DNA of 64,000 nt from Paracoccaceae bacterium (lineage in GTDB: Bacteria > Pseudomonadota > Alphaproteobacteria > Rhodobacterales > Rhodobacteraceae): assembly GCA_020425085.1 (NCBI GenBank), contig JAGQRW010000004.1, positions 434,001-498,000 of the forward strand. The letters are read 5' to 3'. A model generated the notes under the pieces. That model searched no databases. It was given only the letters and a program-made list of their open reading frames with translations, and was not told where the DNA came from. The stretch's first letter is position 1, and each line of letters starts with the position of its first letter. Positions 1-64,000 of the stretch are shown in pieces. The translations under genes and the position numbers were made by a program.

Positions 1-1128
1 GACTATACCGTGATCTTTCACCTGAACCACCCCGAGGCACCGTTCATCGCCGACATGGCTATGGATTTCGCCTCGATCATGTCGGCGGAATATGCCGACA
101 AGATGTTGAAGGCCGGAACGCCCGAGATGCTGAACCAGGCACCGATCGGCACCGGCCCGTTCATTTTTCAGGCCTATCAGAAAGATGCGGTGATCCGTTA
201 TCTGCGCAATGATGCCTATTGGGGACCGAAGGCCAAGGTCGATTCGCTGGTCTTTGCCATCACGCCGGATGCCAGCGTGCGCTATCAGAAGGTACAGGCG
301 GGCGAGTGCCATGTCATGGCCTATCCCAACCCGGCCGACGTACAGGCGATGAAGGACGACCCCAACACCGTCGTCATGGAACAAGAGGGGCTGAACGTCG
401 GATATCTGGCCTATAACACCAAGGTTGCACCCTTCGATAACCCGAAGGTTCGCAAGGCGCTCAACATGGCTATCGACAAGCAGGCGATCATCGACGTGGT
501 GTTCCAGGGTTCCGGCCAGATCGCCAAGAACCCGATTCCGCCGACCATGTGGTCCTATAACAACGCCGTGGTTGATGACCCCTATGACCCTGCCGCCGCC
601 AAGGAGGCGCTGGCCAACGAAGGCGTCAAGGATCTGAAGATGAAGATCTGGGCCATGCCGGTGCAACGCCCCTATAACCCGAATGCGCGGCGCATGGCCG
701 AGCTGATGCAGGCGGATTTCGCCAAGGTTGGCGTCGAGGTCGAGGTGGTTTCCTATGAATGGGGCGAATACCTGTCGCGTTCCAAGGAACTTGACCGCGA
801 TGGCGCGGTTCTGCTGGGCTGGACCGGGGACAATGGTGATCCCGACAACTTCCTGGCGGTCCTGCTGGGCTGTGACGGCGTAGGTGCATCAAACCGGGCG
901 CAATGGTGCTACAAGCCGTTTGACGACCTGCTGAAGGAAGCCAAGGTTCTGCCGACCCAGGCCGAACGTACACCACTTTACGAACAGGCACAGGTGATCT
1001 TCAAGCAACAGGCACCCTGGGCCACCATCGCGCATTCGGTCGTATTCATGACCATGCGCCCCGAAGTTGAAGGTTATGTCGTGCATCCGCTGGGTGGGCA
1101 TATCTTTGATCAGGTTGGCCTTAAATAG
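1..1128 (+). CDS. Dpp/Opp-type ABC transporter substrate-binding protein, 5' truncated
   Basis: The frame is open from the first base to a TAG stop, so only the C-terminal 375 residues are in the window. The signal peptide and N-terminal lobe are missing. It is the periplasmic binding component for a peptide-like solute. The stretch NVGYLAYNTKVAPFDNPKVR followed by ALNMAIDK is the usual core of the SBP_bac_5 (DppA/OppA) family, and the tail with QAPWATIAHSVV also fits. It lies upstream of dppBCDF-like genes on the same strand, separated by a terminator-like hairpin and an M24 peptidase gene. The ligand could be a di- or oligopeptide or an opine; sequence does not decide. Confidence 0.9.
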   Translation, partial: DYTVIFHLNHPEAPFIADMAMDFASIMSAEYADKMLKAGTPEMLNQAPIGTGPFIFQAYQKDAVIRYLRNDAYWGPKAKVDSLVFAITPDASVRYQKVQAGECHVMAYPNPADVQAMKDDPNTVVMEQEGLNVGYLAYNTKVAPFDNPKVRKALNMAIDKQAIIDVVFQGSGQIAKNPIPPTMWSYNNAVVDDPYDPAAAKEALANEGVKDLKMKIWAMPVQRPYNPNARRMAELMQADFAKVGVEVEVVSYEWGEYLSRSKELDRDGAVLLGWTGDNGDPDNFLAVLLGCDGVGASNRAQWCYKPFDDLLKEAKVLPTQAERTPLYEQAQVIFKQQAPWATIAHSVVFMTMRPEVEGYVVHPLGGHIFDQVGLK

Positions 1129-1144
1129 CCAGTTCAGGACCAAT

Positions 1145-1183
1145 TTCGGGGCGGCCGACACAACGCCGCCCCGAATTCGTTTT
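1145..1183 (+). terminator. Hairpin plus T-rich tail after the substrate-binding protein gene
   Basis: Arms 1145-1155 and 1165-1175 pair perfectly (TTCGGGGCGGC with GCCGCCCCGAA) around a 9-base loop, followed by TTCGTTTT. It lies 16 bases after the stop. It probably ends part of the transcription, giving more binding protein than permease, and may stabilise the upstream mRNA. Confidence 0.7.
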
Positions 1184-1209
1184 ACCCATATGTTCAAAGG
1201 CACTTGATC

Positions 1210-2319
1210 GTGACCCAAACACTTGCCGCAAGGCTTGCCGAATATGCCGGTATCGCGGCTGACCTTGGTGTCGGGGCGGTGGCACTGGTGCCGGGTGCCA
1301 ATTTCACCCGCGCTCTTGGCCAAGCCTTTGCCAGCCATGAACGGCCGTTCCTGCTGGTGATAACGGCAGATGGCCGGACGGCGGCGCTGGTACCTAATCT
1401 GGAGCTGCAAAGCTGGAATTTGCTGGGATTTGCCGGGCAGGTTTTTGATTGGCGCGATCAGGATGGATATGACACGGCTTTTGCCGGGCTGATCGCGCAT
1501 CTTGGTATCAGGTCGCTGGCGGTCGAGGGGCAGGTGATGCGCGTTTTCGTGCATCACGCGTTGAGAAAGGCGCAGCCAGGGCTTGAGATCATCGACGGCG
1601 AAGCGGCGATTTCTGGCCTGAGGGTCATCAAGACGCCAGATGAGATCGCCGCCATGAAAGCCGCCATCGGCATATCTGAACGCGCATTGGAACGTGTGCT
1701 GGCGGGTGTCAGGCTGGGCCAGACGGAAAAAGACATCGAACAATCGCTGATCCTGGCCCTGTTTGCCGAAGGCAGCGAGGCGCACGCCTTTGCGCCGATC
1801 GTGGCGGCAGGCGACAATTCCGCCCTGCCCCACGCCAAGGCGCGCGCCGACTACCACGTCAAGGCGGGCGATGCCCTTCTGCTGGATTTCGGGGCGACAA
1901 AACACGGCTTTGCCGCCGACATCACCCGCACGGTTTTCCTTGGCCATGCCAGCGATGAGGGCCGCAGGGTTTACGACACGGTTCTCAGGGCCAACCGCAA
2001 GGGGCATGAAATCACCCGCCCTGGCATCACCGCGCATGAAATCGACGATGCGGTCACCGGCGTGCTTGAAGCGTCGGATTTCGCCGACCGCATCCGCACC
2101 CGGACCGGTCACGGGCTGGGCCGCAGTACCCATGAGGCACCGTATATCATTCGTGGCAATCACACGCCCCTGTTGACCGGAACCGTCTTCACCAACGAAC
2201 CTGGCCTGTATCAGGAGGGGAATTTCGGCGTCAGGATCGAAGATGACATTCTGATCACTGACAAAGGCTGCATTTCGCTGACCAGCTATCCCACGGAATT
2301 GCAGGTGCTGAAATGCTGA
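1210..2319 (+). CDS. M24 family metallopeptidase (Xaa-Pro aminopeptidase/creatinase type)
   Basis: Probably a cytoplasmic dimetal aminopeptidase that processes the imported peptide or amide. The C-terminal pita-bread domain keeps all five expected metal ligands in order: Asp in LLLDFGA, Asp in AADITRT, His in GHGLGRSTHE, Glu in TNEPG and Glu in RIEDD. The N-terminal domain is creatinase-like, and the length of 369 residues is normal. The GTG at 1210 has AAAGG 9 bases upstream; a TTG at 1204 is the alternative start. The 3' end overlaps the next permease gene by 7 bases. Its place inside a Dpp-like operon suggests that transport and hydrolysis are coupled. The exact substrate is unknown. Confidence 0.88.
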   Translation: MTQTLAARLAEYAGIAADLGVGAVALVPGANFTRALGQAFASHERPFLLVITADGRTAALVPNLELQSWNLLGFAGQVFDWRDQDGYDTAFAGLIAHLGIRSLAVEGQVMRVFVHHALRKAQPGLEIIDGEAAISGLRVIKTPDEIAAMKAAIGISERALERVLAGVRLGQTEKDIEQSLILALFAEGSEAHAFAPIVAAGDNSALPHAKARADYHVKAGDALLLDFGATKHGFAADITRTVFLGHASDEGRRVYDTVLRANRKGHEITRPGITAHEIDDAVTGVLEASDFADRIRTRTGHGLGRSTHEAPYIIRGNHTPLLTGTVFTNEPGLYQEGNFGVRIEDDILITDKGCISLTSYPTELQVLKC

Positions 2320-3320
2320 AATATTTCGGCTCGCGCCTGTTGACGTTTCTGCCGACCTTTATCGGTGTTACGCTGATTTCCTTTGCTTTCATCCGCGTGT
2401 TGCCGGGCGATCCGATCATCGTCATGGCCGGCGAACGCGGACTGACCGAGGCGCGATATGCCGAACTGATGACGCAATTCGGGTTCGACCAGCCGATCTA
2501 TGTGCAGTACTGGGACTATTTCATCGGCGTTCTGCAAGGCGATCTGGGGCAGAGTTTTGTCACCAAGAAACCGGTCTGGGATGAGTTTTTCTCGCTGTTC
2601 CCGGCCACGCTGGAACTGTCGATCTGCGCCATGATCTTTGCGGTTTTGCTGGGTTTGCCCGCCGGCATCATCGCCGCGGTCAATCGCGGCAAGTTCCTTG
2701 ACCGCGCCCTGATGTCAACCGCACTTGTCGGCTATTCCATGCCGATTTTCTGGTGGGCGCTGTTGTTGATCATCGTCTTTTCCGGCAATCTGAACTGGAC
2801 ACCGGTATCGGGGCGGATCGACCTGATCTATTATTTCCCCAGTGCCAGCGGTTTCATACTGATCGACAGCCTGGCATCAGGCCAGAAGGGGGCGTTTTTG
2901 TCAGCGGTCCGTCATCTGATACTTCCAACCCTCGTACTTGGTACCATCCCGCTGGCGGTAATCGCGCGCCAAACCAGATCGGCAATGCTGGAAGTTCTGG
3001 GCGAGGATTACATTCGCACCGCCCGCGCCAAGGGGCTGACTCCGGCTCGCATCAACGGCATTCACGCCCTCAGAAATGCGCTGATTCCGGTGATCACGGT
3101 GATCGGCCTTTCGGTCGGCACGCTTTTGGCCGGTGCCATCCTGACCGAGACCATCTTCAGTTGGCCGGGGATCGGCAAATGGATGGTCGACAGCATTTTC
3201 CGCCGCGATTATCCGGTGGTTCAGGGGGGATTGCTGCTGATCGCGGTGATGGTGATGGTGGTAAACCTGACGGTTGACGTGCTTTACGGGGTCATCAACC
3301 CCAAGATCAGGAAACGCTAG
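2313..3320 (+). CDS. dppB: Dpp/Opp-type ABC transporter permease, DppB family
   Basis: Inner-membrane permease of 335 residues, normal for DppB. The N-terminus (MLKYFGSRLLTFLPTFIGVT) is a membrane helix followed by the family hallmark VLPGDPIIVMAGERG. Several more hydrophobic helices follow. The cytoplasmic EAA loop that docks with the ATPase is seen as EDYIRTARAKGLTPARI in the last third. It overlaps the M24 gene by 7 bases and is followed with no gap by the second permease, so the genes are co-transcribed and probably translationally coupled. Confidence 0.93.
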   Translation: MLKYFGSRLLTFLPTFIGVTLISFAFIRVLPGDPIIVMAGERGLTEARYAELMTQFGFDQPIYVQYWDYFIGVLQGDLGQSFVTKKPVWDEFFSLFPATLELSICAMIFAVLLGLPAGIIAAVNRGKFLDRALMSTALVGYSMPIFWWALLLIIVFSGNLNWTPVSGRIDLIYYFPSASGFILIDSLASGQKGAFLSAVRHLILPTLVLGTIPLAVIARQTRSAMLEVLGEDYIRTARAKGLTPARINGIHALRNALIPVITVIGLSVGTLLAGAILTETIFSWPGIGKWMVDSIFRRDYPVVQGGLLLIAVMVMVVNLTVDVLYGVINPKIRKR

Positions 3321-4226
3321 ATGACGCAAACGCCAGCCAGCGAGATCGCGGAAACCGAAGAACGTCCGGGTCGCCTGAAAGAGTTCTGGTTCTATTTCCG
3401 CGAAAATCGCGGTGCGGTGTTCGGGCTTTATATCTTTGTCGTCTTTGCCTTTTGCGCCGCATTTGCACCGCTTTTATCGCTTTATGATCCGACCGAGCAG
3501 TTTCGCCAGTTCACCCTGCTCCCGCCAGCCTGGCAAGAGGGCGGCGATTGGCAGTTTCCGCTTGGCACCGATCCTTTGGGCCGGGACATGCTGTCGCGCC
3601 TGGTCGAAGGTTCACGTTATTCGTTTTTCGTCGGCATCGTGGTGGTAACGATTGCCGCCAGCGGGGGCATTCTGGTCGGGCTGATCGCGGGCTTTGCGCC
3701 GAAATGGCTGGACAGCATCATCATGCGGATCATGGATATCATCCTGGCCTTTCCCTCGTTGCTGCTGGCGTTGGTGCTGGTGGCCATTCTGGGACCAAGC
3801 CTGACCAACGCGATGATCGCCATCGCCATTGTATTGCAACCGCATTATGTCCGCCTGACCCGCGCCAGCGTGATGTCGGAACGCCAGAAGGATTACGTCA
3901 CCTCGGCGCGCGTTGTCGGTGCAGGGCTGGGGCGGCTGATGTTTGTCACCGTGCTGCCGAACTGTCTGGCACCGATCATCGTGCAGGCGGCGCTGTCCTT
4001 TTCGACCGCGATTCTTGACGCAGCGGCGCTCGGGTTTCTTGGCATGGGCGCACAACCCCCGACGCCGGAATGGGGCACCATGCTGGCCGAAGCGCGGGAA
4101 TTCATCCTGCGCGCTTGGTGGGTCGTCACCTTTCCCGGTCTTGCCATTCTGGTGACGGTGCTCGCGATCAACCTGATGGGCGACGGGCTGCGCGACGCGC
4201 TTGACCCGAAACTGAAACGGAGCTGA
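3321..4226 (+). CDS. dppC: Dpp/Opp-type ABC transporter permease, DppC family
   Basis: Second inner-membrane permease, 301 residues. A soluble N-terminus of about 25 residues precedes the first helix, as usual for DppC. The periplasmic segment [20 protein letters not shown] is the OppC_N/DppC signature, and the EAA loop is [19 protein letters not shown]. The ATG starts on the base after the dppB stop codon. It should form a heterodimer with the preceding permease. Confidence 0.93.
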
Positions 4227-4231
4227 TCAAG

Positions 4232-5209
4232 ATGCCACTTCTCAGCATTCGCAATCTCAGCGTCGATTTCGCTACCGCCTCGGGGGCGTTCCGGGCGGTG
4301 GACTCGGTCGATCTGGATGTCGACAGCGGTGAGGTGGTGGCGATTGTCGGTGAAAGCGGCTCCGGCAAATCGGTGTCGATGCTGGCGTTGATGGGTCTTT
4401 TGCCCTGGACCGCCACGGTCAGTGCCGACCTGTTGCAGTTTGGCGAACATAACCTCAAAGGGCTTGGCGCGCGCGAACGCCGCCGCATCGTCGGCAAGGA
4501 TCTGGCGATGGTTTTTCAGGAACCGATGTCCTCGCTCAATCCCTGTTTTCAGGTCGGCTGGCAGATCAAGGAGGTGCTGCGTTATCACCTTGGCATGGAC
4601 CGCCGGGCACGTCACGCCCGCGCGGTCGAGTTGTTTGAACAGGTCGGCATTCCCGCGCCGGAAAAGCGCCTGTCGGCGTTTCCGCACCAGTTGTCGGGCG
4701 GCATGAACCAGCGGGTGATGATCGCCATGGCCATCGCCTGCAACCCGAAGCTCTTGATCGCGGATGAACCAACCACGGCACTGGATGTGACCATTCAGGC
4801 CCAGATACTCGACCTGCTGCTGGGGTTGCGACAGAAAACCGGTATGGGCCTTGTGCTGATCACCCATGACATGGGCGTGGTGGCCGAAACCGCTGAACGG
4901 GTCAGCGTGCAATATGCCGGCCAGAAGATCGAGGAACAACCGGTCGGCCCGCTGTTCCTGACGCCACATCACCCCTATACCGGCGCATTGCTGGATGCGC
5001 TGCCGGAACGTGCCACCGAAAAGCGGTTGCCGACCATACCGGGCGTGGTGCCGGGGCAGTTTGACCGGCCCGAAGGCTGCCTGTTTTCGCCGCGCTGCAA
5101 ATATGCCGATCAGAAATGCCGCACCACCCCGCCTGAACCGCGGACTGCCGATCTTGGCCATGCGCGCTGCCATTATCCGATCAACACCGACAAGAGGATG
5201 GCATCATGA
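4232..5209 (+). CDS. dppD: Dpp/Opp-type ABC transporter ATPase, DppD family
   Basis: Cytoplasmic ATPase of 325 residues. Walker A is GESGSGKS at residues 40-47, the signature is LSGGMNQR, Walker B is [12 protein letters not shown], and the switch His follows in LITHDMG. The C-terminal oligopeptide/dipeptide extension carries the family cysteines ([14 protein letters not shown] and a later Cys). It begins 5 bases after dppC and overlaps dppF by 4 bases (ATGA). Confidence 0.94.
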
Positions 5210-6174
5210 CCGAACCGGTGATGTCGGCAAAAGGGCTGGCGCGACATTACGGCGTGGGCGGCAACCTGTTCACCAAGCCGCAGATATTGCGCGCGGTGGC
5301 CGGGCTGGATTTTGCACTATATGCCGGCAAGACGCTGGCGGTGGTGGGGGAATCCGGTTGTGGCAAATCAACCCTGGCCCGCATGATCACCTTTATCGAG
5401 GAACCGACAAAGGGTGCCCTGGTGCTGGACGGCAAGACCATCACCCGCACCGACTGGCCCGACCTCAGGTCATCGGTGCAGATCGTGTTTCAGGATCCCT
5501 ATGGCTCGCTCAACCCGCGCCAGAGGATCGGTGCCATCCTGATGGAGCCGCTGAAGATCAACCGCCCGGATATGCCGGTTGCCGAGCAAGGAGCCAAGGC
5601 GCGTGAGATGCTGGGGCTGGTCGGGCTGAGGCCGGAACACTTTGACCGCTACCCGCACATGTTTTCCGGCGGGCAGCGCCAACGCATCGCCATCGCCCGC
5701 GCCCTGATGCTGGAACCCAGGGTGGTGGTACTGGACGAGCCGGTTTCGGCGCTGGATCTGTCGATCCAGAGTTCGATCCTGAACCTGCTGGTCGATCTTC
5801 AGGAACGGCTGGATCTGGCATATCTGTTCATCAGCCATGACCTTAGCGTGGTTCGGCACGTTGCTGATGATGTAATCGTGATGTATCTGGGCCGCGCCGT
5901 GGAAAAGGGTGCCAAGGAAGATGTGTTCGCAGCACCGAGGCACCCCTATACCAAGGCATTGCTGTCGGCGACGCCCCGCGCCGACCCCGGGGCCAAGACC
6001 GAACGCATCAAGCTTGAGGGTGAACTGCCCTCACCACTGGCGATTGGCAAGGGCTGCGCATTTGCGCCGAGATGCTGGAAGGTACAGGATCGTTGCCGCA
6101 TCGAGACACCGGAACTGACCGGTAGCAGCCATATGGCCGCCTGTCACTTTCCGATCGGCCCAGACGGGGTCTGA
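5206..6174 (+). CDS. dppF: Dpp/Opp-type ABC transporter ATPase, DppF family
   Basis: Second ATPase subunit, 322 residues. Walker A is GESGCGKS at residues 48-55, the signature is FSGGQRQR, Walker B is [12 protein letters not shown], followed by FISHDLS. The C-terminal extension has the Cys pattern of the family ([10 protein letters not shown]). Its start overlaps the dppD stop. It is the last gene of the transporter operon; the 110 bases to the next gene hold no clear terminator. Confidence 0.94.
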
Positions 6175-6284
6175 AGCAGGTGGTGCTGGCGGAAACCATT
6201 TTCTGACGGGTCTTATTCCTGCTGGTCATCTATATTTATCATGGGTAATTTCTACTGGATAGCCAAGCCCGCCCGCGCTAGGCT

Positions 6285-6956
6285 TTGACAAACGCTTTTT
6301 CTGGGACCGATGATTTGAAAGCCAACAAGAAAACCCCGGTTCTTCACCAGGACCCGCATCGGGTGCGCGAATCCCGTGAAAAGAACCTGGAACTGGCGAT
6401 CGGGCGCGAGGTTCGGGCGTTTCGCAAGAAACAACGCCTGACGGTGGCCGAACTTGCCGGGCGAACCGGACTTTCCAACGGCATGTTGTCAAAGATCGAG
6501 AACGGCAATATCTCGGCCTCGTTGACCACGTTGCAATCGCTGGCGCAGGCGCTGAATGTGCCGCTGACGGCATTCCTGAGGCGGTTCGAGGAACTGCGTT
6601 CGGTGGTGCATACCCGGGCCGGCCAAGGGGTCGAAAGCGAACGAGCCGGCACCCGCGCCGGGCATCAGTACAACCTGCTTGGGCACCTTGAATCGAATTC
6701 TTCGGGCGTGACCGTGGAACCCTACCTGATCGTGCTGGATACCGAAGCCGATATTTTTCCGACCTTCCAGCATGATGGTGTCGAGATGCTATACATGCTG
6801 GAAGGTGCGGTAGATTACCGCCATGGCGATCATATCTTTGAACTCCGCCCTGGTGACACGCTGTTTTTCGAGGCTGACGCACCGCATGGGCCGGAGGTTC
6901 TGGTAAGCCTGCCCGCGAAATATCTGTCGGTCATTTCATACAAACAGACCATTTAG
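6285..6956 (+). CDS. XRE family transcriptional regulator with C-terminal cupin domain
   Basis: Probable regulator of 223 residues or slightly fewer. The N-terminal helix-turn-helix lies around residues 40-95 (LTVAELAGRTGLSNGMLSKI). The C-terminal cupin, a likely small-ligand sensor, includes HDGVEMLYMLEGAVDYRHG and LRPGDTLFFEADAPHGPEV. No ATG is available in frame: TTG at 6285 is used here, and TTG at 6315, with GGGA upstream, is equally possible. Regulators of this class often control nitrogen or polyamine genes. It lies directly before the glx/glnT operon on the same strand, so that operon is the likely target, but the dpp operon could also be regulated. Confidence 0.82.
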   Translation: MTNAFSGTDDLKANKKTPVLHQDPHRVRESREKNLELAIGREVRAFRKKQRLTVAELAGRTGLSNGMLSKIENGNISASLTTLQSLAQALNVPLTAFLRRFEELRSVVHTRAGQGVESERAGTRAGHQYNLLGHLESNSSGVTVEPYLIVLDTEADIFPTFQHDGVEMLYMLEGAVDYRHGDHIFELRPGDTLFFEADAPHGPEVLVSLPAKYLSVISYKQTI

Positions 6957-6977
6957 CCGATAACATTTAGCCGATAA
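6950..6977. repeat. 14-bp tandem duplication across the regulator stop codon
   Basis: CATTTAGCCGATAA occurs twice head to tail, at 6950-6963 and 6964-6977. The first copy contains the TAG stop of the XRE-cupin gene. It is probably a replication slippage product; a binding-site role cannot be excluded. Confidence 0.85.
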
Positions 6978-7036
6978 AATGAGTCATAATTTCTTTACAG
7001 GAACTTTTGTTTCTTTTGGGTTGAAGGTGGTCCGAG

Positions 7037-7053
7037 TTGGTGCTATTTTTGCC
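7037..7053 (+). promoter_or_regulatory. Candidate sigma-54 (RpoN) promoter for glxBCD-glnT
   Basis: TTGGTGCTATTTTTGCC has the GG-N10-GC spacing of -24/-12 promoters (GG at 7039-7040, GC at 7051-7052) and matches the consensus at most strongly conserved bases. Transcription would begin near 7064, 18 bases before the glxB ATG. A GGAGG ribosome site lies at 7068-7072. A nitrogen-responsive promoter fits the downstream glutamine and glutamate genes. Confidence 0.6.
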
Positions 7054-7081
7054 GAACGCAATTTGCCGGAGGTTTGCTGAA

Positions 7082-7978
7082 ATGTGCGGAATTGTTGGAC
7101 TGTTTCTAAAAGATAAGACGCTGGAGCCGCATTTGGGCGAAATGCTGGCGGAAATGCTGGTGACCATGACCGATCGCGGCCCCGACAGTGCCGGGATCGC
7201 GATTTATGGCAAGAATTCCAAGGGCCGGACCAAGATCACCCTGCAATCGGATAATCCGGATCAGGATTTTGGAACCCTGCCCGAGGAGCTGGATCAAATC
7301 TTCGGCGGCAGTTTCAGCCTGAAGCGCAAGGACACCCATGCCGTGCTTGAGGTCGCCTCGGACGTGGTGAAAACCGCGCGTCAGACCCTCCAGACGATTC
7401 GCCCCGGCGTCCGGGTGATGAGCGTTGGCGACACCATCGAGATCTACAAGGAAGTCGGCCTGCCAAAAGACGTGGCGGCAAGGTTTGAGCTTGACAAGAT
7501 GCAGGGAACCCATGGCATCGGCCATACCCGCATGGCAACCGAAAGTGCGGTAACCACCATGGGTGCGCACCCGTTCTCGACCGGCAGCGATCAGTGCCTG
7601 GTGCATAACGGCTCGCTCTCCAACCACAACAGCCTCAGACGGCGGCTGCGCCAGGACGGCATGACATTTGAAACCGAGAACGACACCGAAGTCGCCGCCG
7701 CCTATCTGAGCTGGAAGATGCAGCATGGCAGCACCCTTGATCAGGCGCTGGAAAGCGGGCTGGATGACCTTGACGGGTTTTACACCTTTGTCGTCGGCAC
7801 CAAGGACGGTTTTGGCGTGGTCCGCGACCCGATCGCCTGCAAACCGGCGGTGATGGCGGAAACCGACCGCTATGTTGCCTTTGGCACCGAATACCGCGCC
7901 CTGGTCAACCTGCCGGACATCGAAAATGCCCGCGTCTGGGAACCGGAACCCGCCCACGTCTATTTCTGGAGTCATTAA
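7082..7978 (+). CDS. glxB: Class II glutamine amidotransferase, GlxB/MgsA type
   Basis: 298 residues. Cys2 after the initiator Met (MCGIVGLF) is the N-terminal nucleophile of class II amidotransferases, so this ATG is the functional start. MTDRGPDSAGIAIYG, HGIGHTRMATES and the VHNGSLSNHNSLR loop are Ntn glutaminase motifs. It corresponds to the amidotransferase domain of glutamate synthase encoded as a separate subunit. With glxC and glxD it should form a GltB-like enzyme, either glutamate synthase-like or N-methylglutamate synthase (MgsA). GGAGG is at 7068-7072. It is followed by glxC after one base. Confidence 0.87.
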   Translation: MCGIVGLFLKDKTLEPHLGEMLAEMLVTMTDRGPDSAGIAIYGKNSKGRTKITLQSDNPDQDFGTLPEELDQIFGGSFSLKRKDTHAVLEVASDVVKTARQTLQTIRPGVRVMSVGDTIEIYKEVGLPKDVAARFELDKMQGTHGIGHTRMATESAVTTMGAHPFSTGSDQCLVHNGSLSNHNSLRRRLRQDGMTFETENDTEVAAAYLSWKMQHGSTLDQALESGLDDLDGFYTFVVGTKDGFGVVRDPIACKPAVMAETDRYVAFGTEYRALVNLPDIENARVWEPEPAHVYFWSH

Positions 7979-7979
7979 G

Positions 7980-8663
7980 ATGCAGACATTCGATCTGGCA
8001 AGCGAGGGCTTGCGCAAGCTGAACCAGACCCTTCACGCCCAAAATGCCAACACCAACCAGACTGAATGGAACATCGTCAACCCGAAGGGCAGCCATGCCA
8101 TCGCCGTTGGGCTGGATGCGCCGATAAGCGTGACGGTGAACGGCTCGACCGGCTATTACTGTGCCGGGATGAACCAGCAGGCGGATGTACATATCAAGGG
8201 TTCCGCCGGGCCAGGCGTGGCGGAAAACATGATTTCAGGCAGCGTCATCGTAGATGGCGACGCCAGCCAGTATGCCGGTGCCACCGGGCATGGCGGTTTG
8301 CTGGTGATCAAGGGCAATGCCAGTTCACGCTGCGGCATCTCGATGAAAGGCATCGACATCGTGGTTGGCGGGAATGTCGGCCATATGTCGGCCTTCATGG
8401 CGCAATCCGGCAATCTGGTGGTTTGTGGCGATGCCGGCGACGCGCTTGGCGACAGTCTTTATGAGGCGCGGCTGTTCGTGCGCGGCAAGGTCAAGAGCCT
8501 GGGTGCCGATTGCATCGAAAAGGAAATGCGCCCTGAGCATCTGAAAATCCTGGCCGATCTGCTGGAGCGCGCCGGAATCGATTCAAAGCCCGAGGAGTTC
8601 CGCCGTTATGGTTCGGCCCGGCAGCTTTACAATTTCCACGTCGACAACGCAGCGGCTTATTGA
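7980..8663 (+). CDS. glxC: GlxC/MgsB: glutamate synthase alpha-subunit C-terminal (GXGXG beta-helix) domain protein
   Basis: 227 residues resembling the C-terminal beta-helix domain of glutamate synthase. The repeated glycine-rich turns (GSAGPGVAENMISGSVIVDG, GATGHGGLLVIKGNASSRCG, VGGNVGHMSAF) are the hallmark. It has no catalytic residues of its own and acts as a structural subunit between the amidotransferase and FMN parts. It starts one base after glxB and ends 10 bases before glxD, so the three form one operon. Confidence 0.87.
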   Translation: MQTFDLASEGLRKLNQTLHAQNANTNQTEWNIVNPKGSHAIAVGLDAPISVTVNGSTGYYCAGMNQQADVHIKGSAGPGVAENMISGSVIVDGDASQYAGATGHGGLLVIKGNASSRCGISMKGIDIVVGGNVGHMSAFMAQSGNLVVCGDAGDALGDSLYEARLFVRGKVKSLGADCIEKEMRPEHLKILADLLERAGIDSKPEEFRRYGSARQLYNFHVDNAAAY

Positions 8664-8673
8664 GGTGACCGAG

Positions 8674-10014
8674 ATGAAAGACGAAAAGACGCAATTTGTA
8701 TCGCGCACCGTCCCGCAGCAATCCTGGACTTTTTCCAACCCGATCAACGCCGAAATCCGCCGTGCTGCCGATACCGGCATCTATGACATTCGCGGCGGCG
8801 GGGCCAAGCGGCGGGTGCCGCATTTCGACGATCTGCTGTTTCTCGGCGCGTCGATCTCGCGCTATCCGCTGGAGGGATATCGGGAAAAATGTGACACCAG
8901 GGTGACGCTGGGAACACGGTTTGCCAAGCACCCGATCGAACTGGATATTCCGATCACCATCGCCGGCATGAGCTTTGGCGCCCTTTCCGGGCCGACCAAA
9001 GAGGCGCTTGGCCGTGGCGCATCGGCTGCCGGAACCTCGACCACCACCGGCGACGGCGGCATGACACCCGAAGAGCGCGTCCATTCCAACAAGCTGGTTT
9101 ATCAGGTGCTGCCGTCACGTTACGGCATGAACCCGGTTGATCTGAGGCGCGCCGACGCCATCGAGGTGGTGATCGGCCAGGGCGCGAAACCCGGCGGTGG
9201 CGGCATGCTTCTCGGCCAGAAGATCAGCGACCGTGTGGCGGAAATGCGCAACCTGCCCAAGGGCATCGACCAGCGTTCGGCCTGTCGGCACCCAGACTGG
9301 ACCGGCCCCGACGATCTTGAGATCAAGATCCTGGAACTGCGGGAAATCACCAACTGGGAAAAACCGATCTATGTAAAGATCGGCGGCACCCGGCCCTATT
9401 TCGACACCACGCTGGCGGTCAAGGCCGGGGCGGATGTGGTGGTTCTGGATGGCATGCAGGGCGGCACAGCGGCGACGCAGGATGTGTTCATCGAACATGT
9501 CGGCCTGCCGATACTGGCCTGTATCCGCCCGGCGGTTCAGGCGCTTCAGGACATGGGCATGCACCGCGAGGTGCAACTGATCGTATCGGGCGGCATCCGC
9601 ACCGGTGCCGACGTTGCCAAGGCCATCGCTCTTGGCGCCGATGCGGTTTCAATCGGTACCGCCGCCATGGTAGCACTTGGGGATAATGACCCGAAATGGG
9701 AAAAGGAATACCAGAAACTCGGCACCACCTCGGGTGCCTATGACGACTGGCATGAAGGGCAGGATCCGGCGGGCATCACCACCCAGAACCCCGAACTTGA
9801 AAAACGCATGAACCCGGTCGAGGGCGGACGGCGGCTGAAAAACTATCTGAAGGTTCTGACGCTTGAAGCGCAGACCATTGCCCGCGCCTGCGGCAAGAGC
9901 CATCTGCACAACCTGGAACCCGAAGATCTTTGTGCGCTGACCATGGAAGCCGCAGCCATGGCAAGGGTACCATTGGCAGGAACTGAGTGGTATCCCGGCA
10001 AGGCCGGGTTCTGA
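8674..10014 (+). CDS. glxD: GlxD/MgsC: FMN-binding glutamate synthase-like subunit
   Basis: 446 residues, matching the FMN/Fe-S synthase domain of GltB. The TIM-barrel core is visible: ITIAGMSFGALSGPTKEALG, GDGGMTPEER, GQGAKPGGGGMLLGQKIS, VKIGGTRPYFDT, VVLDGMQGGTAATQD and VSGGIRTGADVAKAIALGAD. It should carry the aminating half-reaction on 2-oxoglutarate, using ammonia or a methylamine equivalent from the partner subunit. The ATG at 8674 is preferred; upstream in-frame codons would run into glxC. Confidence 0.87.
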   Translation: MKDEKTQFVSRTVPQQSWTFSNPINAEIRRAADTGIYDIRGGGAKRRVPHFDDLLFLGASISRYPLEGYREKCDTRVTLGTRFAKHPIELDIPITIAGMSFGALSGPTKEALGRGASAAGTSTTTGDGGMTPEERVHSNKLVYQVLPSRYGMNPVDLRRADAIEVVIGQGAKPGGGGMLLGQKISDRVAEMRNLPKGIDQRSACRHPDWTGPDDLEIKILELREITNWEKPIYVKIGGTRPYFDTTLAVKAGADVVVLDGMQGGTAATQDVFIEHVGLPILACIRPAVQALQDMGMHREVQLIVSGGIRTGADVAKAIALGADAVSIGTAAMVALGDNDPKWEKEYQKLGTTSGAYDDWHEGQDPAGITTQNPELEKRMNPVEGGRRLKNYLKVLTLEAQTIARACGKSHLHNLEPEDLCALTMEAAAMARVPLAGTEWYPGKAGF

Positions 10015-10026
10015 CAGATGACAAAC

Positions 10027-10056
10027 GGGCGCGGACGGAAACGAACCGCGCCCTTT
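10027..10056 (+). terminator. Hairpin between glxD and glnT
   Basis: GGGCGCGG (10027-10034) and CCGCGCCC (10046-10053) form a perfect 8-bp stem with an 11-base loop, followed by only TTT. It is more likely an attenuator or mRNA 3'-end stabiliser than a full terminator, since glnT continues on the same strand. Confidence 0.5.
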
Positions 10057-10091
10057 CAATTTGATACAACAGGGAAAAGGACAGTGAACCG

Positions 10092-11423
10092 ATGACTACC
10101 GATTTGGCCGCGTTTGCCAAGGACAACGGCATAAAATACTTCATGATCACCTTTACCGATCTGTTCGGTTATCAGCGGGCCAAGCTGGTGCCGGCACAGG
10201 TGATTTCCGATGTACAGAAAAACGGCGCAGGATTTGCAGGTTTCGCCACCTGGATGGACATGACACCGGCACATCCCGACATGCTGGCAGTTCCCGATCC
10301 GGATTCGGTGGTGCAGCTTCCCTGGCGGCCCGAGGTGGCCTGGGTTGCAAGCAACTGCATCATGGAAGGTCAGGACGTCGCCCAGGCCCCGCGCAACGTC
10401 TTGCGCCGACTGGTCGATCTAGCCGCCAGCGAAGGCATTTATGTCAAGACCGGCATCGAGCCGGAATTCACAATCCTGACACCCGAGGGCGACCGGATCG
10501 CCGACGAACTCGATACCGCCGAAAAGCCATGCTATGACCAGCAGGCGGTGATGCGGCGTTTCGACATGATCCGCGAACTCAGCGATTACATGCTGGAAAT
10601 GGGCTGGAACCCCTACCAGACCGACCACGAAGACGCCAATGGCCAGTTCGAGATGAACTGGGATTTCGACGATGCGCTGAAAATGGCGGATCAGCACAGC
10701 TTTTTCAAATTCATGTCGAAATCCATTGCCGAAAAGCACGGATTGCGCGTTACCTACATGCCAAAACCGATCGAAGGGCTGACCGGCAATGGCCTGCATG
10801 CGCATATATCGGTCTGGGATGGGCCGGGACGCGTTGGTGTGAAGAACATCTTTGCCATCGAAAAAGGCAAAGGCCCGATTGGCGAACTCGGATTGTCGGA
10901 AACCGGTGGCCATTTTCTGGGCGGCATCATGAAACACGCCTCGGCGTTGGCGGCGATCACCAATCCTACGGTGAACAGCTACAAGCGTATCAACGCGCCT
11001 CGTACCTCATCCGGTTCGACCTGGGCGCCCAATTCGGTGACATGGGGCGGCAACAACCGTACCCATCTGGTGCGCGTTCCCGGCCCCGGCCGGTTTGAAC
11101 TGCGCCTGCCGGATGGCGCCACCAACCCTTATCTGATGCAGGCGGTGATCATCGCCGCGGGTCTGAGCGGCATACGTTCCAAGGCCGATCCCGGCAAGCG
11201 ATGGGATATCGATATGTATGCCGAAGGCCACAAGGTCACCGGTGCGCCAAAACTGCCGTTGAACCTGTTGGACGCGCTGCGCGAGTTTGACAAGGATACC
11301 GAGTTGAAAACCCTGATGGGCGATGAATTTTCCACCGGCTATCTGAAGCTGAAGCATCAGGAGTGGAATTCCTTTGTTTCGCATTTCTCGCGTTGGGAAC
11401 GCGAAAACACCCTGGATATCTGA
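10092..11423 (+). CDS. glnT: Type III-like glutamine synthetase GlnT / gamma-glutamylmethylamide synthetase
   Basis: 443-residue glutamine synthetase fold protein that ligates ammonia or a primary amine to the gamma-carboxyl of glutamate using ATP. Visible motifs are GIEPEFTIL and the Glu/His-rich site (NGLHAHISVWD, NPTVNSYKRIN, RVPGPGRFELRLPDGATNPY). The length fits GlnT of rhizobia and GmaS of methylamine users. With glxBCD it could make glutamate through an unusual GS/GOGAT pair, or gamma-glutamylmethylamide and N-methylglutamate. No N-methylglutamate dehydrogenase genes are nearby, so the GlnT reading is slightly preferred. AAAAGGACAG precedes the ATG. Confidence 0.85.
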   Translation: MTTDLAAFAKDNGIKYFMITFTDLFGYQRAKLVPAQVISDVQKNGAGFAGFATWMDMTPAHPDMLAVPDPDSVVQLPWRPEVAWVASNCIMEGQDVAQAPRNVLRRLVDLAASEGIYVKTGIEPEFTILTPEGDRIADELDTAEKPCYDQQAVMRRFDMIRELSDYMLEMGWNPYQTDHEDANGQFEMNWDFDDALKMADQHSFFKFMSKSIAEKHGLRVTYMPKPIEGLTGNGLHAHISVWDGPGRVGVKNIFAIEKGKGPIGELGLSETGGHFLGGIMKHASALAAITNPTVNSYKRINAPRTSSGSTWAPNSVTWGGNNRTHLVRVPGPGRFELRLPDGATNPYLMQAVIIAAGLSGIRSKADPGKRWDIDMYAEGHKVTGAPKLPLNLLDALREFDKDTELKTLMGDEFSTGYLKLKHQEWNSFVSHFSRWERENTLDI

Positions 11424-11440
11424 TCAGCACCATAAACCAG

Positions 11441-11476
11441 AACGCGCGCCGGATAACCTCCGGAGCGCGTTTTTTT
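11441..11476 (+). terminator. Rho-independent terminator of the glx-glnT operon
   Basis: AACGCGCGCCGG and CCGGAGCGCGTT form a stem, with one internal mismatch, around ATAACCT, and run into seven T residues at 11470-11476. It lies 17 bases after the glnT stop and between convergent operons. Confidence 0.85.
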
Positions 11477-11490
11477 CCTGCCTTCAAACC

Positions 11491-12192
11491 TCAGACAGTC
11501 AGATAGGCATCGCGGATTTCGGGCTTTGCGTTCAGATCGTCAAAGCTGCCGGTATATTTGCCGGTGCCACTTTCGATGATTATCGCCTTGTCGGCCACAA
11601 GCTGTGCGAAATGCAGGTTCTGTTCCGAGATCAGAACTGTCAGACCTTCGCTTTTTAACTGCAGGATGACCTTCGCCATCGTCTCAACCAGCAGCGGCGA
11701 GATACCCTCGGAAGGCTCATCCAGCAAGATCAAGCTGGGATTGCCCATCAAGGTTCGCGCGATGGTCAGCATCTGCTGTTCACCGCCCGACAATTCCTTG
11801 CCACGGTTCTGCCGCCGCTCGGCCAGGTTGGGAAACATGTCAAACAGCATGTCGAATGTCCAGGTCACGGTACCTTCGCGGGATGGCTGACGGCCAACTT
11901 CGAGGTTTTCCAGAACTGTCAGATCGGTGAAAATCCGCCGGTCTTCCGGCACATAACCCAGCCCCATCTTGGCAACGCGATGCGATGACATGCCGGTGAT
12001 GTCCTTGCCCAGAAACGTGACCTTGCCGGTTTTCGGCACTACGATCTGCATGATGGATTTCATCGTCGTCGATTTGCCCGCGCCATTGCGCCCCAGCAGC
12101 GACACGATTTCCGAGCGTTCAACGCTGAGGTCAAGATTGCTCAGCACATGCGCCTTGCCGTAAAAGCTGTTGATCGAGGTCAGCTCAAGCAT
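11491..12192 (-). CDS. livF: Branched-chain amino acid-type ABC transporter ATPase, LivF family
   Basis: 233 residues. Walker A is GRNGAGKST, the signature LSGGEQQ and Walker B LILLDEPSEGISP. The short length and the SEGISP variant are typical of LivF/UrtE. The ATG at 12192 (MLELTSINSFYG) overlaps the livG end by 8 bases. It is the last gene of the long minus-strand catabolic/transport run. The substrate follows the binding protein at 14911-16116 and need not be an amino acid. Confidence 0.92.
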   Translation of the reverse strand: MLELTSINSFYGKAHVLSNLDLSVERSEIVSLLGRNGAGKSTTMKSIMQIVVPKTGKVTFLGKDITGMSSHRVAKMGLGYVPEDRRIFTDLTVLENLEVGRQPSREGTVTWTFDMLFDMFPNLAERRQNRGKELSGGEQQMLTIARTLMGNPSLILLDEPSEGISPLLVETMAKVILQLKSEGLTVLISEQNLHFAQLVADKAIIIESGTGKYTGSFDDLNAKPEIRDAYLTV

Positions 12193-12967
12193 TGACGTGA
12201 CCCTCCTCGGATTTCTTGTAAAGTTGGCCACCGCCAAGATAGACTTGCTGCACATAGGCGTTGTTGCGGATTTCGCTGGCGGTGCCTTCGGCGATCAGTT
12301 CACCCCGGTTCAGCACCATGATCCGGTGGGCATGGCCGAAAACAACATCCATGTCATGTTCGGTGAACAACACGCTGATACCACGATCTTTCACAATGTC
12401 GGCGGTAAGCTGCATCAGGGCGATGCGTTCCTTGGGGGCCATGCCGGCGGTCGGTTCATCCATCAGCAACAGGTCAGGCTCATGGCATAGCGCGATGGCC
12501 AGTTCCAGCCGCTTCAGATCGCCGTAAGCCAGCACTGCTGCGTGTCGATCGGCCTGATCCTGCATCCCGACGGTTTCCAGAAAACCAAGCGCCTGATCGC
12601 GGTAAAGCTTGTGCGCATAGGGACGGATCGAAAAGATCTTGTGGTTATGCGACATCAGTGCCACCTGCACGTTTTCCACCACCGTCATCGACTGGTAGGT
12701 GGCGGTAATCTGAAAGGTTCGCCCGACACCCTTGCGCCAGATCACCCTCGGCGCCATGCGGGTGATGTTTTCGCCCCGCAGATAGACCGATCCCGAGGTC
12801 GGTTTCAACTGCCCCATCATCATGTTGAAACAGGTGCTTTTGCCGGCACCGTTGGGGCCGATCATTGCCAGCAGTTCAGCCTTGTTAAGGGTAAAGCTGA
12901 CATCGTTCACCGCCTTGATGGCGCCAAAATGCTTGCAGAGATGTTCAACCCGAAGAATCTCGGTCAT
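12185..12967 (-). CDS. livG: Branched-chain amino acid-type ABC transporter ATPase, LivG family
   Basis: 260 residues. Walker A is GPNGAGKST, the signature region LAYGDLKRLELA replaces LSGGQ as is usual for LivG, and Walker B is LLLMDEPTAGMAP, followed by FTEHDMDVVF. The C-terminal LivG tail (AEGTASEIRNNAYVQQVYLG) is present. It overlaps the permease by 4 bases and livF by 8 bases, so all three are translationally coupled. Confidence 0.93.
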   Translation of the reverse strand: MTEILRVEHLCKHFGAIKAVNDVSFTLNKAELLAMIGPNGAGKSTCFNMMMGQLKPTSGSVYLRGENITRMAPRVIWRKGVGRTFQITATYQSMTVVENVQVALMSHNHKIFSIRPYAHKLYRDQALGFLETVGMQDQADRHAAVLAYGDLKRLELAIALCHEPDLLLMDEPTAGMAPKERIALMQLTADIVKDRGISVLFTEHDMDVVFGHAHRIMVLNRGELIAEGTASEIRNNAYVQQVYLGGGQLYKKSEEGHVNA

Positions 12968-14826
12968 ACTTCGCCCTCCGGTCTTTTGGTGATGCCAAGG
13001 CGTTCGCTGGCCTTTCGCAAGGAACCAACGATACCGTCAGGTGCCAGGATCACGACACCGATGATCAGCAGGCCAAGCGTCATGCGCCAGTACTCAAAAC
13101 GCGTCAGGAAATCCTTGATGGTTTCCAGAACCGCGCCACCGACAACGCCGCCGGACAGGGTTTTCACGCCACCCAGAAACACCACGATCAGTGCATCGAA
13201 CGAGCGGGCAATCTCCAGTTCCGAAGGAAAGATCGAGCCTTTGGAAAACACGAACAACCCGCCCGCAACCCCGGCCATGGCACCGGCAAAGGTAAATGCC
13301 ACCCATTGCACGCGCTTGGTGTGAATGCCCATCGCCTCGGCCTGGCGAGCGCTGTCACGCGCGGCGCGCAGGCCATAGCCGAACGGCGAATGCGCAGCAT
13401 GGCGCAGCAACAGGATGCCGCCGACACCGATGATCAGCGTCAGGAAGTAATAGACGGTGGTGTCGTTCAGCCAGTCGGACGGCCAGATATTCAGCAACCC
13501 GTCATCGCCGCCGGTAAACTCGCCCCATTGATAGACCAGCGACCAGAGCAGTTGCGCGAATGCCATGGTCAGCATGGCGAAATAGACCCCGGTCAAACGG
13601 ATACACAGCCAGCCGATGATCACTGCCGCCATGGCCGCACCGATCGGTGCCAGCATCAGCGCGAATTCCATTGGCGTGTCGGAATAGGTCACGATCAGCG
13701 CCGCCACATAGGCACCGCCGCCAAAGAACGCAGCATGGCCAAAAGACACGAGGCCACCGATGCCAAGCAGAAAATGCAGACTGGCGGCAAACAGACAGAA
13801 GATGACAATATCGGTGATCAACACCATGCTGAAGGCCGAACCGTATAGCGGCACCAGCGCCAGCACCAACAGAAACGCCGCGACGATCAGCCGGGCATTG
13901 AGGCCCGCAGGCTTGAACGGCCGCTCCACCTCGCCGACCTGGCCATGTTCACCGGCGACCTCCTCACGACCGAACAGACCGTAAGGCTTGATCATCAGTA
14001 CCACCGCCATCACCACGAACATCAGCACCAGCGTCGATTGCGGGATATAGGTAACGCCGAACACATTCAGAACGGAAATCAGCACCGCCGCCAGATATGC
14101 ACCCGGCAATGAGCCCATTCCGCCGATCACCACCACCACGAATATTGACGCCAGAATATTGAAATCCATCAATAGATCCGCACCGCCCTTGGGTAACTGG
14201 ATGGCACCACCCAGACCGGCAAGGGCTGCGCCAAGAAAGAACACGCCGGTAAACAGCCACGACTGGTTCACACCCAGTGCGCTGACCATTTCACGGTCTT
14301 GCGTGGCGGCACGAACCAGAATACCGACACGGGTCTTGGTGATCAGATACCAAAGTGCCAATGCGACAAACGGCGTAATGACGATCAGCGCGATGTCATA
14401 AGTCGGCACCGGCTCACCCATGATGCGAACGATGCCTTTGAGGCCGGGCGCGCGCGGGCCAAGCATATCCTCTGCCCCCCAGATCATCAGCGCCAGATCC
14501 TGAATGACCAGAATAACTCCGAAAGTGGCAACCAGTTGGAAAAGCTCGGGCGCGCGATAGATCGGCCTGAGAACCAGCAGTTCGACGATCACCCCGATCA
14601 CCCCGACCGCGATCGCCGCCAGCAGCATTGCCACCCAGAAACCGACCATGCCCGGCAGAACCTGCAACAGCGAATAGCCGATGAATGCACCCAGCATGTA
14701 AAATGAACCATGTGCGAAATTGACGATGCGCGTAACGCCGAAAATCAGCGACAACCCGGATGCCACCATGAACAACGCACCGGCATTCGCCAGCCCGGTC
14801 AGCAGCTGCGCGATGAACAACCCCAT
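12964..14826 (-). CDS. LivH-LivM fused ABC transporter permease
   Basis: 620 residues, twice the usual size, holding both permeases in one chain. Residues 1 to about 290 are LivH-like (QLLTGLANAGALFMVASGLS, VNFAHGSFYMLGAF). A hydrophilic linker (REEVAGEHGQVGEVERPFK) joins it to a LivM-like half from about residue 310 (LLGIGGLVSFGHAAFFGGGA, AARDSARQAEAMGI). No frameshift is needed; the fusion is continuous. It is the membrane pore for the solute bound by the downstream-coordinate binding protein. Confidence 0.92.
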   Translation of the reverse strand: MGLFIAQLLTGLANAGALFMVASGLSLIFGVTRIVNFAHGSFYMLGAFIGYSLLQVLPGMVGFWVAMLLAAIAVGVIGVIVELLVLRPIYRAPELFQLVATFGVILVIQDLALMIWGAEDMLGPRAPGLKGIVRIMGEPVPTYDIALIVITPFVALALWYLITKTRVGILVRAATQDREMVSALGVNQSWLFTGVFFLGAALAGLGGAIQLPKGGADLLMDFNILASIFVVVVIGGMGSLPGAYLAAVLISVLNVFGVTYIPQSTLVLMFVVMAVVLMIKPYGLFGREEVAGEHGQVGEVERPFKPAGLNARLIVAAFLLVLALVPLYGSAFSMVLITDIVIFCLFAASLHFLLGIGGLVSFGHAAFFGGGAYVAALIVTYSDTPMEFALMLAPIGAAMAAVIIGWLCIRLTGVYFAMLTMAFAQLLWSLVYQWGEFTGGDDGLLNIWPSDWLNDTTVYYFLTLIIGVGGILLLRHAAHSPFGYGLRAARDSARQAEAMGIHTKRVQWVAFTFAGAMAGVAGGLFVFSKGSIFPSELEIARSFDALIVVFLGGVKTLSGGVVGGAVLETIKDFLTRFEYWRMTLGLLIIGVVILAPDGIVGSLRKASERLGITKRPEGEV

Positions 14827-14873
14827 ATTTATCCGCCCTGTTGTTGGATACTTGTGTCGTGTTGCTTGCGATA

Positions 14874-14897
14874 CCGGGCCGGTATCAACCGGCCCGG
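14874..14897 (-). terminator. Attenuator-like hairpin between the Liv binding protein and permease genes
   Basis: CCGGGCCGG (14874-14882) and CCGGCCCGG (14889-14897) are a perfect 9-bp inverted repeat with loop TATCAA. No long T run follows on the minus strand. It lies 14 bases beyond the binding-protein stop and probably lets that gene be expressed above the permease. Confidence 0.6.
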
Positions 14898-14910
14898 ATC
14901 GGCAGCGATT

Positions 14911-16116
14911 TTAGTTGCCGCCGCGCATTTTCATAACTTCTTCGTCGCTCGGAAGATAGTCTGCACCGTCAAGGTAAACCCAGTCTACCATCACGCCGGC
15001 ACCGTCACGCACCGCAGTTTTGCCGACAAAGGCACCCATGGTCGCCTGATGGTCCAGCTTGCGAAAGGTGATCTCGCCGACCGGGGTTGAAACCTTCAGA
15101 TCGGCAAAGGCCTTGCGCAATGCTTCGGTATCGGTCGAACCTGCCTTTTCGATCAGGGCCGCGACCACTTGCGCCGACATGTAGCCAACCAGCGAACCGA
15201 TGCCGGGGCGTTCGTTCCAGCGTTTCATATAGGCATCGACGAACACCTTGTTCGGACCTTCGGTGAAATCGTACCAGGGATAACCGGTCACGGTCCAGCC
15301 AACCGGTGCTTCGTCTTTCAGCGGATCCAGGTATTCCGGCTCACCCGACAGAAGACTGAACACTTCGCGCCCTTCGAACAGGCCACGGGTATTGCCTTCA
15401 CGCACGAATTTCGCCAGATCGCCACCAAAGGTCACGTTGAAGATGGCGTCGGGCTTGGCGCGTTCGATCGCCTGCACTTCGGCACCGGCGTCGATCTTGA
15501 ACAGGGCAGGCCATTGTTCGGTCACGAATTCCACGTCAGGGTCGATGGCGGTCAGCGCCTTTTTGAAGGCGGCTACCGCGTCTTTGCCATAGGCATAGTT
15601 CGGCGCGATGGTTGCCCATCTTTTTGCACCGGTTTTTGCCGCAGCACCTGCCAGCATCGCTGCTTGCATGTAGGTCGAGGTTCTGAGGCGGAAAGTATAG
15701 TCATTGCCACTTTCCCAGACCAGCGCATCGGCCAGCGGTTCGGATGCAAGATAGATATAGTGTTTTTCCGCCGCAAATGATGCCAGCGCCAGACCGACAT
15801 TACTGAGGATCGAGCCTGCCAGCATCACGGCGCCGTCACGGGTCATCAGTTCTTCAGCGATCTTGACCGCTTCGCCGGGATCGCCCTGATCGTCGCGGAA
15901 AATGAACTCAAGGTCCTTGCCCAGAACCCCGCCTTTGGCGTTGATTTCCTCAAGCGCCAGCGTGATGCCGTTCTTGTACGGGTTGGCAAAGGCCGCCATG
16001 CGCTTGTAGTGGTTGATCTCGCCGATCTTGATGCTGTCGGCCGAGACGGCAGTGACCGCCCCCAGCCCCAGCGCGACCGCAGCGATCAGCCCCATTGTAG
16101 ATTTCACCAGTTTCAT
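14911..16116 (-). CDS. Liv-type periplasmic substrate-binding protein
   Basis: 401 residues with a clear signal peptide (MKLVKSTMGLIAAVALGLGA, cleavage near SADSIKI). The mature part is a type I periplasmic fold: IKIGEINHYKRMAAFANPYK, LEEINAKGGVLGKDLEFIF, DDQGDPGEAVKIAEELMTRD. The family transports branched-chain amino acids, amides, urea or aromatic acids. Its place after acyl-CoA ligase, hydratase and amidase genes suggests an organic acid or amide rather than a plain amino acid. AGGAGGT stands just upstream of the ATG. It is probably co-transcribed with the preceding MaoC gene (66-base gap). Confidence 0.9.
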   Translation of the reverse strand: MKLVKSTMGLIAAVALGLGAVTAVSADSIKIGEINHYKRMAAFANPYKNGITLALEEINAKGGVLGKDLEFIFRDDQGDPGEAVKIAEELMTRDGAVMLAGSILSNVGLALASFAAEKHYIYLASEPLADALVWESGNDYTFRLRTSTYMQAAMLAGAAAKTGAKRWATIAPNYAYGKDAVAAFKKALTAIDPDVEFVTEQWPALFKIDAGAEVQAIERAKPDAIFNVTFGGDLAKFVREGNTRGLFEGREVFSLLSGEPEYLDPLKDEAPVGWTVTGYPWYDFTEGPNKVFVDAYMKRWNERPGIGSLVGYMSAQVVAALIEKAGSTDTEALRKAFADLKVSTPVGEITFRKLDHQATMGAFVGKTAVRDGAGVMVDWVYLDGADYLPSDEEVMKMRGGN

Positions 16117-16182
16117 CTTTACCTCCTGTTGAATGAAAGTGTGATAGGTCGGGTTATGTTGATATTCGGTTTTATTTGCAAG

Positions 16183-16977
16183 CTAACAGTATTTAGCGGT
16201 TCCCCCTTTCAGGACAGTAGCGTTCTTTGTGGCCGAATCAAAGAATAACAGGTCATCTTTGCGGGATGCTGAGGTCTTTATGACCTCACCCGGCAGAACC
16301 GGTGCTGCAAGCCGCGCGCTGAGACTTGTCAGATCGCAGGGATGGGCGTCTGCCGCGGCGGCAAGCATGCGCGCGGCAATCCCAAGGGTGCAGAGACCAT
16401 GCAGAATAGGCCGGTCAAACCCGTTGGCGGCAGCAACTTCGGGGTCGATGTGGATCGGGTGCATGTCACCGGTCAGCCGGTAAATCGCCGCCTGATTGGG
16501 CCAGGTCGCATAGCTTGCGGTCCAGTCAGGCTCCCCCATCTCGACCGCGGCCGAGGCCGGGCCGCGTTCACCGCCCCAACCGCCGCGGCCGGGTAGAAAA
16601 ATGCCGTAGCTGGCCGAGAAATATTCGCACTCGGCCACGATATCGACCATGGTGGCGCGGCCCTTGTCCCAAACCCCGGCAACCCGTCCGGTCATTTCAA
16701 AATCACCTTTTTTCGGCAAGGGTTTGTGCACCACCAATTCCTGTGACGCATGCAACGACATCTTGCGATCATAAGCGCCAAGATCACCGGCCTTTTCCAC
16801 CGCCCAAAGGCCTAGCGCGGTGCCAAAGCAAGGCAGCACACGAAGATCGCGTTCATAGGTCAGTTCAAGCTGATCCGGTGCCGCCCCGACCGCCAGTGCA
16901 TAAAGGATCGCGGTTTCGCTGGAATAGGTGACCCGGTGCTTGCCAAGGTCATGGCCGATCAGATCACTGAACTGCAT
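16183..16977 (-). CDS. MaoC-like hotdog-fold enoyl-CoA hydratase
   Basis: 264 residues, a double hotdog protein. The C-terminal half has the hydratase 2 motif GDMHPIHIDPEVAAANGFDR followed by PILHGLCTLG, where Asp and His are the catalytic pair. The N-terminal half (MQFSDLIGHDLGKHRVTYSS) is the degenerate hotdog seen in two-domain hydratases. It hydrates a trans-2-enoyl-CoA. It overlaps the upstream crotonase gene by 14 bases and belongs to the catabolic operon driven from near 23400. Confidence 0.82.
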   Translation of the reverse strand: MQFSDLIGHDLGKHRVTYSSETAILYALAVGAAPDQLELTYERDLRVLPCFGTALGLWAVEKAGDLGAYDRKMSLHASQELVVHKPLPKKGDFEMTGRVAGVWDKGRATMVDIVAECEYFSASYGIFLPGRGGWGGERGPASAAVEMGEPDWTASYATWPNQAAIYRLTGDMHPIHIDPEVAAANGFDRPILHGLCTLGIAARMLAAAADAHPCDLTSLSARLAAPVLPGEVIKTSASRKDDLLFFDSATKNATVLKGGTAKYC

Positions 16978-17761
16978 CTGTTTTCTCCGTTTTCTTTGGT
17001 TTGCCGCCCTGCCCGTCAGCTCCCAGCCGGGCCTTGATGGCTAGAACCCCTTGTTTGCGTGCATCCGAGGTCAGGATTTGCATATAACGCTGGCGCCAGG
17101 CATTCATGTCGGCGCGACCGCTTTCAAGTTCGACCAGCAACTGTTTGGTGACGGCGGCGGCAGCAGCATCGGTTTTCGCCGCCAGATCGCTGAGTTCCTG
17201 TGCGTGATTTTCGATATCGGCCGATTTGACAACATCGCCAACCAGCCCGGCACGACGTGCCCCCTTGGCGGAAAACCGTTCGCCCAACACCATCAGGCGC
17301 GTCAGGGTTTCGGCACCGAAACGCGACCGCAAACCAGTGATGGCATCGGGTTTGTATAGCAGGCCAAGGCGGGTCGCCGGTACCTGAAAATAGGCGTCCT
17401 TGGTTGCGATGCGAAGATCGGTCGAAAGCGCCAGTTCAACCGCGGCCCCCATGCATGGCCCTTCGATCAACGCGGCTACCGGCAGGGGACAGGCGCGGAT
17501 CAGATCACCGATCTCAGCCGTCAGACGGTCATAATCCGCGTCCTTTTCAGTACCGGAAATGTCGTTGAGGTCGGCACCGGCACTAAAGGTGCCATCGGCG
17601 CCCCTTATGAATACGATTCGGGTTCTTGCAGACATCGGTGCCGTCAGTGCCGCCCTGAGATCATTCAGCAGCGTCACCGACAAAGCATTTCTGCGCCCGG
17701 CATTTTCCAGCGTCAGGAATAATGCCGCGCCGTTTTCCGACCGAACAACCCGACCGCCCAT
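16964..17761 (-). CDS. Enoyl-CoA hydratase/isomerase (crotonase) family protein
   Basis: 265 residues. The crotonase fold is shown by FSAGADLNDISG, the CoA and oxyanion region (ALIEGPCMGAAVELALSTDL) and ATRLGLLYKPDAITGLRSRF. It acts on a CoA thioester made by the ligase at the head of the operon. The exact reaction (hydratase, isomerase or lyase) cannot be told from these motifs. It overlaps the amidase stop by one base and the MaoC start by 14 bases. Confidence 0.83.
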   Translation of the reverse strand: MGGRVVRSENGAALFLTLENAGRRNALSVTLLNDLRAALTAPMSARTRIVFIRGADGTFSAGADLNDISGTEKDADYDRLTAEIGDLIRACPLPVAALIEGPCMGAAVELALSTDLRIATKDAYFQVPATRLGLLYKPDAITGLRSRFGAETLTRLMVLGERFSAKGARRAGLVGDVVKSADIENHAQELSDLAAKTDAAAAAVTKQLLVELESGRADMNAWRQRYMQILTSDARKQGVLAIKARLGADGQGGKPKKTEKTDAVQ

Positions 17762-19173
17762 CAGGATACCACCACATCTGCCGCCGCCGGCAGGCGCCAG
17801 CGGTTTTTCAGCGGGGTGTTGTCAAAGCCGATGGCATCCTCAATTTCTTCGCAAAGGTTCAGCAAGGCCTCATCCTGACCTTGTTTCATCACCACCTGCA
17901 AGCCCACCGGCAGATCTTCGACCAACCCGCAAGGAAGCGATGCCGCAGGCGTACCCGCAACATTGAACGGCGAGGTGAACGGAAACGCCCCCCAAAGTTC
18001 GCTTACCTTTCGCCCGTCGATTTCAAGCGGGCGCTGTCTGATCGGAAACGCCGGAACCGAATTGGTTGGCGTCAGGATGGCGTCAAAATCGCTGAGATAG
18101 GCATCAAATCTGGCGCGATATGCCAGCAGCAGTTTTTTCGCGCCTGCAACGTCCTGATCGCTCAGGGATTTAGCGGCCTCCAAAGTGACGCGCTCATAAT
18201 CGGTCAACTCGGCCAGATCCTGATCTAGATACTGGCCGCGTTCGCGCAACTCATCATAAAGCACCAGCGGGCCAAAAACGTCTTTCCAGCCGGCAACGGG
18301 AATATCCGCCTCGATCAACTGATGGCCGGTCTGGCCTAGCCGTTTCATCGTTTGGGCAAACATCGCCTGAACCCCGGCATCGACCGGGCGATCTTCCGGT
18401 GCCGCGCAGACGGCGATCTTCAGGCCGCGACCGCTGGCTTTGCGCGTAAAGGACCGTTCGGCCAGAATGTTCAGCAACCGCCTGGCATCATCGACCGAAT
18501 GCGCCAAGGGACCAGGGCAAACGAAATCATCCATAGCGCTGCCGCCGCCTTCATCCTTCACCAGCCCGTAAGACGGCTTGAAACCAAAAACGCCGCTGAA
18601 GGCCGCCGGAATGCGGATGGAGCCGCCGCCATCCGAGCCAAGCCCGACCGAAACCAGCCCCGCCGCCACAGACGAGGCCGCGCCACCGCTGGAGCCACCC
18701 GAGGTGCGCGTGGTATCCCAGGCGTTAGTGGTATCCGGGCCAAGCAGGTTGTCGGTGGTGGCGGATTGTCCGAATTCCGCCGTGTTGGTCTTGCCGGTCA
18801 TCACCGCGCCCGATGCCCGGATGCGTTTGGCGGTGCCGGTATCCTGCGTGCTGATATGATCGCGGTATTTCAGCGAGCCATAGGTGGTAAGGTAGCCCTT
18901 GACCTCGAACGCGTCCTTGATGGAAACCGGCACGCCGGCCAAGGGACCGGCGGTATGGTTGCGATAGGCGCGTTCCGCCGCCTCGGCCTGGGTTTTGGCA
19001 AGATCGCTCATGCGCGTGACATAAACGTTCATTTCGGAATTGAACGCATCCGCCCTGGCCTCGGCCTGTTTGTACACCTCAACCGGCGACAGGGACCTGT
19101 CGCGGTAGGCGGCAATCAGTTTGGCAATCGGCCAGTAAAGCGGGCTGTCATCTGCACGGGCGCTATCAGGCAT
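17761..19173 (-). CDS. Amidase signature family enzyme
   Basis: 470 residues. The Ser-cisSer-Lys triad is visible: Lys in VSIKDAFEVKG, Ser in TSGGSSGGAASSVAAG and nucleophile Ser in GSDGGGSIRIPAAFSG. It hydrolyses an amide, releasing ammonia or an amine and a carboxylate. The ATG at 19173 (MPDSARADDSPLYW) overlaps the SDR stop by 8 bases; longer upstream frames are not needed. An amide substrate imported by the Liv system is a reasonable guess. Confidence 0.87.
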   Translation of the reverse strand: MPDSARADDSPLYWPIAKLIAAYRDRSLSPVEVYKQAEARADAFNSEMNVYVTRMSDLAKTQAEAAERAYRNHTAGPLAGVPVSIKDAFEVKGYLTTYGSLKYRDHISTQDTGTAKRIRASGAVMTGKTNTAEFGQSATTDNLLGPDTTNAWDTTRTSGGSSGGAASSVAAGLVSVGLGSDGGGSIRIPAAFSGVFGFKPSYGLVKDEGGGSAMDDFVCPGPLAHSVDDARRLLNILAERSFTRKASGRGLKIAVCAAPEDRPVDAGVQAMFAQTMKRLGQTGHQLIEADIPVAGWKDVFGPLVLYDELRERGQYLDQDLAELTDYERVTLEAAKSLSDQDVAGAKKLLLAYRARFDAYLSDFDAILTPTNSVPAFPIRQRPLEIDGRKVSELWGAFPFTSPFNVAGTPAASLPCGLVEDLPVGLQVVMKQGQDEALLNLCEEIEDAIGFDNTPLKNRWRLPAAADVVVS

Positions 19174-19924
19174 GAGGGAACACTCCTCCGGATATGCCAT
19201 AGGTTTCGCCGGTGATGTAACCGGCCTTGTCGCTGGCCAGGAAGGACACGAGGTTCGCCACGTCCTGTGGTTCACCAACCCGTCCGACAAAGGAACGATC
19301 CTGCGCATAACCGTCAAAAAACTCCTTTGGGTAAATCTTGCGCAGGAAGTCGTTGTAGATCAGGCCGGGTGCCACCGCATTGACGCGGATCCCGTGTTTG
19401 CCGTTTTCCGCCGCAGCAACCCGCGTCAGCGCCATCACCGCTGCCTTGGCCGCCGCATAGGCCGAGCCGTGTTCGACCGAACATTCCCAGGCACCGATCG
19501 ACGAGATGTTGACGATGTTGCCGCTGCCCTGACGGATCATGTGCGGCAAGGCAAAGCGCATGGCGTAAAACGTGCCGTTCAGGTCGATATCAAGGCTTTT
19601 GTGCCAGGTTTCCAACGACATTTCCGACACCGGTTCAATCTTGTTGAATCCGGCATTGTTGACCAGAACATCGAGGCTGCCGAAACGTTCGGCAACCTCG
19701 TTCATCACGGTCTCGACCCGTTTGGCATCGGTCACATCAAGATGCATGCCGATCACCTCGGCACCGGTATCGGCTGCAATCTTGGCGGCATATTCCTGAC
19801 AGCGGCGTTCATGCGCGTCTGTTACCACAACGCGCATCCCGTCCAGCGCCAACTGATTGGCGATGGCGGAGCCGATGCCGACACCGGCAGCGGCGGTGAC
19901 CAGAGCAGTTTTCATTTTTGTCAT
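19166..19924 (-). CDS. Short-chain dehydrogenase/reductase
   Basis: 252 residues. The N-terminal nucleotide site (VTAAAGVGIGSAIANQLALD) has a modified TGxxxGxG motif with AAA in place of TGG. NNAG is present, the catalytic Ser is in ISSIGAW, and Tyr-x-x-x-Lys is in YAAAKAAV. It is probably a 3-hydroxyacyl-CoA or alcohol dehydrogenase step of the catabolic operon. It starts 24 bases after the luciferase-like gene. Confidence 0.87.
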   Translation of the reverse strand: MTKMKTALVTAAAGVGIGSAIANQLALDGMRVVVTDAHERRCQEYAAKIAADTGAEVIGMHLDVTDAKRVETVMNEVAERFGSLDVLVNNAGFNKIEPVSEMSLETWHKSLDIDLNGTFYAMRFALPHMIRQGSGNIVNISSIGAWECSVEHGSAYAAAKAAVMALTRVAAAENGKHGIRVNAVAPGLIYNDFLRKIYPKEFFDGYAQDRSFVGRVGEPQDVANLVSFLASDKAGYITGETYGISGGVFPHA

Positions 19925-19948
19925 GTCACTTTTCCGATTGCCAAAGGT

Positions 19949-20962
19949 TCATTTCTTGCCCGTCACGCGCGGGATCACTTCGTTGGCGAAGGTTTCCAGC
20001 CGTTGCCTGCGCCCGCCGGAATGCAAGGGGAATGTGATCCGGTCGATATCGCAATTATCGGTAATTTCCTTGATCCGCCCGACACAGTAATCCACATCGC
20101 CGGCAATCGCTACGGTCTGGGTCCACTCATCGGTCACAACGTCCTGGTGGCCAGCATGCAGCGACAGGTGTTTTTCGAAATGGTAGTTGGCCATCACGTC
20201 ATCCCAGAGCTTCTTGTACTTCTCCCAGCCCGGCGGAATTTCCTTCCACTCGGTGAAGGTCGCCGCCTGCGTCGCCGCCCAGGAGCGCACATCGTCAAGC
20301 GCATCTTTCTGGTTGTCACGAACGCTGGTGGTACACATGAAATCAATGTCGATCTCGGAACGGTCGCGCCCAGCGGCTTTTAGCCCCTCATAAATGTATT
20401 CCAACTGCCAGTTGATCAGATCAACATCGGCAGCCCCCATCAGGATGGCGCCATCAGCAACTTCGCCCGCCAGTTTCAGGATGCGCGGCTGTGTTACCGC
20501 CAGGTAGATCGGGATCTGCCGGTCTGCCATGGCAAAATGCATCTTGTGGCCGTCGATTTCCACTTCTTCGCCGCGGAACATGCCTTTCAGCGCCAGAATG
20601 CCTTCGCGCAGTTCGGAAATCTTCGAGGGGCGCTGCCCGATCGAATTCACCGCAACCCAACCGGCACCAAGGCCGACCATGGCGCGACCGTTGGAAAGTT
20701 CATCAACCGCCGCATGACCGCAGGCGGTGACCGAAGGGTGACGGGTTTTCAGATTGGTGACCGCCGTGCCGATCTGCAGTTTCTTGGTCGCCATCGCCGT
20801 CACGTTCATCGTGGCATAGATGTCTTTCATGCCAAGCTGGTGGTCGATATACCAGATATGTTCAAAACCCAGATCATCAATCAGCGTCGCCATCTCGGCA
20901 ACATTCGTCAGCGGCTCGCGCGGGCTTACCCCTCGTGAAATTCCAAATCTCGTAACCATCAT
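19949..20962 (-). CDS. Luciferase-like (LLM) oxidoreductase, possibly F420-dependent
   Basis: 337 residues, bacterial luciferase-like TIM barrel of the F420-dependent methylene-H4MPT reductase group. Seen are FEHIWYIDHQLGMKDIYATM, MATKKLQIGTAVTNLKTRHP, GRAMVGLGAGWVAVNSIG and ADGAILMGAADV. Members use either F420H2 or FMNH2; the motifs I can see do not decide. Because the divergent operon encodes complete F420 synthesis and an F420 reductase, F420 is the likelier cofactor. It overlaps the alpha/beta hydrolase by 4 bases. Confidence 0.85.
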   Translation of the reverse strand: MMVTRFGISRGVSPREPLTNVAEMATLIDDLGFEHIWYIDHQLGMKDIYATMNVTAMATKKLQIGTAVTNLKTRHPSVTACGHAAVDELSNGRAMVGLGAGWVAVNSIGQRPSKISELREGILALKGMFRGEEVEIDGHKMHFAMADRQIPIYLAVTQPRILKLAGEVADGAILMGAADVDLINWQLEYIYEGLKAAGRDRSEIDIDFMCTTSVRDNQKDALDDVRSWAATQAATFTEWKEIPPGWEKYKKLWDDVMANYHFEKHLSLHAGHQDVVTDEWTQTVAIAGDVDYCVGRIKEITDNCDIDRITFPLHSGGRRQRLETFANEVIPRVTGKK

Positions 20963-21744
20963 GTACCTTTCCGTATAGCTTGTTGAATTGTTGCGGAATA
21001 TTGACCGGGCTGATCTACGCTCATCAGATGCCCGGCGTCCGGAATTTCGTGATATTCGGCGTTCGGCAGCTCAGCGCAGATCATGTCAGCGGCTTTTTTC
21101 GGGCAGAATGCATCCTTTTCGCCGCCGATCACAGTGACCGGGATGGCTATCTCTGCCAACAAGGGTGTCAGGGGTGAATCCGCCAGCCCGATCATCGCAC
21201 GGGCAGCATTGATATAGCCACCGCCATCGCCAACCGCCGCCAGACGCTGCGCGGTTATGGCATCCAGATCCGCAGGTGGGCGCGCAAGTTGCGAGGCGGT
21301 GTCGCCCGACAGACCCAAATCAAACGCCGGACGGTCGTCTTGCAACTGGCTAATCCTTTGTTGAAAGAAACCAACCGCCGCACGCCCGACCTTGGACGAG
21401 GTGCCGACAACGATTGCCCTGGTCATCAGATCAGGGCGCTTGGCAGCGGCCCAAAGAACGACCGTGCCGCCGAGTGAAAAGCCGACGCAAACCGCTGGCC
21501 CCGACACGTTTTCCAGAAATGCGATCAGGTCGCCGCCAAGCTGTTCCAGCGTGTTTTCCGGATGGCCAAGGCTGGTCTGCCCGTGGCCGCGCAAATCATA
21601 GGCATAGCTTTTGACATCTTTCAGATCGGCCTGCACCTGCGCCCAGCTTTGGTGATCTTCGGCCAGGCCGTGAACCAGCACGACCGGCAAACCCTTGCCT
21701 GCCATGTTATAGGTCACGTCAATATCGCGCAAGCGGGCCTTCAT
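20959..21744 (-). CDS. Alpha/beta hydrolase
   Basis: 261 residues from the ATG at 21744 (MKARLRDIDVTYNMAGKGLP). The oxyanion motif is VLVHGLAED, the nucleophile elbow GFSLGG, an acid candidate is in VIGGEKDAFCP and the catalytic His is in IPDAGHLMSVDQP. It may open a ring or lactone or cleave an ester or CoA thioester (3-oxoadipate enol-lactonase-like). ATGA overlaps exist with both neighbours, so it is part of the same translational unit. Confidence 0.86.
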   Translation of the reverse strand: MKARLRDIDVTYNMAGKGLPVVLVHGLAEDHQSWAQVQADLKDVKSYAYDLRGHGQTSLGHPENTLEQLGGDLIAFLENVSGPAVCVGFSLGGTVVLWAAAKRPDLMTRAIVVGTSSKVGRAAVGFFQQRISQLQDDRPAFDLGLSGDTASQLARPPADLDAITAQRLAAVGDGGGYINAARAMIGLADSPLTPLLAEIAIPVTVIGGEKDAFCPKKAADMICAELPNAEYHEIPDAGHLMSVDQPGQYSATIQQAIRKGT

Positions 21745-23381
21745 TCGCCCCGCCCTTCTTTGGCCAGACGGTTTTCCAGCCACTGACGGACATCGTTCTT
21801 GCGGATCTTGCCCGCAGGCGTGGTCGGCATGTCGTCGATATAAAACACATGTTCTGGCCAATGCTGTTTCGGCAGGCCGTGTTCGGCGGCAAAACGCGTC
21901 ACTTCATCAAGGTTCAGATGCCGGGCCGAGGGGCCAAAAACGGCGCAGATCCTTTCGCCCAGCCGGTCATCGGGATAGCCGATCACCGCAACGCTGGAAA
22001 CGTCGGGATGCGAAGCCAACACATCCTCGATCGGCACCGGCGAGATGTTGACGCCGCCCCGGATGATCAAATCCTTGCTGCGCCCGGTAATGCGGATATA
22101 TCCATCATTGTCCATGATCGCCCGGTCACCGACAAAAAAGAAACCTTCCTTGTCAAACAGTGCCTCGTTCAATTCAGGCTGGTTGAAATAACCATAAAAC
22201 AGCGCCGGGCCGCGCACCGTCAAATCGCCCTCGCATCCGGGTGCGGCGGGCTTGCCCGCCTCGTCGAGAATGACAATTTCCAACCCGTCCGAAGCACAGC
22301 CGGCAGTCTGATGCCGCTTGTCACTGGGGCTGGTTCCGGGGATCGAGGTGGTATATCCGCCCTCGGTCATTCCCCAGAGCACGGTAACATAGGTTTTGGG
22401 AAACTCCTGATCCGCATGCGCCAGAAGTGCCGGCGGAACCTGCGCCCCACCGCAAAGGAAATGTTTGAGCGAGTTGAGCTTGGGCAGTTCGCCGGTCTGT
22501 TTCAGTTCAATCAGGTCTTTCAGAAACGGGGTTGCCGCCGCAGTGAAGGTGCAGCCGTATTTTTCGATCAGCGCCACCGCCTCTGCTGCATTCCATTTCT
22601 GCTGAAGGATCAGCGGCAAGCCGAAATAAAGCGACATGCGGGCACCGTGGATGGCCCCGACAGAATGGCCAAGCGGTGAACCCATGAAAATCGAACCATT
22701 AGGCACCAGATCGAACCGGGCCGCCATGGTTTCGTGAAAAGCGTTCAGGCCATCCTGACTGTGCATCACCGCCTTGGGCATGCCGGTGGTGGATGAGGTG
22801 AACATGATATGATCCAACCGCTCGTCATTCGGCTTGACCGCTGGTCTGGTCGAGGCATTGTGCGACCATTCCATCGTGCCATCGTCGGCAATCTTCAGCA
22901 CGTCCACCCGGTGATCGGCACTATCGGCGGCGTGTTTCAGCACCGAACCAAGGTCGAAACCGCCAAATACATCGGTTCCCACCAGCGCCCGCGCCGAAAC
23001 CAGATTGACCACATGCGCCAGCATTCTGGCATCGGTCTTCAGCGGAATGTTGGCCGGAACCGCCCCCATCAGACGAATCGCCAGATGGGCGATCTGCCAT
23101 TCGACCCAGTTGGGAAGGATTACGATGACAACTTCGCCCGACTCTATCCCTTGCGCCCGGAATTTGGCGGCCATTGATTCAGCGGCGTTTAGAAGTTCGG
23201 CATTGGTGTAACTTTTGCCGCGATCATCGACCAGCGCCAGACGATCGGGGGTTTTCCGGGCATATTGTTGAAATCTTTCAACAATACTTCCGTTGCCCCA
23301 CCAGCCGTGGTGCCGATACATATCTGCCCGTGCGGTGCTTTTCCCCGCCTTCGCGCCATCCTGTTCCAAATCTTGCAGCAT
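21741..23381 (-). CDS. AMP-forming acyl-CoA synthetase/ligase
   Basis: About 546 residues. The adenylation motif is FTSSTTGMPKAVMHS, with VLWGMTEGGYTTS, FFVGDRAIMDNDGYIRITGR and the C-terminal catalytic Lys in TTPAGKIRKNDV. It activates a carboxylic acid to its CoA thioester, the entry step of the operon. Relatives include cyclohexanecarboxylate-, benzoate- and medium-chain acid-CoA ligases. The ATG at 23381 is chosen; TTG at 23444 would lie too near the repeat elements. It is the first gene of the minus-strand run. Confidence 0.85.
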   Translation of the reverse strand: MLQDLEQDGAKAGKSTARADMYRHHGWWGNGSIVERFQQYARKTPDRLALVDDRGKSYTNAELLNAAESMAAKFRAQGIESGEVVIVILPNWVEWQIAHLAIRLMGAVPANIPLKTDARMLAHVVNLVSARALVGTDVFGGFDLGSVLKHAADSADHRVDVLKIADDGTMEWSHNASTRPAVKPNDERLDHIMFTSSTTGMPKAVMHSQDGLNAFHETMAARFDLVPNGSIFMGSPLGHSVGAIHGARMSLYFGLPLILQQKWNAAEAVALIEKYGCTFTAAATPFLKDLIELKQTGELPKLNSLKHFLCGGAQVPPALLAHADQEFPKTYVTVLWGMTEGGYTTSIPGTSPSDKRHQTAGCASDGLEIVILDEAGKPAAPGCEGDLTVRGPALFYGYFNQPELNEALFDKEGFFFVGDRAIMDNDGYIRITGRSKDLIIRGGVNISPVPIEDVLASHPDVSSVAVIGYPDDRLGERICAVFGPSARHLNLDEVTRFAAEHGLPKQHWPEHVFYIDDMPTTPAGKIRKNDVRQWLENRLAKEGRGE

Positions 23382-23448
23382 CCCAACTTTCCGCCAGCGA
23401 CTCGAATATTTATCTACTATTACGGCATTTCTCGGTAAAAACAATACC

Positions 23449-23483
23449 TACGTCGCTTTTTAAAATGATGTACGTCGCTTTTT
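23449..23483. repeat. Two 13-bp direct repeats in the divergent promoter region
   Basis: TACGTCGCTTTTT occurs at 23449-23461 and 23471-23483, 22 bases apart, that is two helical turns on the same face. They lie between the ligase and tetR genes, beside the palindrome at 23485-23500, and may bind an activator or a second regulator. Confidence 0.7.
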
Positions 23484-23484
23484 T

Positions 23485-23500
23485 GTGATACCCGTGTCAC
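23485..23500. promoter_or_regulatory. Probable TetR operator
   Basis: GTGATACCCGTGTCAC is a 7-2-7 inverted repeat with one mismatch, between the divergent ligase operon and tetR, 60 bases before the tetR start. Size and symmetry fit TetR-family sites. It would let one repressor control both the catabolic and the F420 operons. Confidence 0.6.
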
Positions 23501-23560
23501 TTTTAGGTTGCCATTCCCGAAATCAGCACTAGAATTGCCACAGTATCAGGAGGGAATCCC

Positions 23561-24211
23561 GTGGCAGATGCACCGATCACACCCAAAGGCATACAGACCC
23601 GCAAACGGCTGATCGCTGCCGCTCGCCGGGTTATGGCGCGGGATGGCTATTCGCAGATGCGCATGGCCGATGTCGCGGTCGAGGCCGGTCTGTCGCTGGG
23701 TGCCCTTTATCGCTATTTCGCCAACAAGGAAGACCTGTTCGCCACACTGGTCGGCGATATCCATCAGGATCTGTACAGTCAAAGCGTGGCCCGCGACGTG
23801 GATTTCGCCAAGGATCCGTATAACGCGCTTTATGCCAGCAATCTGGGCTACCTCACGCTTTATTCGGAAAATCGCGATGTTCTGAAAGTATTGATGGAGG
23901 TAATGACCGTCGATGCACAGTTCCTTGATATCTGGTGGAACATGCGCCAGCGCCATATCCGGCGGTTTCTGAATGCCATGAAACGCCACCACGGCAATAT
24001 CAACCTGGATGAGCGGCTGGCCCAGCGTCAATGCGAGGCTGTCGTCTCGATGGTCGAGATGAGCGCCTATGCCTGGTTTGCCCAGGACAAGCTGAACAGC
24101 GAAACCATCACCATCGACGAAGCGGCCAAGATTGCCACTGACATCTGGTATGACACATTTTTCAAGTCCGGCACCGGCGAAGTGGCGGTGATGCGAGAGG
24201 CGTCTCGATGA
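23561..24211 (+). CDS. TetR family transcriptional regulator
   Basis: 216 residues. The N-terminal DNA-binding domain covers about residues 9-55 (TRKRLIAAARRVMARDGYSQ, MADVAVEAGLSLGALYRYFA, NKEDLF). The C-terminal ligand domain is of unknown specificity; an acyl-CoA or acid from the divergent operon is a fair guess. GTG start with AGGAGG 7 bases upstream. Its last 117 bases are duplicated at 24577-24693. It overlaps the following remnant gene by ATGA, so it heads the F420 operon. Confidence 0.92.
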   Translation: MADAPITPKGIQTRKRLIAAARRVMARDGYSQMRMADVAVEAGLSLGALYRYFANKEDLFATLVGDIHQDLYSQSVARDVDFAKDPYNALYASNLGYLTLYSENRDVLKVLMEVMTVDAQFLDIWWNMRQRHIRRFLNAMKRHHGNINLDERLAQRQCEAVVSMVEMSAYAWFAQDKLNSETITIDEAAKIATDIWYDTFFKSGTGEVAVMREASR

Positions 24212-24693
24212 AAAGTGCGGATTTGGAAAGTGCCGGACAGATCAAAGCCATTGTCGCAGGCAATTCCCCGATTCCTGCTGTCTGCCCGCCGGTCATGATG
24301 TTGACAGATACCGGCTTGCCCACAAGCAATCAGATGGTTGTGAAGCACAGCATACGGCAGCGTTGCGGCACAATTATCGACGGGATTGATATTCAAGATG
24401 CAAACAGCCGACTTGAAGTGCCGGTGCCAAAGGTGAATACCCTGATGAAAACCTGTGCAAACCGCCAGCGGCTGACGCGGGATATACCGGCATTTGCTGA
24501 TCAGATCGGGGGTAAAGTCATGGTGTTTTCATCTGTCGAACCTGCCGACATTCAGGGATTACGGCGCATCGGACCGAATAGCAAAACCATCACCATCGTC
24601 GAAGCGGTCAGAATCGCTGCCGACAACTGGTACGACACATTTTTCAAAGCCAGCACCAACAATCCGGCGGTGCAGCAGGAGGCATCCCAGTGA
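24208..24693 (+). pseudogene. Mosaic remnant: cofD 3' end + cofE 5' start + tetR 3' end, still an open 161-codon frame
   Basis: The frame encodes 161 residues with no stop. Residues 31-102 match the C-terminus of CofD in this window at about 32 of 72 positions by hand count (GLPTSN vs GLPASN, VNTLM, FADQIGG vs FADRLGE). Bases 24298-24510 align without gaps to 29432-29644. The next segment, 24520-24576, aligns to the beginning of cofE at 29656-29712 (SSVE, RIGP vs RIKP). The last 117 bases (24577-24693) align gap-free to the tetR 3' end 24095-24211, about three quarters identical (KTITIVEA vs ETITIDEA, then YDTFFK). The start overlaps the tetR stop (ATGA) and the end overlaps the next start (GTGA). 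It has no complete domain. It may survive only as a translational coupler; a real small-protein role is not excluded. Confidence 0.75.
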
Positions 24694-26009
24694 AACACGA
24701 GAACATCAACAAGTCGGACCCGATCAAGGAACGGGTAACGCGGGTCTCCGAGCGTTACCAACACCTGCTGCAAGAGGCCGAAGACCCGCATGAATGGGCC
24801 TTTGCCTGGCGTACCGAGGTCAACCGGGGTGGTTTTCGTGCGGTGGATTTCCTGATGGATGTGGTGGTCGATACTGGGCGCTGCATCGGCTGTGCCGCCT
24901 GCGTCAGCATCTGCCCGGTCGATGTGTTCGATTATGTCGATGAAAAGCCCGTCGATACCCGCGAATCCGCCTGTGTCCACTGTGTTCTCTGCGCCGAAGC
25001 ATGTCCGGTGCTGCGCCCGGCGGACAACGATCTTTCCGAAAGTCTTGATCAGCATCAGCCTTCGAAAAATGAGGGTTATGGCCCTTATTCCTATGCCTGC
25101 TATTCTCGCACCACGGATCCCGAAATCCTGGAACATGCGCAGGATGGCGGCATGGTTTCCACACTGTTGCTGCACGGATTTGAAAAGGGCACGCTGAAAG
25201 GCGCGATACTTGGCGATGTCACCGAGGAAAACAAACAGATCGGCCGCCCGAAACTGGCCCGAAACCGTGAAGAAGTGCTGGCCTGCGCAGGCTCGCGCTA
25301 TACCTATTCGCCCAATACCCTCGCCTTGCAGCAAGCGGTGCGCGATCAGTGCGGCCCGCTGGCAGTGGTCGGGGTTCCCTGTCAGGTGGATGGGGTGCGT
25401 CTGCAACAGAATTCATCGGTCCGACTGGGGCCGGTCACCTGGTACAAGCGGAACATCACACTGGTTATCGGGCTGTTCTGCTCGGAATCCTTCACCCATG
25501 AAAGCATCCAGAAACTGGGCGAGATCCTTGGCGTCGCGCCCGAGCGGATCAAGAACATCAACATCAAGGGCAAGGTGGTGGTGACGCTGGATGACGGTGA
25601 AATCATGACGACCTCGTTGAAGAAATATCGTGAATGGGCGCGCCCCGCCTGCCTTTACTGCCTGGATTACGGTGCCGAAAATTCCGACATCGCGGCTGGC
25701 GGCATCGGCCTTGACGGCTGGACCTATACCGTGGTGCGCACCGAGGCCGGTCACCGCGCCTTTCAGGCGGCGATCAAGGATGGCTGGCTGGAAACCCGCC
25801 CGCTGGAGGATGAGCCGCGCGGCGAATTCCTGATGAAAAAGTTGTCAGCCGACAAGAAGCTGAACCGCCCGCTTCCCGCGCAGATGCCCACCCTGGCTGA
25901 ACGGCAGGCGCTGAACTATCTCGACCCGAAAACATTTTACACCAAAGGACCAGGCGCGCCGGTTAGCGAAGAAACAGCCGCCCCCAAAAAAGATGGAGGC
26001 GAAAAATGA
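24690..26009 (+). CDS. FrhB-family F420 oxidoreductase with N-terminal 2x[4Fe-4S] ferredoxin domain
   Basis: 439 residues. After about 55 residues come two ferredoxin motifs, CIGCAACVSICP (Cys 65, 68, 71, 75) and CVHCVLCAEACP (Cys 95, 98, 101, 105). The rest is the FrhB/FdhB domain that binds FAD and F420: AQDGGMVSTLLLHGFEKGTL, GSRYTYSPN, VVGVPCQVDGVRLQQ, GLFCSESFTHE, and RPACLYCLDYGAENSDIAAG near the C-terminus. It should move electrons between Fe-S clusters and F420. GTG start overlapping the remnant gene; its stop overlaps korA by 4 bases. I infer that it is the electron exit of KorAB, reducing F420. It could instead run the other way as an F420H2:ferredoxin reductase. Confidence 0.85.
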   Translation: MKHENINKSDPIKERVTRVSERYQHLLQEAEDPHEWAFAWRTEVNRGGFRAVDFLMDVVVDTGRCIGCAACVSICPVDVFDYVDEKPVDTRESACVHCVLCAEACPVLRPADNDLSESLDQHQPSKNEGYGPYSYACYSRTTDPEILEHAQDGGMVSTLLLHGFEKGTLKGAILGDVTEENKQIGRPKLARNREEVLACAGSRYTYSPNTLALQQAVRDQCGPLAVVGVPCQVDGVRLQQNSSVRLGPVTWYKRNITLVIGLFCSESFTHESIQKLGEILGVAPERIKNINIKGKVVVTLDDGEIMTTSLKKYREWARPACLYCLDYGAENSDIAAGGIGLDGWTYTVVRTEAGHRAFQAAIKDGWLETRPLEDEPRGEFLMKKLSADKKLNRPLPAQMPTLAERQALNYLDPKTFYTKGPGAPVSEETAAPKKDGGEK

Positions 26010-27784
26010 CCATTCCCGCAAAGATTGACGATCTGACCATCATGGTGGCCGGACAGGGCGGCGACGGCTCGTTGACCGTAATGAACGTGCTTAGCGAATT
26101 GTTCGGGCGGCGCGGTTATCACCTTTATAAATCCCGCAACGTGGCGTCGCGGATCAAGGGCGGTATCGCTGCGGCTCAGATGCGCGCCAGCATCGTTTCG
26201 CGTGGCTGTACCGGCGATCAGATCGACCTTGTCGTCGCCTTCGATCAGGAAGCCGTTACCAATGTTGGCCCGGATCTGCCGCCTGATGCCGTGGTGGTGT
26301 TCGACAGTTCCGACAAGCCGCTTGACCGCAGCACGCTGGCCGACACGATACGGGTTATCGAAATTCCGTTCGGGCGCTATGCCGTGCGCGACCTGCGCCG
26401 CGATCTTTTCAAGAACTCGATGAGTTTCGGCGTGATCTCGCAACTGATGAACGTCGATCAAGACGAGGCCGAGGATTGCCTGCGCCAGACATTGCGCCGA
26501 CTGCCGGAACGGGTGCTTTTGCCCAACATCGACAGTTTTGTCGATGGTCGCAAATTCGCCATGGACGATGCGATTGCGGCGGGCGGCTATCCCTGGCATC
26601 TGGAACGCGTGACCCGCGAAAAGCACCTGATGATCAATGGCAACGACGCGGTAGCCTTTGGTTTCATGGCGGCAGGCGGGCGTTTTTTCGCGGGCTACCC
26701 GATCACGCCTGCGACCGAAATCATGGAATGGCTGCAAAAACACCTGCCCGCCAAGGGCGGTGTGGCAATGCAGGCCGAGGACGAACTGGCCGCCGTCAAC
26801 ATCGCACTTGGTGCGGCAATGACCGGGGTTCGCACCATGACTGCAACCTCAAGCCCCGGTTTTTCGCTGATGGCCGAGGGTATCGGTCACGCTGGTTCTG
26901 CCGAAATTCCGCTGGTGATTGCCAACAGCCAGCGCGCCGGACCATCGACCGGCATGCCGACCAAGCCCGAGCAAAGCGATATCGACATGATGATTCACGG
27001 CGGCAACGGCGAGTATCCTCGGGTGGTTCTGGCGCCTGGCAATCCCGGTGACGGCTTTATTATCGGCGCTGCCGCAACCAATCTGGCGCAACGTATTCAG
27101 GGGCCGGTGATCATCGCCCTTGATCAGGCAGTGGCACAGGATGCGCGTTCGGTCACACCGTTTGATCTTGAAGCGGTTGAACCAGACGACGCCGCCCGCC
27201 TGACCGAGGAAGACCTGGCAGCGATGGAAACCTACCGGCGCTATGAACTGAACCCAAGCGGCGTTTCGCCCTGGGCGGTTCCGGGCACCAAAGGCGGCAT
27301 GAACCTTGTCACCGGCAACGAGCGCAACGAATGGGGGCTGGTCACCACGGTTCCCGCCAAACGCCGTGAAATGATGGACAAACGCGCTGCCAAGATTGAA
27401 CATGTCCGCGCTGACCTGCCGCGCGGTGTCACCGGTGGCGACCCCGCGGCACGGATCGGCATCGTCGGTTGCGGCATGCAGTCGGGTGTCATTGCCGAAA
27501 CTGCCGAGCGGCTGAACGCCGCGGGAACTGCCGTTCGCTATCTGCAAATTCGCACCCTCTGGCCGGTGCTGGAGGAGACCGCCGATTTCATCCGTGGCTG
27601 CGATCACGTCTATGTGGTCGAACAGAACAGCGAGGGTCAGTTGATGCACCTGTTGAACGGGCATGGGGCATTCGGCAACCTGCGCAGCCTGAAGAAATAT
27701 GACGGTGTGCCATTCCGCTGCGCCGATCTGGTTCAGCATATCATCAATGGCGAAGCCAAAGCCGTTCAGGGAGATGCAGCATGA
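26006..27784 (+). CDS. korA: 2-oxoacid:acceptor oxidoreductase, fused gamma-alpha subunit (KorA type)
   Basis: 592 residues. The N-terminal gamma domain (about 1-190) has MVAGQGGDGSLTVMNVLSEL and SRIKGGIAAAQMR. The alpha domain follows (FFAGYPITPATEIMEWLQ, MQAEDELAAVNIALGAAMTG, TATSSPGFSLMAEGIG, QRAGPSTGMPTKPEQSD). The C-terminal domain III holds GIVGCGMQSG and VVEQNSEGQL. With KorB it performs CoA-dependent oxidative decarboxylation of a 2-oxoacid, passing electrons to Fe-S. The lack of a separate ferredoxin gene and the ATGA link to the FrhB-like gene suggest a permanent complex. 2-Oxoglutarate is the family default; a branched-chain oxoacid is possible. Confidence 0.88.
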   Translation: MTIPAKIDDLTIMVAGQGGDGSLTVMNVLSELFGRRGYHLYKSRNVASRIKGGIAAAQMRASIVSRGCTGDQIDLVVAFDQEAVTNVGPDLPPDAVVVFDSSDKPLDRSTLADTIRVIEIPFGRYAVRDLRRDLFKNSMSFGVISQLMNVDQDEAEDCLRQTLRRLPERVLLPNIDSFVDGRKFAMDDAIAAGGYPWHLERVTREKHLMINGNDAVAFGFMAAGGRFFAGYPITPATEIMEWLQKHLPAKGGVAMQAEDELAAVNIALGAAMTGVRTMTATSSPGFSLMAEGIGHAGSAEIPLVIANSQRAGPSTGMPTKPEQSDIDMMIHGGNGEYPRVVLAPGNPGDGFIIGAAATNLAQRIQGPVIIALDQAVAQDARSVTPFDLEAVEPDDAARLTEEDLAAMETYRRYELNPSGVSPWAVPGTKGGMNLVTGNERNEWGLVTTVPAKRREMMDKRAAKIEHVRADLPRGVTGGDPAARIGIVGCGMQSGVIAETAERLNAAGTAVRYLQIRTLWPVLEETADFIRGCDHVYVVEQNSEGQLMHLLNGHGAFGNLRSLKKYDGVPFRCADLVQHIINGEAKAVQGDAA

Positions 27785-28641
27785 CAATCACCTTTACCCC
27801 GTCGCACCCGATCTGGTGTGCAGGCTGCGGCCATTTCGGCGTCAAGAATGCCATCGTCAACGCACTTGCGACGATCAATCAACCGGCGCATGAAACCATG
27901 GTTCTGGCCGGAATCGGCTGTTCCGGCACCATCCAGAACAACATTGATTCTTATGGCTACCATGCGCTGCACGGACGGGTTCTGCCGACTGCGCTGGGGG
28001 TGAAACTGGCCAATCCGGAACTTATGGTAATTGCCGCCGGAGGCGATGGCGACGGCTATGCCATCGGTGCCGGGCATCTGATGCATACCTTCAAACGCAA
28101 TCCAAGTATCGTCTATGTTCTGATGAACAACGGCGTTTACGGGCTGACCAAGGGCCAGCGATCGCCGACTGCACAGCAGATCGACCCGACCACCGAACGC
28201 AATATCGACGGCATCTCGCTTGGCCTTTCGATCCCCGGCGCGAGCTTTCTGGCGCGGGCCTATAGTGGCGCGGCGGACCAGTTGAACGCGGTGATGGTGG
28301 CAGCCCTGGAACACGCCGCCGCCGGTCGCGGTTTTGCCTTTGTCGAGGTAATGTCGCCCTGCGTGACCTATAACGACACCTATGCCGAATGGTCCGGCAA
28401 GGTTCATGACGTCACCACGGCGGACGGATATGACCCCAGCGACCGCATTGCCGCATTTTCCAGCGTTTATACGCTGGCCGAACAGGGCAAGATCCCGACC
28501 GGGCTTATCTATCAAAGCGATGCGCCAGCCTATGAATCCGCTTGGAAAAAGCCGGGTCTTGCCGGCCCTGCCAGGCTGGACGTTTCACCGGCCGGAAACA
28601 GAACACACTACGCCGACATCATGGAAAAATATGCATTCTGA
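27781..28641 (+). CDS. korB: 2-oxoacid:acceptor oxidoreductase beta subunit (KorB type)
   Basis: 286 residues, thiamine diphosphate subunit. Cys 13 and 16 (WCAGCGHFG), Cys 47 (GIGCSGTIQNN) and a late Cys (SPCVTYND) are the expected four ligands of its [4Fe-4S] cluster. The ThDP/Mg motif is GGDGDGYAIG at 87 onward, with LMNNGVYGLTKGQRSPTA. It overlaps korA by 4 bases. It ends 34 bases before cofD on the same strand, so energy-linked oxidation and F420 synthesis appear co-transcribed. Confidence 0.9.
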   Translation: MTITFTPSHPIWCAGCGHFGVKNAIVNALATINQPAHETMVLAGIGCSGTIQNNIDSYGYHALHGRVLPTALGVKLANPELMVIAAGGDGDGYAIGAGHLMHTFKRNPSIVYVLMNNGVYGLTKGQRSPTAQQIDPTTERNIDGISLGLSIPGASFLARAYSGAADQLNAVMVAALEHAAAGRGFAFVEVMSPCVTYNDTYAEWSGKVHDVTTADGYDPSDRIAAFSSVYTLAEQGKIPTGLIYQSDAPAYESAWKKPGLAGPARLDVSPAGNRTHYADIMEKYAF

Positions 28642-28675
28642 GGCAGAGGCCTTGGCCAGATAGGGTTTTCGGGAA

Positions 28676-29650
28676 ATGACTTCTGCCCCGAACAGAAAAA
28701 CGACTGCGCCCAGCGTTCTGGCGCTGAGCGGCGGTATCGGCGGGGCCAAGCTCGATCTAGGGCTTTATCACGTTCTGAAACCCTGGGAACTGGCGGTCGC
28801 AGCCAATACCGGTGATGATTTCGAGCATCTGGGCCTGACCATCTGCCCGGATCTCGATACCATCATGTACACCCTTTCGGGCACTTCTGATGAGGTCAGG
28901 GGCTGGGGTCGCCAAGGCGAAACCTGGGCCTGTCTATCGCAACTGAAGGAGATTGGCGGCAGTTCCTGGTTCGGGTTGGGCGACAAGGATCTGGCGGTAC
29001 ATCTTTATCGGACCGAACTTTTGCGACAGGGAAAACCCCTGGGCGAGATCACCGGTAATCTGTTTGCAAGCTTTGGCATCAAGGCGCAGGTGATGCCGAT
29101 GGCGGATCAGCCGGTTGGCACCATCGTTCACACCACCGATGGCCGCGACCTGCCGTTTCAGCGATATTTTGTCGAAGAACGCTGCGCGCCCGGGGTTCGC
29201 GGGTTTACCTATCAGGATGCCGAAACCGCGACACCCCCAACCGCATTGCTTGCGATGATCCGGGGCGGGAACCTGCGCGCCATCGTCATCTGCCCGTCAA
29301 ACCCGTTTGTCAGCATCAACCCGATCCTGTCGATCCCCGGCATCCGCGAGGCATTGGCCGCCAGCAAGACCCCGATTGTCGCCGTCAGTCCACTGATCGG
29401 CGGCGCCGCAGTAAAAGGCCCGCTGGCCAAGATGCTGGCGGAAATGGGCCTGCCCGCCAGCAACCGCTCGATTGCGGATCAGTACAAGGGGCTGTTGACG
29501 GGCATGATCATCGACAAGACCGATGGTGATGATGCAAACAACCAACTTGAGATGCCGGTGCTGGCGGTCAATACCCTGATGAACAGCCTTGAAGACCGCA
29601 AGCGGTTGGCACAGGATGTACTGGAATTCGCCGATCGACTGGGGGAGTAA
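28676..29650 (+). CDS. cofD: 2-phospho-L-lactate transferase (CofD), F420 biosynthesis
   Basis: 324 residues. Joins Fo to the phospholactyl (or phosphoenolpyruvyl) group from the GDP-activated precursor. Family motifs: VLALSGGIGGAKLDLGLYHV, VAANTGDDFEHLGLTICPDL, DTIMYTLSG, GLGDKDLAVHLYRTELL and CPSNPFVSINPILSIPGI. The length is normal. Its last third is the source-like relative of the remnant at 24208-24510. The TAA stop is followed within a few bases by the cofE reading frame. Confidence 0.93.
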   Translation: MTSAPNRKTTAPSVLALSGGIGGAKLDLGLYHVLKPWELAVAANTGDDFEHLGLTICPDLDTIMYTLSGTSDEVRGWGRQGETWACLSQLKEIGGSSWFGLGDKDLAVHLYRTELLRQGKPLGEITGNLFASFGIKAQVMPMADQPVGTIVHTTDGRDLPFQRYFVEERCAPGVRGFTYQDAETATPPTALLAMIRGGNLRAIVICPSNPFVSINPILSIPGIREALAASKTPIVAVSPLIGGAAVKGPLAKMLAEMGLPASNRSIADQYKGLLTGMIIDKTDGDDANNQLEMPVLAVNTLMNSLEDRKRLAQDVLEFADRLGE

Positions 29651-29655
29651 AAATT

Positions 29656-30399
29656 ATCGTTTCTTCGTCAGTCGAACTATTCGCCATAGCCGATTTTCCG
29701 CGCATCAAGCCCGGCGATGACTTGGCCTCCTCAATCGTGCGATTTCCGCTTCAGCAACACGATATCGTTGTTTTGGCACAGAAAGTCGTGTCAAAATCCG
29801 AAGACAGGATCGTTGATCTGGCCTCGGTCAAACCCGATGCCCGCGCCATCGAGGTTGCGGCAAAGACGGAAAAGGACCCGCGTCTTGTCCAACTGGTGCT
29901 GGACGAATCGTCTGAGATCATGCGGGCGCGCCCCGGTCTTTTGATCACTAGGCATCGGCTGGGTTTCATCATGGCCAATGCAGGGATTGATGCATCAAAT
30001 GTCGGGCGCTCGGGCGCGGTGATCCTGTTGCCGGTCAATCCCGACCAATCGGCACGCCGGATCGCCGGCGAACTGAAACGCCGTACCGGGCATGATATCG
30101 GGGTGATCATCACCGATAGCTGGGGCCGGCCCTGGCGTCTTGGCACCACCGGTTTCGCCATCGGCCAAAGTGGGCCGCCCGCCATCAGGGACATGCGCGG
30201 CATTGCCGATATGGATGGCAGGATTCTGGAAACCAGCGTGATCGGCACCGGCGATGAACTGGCGGCTGCGGCTTCTCTTTTGATGGGTCAGGCCGCCGAG
30301 GCAAAGCCTGCCATTGTCATCCGAGGTTTCGCATATGAAAACAGCAGCGATACTGCCGCAACCCTGATCCGCCCGGCCGAAGGAGATTTGTTTCAATGA
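29656..30399 (+). CDS. cofE: Coenzyme F420-0:gamma-glutamyl ligase (CofE), non-standard start codon
   Basis: About 247 residues. Adds gamma-linked glutamates to F420-0. Family motifs: RIKPGDDLASS near the N-terminus, DIVVLAQKVVSKSEDR, RHRLGFIMANAGIDASN, LPVNPDQSARRI and VIITDSWGRPWRLGT. The first in-frame ATG/GTG/TTG is TTG at 29722, but that would remove the conserved GDDLA segment. Homology begins near 29656, where only ATC (29656) or ATT (29653) is available, 8 or 5 bases after GGGGGA (29641-29646). The remnant copy has ATG at the equivalent of 29656. So initiation is probably at a rare AUU/AUC codon coupled to the cofD stop, unless a sequence error or -1 frameshift is involved. It overlaps cofC by 4 bases. 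Confidence 0.85.
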   Translation: MVSSSVELFAIADFPRIKPGDDLASSIVRFPLQQHDIVVLAQKVVSKSEDRIVDLASVKPDARAIEVAAKTEKDPRLVQLVLDESSEIMRARPGLLITRHRLGFIMANAGIDASNVGRSGAVILLPVNPDQSARRIAGELKRRTGHDIGVIITDSWGRPWRLGTTGFAIGQSGPPAIRDMRGIADMDGRILETSVIGTGDELAAAASLLMGQAAEAKPAIVIRGFAYENSSDTAATLIRPAEGDLFQ

Positions 30400-31082
30400 C
30401 CCCGAACCATTGGGCCGTGGTGCCGATCAAATCCTTTGGCAGCGCAAAATCGCGATTGTCCGCCCTGTTGACCGGAAAACAGCGCGAGGTTTTTTCCCAG
30501 GCGATGCTGTTTGATGTGCTGAATGCGCTGTCCAAGGCCAGCCGGCTTGGCGGCGTCATGGTGGTGACGAATGAACCCGGTGCAATCAGCCTGTCGCAGC
30601 AATTCGGATTTCAGGTGCTGGCGGACAAATCCACCAGCGGCCCGACAGCCGCGATCACGGCAGCGGTGGCAGAATTGAAAACCCACGGTTGTGACGGCGT
30701 TCTGGCGTTGATGGGAGATTTGCCGCTGATCACCAGCGCCGATATCGAACGCCTGCTGACCGCCCATCAAGGCGATTGCGCGGTGACTCTGGCGCCGTCC
30801 TCAAACCGTCTTGGCACCAATGCCGCGTTTTGCACGCCGCCGGGGATCATCCCGCTCACCTTCAACGGTCGCGGTTTGGCCGATCATCTGGCGGCAGCAA
30901 GGCTGGCCGGGGCAGATACCCATGTGCTTGATATGCCTTCGGTTGCGCTTGATCTTGATCAGCCCGAGGATATCGCGTCACTGCTGGACACCCGGTCAGA
31001 TTGCAAGACCCGCGCCTTCATCCTTGAACTTGTCAATAGCGGTCAGATTCCGCGTATTCCGCAACACCAGAAAACCGGATAG
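30396..31082 (+). CDS. cofC: 2-phospho-L-lactate guanylyltransferase (CofC)
   Basis: 228 residues. Makes the GDP-activated three-carbon phosphoacid for CofD. The nucleotidyltransferase fold shows WAVVPIKSFGSAKSRLSALL at the start, VVTNEPGA, ALMGDLPLITSADIERLL, and ALDLDQPEDIASLL near the end, all typical of CofC/FbiD. The natural substrate (phospholactate, phosphoenolpyruvate or 3-phosphoglycerate) cannot be read from motifs. ATGA overlap with cofE; 8 bases before the fbiC-like gene. Confidence 0.92.
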   Translation: MTPNHWAVVPIKSFGSAKSRLSALLTGKQREVFSQAMLFDVLNALSKASRLGGVMVVTNEPGAISLSQQFGFQVLADKSTSGPTAAITAAVAELKTHGCDGVLALMGDLPLITSADIERLLTAHQGDCAVTLAPSSNRLGTNAAFCTPPGIIPLTFNGRGLADHLAAARLAGADTHVLDMPSVALDLDQPEDIASLLDTRSDCKTRAFILELVNSGQIPRIPQHQKTG

Positions 31083-31090
31083 GGAACCCC

Positions 31091-33466
31091 ATGAAAGACT
31101 TTCAACTGACTTCATCCCTGTCCTCTGGCCGCCTTGGCGGCGAAGATGCGCTTGGCCTGATCGACGCCAAGGGCGCTGAACTTGACGATCTGATACAAGT
31201 CGCTGCCAGCTTGCGCGATCAAGGTCACGGTGATTGCATCAGCTATTCGCGCAATGTGTTCGTGCCGTTAACCAAGCTCTGCCGCGATGTCTGCCATTAC
31301 TGCACATTTTCGCGCGTTTCCCCGTCTGCCGGGGCCGCCTATCTTTCACCCGACGAGGTGCTGGAGATCGCCCGTCAGGGGGCGCAGCAGGACTGCAAGG
31401 AACTGCTGTTCACCCTCGGCGACAAACCCGAACTCCGCTATCAGGCGGCGCGTGACGAACTGGCCAAACTGGGCCATGCAACGACGATTTCCTATCTGGT
31501 CGAGGTTGCCGGGCTGGTGCAGCGCGAAACCGGGTTGCTGGTGCATGTCAATCCCGGCGTCGCCACCGAGGCGGAAATGGCCGCGCTCCGGCAGGTCTCG
31601 GTTTCCCAAGGCATGATGCTGGAAAGCCTGTCCGAACGGCTGTGCGCCAAGGGCGGGCCGCATTTTGGTTCGCCCGACAAATACCCCGCCGCGCGGCTTG
31701 AGGTGCTGGAGGCCGCCGGACGGCTGAAAATCCCGTTCACCAGCGGCCTTCTGATCGGCATCGGCGAAACCCGCGCCGAACGGATCGAGGCGCTGCTGGC
31801 CTTGCGCGATCTGAACGACCGCCACGGCCATATCCAGGAACTGATCATCCAGAATTTCAAGCCCAAGGCGAATACGCGGATGGCCAACCATCCCGCACCA
31901 GACGCCGAAGAACTGATCTGGACCATAGCCATCACGCGCCTGATGTTCGGCGAGGCGATGAATATCCAGGCACCGCCAAATCTGTTGCCGGGCAATCCCG
32001 GCCGCATTCTGAACGCCGGCATCAATGACTGGGGCGGCGTTTCGGCGGTGACGCCGGATTTCGTCAACCCCGAGGCACCCTGGCCGCATCTGGATCAGCT
32101 TGCCCTTGATACCGCGAAATCGGGCAAGATTCTTGTCGAACGTCTGGCCGTCTATCCGCCTTATGTTCTGGATGCAAACACCTGGCAGGACAAGAAATGC
32201 GCCGGATTTGTGCGGGCCAACAGCGACAGCGAGGGCATGGCGCGGACCGGGTCATGGTATTCCGGCAAGTTGCTTGAAGGTGAATTACCGCTTGCGGAAT
32301 TCAGCGCCAACACTGGCGGCTGGCTATACCGCCAGCGCCCGGTGTCGCAAATTCTTGCCAAGGCCGAAACCGGTCGATTGCTGAATAATGATGAGGTTTC
32401 CGCACTGCTGACCGCCCGCGGCAGCGATGTGAAAACCATCTGCAGCGCCGCTGATGATTTCCGAAGAACCATCGCGGGCGATGTCATCACCTATGTGGTT
32501 AATCGCAACATCAACTACACCAATATCTGCAACTATCGCTGCACCTTCTGCGCGTTTTCCAAGGGCAAGACGCATGAGGATCTGCGCGGCAAGCCATATC
32601 TTCACGGCGCCAATGCCATTGTCGATATGGCATCCGAAGGTGTCAACAAGGGCGCGACCGAGGTTTGTCTGCAGGGCGGCATCCACCCAGATTACACCGG
32701 CGATACTTATCTGGGCCATTGCGGCGCTATCAAGCGGGCCTATCCAGATCTGCATATCCACGCCTTTTCGCCACTGGAAATCTGGCACGGGGCGCAATCC
32801 AACAAGGTTTCGGTGCGCGAATTTCTGCAGCAGTTAAAGGCGGTAGGTCTGGGTTCACTTCCCGGCACCGCAGCCGAAATTCTGGATGATGAGGTTCGGG
32901 CGGTGATCTGCCCCGATAAGCTTGATACCGAAACCTGGCTTCAGATCGTGAAAACCGCGCACGAGATTGGTATTCCGACCACCGCGACCATCATGTTTGG
33001 TCATGTGGAAAAAATCCACCATGTCGCCGGGCATCTGCTGAAACTGCGTGATCTGCAAATCGAAACCGGCGGGTTTACCGAACTGGTGCCGCTACCGTTC
33101 GTGCATATGGAATCGCCGATGGCCCTGAAGGGGCAGTCGCGGCGCGGCCCAACCTTTCGCGAAGCACTTTTGGTACATGCAGCGGCTCGTATCACGCTTT
33201 ACCCGCATTTCAGGAATATCCAGACCTCATGGACCAAAATGGGAGTTGAAGGCGCGCATGAATGCCTGAATGCCGGGGCCAATGATCTTGGCGGCACATT
33301 GATGAGCGAAAGCATATCGCGGGCAGCCGGGGCGGAACATGGTCAGGAATTCACGCCCGACAATATCATCCGTTTCATCGAAGGCATGGGCCGGATCGCA
33401 CAGCAGCGCAACACCCTATATGGCAGGATCGGTGGTGACGGGCTGACATCGGCGGCAGCGGAATAA
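31091..33466 (+). CDS. fbiC: Bifunctional Fo synthase (CofG-CofH fusion, FbiC type)
   Basis: 791 residues holding two radical SAM enzymes. The CofG half has Cys 64, 68 and 71 (CRDVCHYC), the CofH half Cys 480, 484 and 487 (CNYRCTFC). Together they make the deazaflavin Fo from tyrosine and 5-amino-6-ribitylaminouracil. Domain order and length equal actinobacterial FbiC. Other motifs are FTLGDKPELRYQAAR, NFKPKANTRMANHPAPD, CLQGGIHPDYTGDTYLG and TATIMFGHVEKIHHVAGHL. Last gene of the operon, facing a convergent LysR gene 33 bases later. Confidence 0.95.
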   Translation: MKDFQLTSSLSSGRLGGEDALGLIDAKGAELDDLIQVAASLRDQGHGDCISYSRNVFVPLTKLCRDVCHYCTFSRVSPSAGAAYLSPDEVLEIARQGAQQDCKELLFTLGDKPELRYQAARDELAKLGHATTISYLVEVAGLVQRETGLLVHVNPGVATEAEMAALRQVSVSQGMMLESLSERLCAKGGPHFGSPDKYPAARLEVLEAAGRLKIPFTSGLLIGIGETRAERIEALLALRDLNDRHGHIQELIIQNFKPKANTRMANHPAPDAEELIWTIAITRLMFGEAMNIQAPPNLLPGNPGRILNAGINDWGGVSAVTPDFVNPEAPWPHLDQLALDTAKSGKILVERLAVYPPYVLDANTWQDKKCAGFVRANSDSEGMARTGSWYSGKLLEGELPLAEFSANTGGWLYRQRPVSQILAKAETGRLLNNDEVSALLTARGSDVKTICSAADDFRRTIAGDVITYVVNRNINYTNICNYRCTFCAFSKGKTHEDLRGKPYLHGANAIVDMASEGVNKGATEVCLQGGIHPDYTGDTYLGHCGAIKRAYPDLHIHAFSPLEIWHGAQSNKVSVREFLQQLKAVGLGSLPGTAAEILDDEVRAVICPDKLDTETWLQIVKTAHEIGIPTTATIMFGHVEKIHHVAGHLLKLRDLQIETGGFTELVPLPFVHMESPMALKGQSRRGPTFREALLVHAAARITLYPHFRNIQTSWTKMGVEGAHECLNAGANDLGGTLMSESISRAAGAEHGQEFTPDNIIRFIEGMGRIAQQRNTLYGRIGGDGLTSAAAE

Positions 33467-33499
33467 TCCCCGCACCAGAAAAGCAACCCCACCACGAAA

Positions 33500-34411
33500 T
33501 CAAGGCACCCCGGAAACCGGAGCCTGGCGGATGCGCGATTTGATCCAACCTGCAAAGATGCCGGCACCGGGCGGCACATTGTCGGGGCTTGTCACCAGAT
33601 AGTATTTGTTCGACGTGGTGGTGCGGGTCTGGTCCACCAGCACCAACGCCCCGGCCGCCAGTTCATCCTCGATCAGATAGGATGGCAACAAGGCCGCGCC
33701 CAGTCCGTGAACCGCGCCGGCGATGATCATTGAAAACTGGTCAAAACAGCGGCCGGGATAAACCCGATCATCTGGCATCCCCTTGGCGCTGAACCAATCG
33801 CTCCAGGCAAAGGGGCGGGTTTCCAGATGCAACAGCGGCGCCTCGGCCAGTGTTTCGGTATCGACAATTCCATACCTTTTGATGAATTCCGCCGATGCCA
33901 CCGCCAACAGGGTTTCATCGCTGAGAAACTCCATCCGGGTATCCGGCCAATCGGGTTGACCAAAATGGATCGCCAGATCGAACCGTTCATTTCTAAGGTT
34001 GAACGGCTCGACCCTGGCGGAAAGATTGATGCGGATATCGGGATGCTTGTCGGCAAAATCCGGCAGGCGCGGGATCAACCAGCGGCTGGCGAAGGTCGGC
34101 AAAGTGGCGATTCGCAAGACCCCACCCTGATCGCCCGCGTTCATGGCGCGAAATACCGTTTGGCGGATGCCTTCCAGATCAATCGCCAACTGGCTGGCCA
34201 GATCGTGACCCGCCTTGTTGAGGCTGACGCGCCGCCCGGTACGGCGGAAAAGTTCGGTGCCGACAATGCGTTCAAGTTCCTGCACCTGCCTGCTGATGGC
34301 GCTTTGGCTTAGATGCAATTCCTCAGCCGCAAGGGTGAAACTTTCATGCCGCGCGGCACTTTCGAAACTGCGCAGAACGGCGTGGGATGGCAGATAGCGT
34401 CTGGGGGTCAT
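33500..34411 (-). CDS. LysR family transcriptional regulator, GcvA-like
   Basis: 303 residues. N-terminal winged helix: LRSFESAARHESFTLAAEEL, HLSQSAISRQVQELERIVG, FRRTGRRVSLNKAG. The C-terminal effector domain is of GcvA type (LPTFASRWLIPRLPDFADKH). The ATG at 34411 (MTPRRYLPSHAVL) is preferred over TTG 34441. Divergent from the E1 fusion gene with a strong palindrome between, so that gene is its likely target. Confidence 0.9.
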   Translation of the reverse strand: MTPRRYLPSHAVLRSFESAARHESFTLAAEELHLSQSAISRQVQELERIVGTELFRRTGRRVSLNKAGHDLASQLAIDLEGIRQTVFRAMNAGDQGGVLRIATLPTFASRWLIPRLPDFADKHPDIRINLSARVEPFNLRNERFDLAIHFGQPDWPDTRMEFLSDETLLAVASAEFIKRYGIVDTETLAEAPLLHLETRPFAWSDWFSAKGMPDDRVYPGRCFDQFSMIIAGAVHGLGAALLPSYLIEDELAAGALVLVDQTRTTTSNKYYLVTSPDNVPPGAGIFAGWIKSRIRQAPVSGVP

Positions 34412-34453
34412 TACATGCAGGCTTTGGGATGAAGATTTCAAATGATTAATGAC

Positions 34454-34477
34454 TTTTAGTTATTTGAACAACTAAAA
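34454..34477. promoter_or_regulatory. Perfect 8-8-8 palindrome, likely LysR operator
   Basis: TTTTAGTT (34454-34461), an 8-base spacer and AACTAAAA (34470-34477). It lies 43 bases from the LysR start and 165 bases before the divergent E1 fusion start. Position fits an autoregulatory LysR site. Confidence 0.6.
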
Positions 34478-34641
34478 ATGTCGTTTGGATCTGGCGGCGC
34501 ATCTGTTTATTCTGTGATATAGGATCACTTGATAGGCTGGGATAACTACCGATATGCCGCGAAATATGTTTGATCATGTTCGATCCGCGATATTGTGCAT
34601 GATGATCATAAGCAGCCAATCGGATACCGGGGAAAACTGAC

Positions 34642-36852
34642 ATGGATCGCGCCGATATCGTACACGAAAACTTTTTGCGGCGCGTAAAGGCGGGCGATTT
34701 TCCAGCCCCGACCAGCCGTATGAAGGCCGCCGAGGCAGGGATGTCAGCAACGGCGCTAGCGGAATTGTTTCATGCCCAGGTGCAAAGCCGACATCTGGAC
34801 CGGCACGCGCGAAAACTACAGGCACGCGGGCAAGGCTATTACACCATCGGATCCTCGGGTCATGAGGGGAATGGTGCCGTGGCAGCGGCGTTACGCCCGA
34901 CCGATCCAGCGTTTCTGCATTACCGCAGCGGCGCCTTTCAGGTGGCCCGCAGCCAGCAGGTGCCGGGGCAAACGCCCGTCTGGGATATGCTGCTTAGTTT
35001 TACCTCATCCTCGGAAGATCCGATTTCCGGCGGGCGGCACAAGGTTCTCGGCTCCAAAGCTCTGGCGATACCGCCGCAAACTTCGACCATCGCCAGTCAT
35101 CTGCCCAAGGCGGTCGGGGTTGCCTATTCGCTGGGGCTGGCGCGGCGCAATCGGCCTGAACACATGGAATGGCCGGAAGATTCCGTGGTGCTGGCCAGTT
35201 TCGGCGATGCCTCGCTCAACCATTCGACCACGCAGGGTGCGCTCAATACCGCAGGCTGGACCGCATGGCAAAGCGTGCCGCTGCCGCTGATCTTTCTATG
35301 CGAGGATAACGGCATTGGCATTTCCACCAAGACCCCCAGGGACTGGGTTGCCAGCAGCGTCAAACACCGCCCCGGCCTTCGCTATTTCAGCTGCAACGGC
35401 GTTGATCCGGTGGATGCCTATGCCAGCGCCCGCGAAGCCGCTGATTGGGTGCGAAAGCGTCGCAAACCGGCATTTCTGCACATGGGTTGCGTTCGACTTT
35501 ATGGGCATGCCGGGGCGGACATCCAAACCGTCTATCTGACGCGCGAAGAGGTTGAGGCGAATGAGGCGAACGATCCCCTTCTCCACACCGCGCGCCGCCT
35601 GATTGATGAAGGTGGCATCAGCCAAGATGACATTCTGGCGCTATACCACACCACCGACACCCGCGTTGCCGCCGCCGCCGAACATGCAATCAGCCGCCCG
35701 AAACTTGCCACCGCGACCGAGGTGATGGCGGCAATCGTACCCCCAGCGCGGCAGGTAAAATCCCGCAACGGCCCGGCACCAAAAGTTCGCAAGGCGGCGT
35801 TTGGCACCAACGACATGCGCAGCATTGCCGAACCACAGCACATGGCGAAACTGATCAATTTCGCCATGACCGATCTGATGCTGGAAATCCCCGAACTGGT
35901 GATGATGGGCGAGGATGTCGGGCGCAAAGGCGGCGTTTACGGCGTGACGCAAAAGCTGCACCAACGGTTTGGCGCGGGGCGGATGATCGACACGCTACTG
36001 GATGAACAATCCATCCTTGGGCTGGCGATTGGCATGGCACAGAACGGGTTTATCCCGATGCCGGAAATCCAGTTCCTGGCCTATCTTCACAACGCCGAGG
36101 ATCAGTTGCGCGGCGAGGCGGCGACTCTGCCGTTCTTTTCCAACGGTCAATATACCAACCCGATGGTGCTGCGCATTGCCGGTCTTGGCTATCAACGCGG
36201 TTTCGGCGGGCATTTTCACAACGACAATTCGCTGGCGGTGCTGCGCGATATTCCCGGCGTTGTAATCATTTGCCCCTCGAACGGCCATGACGCGGTGCTG
36301 TTGCTGCGTGAGGCGGTGCGTTTGGCACGAGAAGAACAGCGCATCGTGGTGATGGTGGAACCTATCGCGTTATACATGACGCGCGATCTGCACGCGCCGG
36401 GCGATGGCGGCTGGACGCGCGAATATCCGGCCCCCGGCAGCAAGCCGATCAAAGTCGGTCAGGTCGGGGTGATCGGTGACGGCACCGATCTGGCGATCGT
36501 CACCTATGGCAATGGCACCTACCTATCCTGTCAGGCGCAAAAGCAACTGGCCGAACAGCATGGCATAAAGGCGCGGATCATCGACATGCGCTGGTTGGCA
36601 CCGCTGCCTCAGGCGGAAATTCTGGAAAACATTTCCGGTTGCCGGTCGGTGCTGATCGTCGATGAATGCCGCCGCACCGGATCGCAAAGCGAGGGGTTGA
36701 TGGCGCTGATGGCGGAACACCGGATCAACCGCGTTGCCCGCATTACCGCCGAGGATTGTTTCATCGCCACCGGCCCCGCCTATGCCGCCACCCTGCCCTC
36801 GGCTGATGGCATTACTTGTGCCGCACAGGCGCTGTGCCAAAAGAAAGGTTGA
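34642..36852 (+). CDS. 2-oxoacid dehydrogenase E1 component, alpha-beta fusion
   Basis: 736 residues. Residues 1 to about 370 are E1 alpha: SSGHEGNGAVAAALRP, GRHKVLGSKALAIPPQTSTI, and the ThDP site FGDASLNHSTTQGALNTAGW ... CEDNGIGISTKT. From about residue 395 comes E1 beta: MMGEDVGRKGGVYGVTQKLH, DTLLDEQSILGLAIGMAQNG, and the C-terminal transketolase fold. It decarboxylates a branched-chain or other 2-oxoacid and normally hands the acyl group to a lipoyl E2. No E2 or E3 gene is in the window. The next gene, 3 bases on, is a FabD-like acyltransferase. Confidence 0.88.
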   Translation: MDRADIVHENFLRRVKAGDFPAPTSRMKAAEAGMSATALAELFHAQVQSRHLDRHARKLQARGQGYYTIGSSGHEGNGAVAAALRPTDPAFLHYRSGAFQVARSQQVPGQTPVWDMLLSFTSSSEDPISGGRHKVLGSKALAIPPQTSTIASHLPKAVGVAYSLGLARRNRPEHMEWPEDSVVLASFGDASLNHSTTQGALNTAGWTAWQSVPLPLIFLCEDNGIGISTKTPRDWVASSVKHRPGLRYFSCNGVDPVDAYASAREAADWVRKRRKPAFLHMGCVRLYGHAGADIQTVYLTREEVEANEANDPLLHTARRLIDEGGISQDDILALYHTTDTRVAAAAEHAISRPKLATATEVMAAIVPPARQVKSRNGPAPKVRKAAFGTNDMRSIAEPQHMAKLINFAMTDLMLEIPELVMMGEDVGRKGGVYGVTQKLHQRFGAGRMIDTLLDEQSILGLAIGMAQNGFIPMPEIQFLAYLHNAEDQLRGEAATLPFFSNGQYTNPMVLRIAGLGYQRGFGGHFHNDNSLAVLRDIPGVVIICPSNGHDAVLLLREAVRLAREEQRIVVMVEPIALYMTRDLHAPGDGGWTREYPAPGSKPIKVGQVGVIGDGTDLAIVTYGNGTYLSCQAQKQLAEQHGIKARIIDMRWLAPLPQAEILENISGCRSVLIVDECRRTGSQSEGLMALMAEHRINRVARITAEDCFIATGPAYAATLPSADGITCAAQALCQKKG

Positions 36853-36855
36853 GCG

Positions 36856-37884
36856 ATGGAAAAGAAACGTGCGCTGGTGATCGCGCCAGGTCGTGGTACC
36901 TATAACAAGGAAGAATTCGGTTATCTACACCGCTATCACAGCGATAAAACCGGTTTATTGGTGGAATTTGATGCCTTGCGACAGGATGCCGGTCAGCCGA
37001 CACTTACCGAACTTGATGCAACGGGCCGCTACAGCCTGTCGCGCCATGGCCGGGGCGACAATGCCTCGGCCTTGATCCATGCCTGTGCTTTGGCGGATTT
37101 TCACACCATCGACCGCGACAGATTTGATGTCGTGGCCATAACCGGCAATTCCATGGGCTGGTATGTCGCGCTTGCCTGTGGCGGTGCGCTGAACGCTCGG
37201 GATGGTTTCCGGCTGGTCAACACCATGGGCACGCTGATGCATGAGGCGATGATCGGCGGGCAGATGCTTTATCCCGTGGTTGATGACGACTGGCGGGAAA
37301 TCCCTGGCAAACGTGCGGAAATCATGGCGCTGATTGATGCGACCGACGGGTTATACCTTTCCATTGACCTTGGCGGCATGTTGGTTCTGGCTGGCAAACC
37401 CGATGCGCTGGCCGAGGCGGAAGGACACCTGCCGCCAACCGGCGGGCGTTTTCCGATGCGCCTGTCCAATCACGCGGCGTTTCATTCACCATTACAGGCA
37501 CCGGTTGCGGCACGAGGTCAGGCGGCACTGCCGGTCGAAATGTTCGACCAGCCGCAACTGCCGTTGATCGACGGACGCGGGCAGATCTGGTTTCCGCTTA
37601 TGTCCGACCCGGGCGATCTGCGTGACTATACGCTCGGTCATCAGGTGATCGCGCCCTACAATTTCAGCCGCGCGGTGCGAAACGGCATGTTCGAATTTGC
37701 CCCCGATGTGGTGATCATCCTTGGACCGGGGCGCACCCTTGGCGGCGCGGTGGCGCAATCGCTGATTGGTTGCAGCTGGCAGGGACTGGACAGCAAGGCA
37801 GGTTTTCAGGCGCGTAACCTTGAGGTTCCAATCATCTTGTCGATGGGAATGGACGAACAGCGAAAGTCAGTTGTGGGCGGTTAG
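36856..37884 (+). CDS. FabD-like ACP acyltransferase family protein
   Basis: 342 residues. The nucleophile elbow is AITGNSMGWYVALACGGALN, with Ser in GNSMG. The second catalytic region SNHAAFHSPLQAP keeps the His of malonyl-CoA:ACP transacylases. The N-terminus (ALVIAPGRGTYNKEEFGYL) replaces the usual FPGQGSQ motif, so it is a divergent member. It starts 3 bases after the E1 fusion, implying a joint role, for example moving the acyl product onto CoA or a carrier protein. No ACP gene is nearby, and the substrate is unknown. Confidence 0.75.
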   Translation: MEKKRALVIAPGRGTYNKEEFGYLHRYHSDKTGLLVEFDALRQDAGQPTLTELDATGRYSLSRHGRGDNASALIHACALADFHTIDRDRFDVVAITGNSMGWYVALACGGALNARDGFRLVNTMGTLMHEAMIGGQMLYPVVDDDWREIPGKRAEIMALIDATDGLYLSIDLGGMLVLAGKPDALAEAEGHLPPTGGRFPMRLSNHAAFHSPLQAPVAARGQAALPVEMFDQPQLPLIDGRGQIWFPLMSDPGDLRDYTLGHQVIAPYNFSRAVRNGMFEFAPDVVIILGPGRTLGGAVAQSLIGCSWQGLDSKAGFQARNLEVPIILSMGMDEQRKSVVGG

Positions 37885-37924
37885 GCCACCCTGTTCGGAA
37901 CAGACAGCAAAGCCCTTCCCTGCC

Positions 37925-38752
37925 TTAAACCCCGTCGCCGACAAATGCCTTTTCCACCACATATTCCAGCGGCTCGGAATTGGCGCCTTCGCGCAGGCCG
38001 AACCGTTCCAGAACCTGTTTCACATCGGTGTTGAATGCCAGTGAACCGCAGATCATGGCGCGGTCGGTTTCACGGTTCATCGCAGGAATACCAAGATCGG
38101 CAAACACCTTGCCGTTTTCCAGATTGTCGGTGATCCGCCCCATCCGCGCTGATTCCTCACGCGTGGTGGTAGGATAGTAGTGGAGCTTGCCCGCCACCAT
38201 TTCGCCGATCAGCGGATCATCAATCAGCCCCTCGACCAGCTTGCGGCCATATTCCAGTTCGGTCTGGCTGCGGCAGGTATGCATCATCACCACGGATTCA
38301 AATTTCTCATAGGTCTCAGGGTCGCGCATCAACGAGGCGAACGGTGCGATGCCGGTGCCGGTGGCCAGAAACCACACCCGCCGCCCCGGCAGCAACGCAT
38401 CAAGAACCAGCGTGCCGACCGGTTTGGGCCTAAGGATAATTTGGTCGCCCGGCTGGATATGTTGCAGCCTTGAGGTCAGCGCCCCATCGGGAACCTTGAT
38501 CGAATAAAACTCCAGTTCATCATCCCAGGAAGGCGAGGCGATGGAATAGGCCCGCAGCAGCGGTTTGCCGTTTTCGCCCAACAAGCCTATCATCACGAAT
38601 TCACCTGAGCGAAACCTGAAGCTTTGCGGTCGCATCAGTCGAAAAGAAAACAAATGATCCGTCCAGTGGGTGACTTCGGTGACCGTCTGGGCGTCGGGCA
38701 TCATCGGAATCCGGGTCGCGGTCTGGGTGGTCAGATCGAATTGATGGGTCAT
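37925..38752 (-). CDS. fpr: Ferredoxin/flavodoxin-NADP+ reductase
   Basis: 275 residues. FAD site: FRSGEFVMIGL and LLRAYSIASPSWDDELEFYS. NADP site: VWFLATGTGIAPFASLMRDP. C-terminal AMICGSLAFNTDVKQVLERF and a VEKAFV tail are typical of bacterial Fpr. It is last in a three-gene minus-strand unit with FdxA and a PreA-like oxidoreductase and probably reduces that ferredoxin with NADPH. 45 bases separate it from fdxA. Confidence 0.93.
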   Translation of the reverse strand: MTHQFDLTTQTATRIPMMPDAQTVTEVTHWTDHLFSFRLMRPQSFRFRSGEFVMIGLLGENGKPLLRAYSIASPSWDDELEFYSIKVPDGALTSRLQHIQPGDQIILRPKPVGTLVLDALLPGRRVWFLATGTGIAPFASLMRDPETYEKFESVVMMHTCRSQTELEYGRKLVEGLIDDPLIGEMVAGKLHYYPTTTREESARMGRITDNLENGKVFADLGIPAMNRETDRAMICGSLAFNTDVKQVLERFGLREGANSEPLEYVVEKAFVGDGV

Positions 38753-38797
38753 CCTAATACTCCTTCAGAAATGGTTCGCCACATTGTGCCGCCCGGA

Positions 38798-39127
38798 TCA
38801 GCCGCCGGGCTGGACACTGAACAGAGGCAGTTTGTTGGGTGTGGTTTTCCAGATATCGGCGTCCGCAGGTGCCTGACCTTTGGCGACGATCACCGGCCAT
38901 ATCTCGGCATATTGGCGGTTAAGCTCGATCCATTCCTGGTAATCACCGGCATCGTCGGCAAAAATCGCATCAGCCGGGCATTCTGGCTGGCAGACTCCGC
39001 AGTCGATGCATTCATCAGGATGGATCACCAGCATGTTCTCGCCTTCGTAAAAGCAATCCACCGGGCAGACTTCGACACAATCCATGTATTTGCATTTGAT
39101 GCAGTTTTCCGTAACGACGAACGTCAT
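38798..39127 (-). CDS. fdxA: Seven-iron ferredoxin FdxA
   Basis: 109 residues, very close to Azotobacter-type ferredoxin I. All nine Cys of the 3Fe-4S/4Fe-4S pattern are present: 9, 12, 17, 21, 25 in [17 protein letters not shown] and 40, 43, 46, 50 in [11 protein letters not shown]. The second ATG (39127, MTFVVTENC) has GGAGG at the right distance (9 bases) and equals the family start; the ATG at 39133 is only 3 bases from it. It shuttles electrons between Fpr and the PreA-like enzyme, by context. Confidence 0.94.
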
Positions 39128-39152
39128 TTTCATATCCTCCCTTGAATTTGGG

Positions 39153-40385
39153 TCACTCGGCAGCGATTTCTTCGACCCGTTCAGATTTCGGTACCATACG
39201 GATCGCATCGAATGGGCAGACGTTGAAACACAACTCACAGCCGATGCATTTGTCCGGCGTGGTGATGACCTGGTCTTCACCAAAGAACAACGAGTCGTAA
39301 AAACACATGCGGATACAGATGTCGCAGGTTGGATAATTGCATTTGTCGCGGTCGATCTCGCAATAAAGCGGTTCCATCGACATCATCTCGGCGGGCGTCT
39401 TCAGCGAACGATCCGAGGCGATACCGTGGATCGCCGCGATAGAGGGATAGTCGTGATCGTCAAGAAATCGGTTGATACCGTCGATCACCTTCGGCATCCA
39501 TTCAATGCCCTTCAGCATCAGGACCGAGCCGACCTGCATAACTTTGGCCCCTGACATGATGAATTCCACCGCGTCGCGCCAATCGAAAATGCCGTTGGAA
39601 CCGGAGATTTCGCATCCGTATTTTGAATAGATCTCGTTGACCCAGCGTTGGGTGATGTATTTGACCCAAGGCCCGCCGACCCCGGCCGGCCCGCCGATAT
39701 AAGGTTCGGCTTTTTCGATATCGACAGCAAAGCCGACAAAGCGGCTGTTGACCGCGACCGAGGCGGCACCGGCATCAAGGGCTGCCTTGGCAATTTCGGT
39801 GATGCGATTGGATTCCGGGGTCAACTTGACCATTACCGGAATATTCACCGCATCGACGATCTGGCGCGTGACCTCGGCGGTAACGTTCGGGTCCTGGGCG
39901 ATCCAGATGCCCTCTGCACCCTCGGCCATGCCTTTGGGATGCGGTGTTTGATAATTCACCTCGAGCATCGGGATGCCGCAATCCTCGACCAACCTTGCCA
40001 GCGCGCGCCAGCCTTCGATGGTACCGGAACAGATGTTGCCGATGATTTGCGAGCCGTTGGCGACGGCATAGGCCTGGGTTTCCTTCAGATACGACACCCA
40101 ATCCTGCGCCGGTTCGCTGATAAAGCCCGAGCGGCTGTAAAACACGAATGAGCGCGGCACCTTGCCTTTGATGATCTTGCCCTGATCATTCAGAATCGCA
40201 TATTTTGAATTCTTGGTCAGTTGCTGCATGCCGGGAATGTCGCCAATGGTCTTGGTGATCACCGCACCAGCGCCAAAGTCGATGCATTTCTTGATGTTTT
40301 CGACGCTATTGCTTGGCTCGGCCGAGGCAACGATGATCGGGTTCTTCAGTTTCACACCGGAAAATTCAACACTCAGATCCGCCAT
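39153..40385 (-). CDS. PreA-like dihydroorotate/dihydropyrimidine dehydrogenase family flavoprotein with C-terminal ferredoxin domain
   Basis: 410 residues. The FMN TIM barrel (about 1-310) opens with [20 protein letters not shown]. It is followed by two C-terminal Fe-S motifs, [13 protein letters not shown] and [12 protein letters not shown]. The overall plan is that of PreA, the catalytic half of dihydropyrimidine dehydrogenase. However, the active-site stretch that in DPD reads roughly NLSCPH ... LACGQDP is here [15 protein letters not shown] ... IWIAQDPN, so no Cys is left. The substrate is therefore probably not uracil or thymine. No PreT gene is adjacent; FdxA and Fpr follow and may supply electrons. 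Confidence 0.8.
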
Positions 40386-40450
40386 GGCTTGTTCCTTTTA
40401 TGTGTTTGGCTTTGCTTTGACTGCCGACAGAAAACCATATCGTGGCTTGA

Positions 40451-40465
40451 TTTGTTAAATGCAAA
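40451..40465. promoter_or_regulatory. Candidate LysR-type box between the PreA-like operon and LysR
   Basis: TTTGTTAAATGCAAA is an imperfect inverted repeat (TTTG-N7-CAAA) with a T-N11-A core, in the 127-base gap between divergent genes. Weak but well placed. Confidence 0.35.
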
Positions 40466-40512
40466 AGTCCAGTATATTGATTACTCTGGCTAATAAATAA
40501 CGGCCTGATGCA

Positions 40513-41424
40513 ATGAAAACGGCCATCAACCTAAGGCATTTCCGGGCATTCGTGGCGGTGGCGCGCGAATCAAGCTTTACCCGTGCCGCCGAAAGGCTGT
40601 TGCTGTCACAATCGGCGCTGACCGTCACCGTACGCCAGTTGGAGGAACACCTTAAGGTAGCCCTGTTCAACCGCACCACGCGGCAGGTGGTTCTGACGGC
40701 AGACGGGGAAAACCTGCTGGTGGCGGCAGAACGCATCATATCCGATTTCGACCGCGCATTGCTGAACGTCACCGAAAGTTCCAAGCAGCGGCAGGGGCAG
40801 GTTTCCATTGCCGTTCTGCCGTCGCTGGCATCGCGGCTGATGCCAGCGGTGATTCAAGGCTTCAACAAGTTATACCCGGATATCCGCATCACGCTGAAGG
40901 ATGACAACGGTCGTGGTGTGCATCGCCAGTTGCTGGGGCGCGAATCCGAACTTGGCATCAGCAATGTCTGGCGCGATTCGCCGGAGCTTGAATATACGCC
41001 CCTTACCTCGGATCGATTCGGGCTGGTCTGCCGGCATGACGATCCGTTGGCCGAGGGGGAAGGCCCCTTCAACTGGGCGGGAATTGATCAGAAGCGATTG
41101 TTCATCATGGCGGCGGATACCGGGTTTTACACCGCACTTCATGACTGCCCGGAATTCCGGGAACGCTGCCCGACCCCTGCGGGTGAGGTTCTGACCATGG
41201 TCACCATGCTGGATATGGTGCGAACCGGTCTGGGTATTACCCTGCTGCCGGAACTGGCGCGCCCGGCGGCGGTGGAATCCGAACTGATCTTTCGCCGCCT
41301 GACCAACCCGGTGGTTTTGCGCCACATTTGCCTGATCCGTCGCCGCAATGAGGCATTGTCGCAAGGTGCCCGTCGTGCCTGGGATTACATCCGCGCCCAG
41401 GTGCCAAATGAATTCGGAACCTGA
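40513..41424 (+). CDS. LysR family transcriptional regulator
   Basis: 303 residues. Winged helix at the N-terminus: LRHFRAFVAVARESSFTRAA, LLLSQSALTVTVRQLEEHLK, FNRTTRQVVLTADGE. Effector domain includes VSIAVLPSLASRLMPAVIQG and LTMVTMLDMVRTGLGITLLP. It is divergent from the PreA-like/fdxA/fpr unit and upstream of the RidA operon; either could be its target. Confidence 0.9.
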   Translation: MKTAINLRHFRAFVAVARESSFTRAAERLLLSQSALTVTVRQLEEHLKVALFNRTTRQVVLTADGENLLVAAERIISDFDRALLNVTESSKQRQGQVSIAVLPSLASRLMPAVIQGFNKLYPDIRITLKDDNGRGVHRQLLGRESELGISNVWRDSPELEYTPLTSDRFGLVCRHDDPLAEGEGPFNWAGIDQKRLFIMAADTGFYTALHDCPEFRERCPTPAGEVLTMVTMLDMVRTGLGITLLPELARPAAVESELIFRRLTNPVVLRHICLIRRRNEALSQGARRAWDYIRAQVPNEFGT

Positions 41425-41460
41425 AACTTGCGACAATTCCTGGCCGTAAATTCATGTGTC

Positions 41461-41475
41461 TGGATAATTAATCCA
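41461..41475. promoter_or_regulatory. TGGAT-N5-ATCCA palindrome upstream of the RidA operon
   Basis: TGGATAATTAATCCA is a perfect 5-5-5 inverted repeat 109 bases before the RidA ATG. It is a possible operator for the LysR gene just upstream. Confidence 0.4.
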
Positions 41476-41533
41476 TTTTTCCTTTGAATTTGTCAGAATA
41501 ATCAAACCGCCCCTATCATCCCTTGACGACAGA

Positions 41534-41552
41534 GGTTGCCCTTGCGGCAACC
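41534..41552 (+). other. Small stem-loop in the RidA leader
   Basis: GGTTGCC (41534-41540) and GGCAACC (41546-41552) form a 7-bp stem with a CTTGC loop, 32 bases before the RidA ATG. No T run follows. Possibly a 5'-UTR stabilising element. Confidence 0.4.
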
Positions 41553-41583
41553 ATCACCGCGATATCGCTGAAAGGGGTTCTAT

Positions 41584-42051
41584 ATGGCCGGTAAGATCGA
41601 AGCACGCCTTCAGGAATTGGGCATCACCCTGCCTGATCCGCCGGTTCCGGTAGCCAGCTATCAACCCTATGTCGTAAGCGGCAATCAAGCGGTGATTGCC
41701 GGTCAGGTGACGTTTCTGGATGGCAAACTGAAATATGTCGGGCGTATCGGCGAAACCATTTCGGTTGAACAGGCCGAGGCGGCGACCCGGCTCTGCGCGC
41801 TGAACGTGCTGGCGCAGCTTCGCGCCGCTTGCGGCGGCGATCTTGACCGGGTGGTGCAGGTGGTGCGGCTGAACGCTTTTTTCAACTGCACGCCGGATTT
41901 TCAGGACCATCCGCGCGTGATGAACGCCGCTTCGGACCTGATGGCCGAGATTTTCGGTGATGCCGGGCGGCATACCCGTGTTGGCGTCGGCGTCAATTCA
42001 TTGCCGCTGAATGTGCCAGCCGAACTAGACGGCGTGTTTGAAATCGCCTGA
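41584..42051 (+). CDS. RidA family (YjgF/YER057c) protein
   Basis: 155 residues, the longer RidA subgroup. Motifs: YVVSGNQAVIAGQVTFLDGK, AATRLCALNVLAQLRAACGG, VRLNAFFNCTPDFQDHPRVM and HTRVGVGVNSLPLNVPAELD. Classical RidA deaminates reactive imines and enamines; this subgroup is often part of catabolic operons with unknown substrates. AAAGGGG precedes the ATG. It is followed after 19 bases by an EthD-like gene and then a betaine-type transporter. Confidence 0.88.
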   Translation: MAGKIEARLQELGITLPDPPVPVASYQPYVVSGNQAVIAGQVTFLDGKLKYVGRIGETISVEQAEAATRLCALNVLAQLRAACGGDLDRVVQVVRLNAFFNCTPDFQDHPRVMNAASDLMAEIFGDAGRHTRVGVGVNSLPLNVPAELDGVFEIA

Positions 42052-42070
42052 GCGAGAACAAGGAAAACCC

Positions 42071-42403
42071 ATGTTGAAACTATGTGCCTACTATCTTGGG
42101 GATGTCGACGAAGCCGACCGTGCACGATTTGATGCGCATGTGGAAAACACACATCTGCCGCTGGTGGCCCGCTATCCCGGCCTGAAATCACTGGAATACC
42201 ACAAAAGCACGCCCTGGAACGACAAGGCGCCGGAATATTATCTGGCGTTCGAACTCGGGTTTGCTGATCAGGCTGCGTTTGATCTGGCGATGGGTTCCGA
42301 CATCCGCCGGATCGCGCGGGATGATCTTGGAAATTTCCTGCCGATGTTCAAGGGAACCGTCCATCACGTTCTGCACGAGGTGAACGAAATTCCCCTGCCT
42401 TAA
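42071..42403 (+). CDS. EthD/dimeric alpha-beta barrel domain protein
   Basis: 110 residues. MLKLCAYYLGDVDEADRARF and HVENTHLPLVARYPGLKSLE are the EthD-type ferredoxin-like fold, which usually forms dimeric barrels in catabolic operons. Function is not known. The tight spacing after RidA suggests that the two act on the same intermediate. Confidence 0.75.
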   Translation: MLKLCAYYLGDVDEADRARFDAHVENTHLPLVARYPGLKSLEYHKSTPWNDKAPEYYLAFELGFADQAAFDLAMGSDIRRIARDDLGNFLPMFKGTVHHVLHEVNEIPLP

Positions 42404-42518
42404 CGGCACCGCCTACCTGAATTGCCGGATCAAAGACGAACGCGCCGCCGCAATCTAGATCTGATTGCCAAAACGACTACCGCTTCTATTGCCGACCAAA
42501 CCCAAACAGGAGGATGAA

Positions 42519-43523
42519 ATGAAACTCAAACTTACCTTTGCAACTGCCGCACTGGCCGCTTTTGGCCTTGTCGGTGCAGCACCGGTCATGGCCGCCGATT
42601 GCGGCAAGACCGGCACGGTCACCATCGCCGAAATGACCTGGCTATCGTCCGCGACCCTGGCCCATATCGCCAAGCGGATCATGGCCGATGGCTATGGATG
42701 CGATGCCCAACTGGTGCCGGGTGACACGGTGCCGACTGCCACCTCGATGCTGACCCGTGGCCAGCCGGATGTTGCCCCCGAACTGTGGGTATCGACGGCC
42801 CAGACCATCTGGGACCAGATGCAGGAAAAAGGCAACGTTTACAAAGCCAGCGATATCTTTGCGTCGGGCGGCATCGAAGGCTGGTGGATCCCCGATTATC
42901 TGGCCGCCGAACACCCCGAAATCAAATCGGTCGAAGACCTGAAGGCCAACTGGGAAGTGTTTGCCGAGGCGGCCAATCCCGGTCAGGGCCGGATGTATGG
43001 CTGCCCTCCGGGCTGGGGCTGTGAGATCATCACCAACAACCTGTTCAAGGCGCTTGGCATGGGCGAGACCTATGAGCTGTTCTCACCCGGTTCGGGCGAA
43101 AACCTGAAAGCGGCCATCGGTCGCGCGGTGACGCGTGAAAAGCCGATCGTCGCCTATTATTTTGGTCCGTCGGACGTGATCGGCAAATACAAGCTGGTAC
43201 GTCTTGATATGCCCGCATACGATGCCGACAAGTTTGTCTGCCTGACCGACACCAACTGCGCCAACCCGCAACTGACCGGCTGGGCCGTTGGAGAGGTCGC
43301 CGTGGCAGTGGTCACATCGCTGAAGGAACGCGCACCGGACGTTGCGGCCTTTCTTGGCAAGTTGCAGGTACCCAACCAGGAGCTGAGCACACTCTTGGCC
43401 TATGCCGACGACGAACGCCTGACGCCTGAAGAAACCGCCGAATATTTCCTGAAAACGCAGGAAGCAATTTGGTCGACCTGGGTGCCCGCCGATGTCGCTG
43501 ACAAGATCCGCGCCAAACTCTGA
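42519..43523 (+). CDS. Glycine betaine/proline-type ABC transporter substrate-binding protein
   Basis: 334 residues with a signal peptide (MKLKLTFATAALAAFGLVGA, cleavage near VMAADCG). OpuAC-type fold: VTIAEMTWLSSATLAHIAKR, LVPGDTVPTATSMLTRGQPD, GRMYGCPPGWGCEIITNNLF. It binds a quaternary amine or related zwitterion; exact ligand unknown. AGGAGG lies at 42508-42513. A strong hairpin separates it from the permease gene. It could supply the substrate handled by RidA and the EthD-like protein. Confidence 0.9.
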   Translation: MKLKLTFATAALAAFGLVGAAPVMAADCGKTGTVTIAEMTWLSSATLAHIAKRIMADGYGCDAQLVPGDTVPTATSMLTRGQPDVAPELWVSTAQTIWDQMQEKGNVYKASDIFASGGIEGWWIPDYLAAEHPEIKSVEDLKANWEVFAEAANPGQGRMYGCPPGWGCEIITNNLFKALGMGETYELFSPGSGENLKAAIGRAVTREKPIVAYYFGPSDVIGKYKLVRLDMPAYDADKFVCLTDTNCANPQLTGWAVGEVAVAVVTSLKERAPDVAAFLGKLQVPNQELSTLLAYADDERLTPEETAEYFLKTQEAIWSTWVPADVADKIRAKL

Positions 43524-43530
43524 CAAATGT

Positions 43531-43562
43531 GGCCGGGCAGTGATGCCCGGCCCTTTTCTTTT
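43531..43562 (+). terminator. Terminator/attenuator between betaine binding protein and permease
   Basis: GGCCGGGCA (43531-43539), loop GTGA and TGCCCGGCC (43544-43552) form a perfect 9-bp stem, followed by the T-rich CTTTTCTTTTTC. It probably gives excess binding protein over the membrane subunits. Confidence 0.85.
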
Positions 43563-43577
43563 TCGGGACATGGACAG

Positions 43578-44450
43578 ATGAGCAACGGCTTTCCGGAACT
43601 ACTTGATATTCGCGCCTTCTCTATCGCGCTGGACGACGGGTTCACCCAGATCGTCATCAAATATGGCGAAACGCTTGAATGGATTTTCCTGCCGGTCCTG
43701 AAGATGCTGCTGGGAATGGAAAAGGCATTGCTCTGGCTGCCCTGGTGGGTGGTGCTGCTGGGCCTGACCGGCCTTGCATGGACCGCATCGCGCCGCTGGG
43801 GGATCACGCTGGCGGTGGCGGCGCTGACCTTCGGGATCGGTCTGATCGGGGTCTGGGAACAAGCGATGGCAACCATCGCGCTGATGCTGGTGGCGACCAT
43901 GCTGGCGGTCCTGATCGGTCTGCCGGTCGGCATTGGCATGTCCCGTTCCAACCGCATGCAGACAACCACGCTGCCGGTTCTGGACATCATGCAGACCATG
44001 CCGATTTTCGTTTATCTGATCCCGTTCGTCATGCTGTTCGGCCCCGGCAAGATTCCGGCGCTGCTGGCCACCATCGTATTCGCCATTCCGCCGGTGATCC
44101 GGCTGACCAACCTTGGCATCCGCCAGGTTGACCGCGAAATCATCGAGGCGGCGCAGTCGTTCGGGGCATCCCCCTTGCAGGTTCTGTTCTCGGCCCAGAT
44201 ACCGCTGGCGCTGCCAGCCATCCTTGCCGGTATCAACCAGACAACGATGATGGCGCTTTCCATGGTGGTTATCGCGTCGATGATCGGTGCGGGTGGGCTT
44301 GGCTATCAGGTGTTGCAGGGCATCCAGCGGCTGGAGATCAGCAAGGGCCTGCTGGCGGGCCTCGGCATCGTGTTTCTGGCGATCATATTCGATCGTATTG
44401 CGCAATCTTACGGGCGGCGCGTGCATAAAACCCTGAAACTGGAGGATTGA
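43578..44450 (+). CDS. Glycine betaine/proline-type ABC transporter permease (ProW family)
   Basis: 290 residues. After an amphipathic N-terminus come multiple helices (MLLGMEKALLWLPWWVVLLG, ATIALMLVATMLAVLIGLPV), and the EAA loop is REIIEAAQSFGASPLQVLF. Typical of ProW/OpuAB. The ATG at 43578 (MSNGFPELLDIRAFS) is chosen. It ends 3 bases before the ATPase gene. Confidence 0.93.
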   Translation: MSNGFPELLDIRAFSIALDDGFTQIVIKYGETLEWIFLPVLKMLLGMEKALLWLPWWVVLLGLTGLAWTASRRWGITLAVAALTFGIGLIGVWEQAMATIALMLVATMLAVLIGLPVGIGMSRSNRMQTTTLPVLDIMQTMPIFVYLIPFVMLFGPGKIPALLATIVFAIPPVIRLTNLGIRQVDREIIEAAQSFGASPLQVLFSAQIPLALPAILAGINQTTMMALSMVVIASMIGAGGLGYQVLQGIQRLEISKGLLAGLGIVFLAIIFDRIAQSYGRRVHKTLKLED

Positions 44451-44453
44451 GCA

Positions 44454-45629
44454 ATGGCCGACAATTCCAGCAATCAAATCCGCATCAAGGTTGAAAACGT
44501 ATCCAAGATTTTCGGGCCGGACCCCAAGGCCGCGATGGCAGCGGTCGAGGGCGGCATGGGCAAGGCCGAATTACTGGAAAGCAGCAATCACGTTCTTGGC
44601 CTGCATGCGATCAATCTGGATATCCGCCAGGGCGAAACCTTTGTCATCATGGGGTTGTCGGGTTCCGGCAAATCAACCCTGATCCGGCATTTCAACCGGC
44701 TGATCGAACCCACCGCCGGGCGCATTCTGGTGGATGGCGAAGACGTGCTGAAGCTGGGCAAATCTGCCTTGCGCGAATTTCGCCGCAAGAAGATTTCCAT
44801 GGTATTCCAGCGTTTCGCGCTGCTGCCGCACAAGACGGTGCTGGAAAACGTGATTTACGGCCTGCTGATCGACGGCATGGCAAAACCCAAAGCCCGCGAA
44901 CGCGGCATGGAACAGATCGAACTGGTCGGCCTTGGCGGTTTTGAACAACACTATCCCGGTCAGCTATCGGGAGGCATGCAGCAACGCGTCGGGCTGGCGC
45001 GGGCGCTGGCAACGGATGCCGAGATCCTGTTGATGGACGAGGCGTTCAGCGCCCTTGATCCGTTGATCCGCCACGACATGCAGATGCAGTTGCGCGAGAT
45101 TCAGGCGCGACTTCACAAGACCATCGTGTTCATCACCCATGATCTGGATGAGGCGCTGCTGCTGGGCAACCACATTGCCATTCTGAAGGACGGCATGCTG
45201 AGACAGGTCGGAACCGGTGCCGGCATCCTGATAGCACCTGCCGATGAATATGTGGCACGCTTCGTTCGCGACGTGAACCGTGCACGCATCGTCACCTGTG
45301 GCGCCTTGGCAGAACCGAAACCGATCTATGACAGCCCACAGGCCGCATCGGGGGATTCAGGCTGGGTGATCATATCCGATGGTCATGGTGGCCATGGTCT
45401 GATGCGGGCCGGCAGCAAACATGACAGCAACACATCCGGCATCGAAGCCGCCATTACCATCGACGCCTCGGCCAATGTCGAAGAGGCGTTCGGCGCCCTG
45501 TCGCGCCGCGACCGTCCGCTGATGGTGATGTCCGAAGGACGCATTTCAGGGCTGCTGGGCTGGCAAACCGTGTTGCGCGCCCTTGAACGCAGCAACGAAG
45601 CAGAACACAAACCGCCGCTGTCGAACTGA
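44454..45629 (+). CDS. Glycine betaine/proline-type ABC transporter ATPase (ProV family)
   Basis: 391 residues. Walker A is GLSGSGKST, the signature LSGGMQQR and Walker B ILLMDEAFSALDP, with ITHDLDEALLLG. The C-terminus beyond about residue 290 is CBS-like, as in ProV/OpuAA, where it senses ionic strength or nucleotides. The N-terminal extension with GPDPKAAMAAVEGGMGKAEL is also typical. Last gene of the RidA operon. Confidence 0.93.
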   Translation: MADNSSNQIRIKVENVSKIFGPDPKAAMAAVEGGMGKAELLESSNHVLGLHAINLDIRQGETFVIMGLSGSGKSTLIRHFNRLIEPTAGRILVDGEDVLKLGKSALREFRRKKISMVFQRFALLPHKTVLENVIYGLLIDGMAKPKARERGMEQIELVGLGGFEQHYPGQLSGGMQQRVGLARALATDAEILLMDEAFSALDPLIRHDMQMQLREIQARLHKTIVFITHDLDEALLLGNHIAILKDGMLRQVGTGAGILIAPADEYVARFVRDVNRARIVTCGALAEPKPIYDSPQAASGDSGWVIISDGHGGHGLMRAGSKHDSNTSGIEAAITIDASANVEEAFGALSRRDRPLMVMSEGRISGLLGWQTVLRALERSNEAEHKPPLSN

Positions 45630-45669
45630 ACCAATCCCCGCATAACAGTTGAACCGCAAGCCGGGAAAC

Positions 45670-45690
45670 CTTTCACGTTTGTAAGGTTCA
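45670..45690. promoter_or_regulatory. CTTTC-N6-GTAAG site upstream of the patatin operon
   Basis: CTTTCACGTTTGTAAGGTTCA has the same 5-6-5 layout and GTAAGGTT core as the site at 56829-56847 in front of the two-component regulator. One arm base differs from a perfect palindrome. It lies about 70 bases before the patatin start. Confidence 0.45.
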
Positions 45691-45761
45691 GGCAAGCAAT
45701 GTGACTTGTTGAAGGCCTATCTCACCTCTGTCCGGCATCAAAGCCGGCAGAGGAGTGGGAA

Positions 45762-46880
45762 ATGCCGAAATCAGAAACAGCCGTACTCGTACTTCAGGGC
45801 GGTGGCGCACTGGGCGCCTATCAGGCGGGCGCATTCCAATGTTTGGCCGAGGCCGGATTCGACATCGGCTGGGTGGCCGGAATTTCGATCGGGGCAATCA
45901 ATGCCGCGATCATCTGCGGCAATCCACCGGACCGAAGAACCGAGCGACTGCAGGAGTTCTGGGAGGAGGTCAGTTCCGTGCTTGCCTTCACACCTCCGGT
46001 CTGGGGTCCGAAATCCCGCCACATGTTCACGGAATTCGCCGCTGCCGAGGTCATGGCCGCCGGGGTCCCCGGATTTTTCAAACCACAGCTACCGATGGCA
46101 TTCTGGCCGTTTGGCGAGTCGCAGGCGCTGAGTGTCTATGACACATCGCCGTTGCAGAAAACCCTTGGTGAGCTGGTGGATTTTGACTATCTGAACGACA
46201 AGGGTCCGCGGCTCAGCGTTGGTGCAACCGACATCGAGACCGGCAACTTTGCCTATTTCGACAGCCGCAAGATCCGCATCGACGCGCGCCACATTATGGC
46301 CAGCGGCGCATTGCCGCCGGGGTTTCCCCCGGTCGAGATCGACGGTCATCTTTACTGGGATGGCGGCCTGGTTTCCAACACGCCGCTGCAATACGTAATG
46401 GACAATGCCGGCAGAGACCCGCTGTGCATCTTTCAGATCGACCTGTTCAGCGCCCGTGGTGACCGGCCCAGCGACATCCAGGATGTCCAGCAACGCGACA
46501 AGGACATCCGCTATTCCAGCCGTACCCGCCTGACCACGGATCGCTATCGCCATTTGCACAATCTGCGGGCAGCAGCCGAACGGCTGGCGGCGAAACTGCC
46601 GAAAGACATGCAATCAGATCCCGACCTCGCGGTGTTGCGCGAGGCTGGCCCGGATTGCCCAATGACGCTGGTTCACCTGATCCACCGCAAGGAGGGGTTC
46701 GAGGGCAATTCCAAGGACTACGAATTCTCGCGGCTGTCGATGACCGAACATTGGGCGGCAGGAAACGCCGACGTGAAGCGCACGTTGTCGCACAAGCAAT
46801 GGCTTTCCCGCCAGCCTGGCAGGGACGGATTGCAGGTGTTCGACCTTAGCTCGAAAGATGAAAAAGGAAACAAGCCATGA
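45762..46880 (+). CDS. Patatin-like phospholipase (DUF3734 type)
   Basis: 372 residues. The oxyanion loop is [15 protein letters not shown], the nucleophile Ser42 lies in [10 protein letters not shown], and the Asp of the Ser-Asp dyad is in [14 protein letters not shown]. The C-terminal region (residues about 290-360) is the DUF3734 extension seen in PHB-linked patatins. It hydrolyses acyl esters, either lipids or polyhydroxybutyrate-related oligomers. AGAGGAG precedes the ATG; its stop overlaps adc by ATGA. Confidence 0.9.
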
Positions 46881-47614
46881 ACCAGAATGATATCCGCAAA
46901 CAGGCATTTGCCATGCCGCTGACCAATCCATCGTATCCAAGGGGGCCTTACCGCTTCATCAATCGGGAATTCCTGACCATTACCTACCGGACCGACATGG
47001 AGGCGCTGCGCCGGGTGGTTCCCGAACCCCTGGAAATTTCCGAACCGATCGTCAAATACGAATTCATCCGCATGCCGGATTCCACCGGTTTCGGTGATTA
47101 TACCGAAAGCGGTCAGGTGGTTCCGGTCACGCTGAACGGCGTTGCCGGTGGCTATGTGCATTCGATGTATCTGAACGACGAATCGCCAATAGCCGGCGGG
47201 CGCGAGATCTGGGGTTTTCCCAAGAAACTGGCCGACCCGGCGCTTCGGGTTGAAAAGGACACCCTGATCGGCACCCTCAATGTCGGGTCGGTCCGGGTGG
47301 CTACCGGAACGATGGGTTACAAGCACCGGACCCTAAGTGCCGACAACGTGCTGAAATCGCTTTTGGCACCAAGTTACCTGCTGAAGATCATTCCGCATGT
47401 GGATTGCAGCCCGCGCATCTGTGAACTGGTCCGCTACTACATGACCGACATCACCGTGAAAGGTGCCTGGGAAGGCCCGGCCGGGCTGGAACTGCATCAG
47501 CATGCGCTGGCGCCGGTCGCTGACCTGCCAGTACTGGAAGTACTGTCGGCAGTGCATCTTCTCACCGACCTGACGCTGGGGTTGGGCGAGGTGGTGCATG
47601 ACTACTTAAAATAG
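46877..47614 (+). CDS. adc: Acetoacetate decarboxylase
   Basis: 245 residues. Decarboxylates acetoacetate to acetone and CO2 through a lysine Schiff base. Lys116-Lys117 in [10 protein letters not shown] match the clostridial Lys115-Lys116 pair, and Arg30, Glu62 and Glu77 match Arg29, Glu61 and Glu76, each shifted by one. It is translationally coupled to the patatin and lies in one operon with 3-hydroxybutyrate dehydrogenase. Confidence 0.93.
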
Positions 47615-47626
47615 GGAGAAACCCAA

Positions 47627-48163
47627 ATGGAATTCGTCGCGAGGCTGATTGAAGGCACCCCCATCTGGGTGTGGGGACTTCTGATCCTCATACTCTATAT
47701 CGGATTCGGTGCAACCAAAGATAGGAAAAGGCTGCCATACGTTTTTTATTTTCTGCCGTTTCTTGTCCTTTTCTCACTTGTGAGGATCGCCTTGCTACCT
47801 GACCCAACCCTGGCGTGGGTGGGTTTCCTGAGCGGCTATATCCTGGGTACCATTGGCTTTTATGTCCTTCAGTCCCGTTGGATCGTGGGGCGTGAGGGCA
47901 ACGAGATCCTCTTCTCGGGCGAATGGCTCACCCTTTCGGTGCTTATGATCATTTTCTTTGCGAATAATGTCGCCGGAACCGTTGCCGCAATAAGCCCCAC
48001 CACATTCGCCAATCCTGCTTTCATCGGCATTTTCGCGTTAGTTGTCGGTGGCGGTTCGGGGTGTTTCCTCGGCCGGGCGCTGCGCATTATTCGATTTCTT
48101 CGGGACACAGACAATAGCGTGCCGAATGATCCCCGCAATTTCAAATCAACAAAAGGACACTGA
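47627..48163 (+). CDS. Four- to five-helix membrane protein of unknown function
   Basis: 178 residues. Hydrophobic helices: WVWGLLILILYIGFG, YVFYFLPFLVLFSLVRIALL, WVGFLSGYILGTIGFYVLQS, LSVLMIIFFANNVAGTVAAI and FIGIFALVVGGGSGCFLG. The hydrophilic C-terminus is short. I do not recognise a named function. It sits between adc and the SpoIIAA-like gene with 12- and 3-base gaps, so it is part of the operon. Confidence 0.78.
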   Translation: MEFVARLIEGTPIWVWGLLILILYIGFGATKDRKRLPYVFYFLPFLVLFSLVRIALLPDPTLAWVGFLSGYILGTIGFYVLQSRWIVGREGNEILFSGEWLTLSVLMIIFFANNVAGTVAAISPTTFANPAFIGIFALVVGGGSGCFLGRALRIIRFLRDTDNSVPNDPRNFKSTKGH

Positions 48164-48166
48164 CAA

Positions 48167-48529
48167 ATGCTGGAACGCATTCACCCCGCCCCGGAAAACA
48201 TTCTGGCTATCAGAGCCAGACAAAAGGTTACCGATGAGGATTACAAGACGTTGCTTATCCCCTCGATAGAAAACCAGATCAAGGCAAACGGCAAGGTGCG
48301 CCTTGTCTATATGATCGGCCCGGAATTCGAGGGTTTCGAGGCAAAGGCCGCCCTTGACGATGCATTGTTGGGTCTGCACCACTGGCGCGACTTTGAACGG
48401 GTGGCTATTGTCACCGACAAGGACTGGATCGCCAACACCATGCGGATTTTCTTGCCGCTGATGCCGGCCAAGGCGAAACTGTTCAACATCGACGAATTGC
48501 AGGACGCGCTGAATTGGGCAGCCGCCTGA
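48167..48529 (+). CDS. STAS/SpoIIAA-like protein
   Basis: 120 residues. MLERIHPAPENILAIRARQK, then LLIPSIENQIKANGKVRLVY, HHWRDFERVAIVTDKDWIAN and a C-terminal AKLFNIDELQDALNWA match the SpoIIAA-like (DUF3478) family. The family has a STAS-like fold, but the regulatory role is unproven. It starts 3 bases after the membrane protein gene. Confidence 0.83.
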   Translation: MLERIHPAPENILAIRARQKVTDEDYKTLLIPSIENQIKANGKVRLVYMIGPEFEGFEAKAALDDALLGLHHWRDFERVAIVTDKDWIANTMRIFLPLMPAKAKLFNIDELQDALNWAAA

Positions 48530-48569
48530 AACCACCCATCAGAAAAACCCTAAACAAGGAAACTGAAAA

Positions 48570-49352
48570 ATGAACCTCAAGAACAAAGTCTGCATCATCA
48601 CCGGCGGTGCCAGTGGCATCGGCTATGGCATTGCCAAACGCTTCGTCGCCGATGGCGCCAGGGTGGTGATCGCCGATCTGAAACTCGACGCGGCCCAAAA
48701 GGCGGCAGATGAACTTTCGGCCAAGGGCCCCGGCAAGGCGATGGCGGTGGAAATGAACGTGATCGACGAAGCGCAGGTCAATACCGGCGTTGAAAAAGTG
48801 GTCAAGGAATGGGGCGGAGTCGATGTGCTTGTATCCAATGCCGGCATCCAGATCGTGCATCCAATGCAGGATTTCCCGTTCAATCAGTGGAAAAAACTGC
48901 TGGCAATCCATCTTGACGGCGCGTTCCTGACCACCAAGGCCTGCCTGCCGCATATGTACAAGGCCGGCACAGGGTCGGTCATCTTCATGGGGTCGGTCCA
49001 CTCCAAGGAGGCAAGCCCGCTGAAATCGGCCTATGTCACCGCCAAGCACGGCCTTCTGGGCCTTGCGCGGGTGATCTCCAAGGAAGGTGCTGAACACGGC
49101 GTGCGCGCCAACGTGATCTGCCCCGGTTTCGTCAAGACGCCGCTGGTGGAAAAGCAGATCCCCGAACAGGCACATGATCTGGGCATTCCGGAAGAGGAGG
49201 TGGTGAACCGCGTGATGCTGGGCAATACGGTCGATCAGAAATTCACCACCATCGAGGATGTGGCCGAGGTGGCCCATCTTTTCGCCGCCTTCCCCACCAA
49301 TGCGCTGACCGGACAATCGTTGGTCGTCAGCCACGGCTGGTACATGAACTGA
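48570..49352 (+). CDS. bdhA: 3-hydroxybutyrate dehydrogenase
   Basis: 260 residues, SDR fold. [15 protein letters not shown] binds NAD, VSNAGIQ is present, Ser is in [10 protein letters not shown], and Tyr-Lys is in YVTAKHG. The C-terminal SHGWYMN ending is typical of bacterial BdhA. It oxidises (R)-3-hydroxybutyrate to acetoacetate, the substrate of Adc in the same operon. An AAGGAAA sequence precedes the ATG. Confidence 0.9.
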
Positions 49353-49391
49353 ACCGGCACGACTGCCAGAGTTATCTTAAAGGACTACAAC

Positions 49392-50153
49392 ATGAACTCC
49401 GAAAATACCGTGACCATCAGCAAGATTGCTGAGGTCACGCTGGTCTTCTGGATCATCAAGATCATCGCCACGACACTGGGCGAAACCACGGGTGATTTCA
49501 TCGCGCAGACGCTGAATCTGGGCTACATATTCGGGATTGTCTTCACTGGCATCCTTCTTGTAGTTCTGCTGTTTCTTCAGATCAGGGCGACAAAATACAA
49601 TCCCGCCTTGTTTTGGGCCGCGATTGTCGGCACAACGACAGCCGGCACTGAAATTTCCGACTTTCTGGATCGCACCCTTAACATCGGCTATCTTGGCGGA
49701 TCTATTCTGCTGGGCCTCGGCCTGTTTGCGACATTGTTCATCTGGTATCGCCGCGAAGGGCATCTCAAGGTCGAAAATATCACCCGCAAGAATGTCGAGA
49801 TAATGTTCTGGACCGCCGTGTTGTTTTCCAACTCGCTTGGAACGGCGTTTGGCGACTGGTTGGTTGATGGCCTCGGACTCAGCTTTTTCGGGGGCGCGCT
49901 GGTCTGCATTGCGGTGATCGTTGCCGTGCTGGTGGCGCATTATACCAAAGCGATGAACGCGGTTGCGCTTTTTTGGATCGCCTTCGTGTTCACCCGGCCA
50001 TTCGGTGCGACATTCGGCGATTTGTTGACCAAGCCGGTGGCGCATGGCGGGTTCAATCTTGGCACTTACAATGCGTCTTTGGTCTGTTTTGTCATGATCG
50101 CAACCCTTGTTATGTTCAACATGCGTCAACGTCGCAAAGCGGAAGCCCGCTAG
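49392..50153 (+). CDS. COG4705-type membrane protein with four internal repeats
   Basis: 253 residues with about 8 helices in four repeated units, each carrying a small-Gly-acid motif: TLGETTGDFIAQ, TAGTEISDFLDR, SLGTAFGDWLVD and PFGATFGDLLTK. The family is described only as uncharacterised membrane-anchored protein; it is often seen near acid or envelope stress genes. 39 bases follow bdhA. No enzymatic motif is seen. Confidence 0.8.
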   Translation: MNSENTVTISKIAEVTLVFWIIKIIATTLGETTGDFIAQTLNLGYIFGIVFTGILLVVLLFLQIRATKYNPALFWAAIVGTTTAGTEISDFLDRTLNIGYLGGSILLGLGLFATLFIWYRREGHLKVENITRKNVEIMFWTAVLFSNSLGTAFGDWLVDGLGLSFFGGALVCIAVIVAVLVAHYTKAMNAVALFWIAFVFTRPFGATFGDLLTKPVAHGGFNLGTYNASLVCFVMIATLVMFNMRQRRKAEAR

Positions 50154-50197
50154 GCGGCCAGACCACTTCAGACGATAAGTCAGAAAAAGAAATCAGA

Positions 50198-50548
50198 ATG
50201 CCTGAACTAATGGTCATAGCGAACAACCAGCCCGGCGGGATCGAAACTGCCGGCAGAGAGCAGATGGGCGTCAGGGTTGTTGCCGGTGCTTTGTGCGGTG
50301 CGTTGACCGATCTGGGCGTTGATGACAAATTCATGGAATATCCCTTGTTCAGATTACAACCGGGACAGGCGGCGTTGTTCACAAAGATGCAATCAAATGC
50401 ATCGGACTGCGTGATCGAACGTCCGGGCAAAAAGGGCGGACGCGTGTTGCGAACCAACCTTGATAACGGCGCCGAAAACCATCCGCGCCGGGAATTCGAG
50501 CAGGTAAATACCAAAGCAATCACTTCTCACAGGAGAAAAAACAAATGA
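50198..50548 (+). pseudogene. DUF1269 membrane protein gene with the membrane core deleted
   Basis: 116 codons. The first 13 residues (MPELMVIANNQPG) resemble the start of DUF1269 proteins and the rest resembles their C-terminus: AGALCGALTDLGVDDKFM, RLQPGQAALFTKM and GGRVLRTNLD. The central Gly-rich membrane segment, usually about 50-60 residues, is missing. The frame is open and its stop overlaps the next ATG. Either an internal deletion left a decaying gene or a soluble fragment remains in use. Confidence 0.6.
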
Positions 50549-50697
50549 CCACTTTCCTTGTTATTCAACCACTTATGGCCTTGATCGCAGGCATTCTGAT
50601 TCTGATCTTTCCCAAGATGCTGAATTATCTGATCGCGATCTTCCTGATCCTGTTCGGACTTGCGGGTTTGTTTCCGCATTTTTTTGGCGGGTTTTGA
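50545..50697 (+). CDS. DUF3096 family small membrane protein
   Basis: 50 residues, almost wholly hydrophobic: MTTFLVIQPLMALIAGILIL, then a second helix from MLNYLIAIFLILFGLAGLF. Clear family match to short two-helix DUF3096 proteins of unknown function. AGGAG is at 50531-50535, 9 bases before the ATG. ATGA overlap with the preceding remnant. Such genes commonly sit beside DUF1269 and other stress membrane genes. Confidence 0.82.
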   Translation: MTTFLVIQPLMALIAGILILIFPKMLNYLIAIFLILFGLAGLFPHFFGGF

Positions 50698-50715
50698 CTG
50701 CTCCATAAACCACTT

Positions 50716-50763
50716 GCGAAATGGGCTGTAGGCCAACACGGCCTGCAGCCCGACACATTTCGC
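50716..50763 (+). terminator. Long stem-loop after the DUF3096 gene
   Basis: GGGCTGTAGGCC (50723-50734) pairs with GGCCTGCAGCCC (50740-50751), with one G-T pair, over loop AACAC. An outer stem GCGAAAT/ATTTCGC (50716-50722, 50757-50763) is separated by a 5-base bulge. No T run, so termination is uncertain; RNA stabilisation is an alternative. Confidence 0.5.
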
Positions 50764-50793
50764 CAGATATGATACCGTGCATTAGGAACGACG

Positions 50794-51798
50794 ATGAAAA
50801 AGATTAAGAATATTATCCTCATCATCGCCATTGTGGCGATTGGCGGCGGCCTCTGGTGGTGGTGGCAGCATGAAAAACAGTATCCCTCCACTGACGACGC
50901 TTATCTTCAGGCACATATCCTGACCATCGCCTCGCAAGTGGGCGGGCATATCGCCGAGGTGGCAGTTCAGGAAAACCAGCAAGTGGAAAAAGGCGCATTG
51001 TTGGTGCAGATCGACACCGCCATACTCGAAGCGGCGCTGACCACGGCGCAGGCGCAGTACGAACTTGCCCAGCAGAATGCCGGGGCATCCGGTTCCAACG
51101 TTTCGGCCGCCACCGCCGGTCTGGCCTCCGCCCGCGCCGCCCTGGCCGAGGCGGAAATGGATTACGACCGCAACGAGCGATTGTTCAAGCTGGGCGATGT
51201 GGCACAGGCGGCGCTCGATCAGGCCATCACCGCACGCGATCAGGCCAAGGCCAATGTCAGTGCCGCCGAAGCATCACTTGCAGCAGCCCGCAATCAGGCC
51301 GGAGCACCGGGCGAGGATAACGCCTCGGTGCGTGCTGCCCTCGGGGCGCTGACTGCGGCCGAAATCAATCTGGAAAACGCCCGCATTGCCGCGCCAGCCG
51401 ACGGTTGGGTGGCCAATATCAACCTCAGGCCCGGTCAGGTGGTCGCTTCAGGCCAGCCGCTGTTTTCACTGGTCGAGGCGGGCGACTGGTGGGTTGACGC
51501 CAATTTCAAGGAAACCGACCTGCCGCGCATTCGCCCCGGTCAGCCCGTCACGCTGTCGCTGGATATGTATCCCGGCGTGGTTCTGAAAGGCGAAGTGCAA
51601 AGCATCGGCGCCGGATCAGGGGCGGTGTTTTCGCTGTTGCCGCCGCAAAACGCCACCGGTAACTGGGTAAAGGTGACGCAACGATTCCCCGTCCGGATCA
51701 AGCTTGAAAGCAAACCCGATGATCCGGCGCTGCAATTAAGGGTCGGGGCCAGCGTCACCGCAACCATCGACACCACCGCCGGCGTGGCGGCGAAATGA
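50794..51798 (+). CDS. HlyD/EmrA family membrane fusion protein
   Basis: 334 residues. N-terminal membrane anchor (IKNIILIIAIVAIGGGLWWW), biotinyl-lipoyl half motifs (HILTIASQVGGHIAEVAVQE, RIAAPADGWVANINLRPGQV) around a long Ala-rich coiled-coil hairpin (about residues 80-170), then a beta-barrel (FKETDLPRIRPGQPVTLSLD). Links the MFS pump to an outer-membrane exit. It overlaps the pump gene by 4 bases. Confidence 0.92.
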   Translation: MKKIKNIILIIAIVAIGGGLWWWWQHEKQYPSTDDAYLQAHILTIASQVGGHIAEVAVQENQQVEKGALLVQIDTAILEAALTTAQAQYELAQQNAGASGSNVSAATAGLASARAALAEAEMDYDRNERLFKLGDVAQAALDQAITARDQAKANVSAAEASLAAARNQAGAPGEDNASVRAALGALTAAEINLENARIAAPADGWVANINLRPGQVVASGQPLFSLVEAGDWWVDANFKETDLPRIRPGQPVTLSLDMYPGVVLKGEVQSIGAGSGAVFSLLPPQNATGNWVKVTQRFPVRIKLESKPDDPALQLRVGASVTATIDTTAGVAAK

Positions 51799-53351
51799 CC
51801 GCCGCCGCCACTGCCACCGCCAGCGATACCGGCGCACCGTCGATTCCCGGCGACACACGCTGGCCGATCGTGCTGGCGGTGGTACTGACAGCGGTTCTTC
51901 AGGTGCTGGACAGCACCATTGTCAACATCGCCCTGCCACAGATGCAGGCGGCGTTCGGCATCACCAATAGTCAGACAGTTTGGATCCTGACCAGTTATAT
52001 CGTCGCCTCGGTGGTGGTGATGCCGCTGACCGGGTTTTTCGTGCGCCGTTTCGGGCGACGGCGACTGATCACCTGGGCCATTCTTGGCTTTTCCGGGTTT
52101 TCCGCCCTGTGTGGCCTGTCCTGGAGCGTCGAGGTCATCGTTGCCTGCCGCATCGGCCAGGGGCTGTTTGGTGCCTTTCTGATCCCCTTGTCGCAGTCGA
52201 TCCTGTTTGACAGTTTTCCGCGCGAAAAACGGGGGCAAGCGATGGCGCTGTTCGGGCTTGGCGTGGTGGTCGCACCGGTTCTCGGGCCGACACTGGGGGC
52301 GTTTCTGACCGAATATTTCTCATGGCGGGCGGTGTTTTACGTCAACCTGCCCATTGCCGCCTTTGCCCTGGTGATGATTTCAGGTGAGCTGCAAAAGGAT
52401 GAGGTGAAGCATCTGAGTGTTGACTGGGTGGGGCTTGCCCTGATGGTCGGCGCCGTCGCCGCGTTGCAACTGATGCTCGATCTTGGCGAGACCTGGGGCT
52501 GGTTCAGTTCGCACCTGATCCAGCTTGCCGCAATCACTTTGGTCGTTTGCTCCATCGTCTTCGTGGCCCGCGGCCTTGGAAAGCGAGATAACATCATCGA
52601 CTTTTCGCTGCTGAAAGACCGCAGCTTTGCCGCTGCGAACGTGGCTATCCTGGGTTTTGGCGTAGCAATGTTCGGTTCGATCGCTATCCTGCCGCTGTTT
52701 GTGCAGGGGCTTTTGGGGTATCCGGTGATAGAGGCGGGATATCTGTTCATTCCGCGTGGCATCGCGGCGGGGATTTCCATGGTGCTGACCGGTTCGGTCC
52801 TGATGGCGCGATTCGATCCACGTTTGCTGGTGGCACTGGGGCTGGTGTTGACCGGTACCGGCAACCTGTGGCTGGGCTGGCTCGACATGACTGCCGGGTT
52901 TTGGGATCTGTCTTGGCCGGGCGTGGTTTCCGGCCTTGGCATGGGGTTGTTCTTTGTTCCTATGTCGACGCTGGCGTTTCAGAACGTCAGTCAGGAACGT
53001 CAGGACGAGGCATCGGGAATCTACGGTGTCACCCGCTCGATCGGCTCGTCCATCGGCATCGCCATCGTCGGCTGGCAAGTTGCCAGCCGGATGCAGTTCC
53101 ATTGGTCGGCCCTGTCGGCAGGCATAACCCCGTTCAATCCAGCGGTCGGCGCATATCTGGCACCGCTTGGGCTTGATGCGCAGACTTCGCAAGGGGCGGT
53201 GATAATCGCCGGGCAGATACAGATTCAGTCAACCATGCTGGCATTTCTCGATGCCTTCTGGCTGACGGGCATTGCCGCCTTTCTGATGTTGCCGGTGGTG
53301 CTGATCCTGGAACGCCCCGAGAAGGCGGCGCGCTCTGTCATGGTGGAATAG
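51795..53351 (+). CDS. DHA2 (14-helix) MFS efflux pump, EmrB-like
   Basis: 518 residues. Motif D1 is LQVLDSTIVNIALPQMQAAF, motif A FFVRRFGRRRLITW, and motif C lies in LGVVVAPVLGPTLGAFL. The length fits 14 helices. Proton-driven export of hydrophobic drugs or metabolites together with the preceding HlyD protein. It ends one base before cls, so the three genes form one operon. Confidence 0.92.
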   Translation: MTAAATATASDTGAPSIPGDTRWPIVLAVVLTAVLQVLDSTIVNIALPQMQAAFGITNSQTVWILTSYIVASVVVMPLTGFFVRRFGRRRLITWAILGFSGFSALCGLSWSVEVIVACRIGQGLFGAFLIPLSQSILFDSFPREKRGQAMALFGLGVVVAPVLGPTLGAFLTEYFSWRAVFYVNLPIAAFALVMISGELQKDEVKHLSVDWVGLALMVGAVAALQLMLDLGETWGWFSSHLIQLAAITLVVCSIVFVARGLGKRDNIIDFSLLKDRSFAAANVAILGFGVAMFGSIAILPLFVQGLLGYPVIEAGYLFIPRGIAAGISMVLTGSVLMARFDPRLLVALGLVLTGTGNLWLGWLDMTAGFWDLSWPGVVSGLGMGLFFVPMSTLAFQNVSQERQDEASGIYGVTRSIGSSIGIAIVGWQVASRMQFHWSALSAGITPFNPAVGAYLAPLGLDAQTSQGAVIIAGQIQIQSTMLAFLDAFWLTGIAAFLMLPVVLILERPEKAARSVMVE

Positions 53352-53352
53352 C

Positions 53353-54714
53353 ATGATCTGGTTCGACACCCACCTGCTGGTTGTCGCATTTGGTCTTATG
53401 GTGGCGGCCACCGCCGTTGTCATCCTGCAACAACGGCGCAGCCCGCAGGCGACGCTGGCTTGGCTGATGTTTCTGGTGCTTGTCCCCTATCTTGCCATCC
53501 CGGCATTTTTCGCCATCGGTTTTCGCAAACGGCCACGTCGCAGCCCGGAAAGACCAAAACCGTCGGCCATCCCTGATGGCGAAATGACCGGCCATCCTGA
53601 AATCGAAAGCATGTTGTGCCGATACGGGCTGGAGGCGGCGACCGGTGGCAATCAGTTCAACCTGCTGGTCAGCGGCGAAAGCGCCTGGGCGGATCTTGTC
53701 GAACTGATCGAAAGCGCCGAGACCAGCCTTGATGTAACGCTTTACATTCTTGGCAACGACCCGGTCGGCAGGCGTTTTTGCCAAGCTCTGGAAGCCAAGG
53801 CGCGACAAGGCGTTTCGGTGCGCGTCATCCTTGATGGCATCGGCAGCTTCAAACGCCCACGCATGGCGCTGCGCCGCCTTGGTGCGGCGGGCGGCAAGGT
53901 TTGCCTGCATTCTCCTTTCATCCACAGCCCTTTCGGGGGCCGCCTCAATCTGCGCAATCATCGCAAAATGGTGATTGCCGATGGTGCCCGGGTCTGGGCC
54001 GGCGGGCGCAACGTGGCCAGGCAATATCTGGGGCCGGCACCCACTGCGGGGCGATGGCACGACCTGTCGTTCCGGATTGCCGGGCCAGCGGTCGCGAGAT
54101 ATGTCAGTGTCTTCCAGTCCGACTGGAAAGCGATAAATGGATCGCAGGCGGACATGGCGGTTTCAGTGCCGCAAAGCGTCGGCGACTCCGTGTTGCAAAC
54201 GATTCCGGCAGGCCCCGACCAGCCCGACGATCCCTTGCATGATGCACTGGTTTTTGCCTGTCATTCCGCCAAAAGACGAGTTTGGGTTTCGACGCCCTAT
54301 TTTCTGCCGACACCGGCCTTGTCCGAGGCGCTTTCGATTGCGGTGCGACGCGGTGTCGATGTGCGCCTACTGACTCCGGCGAAATCCGACCAGATGCTGA
54401 CCGATCTGGCGCGCGGCAGTTGGCTGCGCGAGGTTCAGCACAATGGCTGTCACATCCACTTTTACCCAGAAATGATACATGCCAAGGCAATTCTGGCCGA
54501 CCAACTGATCTTTGTCGGCTCGGCCAATCTGGATGCGCGCAGCTTGTTGCTGAATTTTGAGATGATGGTACTGCTCTATAGTGCTGCCGACATGGCCGAG
54601 GTGGAACGCTGGATCGAGGGAATGCTTGCCAAGGCCCCGGTCGGTATTTTGCCAGCCGGACCGGTCCGGCGCTCGATCGAGGGGGTATTCAAACTGGTTT
54701 CACCGATGCTTTGA
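53353..54714 (+). CDS. cls: Cardiolipin synthase (phospholipase D family)
   Basis: 453 residues. Two N-terminal helices (MIWFDTHLLVVAFGLMVAAT, TLAWLMFLVLVPYLAIPAFF), then two HKD motifs: HRKMVIADGARVWAGGRN and HAKAILADQLIFVGSANLDA. It condenses phosphatidylglycerol to cardiolipin in the inner membrane. Starts one base after the MFS gene. Its 3' end overlaps the convergent sensor kinase gene by 26 bases. Confidence 0.92.
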   Translation: MIWFDTHLLVVAFGLMVAATAVVILQQRRSPQATLAWLMFLVLVPYLAIPAFFAIGFRKRPRRSPERPKPSAIPDGEMTGHPEIESMLCRYGLEAATGGNQFNLLVSGESAWADLVELIESAETSLDVTLYILGNDPVGRRFCQALEAKARQGVSVRVILDGIGSFKRPRMALRRLGAAGGKVCLHSPFIHSPFGGRLNLRNHRKMVIADGARVWAGGRNVARQYLGPAPTAGRWHDLSFRIAGPAVARYVSVFQSDWKAINGSQADMAVSVPQSVGDSVLQTIPAGPDQPDDPLHDALVFACHSAKRRVWVSTPYFLPTPALSEALSIAVRRGVDVRLLTPAKSDQMLTDLARGSWLREVQHNGCHIHFYPEMIHAKAILADQLIFVGSANLDARSLLLNFEMMVLLYSAADMAEVERWIEGMLAKAPVGILPAGPVRRSIEGVFKLVSPML

Positions 54715-56098
54715 CCGGTTCAGCGGCGTTAAATGCCACCATTACTTTCAGCCCAGGCGTATTGTCCGACAGCGTTATGCGGGCACCGTGCCGTTCCGCG
54801 ATAGCGCGCACCAGTGCCAGCCCGAGGCCACTGCCCGGTTTGCTGCGGCTCGGGTCAAGCCGATGGAACGGCTCGAACACGGCATCATGGGCGGCGATGG
54901 GGATGCCGGGACCGGTATCGGCGACCGTAAGACAAATTTTACCCGCCTCACGGGTCAGACCAAGCGTAATGGTATCACCGGCACTGCAATGGGTCACGGC
55001 GTTCTGCAACAGGTTGACCACCAACTGGCGCAGCAATCCAATATCGCCTTCAAGAATGAAATCCACGCCTTCGGGGCGGGCAAAGGTGAAAACCTGTTGG
55101 TTTTCTTCGGCAACCACCTGATAGGTCTCGGCCATATCTTGCAGAAGTGCCGCAAGATCAACCTCGGTGAATGCGGCGCCATCGGCACCGGCCTCGATCC
55201 GGGCCAGCCTGAGAATGGTGTCGAAAATCGCGTTCATGGCGACAAGTTCGGCCTGGGTATCCTCGATCTCGGCGCGGGGATCCTGGCCTGCCTCGATTCG
55301 CGACAGCGCGCGGCCAAGTCCGAGATAGGCGCGCGCCAACGGCGATTTCAGATCGTGCGCCACCGCGGCGGCAGTGGAGCGGGTGGTTAGCATCAGGCGC
55401 GACAAGGTATCCAAATGCGCGTTCATGCGCCCGGCAATCCGGTCGATCTGGTCGTTGTTCGGTGACAATGTCACGCGCGCTGCAAGATCACCGTCGGAAA
55501 CCAGCGCCAGTGTCGTCTCCAGTTGCTCCAGCTTTTGCAGGCTCTTGCGGCTGAAATAATAGCCGGCAACCAGCATCGTCAGGGTTACGACGAAACCGGA
55601 CAGGGCAAGCGCGCGAAACAGCGCCTGTTTGGTCAGAAATATACTGTCCATCCGCTGTCCGACCACCAGCGTGAAATTGTCGAGTTTGCCGCTGTGGTAA
55701 AGATAGTTTTCCATATATTCGGGTGACGCCGCCGTCGGCACCGCCGAGGCCGTGACGACGGGCAGTTGCTGCCAGCCTGTCATCTCGGGCAATATCAGGA
55801 TGTTGCCGGCGATCGCGGTTCCATCGGCATCAAACAGACCCATTGCGCGTTTTTGGCCCGTGCTGAACTTGACGGCGCTTTCGATCAGTTCCTTCAGGGC
55901 CTCCAAATCCTCGTCACGATAATCTGCGGCAAACAGGTTCCATCGGGCCTGCACATCCTGGTGCAATTCCTCGGTCATGCTGCGTTCGACATATCCATGC
56001 GCCAGCACGCCAACCGTGATCAGCACCGCCAGAAAGACCATGACCGACATCAGGACGGCAGAAAATGCCGCCCCGGAAAGTACGTTACCGCGGTCCAT
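54689..56098 (-). CDS. Two-component sensor histidine kinase
   Basis: 469 residues. Two helices (about 8-32 and 160-180) flank a periplasmic sensor of about 125 residues. A HAMP domain follows, then the H-box AVAHDLKSPLAR with His near residue 248, N-box RQLVVNLLQNAVTH, G1 DTGPGIP and G2 GSGLGLALV. Partner of the regulator whose gene overlaps it by 14 bases. The signal is unknown; lipid and envelope neighbours suggest membrane stress or cationic peptides. Confidence 0.93.
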   Translation of the reverse strand: MDRGNVLSGAAFSAVLMSVMVFLAVLITVGVLAHGYVERSMTEELHQDVQARWNLFAADYRDEDLEALKELIESAVKFSTGQKRAMGLFDADGTAIAGNILILPEMTGWQQLPVVTASAVPTAASPEYMENYLYHSGKLDNFTLVVGQRMDSIFLTKQALFRALALSGFVVTLTMLVAGYYFSRKSLQKLEQLETTLALVSDGDLAARVTLSPNNDQIDRIAGRMNAHLDTLSRLMLTTRSTAAAVAHDLKSPLARAYLGLGRALSRIEAGQDPRAEIEDTQAELVAMNAIFDTILRLARIEAGADGAAFTEVDLAALLQDMAETYQVVAEENQQVFTFARPEGVDFILEGDIGLLRQLVVNLLQNAVTHCSAGDTITLGLTREAGKICLTVADTGPGIPIAAHDAVFEPFHRLDPSRSKPGSGLGLALVRAIAERHGARITLSDNTPGLKVMVAFNAAEPVKASVKPV

Positions 56099-56762
56099 GC
56101 ATCGAATACCCGGTGTTGCGGATGGTATGGATCAACGGCACATCAAATGGCTTGTCGACCTTGCCGCGCAGGCGGCTCATGTGGGTTTCGACCACTGTGG
56201 TATTGGGTTCGAAATTGAAGTTCCAGACACGTTCCAGCAGCATGGTGCGCGTCACCACCCGCCCTGCATTGCGCATCAGCACCTCCAGCAGCGCGAACTC
56301 CTTGGCGTGCAGTTCGATCAGCTTGCCCTGCCGGGTTGCGGTTCGTGCCAGCAGATCTAGATCGAGATCGTGAACCTTGAGCGAGCTGGTTTCCGCCTTG
56401 TCCTGTTTTCGCCGCGTGATCGAGGCAATGCGCGCCATAAGCTCGGAAAAGTGGAACGGTTTCACCAGATAGTCATCCCCCCCCGCCGACAAGCCTTCTA
56501 CCCGGTCATCGACCTGACCCATGGCGGTCAGGAACAGCACCGGCAGTTCCTTTCTTGCCGCCCGCAACGCCTTCAGCACCGAAAGCCCGTCCATCCCCGG
56601 CATCATCCGGTCAAGAATTGCCATGTCGCATTCATTATAAAGGCAATAGCTGAGCGCATCGCGCCCGTCGGTTACATGATCGACACTGTGGCCATGTTCG
56701 GCCAGTCCGGCCGTCAGATATTCAGCCATCTTCAGATCGTCTTCGGCCAGCAGAATTTTCAT
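56085..56762 (-). CDS. OmpR/PhoB family response regulator
   Basis: 225 residues. Receiver domain: ILLAEDD at the start, phospho-acceptor Asp in MAILDRMMPGMDGL, then FLTAMGQVDDRVEGLSAGGD and Lys in DYLVKPFHFSEL. C-terminal winged helix: HAKEFALLEVLMRNAGRVVT, EPNTTVVETHMSRLRGKVD, IHTIRNTGYSM. GGAGGT precedes the ATG at 56762. Divergent from the HdeD-like gene, with a palindrome in the shared promoter. Confidence 0.94.
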   Translation of the reverse strand: MKILLAEDDLKMAEYLTAGLAEHGHSVDHVTDGRDALSYCLYNECDMAILDRMMPGMDGLSVLKALRAARKELPVLFLTAMGQVDDRVEGLSAGGDDYLVKPFHFSELMARIASITRRKQDKAETSSLKVHDLDLDLLARTATRQGKLIELHAKEFALLEVLMRNAGRVVTRTMLLERVWNFNFEPNTTVVETHMSRLRGKVDKPFDVPLIHTIRNTGYSMHGPR

Positions 56763-56828
56763 CGGCACCTCCAGATTGTCTGCCGACAATACGCGATGGG
56801 GCCGGATTGGACCAGCCGCCGTGCAAAT

Positions 56829-56847
56829 CTTACGCAGATGTAAGGTT
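56829..56847. promoter_or_regulatory. CTTAC-N6-GTAAG palindrome in the regulator/HdeD divergent promoter
   Basis: CTTACGCAGATGTAAGGTT: perfect 5-6-5 inverted repeat (56829-56844), 66 bases from the regulator start and 86 bases before the HdeD-like start. It resembles the site at 45670-45690. Likely binding site of the adjacent response regulator. Confidence 0.5.
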
Positions 56848-56930
56848 GAAGTGAACTTGGGGCCGAACCTTGACCCTAGACAGTATGGGTAGCCGGTCAT
56901 CAGGGCCGGTTGACATCGGAGTGAACCACG

Positions 56931-57491
56931 ATGAGAACCATGGAACGAAAACTGTCAAACGAAACCTTCAGACCCAACCTTGCAAAACGACTTTCGCGTA
57001 TCGGCATCGTGTTCGCGGTTATCGGCGTAATTTCCATATTGCTGCCGCGATGGGCAACATTGGCCGATGTGCTTCTGGTGGCCTGGATACTGGCGTTCTG
57101 GGGTGCCGCCGGGCTGTGGTTTGCCTGGGAAATGCGCCCGGCGCGGGAATGGTGGTTTGCCGCACTGGTGTTCGGTATCGCGTTTCTGCTGGGGCTGATT
57201 TTCCTGATCTCACCGCTGGCCGGCATCACCACCCTGACCATCCTGTTGCTGCTGGTCATTCTGACCGAGGGGGTGGTTTCGATCATGCTGGGCCTGAGGA
57301 TGAGCGGGCATCTGCCGAACTGGGGCTGGATGGTGTTCAGCGGCCTATGTTCGCTGATCGTCGGCCTGATCATCCTTCTGGGCTGGCCGGAAACCGCCGG
57401 CTGGGCGCTTGGCCTGTTGTTGGGACTGAACTTTCTTTCCACCGGTTTTGCGCTTATCATGCTGGGAAAAACTGCAAGAGAACCTGTCTGA
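56931..57491 (+). CDS. HdeD-like (DUF308) membrane protein
   Basis: 186 residues with about six helices in three pairs, e.g. IGIVFAVIGVISILLPRWAT, LLVAWILAFWGAAGLWFAWE, GIAFLLGLIFLISPLAGITT and MVFSGLCSLIVGLIILLGWP. Matches the HdeD/DUF308 family linked to acid resistance in enterobacteria; the mechanism is unclear. First gene of a plus-strand unit continuing with DUF1003, MprF-like and DUF202. GGAGTGA precedes the ATG. Confidence 0.87.
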   Translation: MRTMERKLSNETFRPNLAKRLSRIGIVFAVIGVISILLPRWATLADVLLVAWILAFWGAAGLWFAWEMRPAREWWFAALVFGIAFLLGLIFLISPLAGITTLTILLLLVILTEGVVSIMLGLRMSGHLPNWGWMVFSGLCSLIVGLIILLGWPETAGWALGLLLGLNFLSTGFALIMLGKTAREPV

Positions 57492-57492
57492 G

Positions 57493-58212
57493 ATGCTGAA
57501 AACCGCCAAGTCCGATACCGCAGCGCGGCCTGTTTGCCATGTTTGCGGACAGGCATTTGCCGCGTCGAAAATGCGCCCGTGGATTTCGGTCCGACCAGGG
57601 GTGTCGGATCTGATTTCCCGTGCCGCGTCCGGCTGGGCCGAAGGCAAATATATCTGCAAACCCGACCTCGCGCGGTTCCGGCGGGATTATGTCGAAAACC
57701 TGCTGGAAGATGAACGCGGCGAGTTGAACGAGCTTGACCGGCAGGTGATCAACAGCATTGAACTTGGGCAGATCGTCTCTCGCAACCCTTCGGACGAGAT
57801 TGATGCGAAAGCAACCATTGGCGAACGCACCGCCGACAAGGTCGCCGAGTTCGGCGGCAGTTGGACCTTTATCATTTCCTTCAGCGTGGTTCTGATCCTC
57901 TGGATCACCCTCAATGTCGTCGGGCTGGCGGCGCAACCATTCGACCCCTACCCGTTCATTCTGCTCAATCTGGTGCTGTCCTGCCTTGCGGCCATGCAGG
58001 CACCGGTCATCATGATGAGCCAACGACGCCAGGAAACCAAGGATCGCCTGCGGGCCGAAAACGATTATCGCGTGAACCTCAAGGCGGAACTGGAGATCCG
58101 TCAGCTGCATGAAAAGATCGACCATCAGCTTGCCCATCAGTGGGAGAAGCTGGCCGAGTTGCAGCAGATACAGATCGAACTGCTGGAGGAAACCACCGAT
58201 GGCCGCCGCTGA
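57493..58212 (+). CDS. DUF1003 membrane protein with N-terminal Cys knuckle
   Basis: 239 residues. A CHVC knuckle (Cys 15, 18) with a further Cys in YICKPD could bind metal. DUF1003 core: ADKVAEFGGSWTFIISFSVV, LILWITLNV, FDPYPFILLNLVLSCLAAMQ, APVIMMSQRRQETKDR. The C-terminus is a coiled coil (LEIRQLHEKIDHQLAHQWEK). Function of the family is unknown. Starts one base after the HdeD-like stop and overlaps the MprF-like gene by 14 bases. Confidence 0.87.
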   Translation: MLKTAKSDTAARPVCHVCGQAFAASKMRPWISVRPGVSDLISRAASGWAEGKYICKPDLARFRRDYVENLLEDERGELNELDRQVINSIELGQIVSRNPSDEIDAKATIGERTADKVAEFGGSWTFIISFSVVLILWITLNVVGLAAQPFDPYPFILLNLVLSCLAAMQAPVIMMSQRRQETKDRLRAENDYRVNLKAELEIRQLHEKIDHQLAHQWEKLAELQQIQIELLEETTDGRR

Positions 58213-60787
58213 GTCGATCCCGCCGGGAGGGCGGCTGCTCAGGTTCATCGAGCATCCGGCGATCAGGATTGCCTTGCCTTTGGTGATCGCGGCGATCGCG
58301 GTTTACGTTCTGCACAAGCTGGCAGCGCATGTGAAATGGGTCGATGTAAAAGCGGACCTTGCGGCAGCATCACCGGTTTCGTTGCTGAAGGCGCTTGGCT
58401 TTACCGCACTCAGCTTTGTCGGCATCTCGTTTTATGACGCTTTGGCGATCAGGTCGGTGGCACCGGGAAAAGTACCAATGCCCATTGCCGCCCTGGCCGG
58501 AGCGGCGGGGTATGCGGTTTCCAATCTGCTGGGTGTTTCCTATCTGACCGGCACCGCGGTTCGCTATCGAATCTATTCTGCCTTCGGTCTGGATCTGGGG
58601 CTGGTTGCCGGGGTGATTGCCGTTGCCTGGACCGGATTCCTTTCAGGTCTGGCACTGATTCTGGGCGGCTTGCTGGTGTTTCATCCTTCCGGTCTCAATG
58701 CGGTTCTGCCGATCTCGCCGCGACTGGAAACCGGCATAGGCATGGCGTTGCTGGCAGGGCTTCTGGCCTATTTTGTCTGGCTGGCCAGTGCAAAAAGACA
58801 GATCAAGGTCGGCGGGTTCGGTTTTTTGCTGCCGGGACTGCCGAGCGGGGTGTTTCTGACCGGGGCGGCGGTACTGGATCTAACCGGGGCGGCACTGACG
58901 TTGCAGGTTCTGATGCCTCAGGATCTTGCGGCCAATCTGCCCTGGTTCTTCACCATCTTTTTCGGCGCGGTGGCGCTTGGCATTATCAGCCATTCGCCGG
59001 GCGGTCTTGGCGTGTTCGAGGCAACGATGATTGCCGGTATGGGGGCAGCAGGCAGATCCGATGTACTGGCGGCACTACTGCTGTATCGGGTGATCTATAC
59101 GATCCTGCCTTTCGCCCTGGCCGCCAGCGGTCTAGGCGTCGCTGCCGGTCTTGCAAGGCGGCGTGAACTGGGCGGCGGGGCCATGCTGGTCTGGCGCGCC
59201 CTGCAACCCCTGGTTCCGCCTGCAGCGGCTGGGGTTGCGTTGCTTGCCGGTCTGCTGTTGCTGGTATCCGGCAACCTGCCTGCGGATGGCACACGCCTTG
59301 GCCTGCTGCGCGAGTTCCTGCCGCTATACTTTGTCGAGGCATCACACCTAGCAGGCAGCATTGCCGGGTTGCTTCTGATTGTGGTGGCACGCGGTCTTTT
59401 CCGTCGGCTTTACCGCGCCTGGCTGGTGGCGATGGGGCTGATCGTCGTGGGTCTGGTGGCGTCACTGCTGAAAGGGCTGGACTGGCAGGAATCGTTGTCG
59501 ATGCTGGCCACCCTTGCCGTGCTGGGCCTGTTCCGCCCCGCCTTCTATCGTGCCGATGGCGGATCGGTATTCCGGCTGAACGGCACCTGGATCGTCAGCA
59601 TCCTGGCGCTGCTTGCTGCGGTGTTCTGGATCGGACTGTTTGCTTATTCGCATGTCCCTTACCGGAATGCGCTTTGGTGGGATTTCGCCTGGCACGGCGA
59701 TGCATCGCGGTTCTTGCGGGCCGAATTTGCTGCTGCGGTGATACTGACGGTGGTCGCACTGAATTCCCTGATGACGGGCAGAGTCGCCAAAACGCGGCCC
59801 GGGCCGATACCAGATTCTGTGCGCAAACTGGTCGCCGCCAGCGAAGACCCCGAGGCAGGTATCGCGCTGATGGGGGACAAGGCGTTTCTGGTTTCCGAGG
59901 ACGCGCGCGCCTTCATCGCCTACGCCGATACCGGTCGTTCGCTGATCGCCTGTGGCGATCCAGTGGGTGATCACGAGACAAGCCAGAGGCTGATCTGGCG
60001 CCTGCGCGAAATGGCCGACCAGCAGGGTAAACGCTGTGCCTTTTATGCGGTGTCGCCGGTCTATCTGCCGACATTCCTTGATCTTGGCCTGACGATCCTG
60101 AAGATCGGCGAGGTGGCGCGGGTCAGCCTGGATGGTTTCACGCTTGAGGGTTCGTCCAAAAAGGATTTTCGCCAAGCGCGCAACCGCGCCATCCGCGATG
60201 GTTTCGTGTTCAAGGTGGTGCCAAGCGCCGAACTTGGCCCGATCATGGCGGAACTGCGCGAGATTTCGGATGACTGGCTTGCCAGCAAACAGGGCGAGGA
60301 AAAGGGCTTTGTCCTTGGCGCGTTCGAGGAAAACTATGTATCCAATTTCGACTTTGCCGTGCTCTGCGACAAGGAAGGCGGCATCGTGGCCTTTGCCAGC
60401 CTGTTGAAAGGTGCCAACCAGCACGAATTGTCGCTTGATCTCATGCGCTACCGCACCGGAAGTCCGGGTTTTGCCATGGATGCGTTGTTCGGTGAACTTA
60501 TGCTTTGGGCAGCGGCGGCGGGATACGGGTATTTTTCACTGGGTGCGGCGCCTTTTTCGGGCATCGAAAACCGCCAGCTTGCGCCAATCTGGAACCGCAT
60601 CGGCGGATTTGTTTACGAGCATGGCGAACATTTCTATAATTTCGAGGGGCTTCGCGCCTTCAAGGAAAAGTTCGACCCGGAATGGCGCCCGAACTATCTG
60701 GCTTGCCCCGGCGGGCTGGCCGCGCCACAAATACTGCTTGAAGTGAACGTGCTGATTTCCGGCGGATTGCGCGGATTGGTGAAATAG
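58199..60787 (+). CDS. mprF: MprF-like bifunctional lysylphosphatidylglycerol synthase/flippase
   Basis: About 862 residues. The N-terminal two thirds is a polytopic flippase (UPF0104; e.g. ALAGAAGYAVSNLLGVSYLT, ISHSPGGLGVFEATMIAGMG). The C-terminal DUF2156 synthase domain, from about residue 540, shows LVAASEDPEAGIALMGDKAF, CAFYAVSPVYLPTFLDLGLT, KDFRQARNRAIRDGF and FSLGAAPFSGI. It aminoacylates phosphatidylglycerol and flips it outward, reducing negative surface charge. The amino acid used (Lys or Ala) is not readable here. ATG 58199 overlaps DUF1003. Confidence 0.92.
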   Translation: MAAAESIPPGGRLLRFIEHPAIRIALPLVIAAIAVYVLHKLAAHVKWVDVKADLAAASPVSLLKALGFTALSFVGISFYDALAIRSVAPGKVPMPIAALAGAAGYAVSNLLGVSYLTGTAVRYRIYSAFGLDLGLVAGVIAVAWTGFLSGLALILGGLLVFHPSGLNAVLPISPRLETGIGMALLAGLLAYFVWLASAKRQIKVGGFGFLLPGLPSGVFLTGAAVLDLTGAALTLQVLMPQDLAANLPWFFTIFFGAVALGIISHSPGGLGVFEATMIAGMGAAGRSDVLAALLLYRVIYTILPFALAASGLGVAAGLARRRELGGGAMLVWRALQPLVPPAAAGVALLAGLLLLVSGNLPADGTRLGLLREFLPLYFVEASHLAGSIAGLLLIVVARGLFRRLYRAWLVAMGLIVVGLVASLLKGLDWQESLSMLATLAVLGLFRPAFYRADGGSVFRLNGTWIVSILALLAAVFWIGLFAYSHVPYRNALWWDFAWHGDASRFLRAEFAAAVILTVVALNSLMTGRVAKTRPGPIPDSVRKLVAASEDPEAGIALMGDKAFLVSEDARAFIAYADTGRSLIACGDPVGDHETSQRLIWRLREMADQQGKRCAFYAVSPVYLPTFLDLGLTILKIGEVARVSLDGFTLEGSSKKDFRQARNRAIRDGFVFKVVPSAELGPIMAELREISDDWLASKQGEEKGFVLGAFEENYVSNFDFAVLCDKEGGIVAFASLLKGANQHELSLDLMRYRTGSPGFAMDALFGELMLWAAAAGYGYFSLGAAPFSGIENRQLAPIWNRIGGFVYEHGEHFYNFEGLRAFKEKFDPEWRPNYLACPGGLAAPQILLEVNVLISGGLRGLVK

Positions 60788-60795
60788 GGGGGACG

Positions 60796-61116
60796 ATGAT
60801 CATCAATTTTGAAACCCACGCATCGAACGAACGCACTTTTCTGGCCTGGGTGCGAACGGCGGTTGCCATTGTCGGTTTCGGGCTGGCGACCGCACGGCTT
60901 GGCAGCCATCCCTCGCCGCTATGGTCCGAGATCCTGATGCTGGGGGCCGGCGCCGCCGTGATCCTGATCGCATGGCTGAGGATGCAGCATATTCACAAAC
61001 GCATCGACATCGCTGACCGCCTGCCAGACGATTCCAGTGCAGCGGATCTGTTCTTGCTGTTGCTGGTGGTGGCGCTGTTCTTGCTGTTGGGGAGCTTTAC
61101 CGTCCATGTCGGTTGA
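60796..61116 (+). CDS. DUF202 (YidH-like) small membrane protein
   Basis: 106 residues. HASNERTFLAWVRTAVAIVG is the family signature, followed by helices ILMLGAGAAVILIAWLRM and LFLLLLVVALFLLLGSFT. Function unknown. 8 bases after mprF, so it is the last gene of the HdeD-DUF1003-MprF unit. GGGGGGACG precedes the ATG. Confidence 0.88.
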   Translation: MIINFETHASNERTFLAWVRTAVAIVGFGLATARLGSHPSPLWSEILMLGAGAAVILIAWLRMQHIHKRIDIADRLPDDSSAADLFLLLLVVALFLLLGSFTVHVG

Positions 61117-61196
61117 GATCTGCCAAAACGATTGCGGCCAGAAACATGATGCGGTGATTACGGCGTGTCAGATGGTGAATTCAAGGAAGCGCAGCC

Positions 61197-62405
61197 ATGA
61201 ATAACAAGGAGCAAATCCCTGAAAAAGCCATTTCCACCGCCGCAGCAGGTGCTGCAAGCAAGGGGATGCTGCCATTCATTCTGGCGTTCATCGCCAGTTG
61301 TACGACCCCGGAACGCACCCCTTTCACCCTGGCCGATCAAGAAGCCGCCAAGGTTCCAGGCTATCAGAATATCCGGTTCTATGCCGACATGCCTGCAACC
61401 GAATTGGCAACCAGGCGCACGCTGTTCCTGCCGCGTGGGGCTGGCAGGGACGGGCGTTCAAACTGGTTGGTGTTGTCTTCTGGCGGGGCAGGCGGTGCAT
61501 TCGGGGCCGGCGTTCTGGCCGGATGGAGCGAACGCGGCGACCGGCCGGAATTCGATCTTGTGACCGGCGTCAGTGCCGGTGCGCTGATCGCCCCGTTTGC
61601 CTTTGTCGGATCCGTTGCCGATAGCAGGCTTGCAACGCTTTTCACCAGCGTATCAAGCGCCAAACTGAACAAAAGCCGGTCCCTGCTGGCCGGGGTTCTG
61701 GGACAAGGTGCCATCCCGGCATCATCATTAAGGGGGCTGATCGACGCGCATATCGACGCTGATCTGATCGAACGAATTGCAGCACGCCACCGCGCCGGGG
61801 CGCGGCTGCTGGTGGTCACGACCAATCTTGATGCCGAACGCAGCGTTGTCTGGGATCTCGGGGCAATCGCTGCCTCGGACATGCCCGACAAGCTTGACCT
61901 GTTCAGCGTTGTTCTGGAAGCATCGGCCAGCATTCCCGCCATCTTTGCCCCGGTGCGCATCTCTGTCAGTGGCAATGGTGCCAGTTTTGAGGAATTACAT
62001 GCCGATGGCGGTGCGATCCGGCAGACTTATCTTGTCCCGGATGCATTCTATGCCGACAACGATCTTGGCGGCATGCGACCCGACATTCATGCTATCGTCA
62101 ATGGCGAACTCGCACCCAGTTTTGCCGTCACTCCGCAGCAATCCATCCGCATCGCCGAACGCGCCCTGTCTTCGCTGGAAAAATCCAGTGCCACGCGTGG
62201 CATCACGGAAATCGCCACATTCGCCCGCCAGAATAGGGCGACATTCCGGCTGATGTATATCGACCGGCACATTTCGGCCAACCCCAAGCTCGCCTTTGAT
62301 CCGGATTACATGCGCGCGGCATTTGCCCTCGGGCAGGCCAAGGGGCGTGCCGGGGCCTGGGAATTCGGCCCGCCGATCGGCACGGACCTGCTGGAAAGCG
62401 ATTGA
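61197..62405 (+). CDS. Patatin-like phospholipase, probable lipoprotein
   Basis: 402 residues. A hydrophobic segment ends in the lipobox IASC (MLPFILAFIASCTTPER), so the mature protein is probably lipid-anchored in the envelope. Patatin motifs: SSGGAGGAFGAGVLAGW (oxyanion loop), GVSAGALIAP with the nucleophile Ser, and Asp in HADGGAIRQTY. ATG 61197 gives a 23-residue n-region; ATG 61266 would begin right at the helix. Substrate is unknown; phospholipid turnover fits the neighbours. Confidence 0.85.
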   Translation: MNNKEQIPEKAISTAAAGAASKGMLPFILAFIASCTTPERTPFTLADQEAAKVPGYQNIRFYADMPATELATRRTLFLPRGAGRDGRSNWLVLSSGGAGGAFGAGVLAGWSERGDRPEFDLVTGVSAGALIAPFAFVGSVADSRLATLFTSVSSAKLNKSRSLLAGVLGQGAIPASSLRGLIDAHIDADLIERIAARHRAGARLLVVTTNLDAERSVVWDLGAIAASDMPDKLDLFSVVLEASASIPAIFAPVRISVSGNGASFEELHADGGAIRQTYLVPDAFYADNDLGGMRPDIHAIVNGELAPSFAVTPQQSIRIAERALSSLEKSSATRGITEIATFARQNRATFRLMYIDRHISANPKLAFDPDYMRAAFALGQAKGRAGAWEFGPPIGTDLLESD

Positions 62406-62521
62406 CGCGGCCAGTCAATCCGGAAATTGAACGATACCGGCTTTGGAATAGTGGATTGACCTACCATTCACCGGCATCCTAGGGTTCGATATATCCGCAC
62501 ACAAAGAACTCGGAGCAAGGC

Positions 62522-62647
62522 ATGTCGCAAAAGCAGGGCATTACTTTTCCGCATTTCAGAACCTTTGGGTTGTCCGACCGCGAAAAGGCCTGCCATCCGC
62601 ATTGGATTTGGTTGATCCGAGCTGAAACGCCATGGTCGGATTCATGA
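62522..62647 (+). CDS. Possible 41-codon upstream ORF
   Basis: Begins MSQKQGITFPHF and ends in TGA overlapping an in-frame ATG (62644) of the transporter gene as ATGA. CGGAGCAAGGC lies just before its ATG. No homology recognised. It could be a coupling leader peptide or chance; the only support is the overlap and the ribosome site. Confidence 0.25.
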   Translation: MSQKQGITFPHFRTFGLSDREKACHPHWIWLIRAETPWSDS

Positions 62648-63702
62648 GACTCCGGTTTGAGCGCGGCAAACCTGACAGGCTGGAAACACTGCACCCGGCC
62701 TATTTTGCCATGGTGATGGCCACCGGCATCGTGGCACTGGCAACCAGCCTGCACGGGATCAGCGTCTTTCCAGTGCTGTTGTTCTGGCTGAATGCCTGTT
62801 TTTTCGCGGCGTTGATCGTTGCCCTTTCGATGCGCCTTTTACGATATCCCGGCGCGGTCCTTGCCGATATTCGCAACCATAACCGGGGGGTTGGATTTTT
62901 CACGCTGGTGGCGGCTTCGGGCGTGTTCGGCAACCAGTTGGTTCTACAGATGCAGGCGACCGGTCTGGCAGTCATGTTCTGGATCGCAACCGCCTTGTTC
63001 TGGCTGGTGGTAACCTATGGGGTGCTGGCTGTCCTGACCGTAAAGCCGGAAAAACCCGGCCTGGCCGAAGGCATCAACGGCGGCTGGCTGGTCATCGTCG
63101 TGGCAACGCAATCGGTTTCCATTCTGACGGTACTGATCCTGTCCACAGGCGTCTTGGCCGGGTTTCAAAACCCGCTGATGTTCGCAGCATTGATCCTGTG
63201 GCTTGGCGGTGGGGCGCTTTATCTTTGGCTGATGACGCTGATCTTTTATCGCTACACGTTCTTTGCCATGTCGCCCGAAGATCTGGCCCCGCCATACTGG
63301 ATCAACATGGGCGCGGTTGCGATCTCGACCCTGGCCGGTGCTACCTTGCTGGAACATATGGCATTTTCCGCGACGGTTGCCGAACTGGCGCCATTCATCA
63401 AGGGTCTGACGCTGTTTTACTGGTCCATAGGCAGTTGGTGGATCCCGATGCTGCTGGTGCTTGGCGTCTGGCGCTATCTGATTCGCGGCCTGCCGTTCAG
63501 TTATGATCCGCTATACTGGGGCGGGGTTTTTCCGCTGGGCATGTATTCGGTCTGCACCTGGCATCTGGCATCGCTGCTGGATGCGCCATTCCTGTTGCCG
63601 ATCTCAAATGCGTTCATGCTGGCCGCCGTCGTCGCTTGGCTGGCCGCCTTTTCCGGACTGGTGGACAGCCGGATAAATTCTGGAGCGCGCACTGGACATT
63701 GA
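62632..63702 (+). CDS. TDT/SLAC1-family transporter (tellurite resistance/dicarboxylate type)
   Basis: 356 residues, about ten helices. LHPAYFAMVMATGIVALATS is the family start; GVFGNQLVLQMQATGLAVMF and SPEDLAPPYWINMGAVAIST are TDT motifs. Members move C4-dicarboxylates, sulfite, nitrate/chloride or tellurite. It lies 129 bases before narG, so an anion linked to nitrate respiration is possible. The start is either ATG 62632 or ATG 62644. Confidence 0.85.
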   Translation: MVGFMRLRFERGKPDRLETLHPAYFAMVMATGIVALATSLHGISVFPVLLFWLNACFFAALIVALSMRLLRYPGAVLADIRNHNRGVGFFTLVAASGVFGNQLVLQMQATGLAVMFWIATALFWLVVTYGVLAVLTVKPEKPGLAEGINGGWLVIVVATQSVSILTVLILSTGVLAGFQNPLMFAALILWLGGGALYLWLMTLIFYRYTFFAMSPEDLAPPYWINMGAVAISTLAGATLLEHMAFSATVAELAPFIKGLTLFYWSIGSWWIPMLLVLGVWRYLIRGLPFSYDPLYWGGVFPLGMYSVCTWHLASLLDAPFLLPISNAFMLAAVVAWLAAFSGLVDSRINSGARTGH

Positions 63703-63831
63703 GCCATTCAGGTGCAAAACTTCAACGATGGTCTGATGCGAGTGTTTTTCGGAACTTTTCATCTGAATTCCTCAATTCGATTCGCTTCAGTATTCGTTAG
63801 CAGCGACTGTCATATTGAGGAAGAAAACCGA

Positions 63832-64000
63832 ATGAGCCATTTTCTGGAACGACTGACATATCTTTCGCGCAAGCGTGAACCGTTTGCCAATGGCCACGGC
63901 GAATTGCGTGACGAAGACCGCATGTGGGAAGAAGGCTATCGGCAGCGCTGGCAACACGACAAGATCGTGCGTTCCACCCATGGCGTGAACTGTACCGGTT
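63832..64000 (+). CDS. narG: Respiratory nitrate reductase alpha subunit, 3' truncated by window
   Basis: Only 56 codons are present. [40 protein letters not shown] and [10 protein letters not shown] are the conserved NarG N-terminus. HGVNC begins the [4Fe-4S] (FS0) binding motif, where His is the unusual ligand. GAGGAAG precedes the ATG. The gene continues beyond the window; narHJI are expected next. No clear FNR box was seen upstream. Confidence 0.92.

Follow-up and report, generated by a model that had tools for sequence, protein, structure and literature searches.

Within the window, the whole stretch of 64,000 nucleotides that was analysed, seven consecutive genes lie on the forward strand with overlaps or short gaps between neighbours. 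The first (frhB-like, 24690..26009, GTG start, 439 aa, identified by Pfam) encodes an FrhB-type F420-reductase subunit and overlaps by ATGA with korA (26006..27784, +), which encodes the fused gamma-alpha subunit of a 2-oxoacid:acceptor oxidoreductase (OAFO) and itself overlaps by ATGA with korB (27781..28641, +), the gene for a beta subunit with a TPP domain and one [4Fe-4S] cluster. The genes that follow are cofD (28676..29650, +; 2-phospho-L-lactate transferase, NCBIfam 286.5 bits against a cut-off of 257.45), cofE (29722..30399, +; F420-0:glutamate ligase, NCBIfam 250.5 bits, cut-off 180.65), cofC, which overlaps cofE (30396..31082, +; guanylyltransferase, 146.5 bits, cut-off 105), and a cofGH fusion (FbiC; 31091..33466, +) for FO synthase, which scores 1068.1 bits (cut-off 1018) and also exceeds the cut-offs of both the CofG and the CofH model. 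While cofE was called with a TTG start at 29722, its frame stays open upstream and, as read by eye, the real start probably lies near 29653. Gene calls, Pfam and NCBIfam (for KorB, Pfam only) thus bear out the gene set, strand, order and overlaps given in an earlier note on this DNA.

The same note described the genes from 24690 onwards, and here a correction is needed: the presumed operon begins upstream with a gene for a TetR-like regulator (23561..24211, +; named by eye, 87% identical and in the same place in locus L012), followed by a 161-aa chimeric ORF (24208..24693, +). This ORF is an apparent relic in which a cofD 3' end (73% DNA identity over 146 bp) is joined to a tetR 3' end (77% over 111 bp), and a Pfam scan of it returned no match. 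Promoter and terminator scans gave results at chance level. A divergent operon encodes an LLM-class oxidoreductase (19949..20962, - strand; Pfam Bac_luciferase, 98% identical in L012) for which the best NCBIfam models score below their cut-offs; as a member of a superfamily that holds F420-dependent enzymes, it is a candidate user of F420H2.

Features of KorAB and of the FrhB-type protein

KorA lies above the NCBIfam OAFO_sf cut-off (548.7 versus 482.75 bits), and KorB exceeds the Pfam cut-offs for TPP_enzyme_C and PFO_beta_C, with 227 bits for NCBIfam PorB_KorB (cut-off 261.9). Both the YPITP motif and the carboxylate-binding Arg/Thr of KorAB are present: T234 and R310 of KorA are invariant in 27 rows and were paired by hand with T257 and R344 of StOFOR in a printed alignment, and the [4Fe-4S] ligands of KorB (C13, C16, C47, C194) are likewise invariant in 27 rows. 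The closest solved structure for both subunits is 6n2n (KorA 313 bits, KorB 172 bits), which we take to be the 2-oxoglutarate:ferredoxin oxidoreductase of Magnetococcus and which presumably differs from the system described here in using ferredoxin as acceptor; we know of no FrhB partner for the Magnetococcus enzyme. 2-Oxoglutarate is a possible substrate, as is a broad range of 2-oxoacids. In a KorA tree, the six non-core KorAs fall together once the outlier L031_b, an IorA that disturbs the grouping count, is set aside. We rejected replacement of 2-oxoglutarate dehydrogenase (OGDH) as a general role for the trio of FrhB, KorA and KorB, since the own genome keeps its OGDH E1 and 21 of the 29 FrhB-KorAB genomes (own included) have one above cut-off, which also argues that the trio is not merely a TCA enzyme.

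The FrhB-type protein consists of an N-terminal extension (about residues 1-56), a 2x[4Fe-4S] ferredoxin domain (ligands C65, C68, C71, C75 and C95, C98, C101, C105), the FrhB domain (131-391) with one further [4Fe-4S] cluster (C231, C264, C321, C324) and FAD loops, and a C-terminal extension. FrhB_FdhB_N (66.5 bits, cut-off 22), FrhB_FdhB_C (118.4 bits, cut-off 23.3) and Fer4 are all above their Pfam cut-offs, and the NCBIfam equivalogs frhB (191 versus 331.5 bits) and FpoF (111 versus 475 bits) are not reached. All 12 cluster cysteines are invariant in an alignment of 28 rows, and those of the FrhB domain are also kept when the protein is aligned with two FrhBs of solved structure and three from haloarchaea (six rows). 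The FAD-binding loops of Frh are residues 23-30, 71-77 and 131-138, and the segments AQDGG, AGSRYTYSPN and GLFCSESF of our protein align with them (PMC3930138, in part). The top fold match of a structure model, itself middling (mean pLDDT 70, ferredoxin domain low), was 8riu_B (E 2.5e-26), followed by 8rja_E.

KorAB-linked (core) FrhBs group apart from a second type of FrhB that has neither the N- nor the C-terminal extension. The N-terminal motif W...WR.E.N.GGF occurs in 31/31 core and 0/21 second-type FrhBs; the first figure holds partly by construction, as the pattern was relaxed on the basis of columns that do not vary among the aligned core proteins (a stricter first pattern gave 23/31), but the second does not. 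The two extensions are as would be expected of a docking segment.

Genomic distribution of the trio and of Fno and Fgd

Samples of the order, class and phylum held matches in the own genome only (1/121, 1/385 and 1/398; for class and phylum no more than about four candidates were scored in each genome). The trio thus looked at first like a peculiarity of one genome, but this was overturned by a genome scan with the single FrhB protein that recovered 28 other loci from several phyla (as labelled). At all 28, korA directly follows FrhB on the same strand, and korB is present at 27, the remaining contig stopping inside korA. The cof genes lie nearby at 15 loci and were not found at the other 13, some of which are cut by contig ends. 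Linkage confined to this genome, the outcome that the earlier note had named as fatal to its reading, is thereby ruled out. When 247 genomes from the class of L016 were searched with a profile, nine FrhBs scored high, each of them beside korA (9/9; six of these nine genomes were already among the 28), and with adjacency recurring in both searches the pairing is more than chance. FrhB and KorA co-diverge (Mantel r 0.886), but other cluster genes do so equally, and the correlation is therefore not specific evidence.

In the class of L016, many genomes also carry a ferredoxin-domain FrhB, of the second type, away from KorAB. Among 20 neighbourhoods fetched for lower-scoring FrhBs, KorAB adjoins in one, and no KorA or KorB was found within about 6 kb on each side in the other 19; a Pfam scan of ten ORFs beside second-type FrhBs found no common oxidoreductase partner. 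A plasmid search returned 30 records, all below 60% identity and representing distant FrhBs. Five of these loci were opened. Three hold a haloarchaeal FrhB, preceded in L007 and L010 by a gene for ferredoxin-nitrite reductase and in L008 by one for a rhodanese-domain protein, and FrhB lies near bacteriochlorophyll genes in L009 and after a polysaccharide pyruvyl transferase gene in L011.

CofD is encoded in 28 of the 29 FrhB-KorAB genomes (own included) and was not found in one, G864. It is also present in 59 of 385 sampled genomes of the own class, so that F420 genes are less rare there than the earlier note had it. None of the 58 other CofD-positive class genomes showed the trio (no more than about four candidates per genome scored), indicating that most F420 makers of the class manage without it. 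The usual F420 reductase of the class, where the note had called the reductant of F420 in proteobacteria often unclear, appears to be Fno: a match above cut-off occurs in 46 of these 58 genomes versus 2 of the 29 with FrhB-KorAB (Fisher p 4e-11). Ten of the 58 gave no Fno match, and in 43 of the 48 class genomes that have one the gene is no more than 5 kb from cofD. Among alphaproteobacterial FrhB-KorAB genomes (as labelled, or by nearness to L012), Fno exceeds its cut-off in 0/8 (p 2e-5). The own genome encodes a single FrhB, and searches of it for Fno (TIGR01915) and Fgd (TIGR03554) gave no Fno match and no Fgd. Across the FrhB-KorAB genomes, Fno scores at least 147 bits in three, two of them above the cut-off of 149.8, and Fgd is above cut-off in one and at 400 bits in one, with Fgd-like scores of 176-200 bits in seven. 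Fno and Fgd supply F420H2 in bacteria from NADPH or glucose-6-phosphate, and by the classes of a review their folds are unrelated (PMC8498797, in part).

A predicted 2-oxoacid:F420 oxidoreductase

On the strength of these genomic features, KorA, KorB and the FrhB-type protein most probably form one enzyme, a predicted 2-oxoacid:F420 oxidoreductase with the genes for its cofactor in the same operon. Enzymes of the KorAB family carry out CoA-dependent decarboxylation of 2-oxoacids on thiamine diphosphate. We infer the complex (from gene linkage and the subfamily-specific extension), the route of the electrons, F420 as their acceptor, the user of F420H2 and the 2-oxoacid substrate, and envisage that KorAB would perform this decarboxylation and release electrons singly via the one [4Fe-4S] cluster of KorB, that the two clusters of the N-terminal ferredoxin domain of FrhB would substitute for free ferredoxin, and that electrons would then pass through the [4Fe-4S] cluster of the FrhB domain to FAD and, as hydride, to F420 made by the cof gene products of the operon. 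The F420H2 might be used by LLM-type, perhaps also other, F420-dependent enzymes, for example the divergently encoded neighbour (19949-20962). This reading, put forward in the earlier note, survived the genomic tests, namely linkage, the lack of an Fno match and of Fgd in the own genome and the scarcity of Fno elsewhere. It is also probable that KorAB-FrhB, spread over several phyla, acts as the only F420 reductase of many of these bacteria. There it would substitute for Fno (NADPH:F420 reductase) as a mobile unit that brings its cofactor genes with it, and F420 would be charged with low-potential electrons drawn from 2-oxoacids rather than from NADPH or sugar phosphate.

F420 reduction has been shown for archaeal CO dehydrogenase and formylmethanofuran dehydrogenase complexes (PMC11493965, in part). 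The zeta subunit of the Ca. Ethanoperedens thermophilum CO dehydrogenase (8RIU) has the make-up of our FrhB, a 2x[4Fe-4S] ferredoxin domain with an F420-reductase domain holding one [4Fe-4S] and FAD, and is likewise attached to an enzyme normally thought to be ferredoxin-linked (PMC11493965, in part), although the catalytic part there is CODH, the host is an anaerobic archaeon and identity is 27% over the fold alignment. The F420-reducing formylmethanofuran dehydrogenase (8RJA) has the same module on Fwd as catalytic part. In ANME-1, FrhB6 lies beside pyruvate:ferredoxin oxidoreductase genes and is proposed to reduce F420 (PMC9012536, in part), the same pairing of FrhB with a 2-oxoacid oxidoreductase; it differs in being archaeal, in involving PFOR and in being a prediction, and we liken it by description rather than by sequence. 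The trio is thus a bacterial variant and not a new kind of system, and the idea put forward in the earlier note has these archaeal precedents.

FrhB could instead be a separate ferredoxin:F420 oxidoreductase, with KorAB reducing free ferredoxin and the genes adjoining because the two act in series. We consider this unlikely: KorAB enzymes without a ferredoxin domain do usually use free ferredoxin (PMC5020499, in part), and ferredoxin-domain FrhBs do occur away from KorAB in the class of L016 (19 of 20 neighbourhoods, about 6 kb each side), but KorAB-linked FrhBs are a distinct group marked by their extensions and N-terminal motif, korA adjoins at 28/28 loci, and the CO dehydrogenase subunit built in this way is held tightly in its complex (PMC11493965, in part). 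Ferredoxin, too, serves the archaeal F420-reducing complexes as acceptor, at an eightfold lower rate (PMC11493965, in part).

An electron partner other than F420, as in the HCAR branch, is a much less probable acceptor. HCAR, presumably an FrhB relative that does not use F420, shares the fold (5dqr, E 1.5e-16), and at 57.7 bits it scores no lower than F420-linked formate dehydrogenase beta chains and an Elp chain (42-55 bits), so that the acceptor cannot be told from bit scores alone. Yet it is not the nearest relative of our FrhB, as the F420-linked chains of Frh, Fwd, CO dehydrogenase and Fsr reach 120-180 bits, and the near-universal CofD, the linked cof genes at 15 of the 28 loci and the scarcity of Fno in FrhB-KorAB genomes also argue for F420. 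Least probable of all, to the point of deserving hardly any weight, is operation in reverse, with F420H2 driving reductive carboxylation of acyl-CoA. 2-Oxoacid oxidoreductases are reversible in principle, but F420, with a potential of about -340 mV, is not expected to drive a couple at about -500 mV, an argument made for pyruvate (PMC9012536, in part).

As a 2-oxoacid:F420 oxidoreductase, the trio would be a specific, testable and thermodynamically strong F420 source for the genomes that carry it, would tie F420H2 to 2-oxoacid metabolism, and would extend to bacteria the archaeal pattern of FrhB modules on enzymes that are otherwise ferredoxin-linked. With its three genes it might also be used in biocatalysis to recycle F420H2 with no need for NADPH or glucose-6-phosphate. 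In a survey of neighbouring genes that covered 125 ORFs out of 138 called crudely (the other 13, doubtful or already known, were dropped by hand, and shadow ORFs remain), the LLM family was the commonest with 6 members, followed by acyl-CoA dehydrogenase with 5.

Operon layout and features of FrhB, KorA and KorB

Gene calls bore out the seven genes and coordinates proposed in the earlier note, and family scans agreed with their families: frhB, korA, korB, cofD, cofE, cofC and cofGH lie on the forward strand between 24690 and 33466, with 4-base overlaps of frhB with korA, korA with korB and cofE with cofC, while 34 bases separate korB from cofD, no more than 71 separate cofD from cofE, and 8 separate cofC from cofGH. 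As a tetR-like gene (23561-24211) and a 161-residue ORF (24208-24693) precede frhB, each overlapping the next frame, the presumed operon comprises nine reading frames, which we infer to share a single transcript; promoter and terminator scans of it performed no better than chance. Ahead of the first ATG, GTG or TTG of cofE the reading frame stays open (29650-29722) and resembles the CofE N terminus by eye; the start codon may therefore be an ATT or ATC near 29653. The 161-residue ORF is a chimera of the 3' ends of cofD (73% DNA identity over 146 bp) and tetR (77% over 111 bp) that is retained in L012, the nearest relative locus (62%), and it may be a relic of rearrangement or a new small protein.

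In the FrhB protein, a 2x[4Fe-4S] domain precedes the FrhB domain, and the chain is extended at both its N and its C terminus. All eight ferredoxin-domain cysteines and the four FrhB-cluster cysteines are invariant in an alignment of 28 rows (window plus 27 loci, the partial L039 excluded), and the window FrhB has all three of the FAD-enclosing loops known from Frh (PMC3930138). In KorB, the four cysteines of the cluster are conserved in 27 rows (window plus 26; L024 is without korB and L033 is partial). KorA retains the threonine of the YPITP motif and the arginine that binds the carboxylate. Where the substrate pocket is deepest, two residues named in PMC5020499 are replaced: Asp468 of StOFOR1 corresponds to Asn438, and Lys49 of the beta subunit of StOFOR to a Thr (hand count on alignments). 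Judged from sequence, the pocket would be compatible with 2-oxoglutarate as putative substrate.

An AlphaFold2 model of FrhB computed from 28 sequences (mean pLDDT 70.3, with a weak ferredoxin domain) found its top Foldseek match in 8riu_B of F420-reducing CO dehydrogenase (CODH; E 2.5e-26), followed by 8rja_E of F420-reducing formylmethanofuran dehydrogenase and then Frh and Fsr. Weaker was HCAR (E 1.5e-16), an FrhB-fold relative that does not use F420, and weaker still were formate dehydrogenase and Elp chains. Sequence profile scores were 120-180 bits for Frh, Fwd, CODH and Fsr chains and 57.7 for HCAR; since the beta chains of F420-linked formate dehydrogenase reach 42-55 bits, sequence score alone leaves the acceptor undecided. 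The CODH subunit shares the architecture of the window FrhB (PMC11493965), and by the same paper both archaeal enzymes, CODH and formylmethanofuran dehydrogenase, reduce F420, ferredoxin being reduced eightfold slower.

Linkage of FrhB to KorAB and a second FrhB type

A genome scan with six FrhB peptide patterns, which were taken from this subfamily and thus do not sample FrhBs at large, returned 28 loci whose FrhBs are 52-91% identical. Their record titles (metagenome bins) name Alpha- and Gammaproteobacteria, other Proteobacteria, Acidimicrobiia, other Actinobacteria, Thermoleophilia, Chloroflexi, Armatimonadetes, Dadabacteria and Myxococcota. A same-strand korA directly follows FrhB in all 28 loci, korB is present in 27 (the L024 contig stops within korA), and FrhB and korA overlap by 4 bases in 16, with starts of our choosing. 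A linkage confined to this genome, which would have refuted the reading in the earlier note, is thereby ruled out. At least one cof gene is found in 15/28 loci (L012-L015, L017, L019, L022, L025, L026, L028, L030-L032, L035, L039). In L031, a gene for an indolepyruvate oxidoreductase alpha subunit (17221-19068; IorA model above cut-off) stands after the FrhB-KorAB-cof cluster.

As a control, we searched 247 genomes from the class to which L016 belongs with an FrhB profile and obtained matches at E <=1e-60 in 132, nine at 768-832 bits and the others at no more than 264. All nine high-scoring FrhBs adjoin korA (six of these genomes are already among the 28 loci), whereas KorAB was not found in 19 of 20 lower-group neighbourhoods, and the exception, L068, has a different KorAB. 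The motif W...WR.E.N.GGF occurs in 31/31 core FrhBs (window, 27 loci and three new) versus 0/21 of the lower group (the 20 neighbourhoods and one short locus), and in a quick tree a starred branch parts the two sets, with the very long row L011 placed, unsurely, beside the core.

This second type, an FrhB with a ferredoxin domain, occurs in 123 of the 247 sampled genomes (L049-L069 examined) and is a candidate stand-alone ferredoxin:F420 oxidoreductase. In L068 (2977-7066) the KorAB, 29% and 37% identical to that of the window, lies immediately 5' of the second-type FrhB, so that the same two modules were apparently paired independently. On the haloarchaeal plasmids L007 (5404-7128) and L010 (4683-6137), an FrhB with ferredoxin motifs lies directly 3' of an annotated ferredoxin-nitrite reductase gene, which suggests a putative F420H2-dependent nitrite reductase.

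F420 supply in FrhB-KorAB genomes

CofD, a marker of F420 biosynthesis, was matched in 28 of the 29 FrhB-KorAB genomes (23 above cut-off), the sole exception, G864, carrying the NADPH:F420 reductase Fno above cut-off; for comparison, 59/385 genomes of the window's own class have CofD, a base rate that properly varies by phylum. The window's own genome has a single FrhB, no match in the Fno search and two weak matches to the model of Fgd, the glucose-6-phosphate-linked reductase (at most 53 bits against a cut-off of 420, one being the window LLM gene), so that, of the kinds of F420 reductase searched for, the trio is its sole candidate. Among the 29 genomes, Fno is above cut-off in two, at 147 bits in one and at 57-60 bits in two others, and Fgd is above cut-off in one and at 400 bits in another, with an Fgd-like protein at 176-200 bits in seven; 17 have neither Fno (>=147 bits) nor Fgd (>=176 bits).

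The trio's FrhB was found in 0/58 other CofD-positive genomes of the window's own class (the same sample, as far as the listed genomes show). Fno is matched in 48 of these (46 above cut-off), lying within 5 kb of cofD in 43/48 and on a separate contig in 5/48. The difference in Fno above cut-off (2/29 versus 46/58; Fisher p 4e-11), and that for the alphaproteobacterial FrhB-KorAB genomes (0/8; p 2e-5), carry p-values that overstate its strength, as the 29 genomes come from several phyla, are non-independent and include many incomplete bins. We read this pattern as FrhB-KorAB occupying the place where Fno usually stands; both occur together in G865, the genome of L039.

Precedents and metabolic role

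In ANME-1, FrhB6, encoded near pyruvate oxidoreductase genes, has been proposed to reduce F420 (PMC9012536). The available text of an F420 review (PMC8498797) assigns Fno and Fgd to Alphaproteobacteria and makes no mention of FrhB, oxoacid, oxoglutarate or ketoglutarate, and in a search that covered openly accessible papers we found no bacterial 2-oxoacid:F420 oxidoreductase described. On strong comparative evidence from gene sequences, FrhB-KorAB would be a new bacterial form of a known modular design.

Since the window's own genome retains 2-oxoglutarate dehydrogenase, encodes three more members of the oxidoreductase family and has no second FrhB, the trio looks more like a dedicated F420 source than like a TCA step. 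As for UBA5794 actinobacterial genomes, PMC12008989 reports 2-oxoglutarate dehydrogenase in none of those studied and korAB in most. The divergent operon encodes an LLM protein, an SDR, an amidase, an enoyl-CoA hydratase, a MaoC protein and a branched-chain-type transporter, together with an acyl-CoA synthetase and a hydrolase (both named by eye), a content that points to a possible catabolic pathway in which the LLM enzyme would use F420H2. When 125 ORFs neighbouring the trio in the various loci were scanned with Pfam, LLM again came out as the most frequent family (six members), and amidases lie near the trio in two loci with gammaproteobacterial record titles. The window LLM protein (19949-20962, reverse strand) is 98% identical to the L012 copy; the next two genes are 79% identical and the FrhB-KorAB-cof genes 78-91%.
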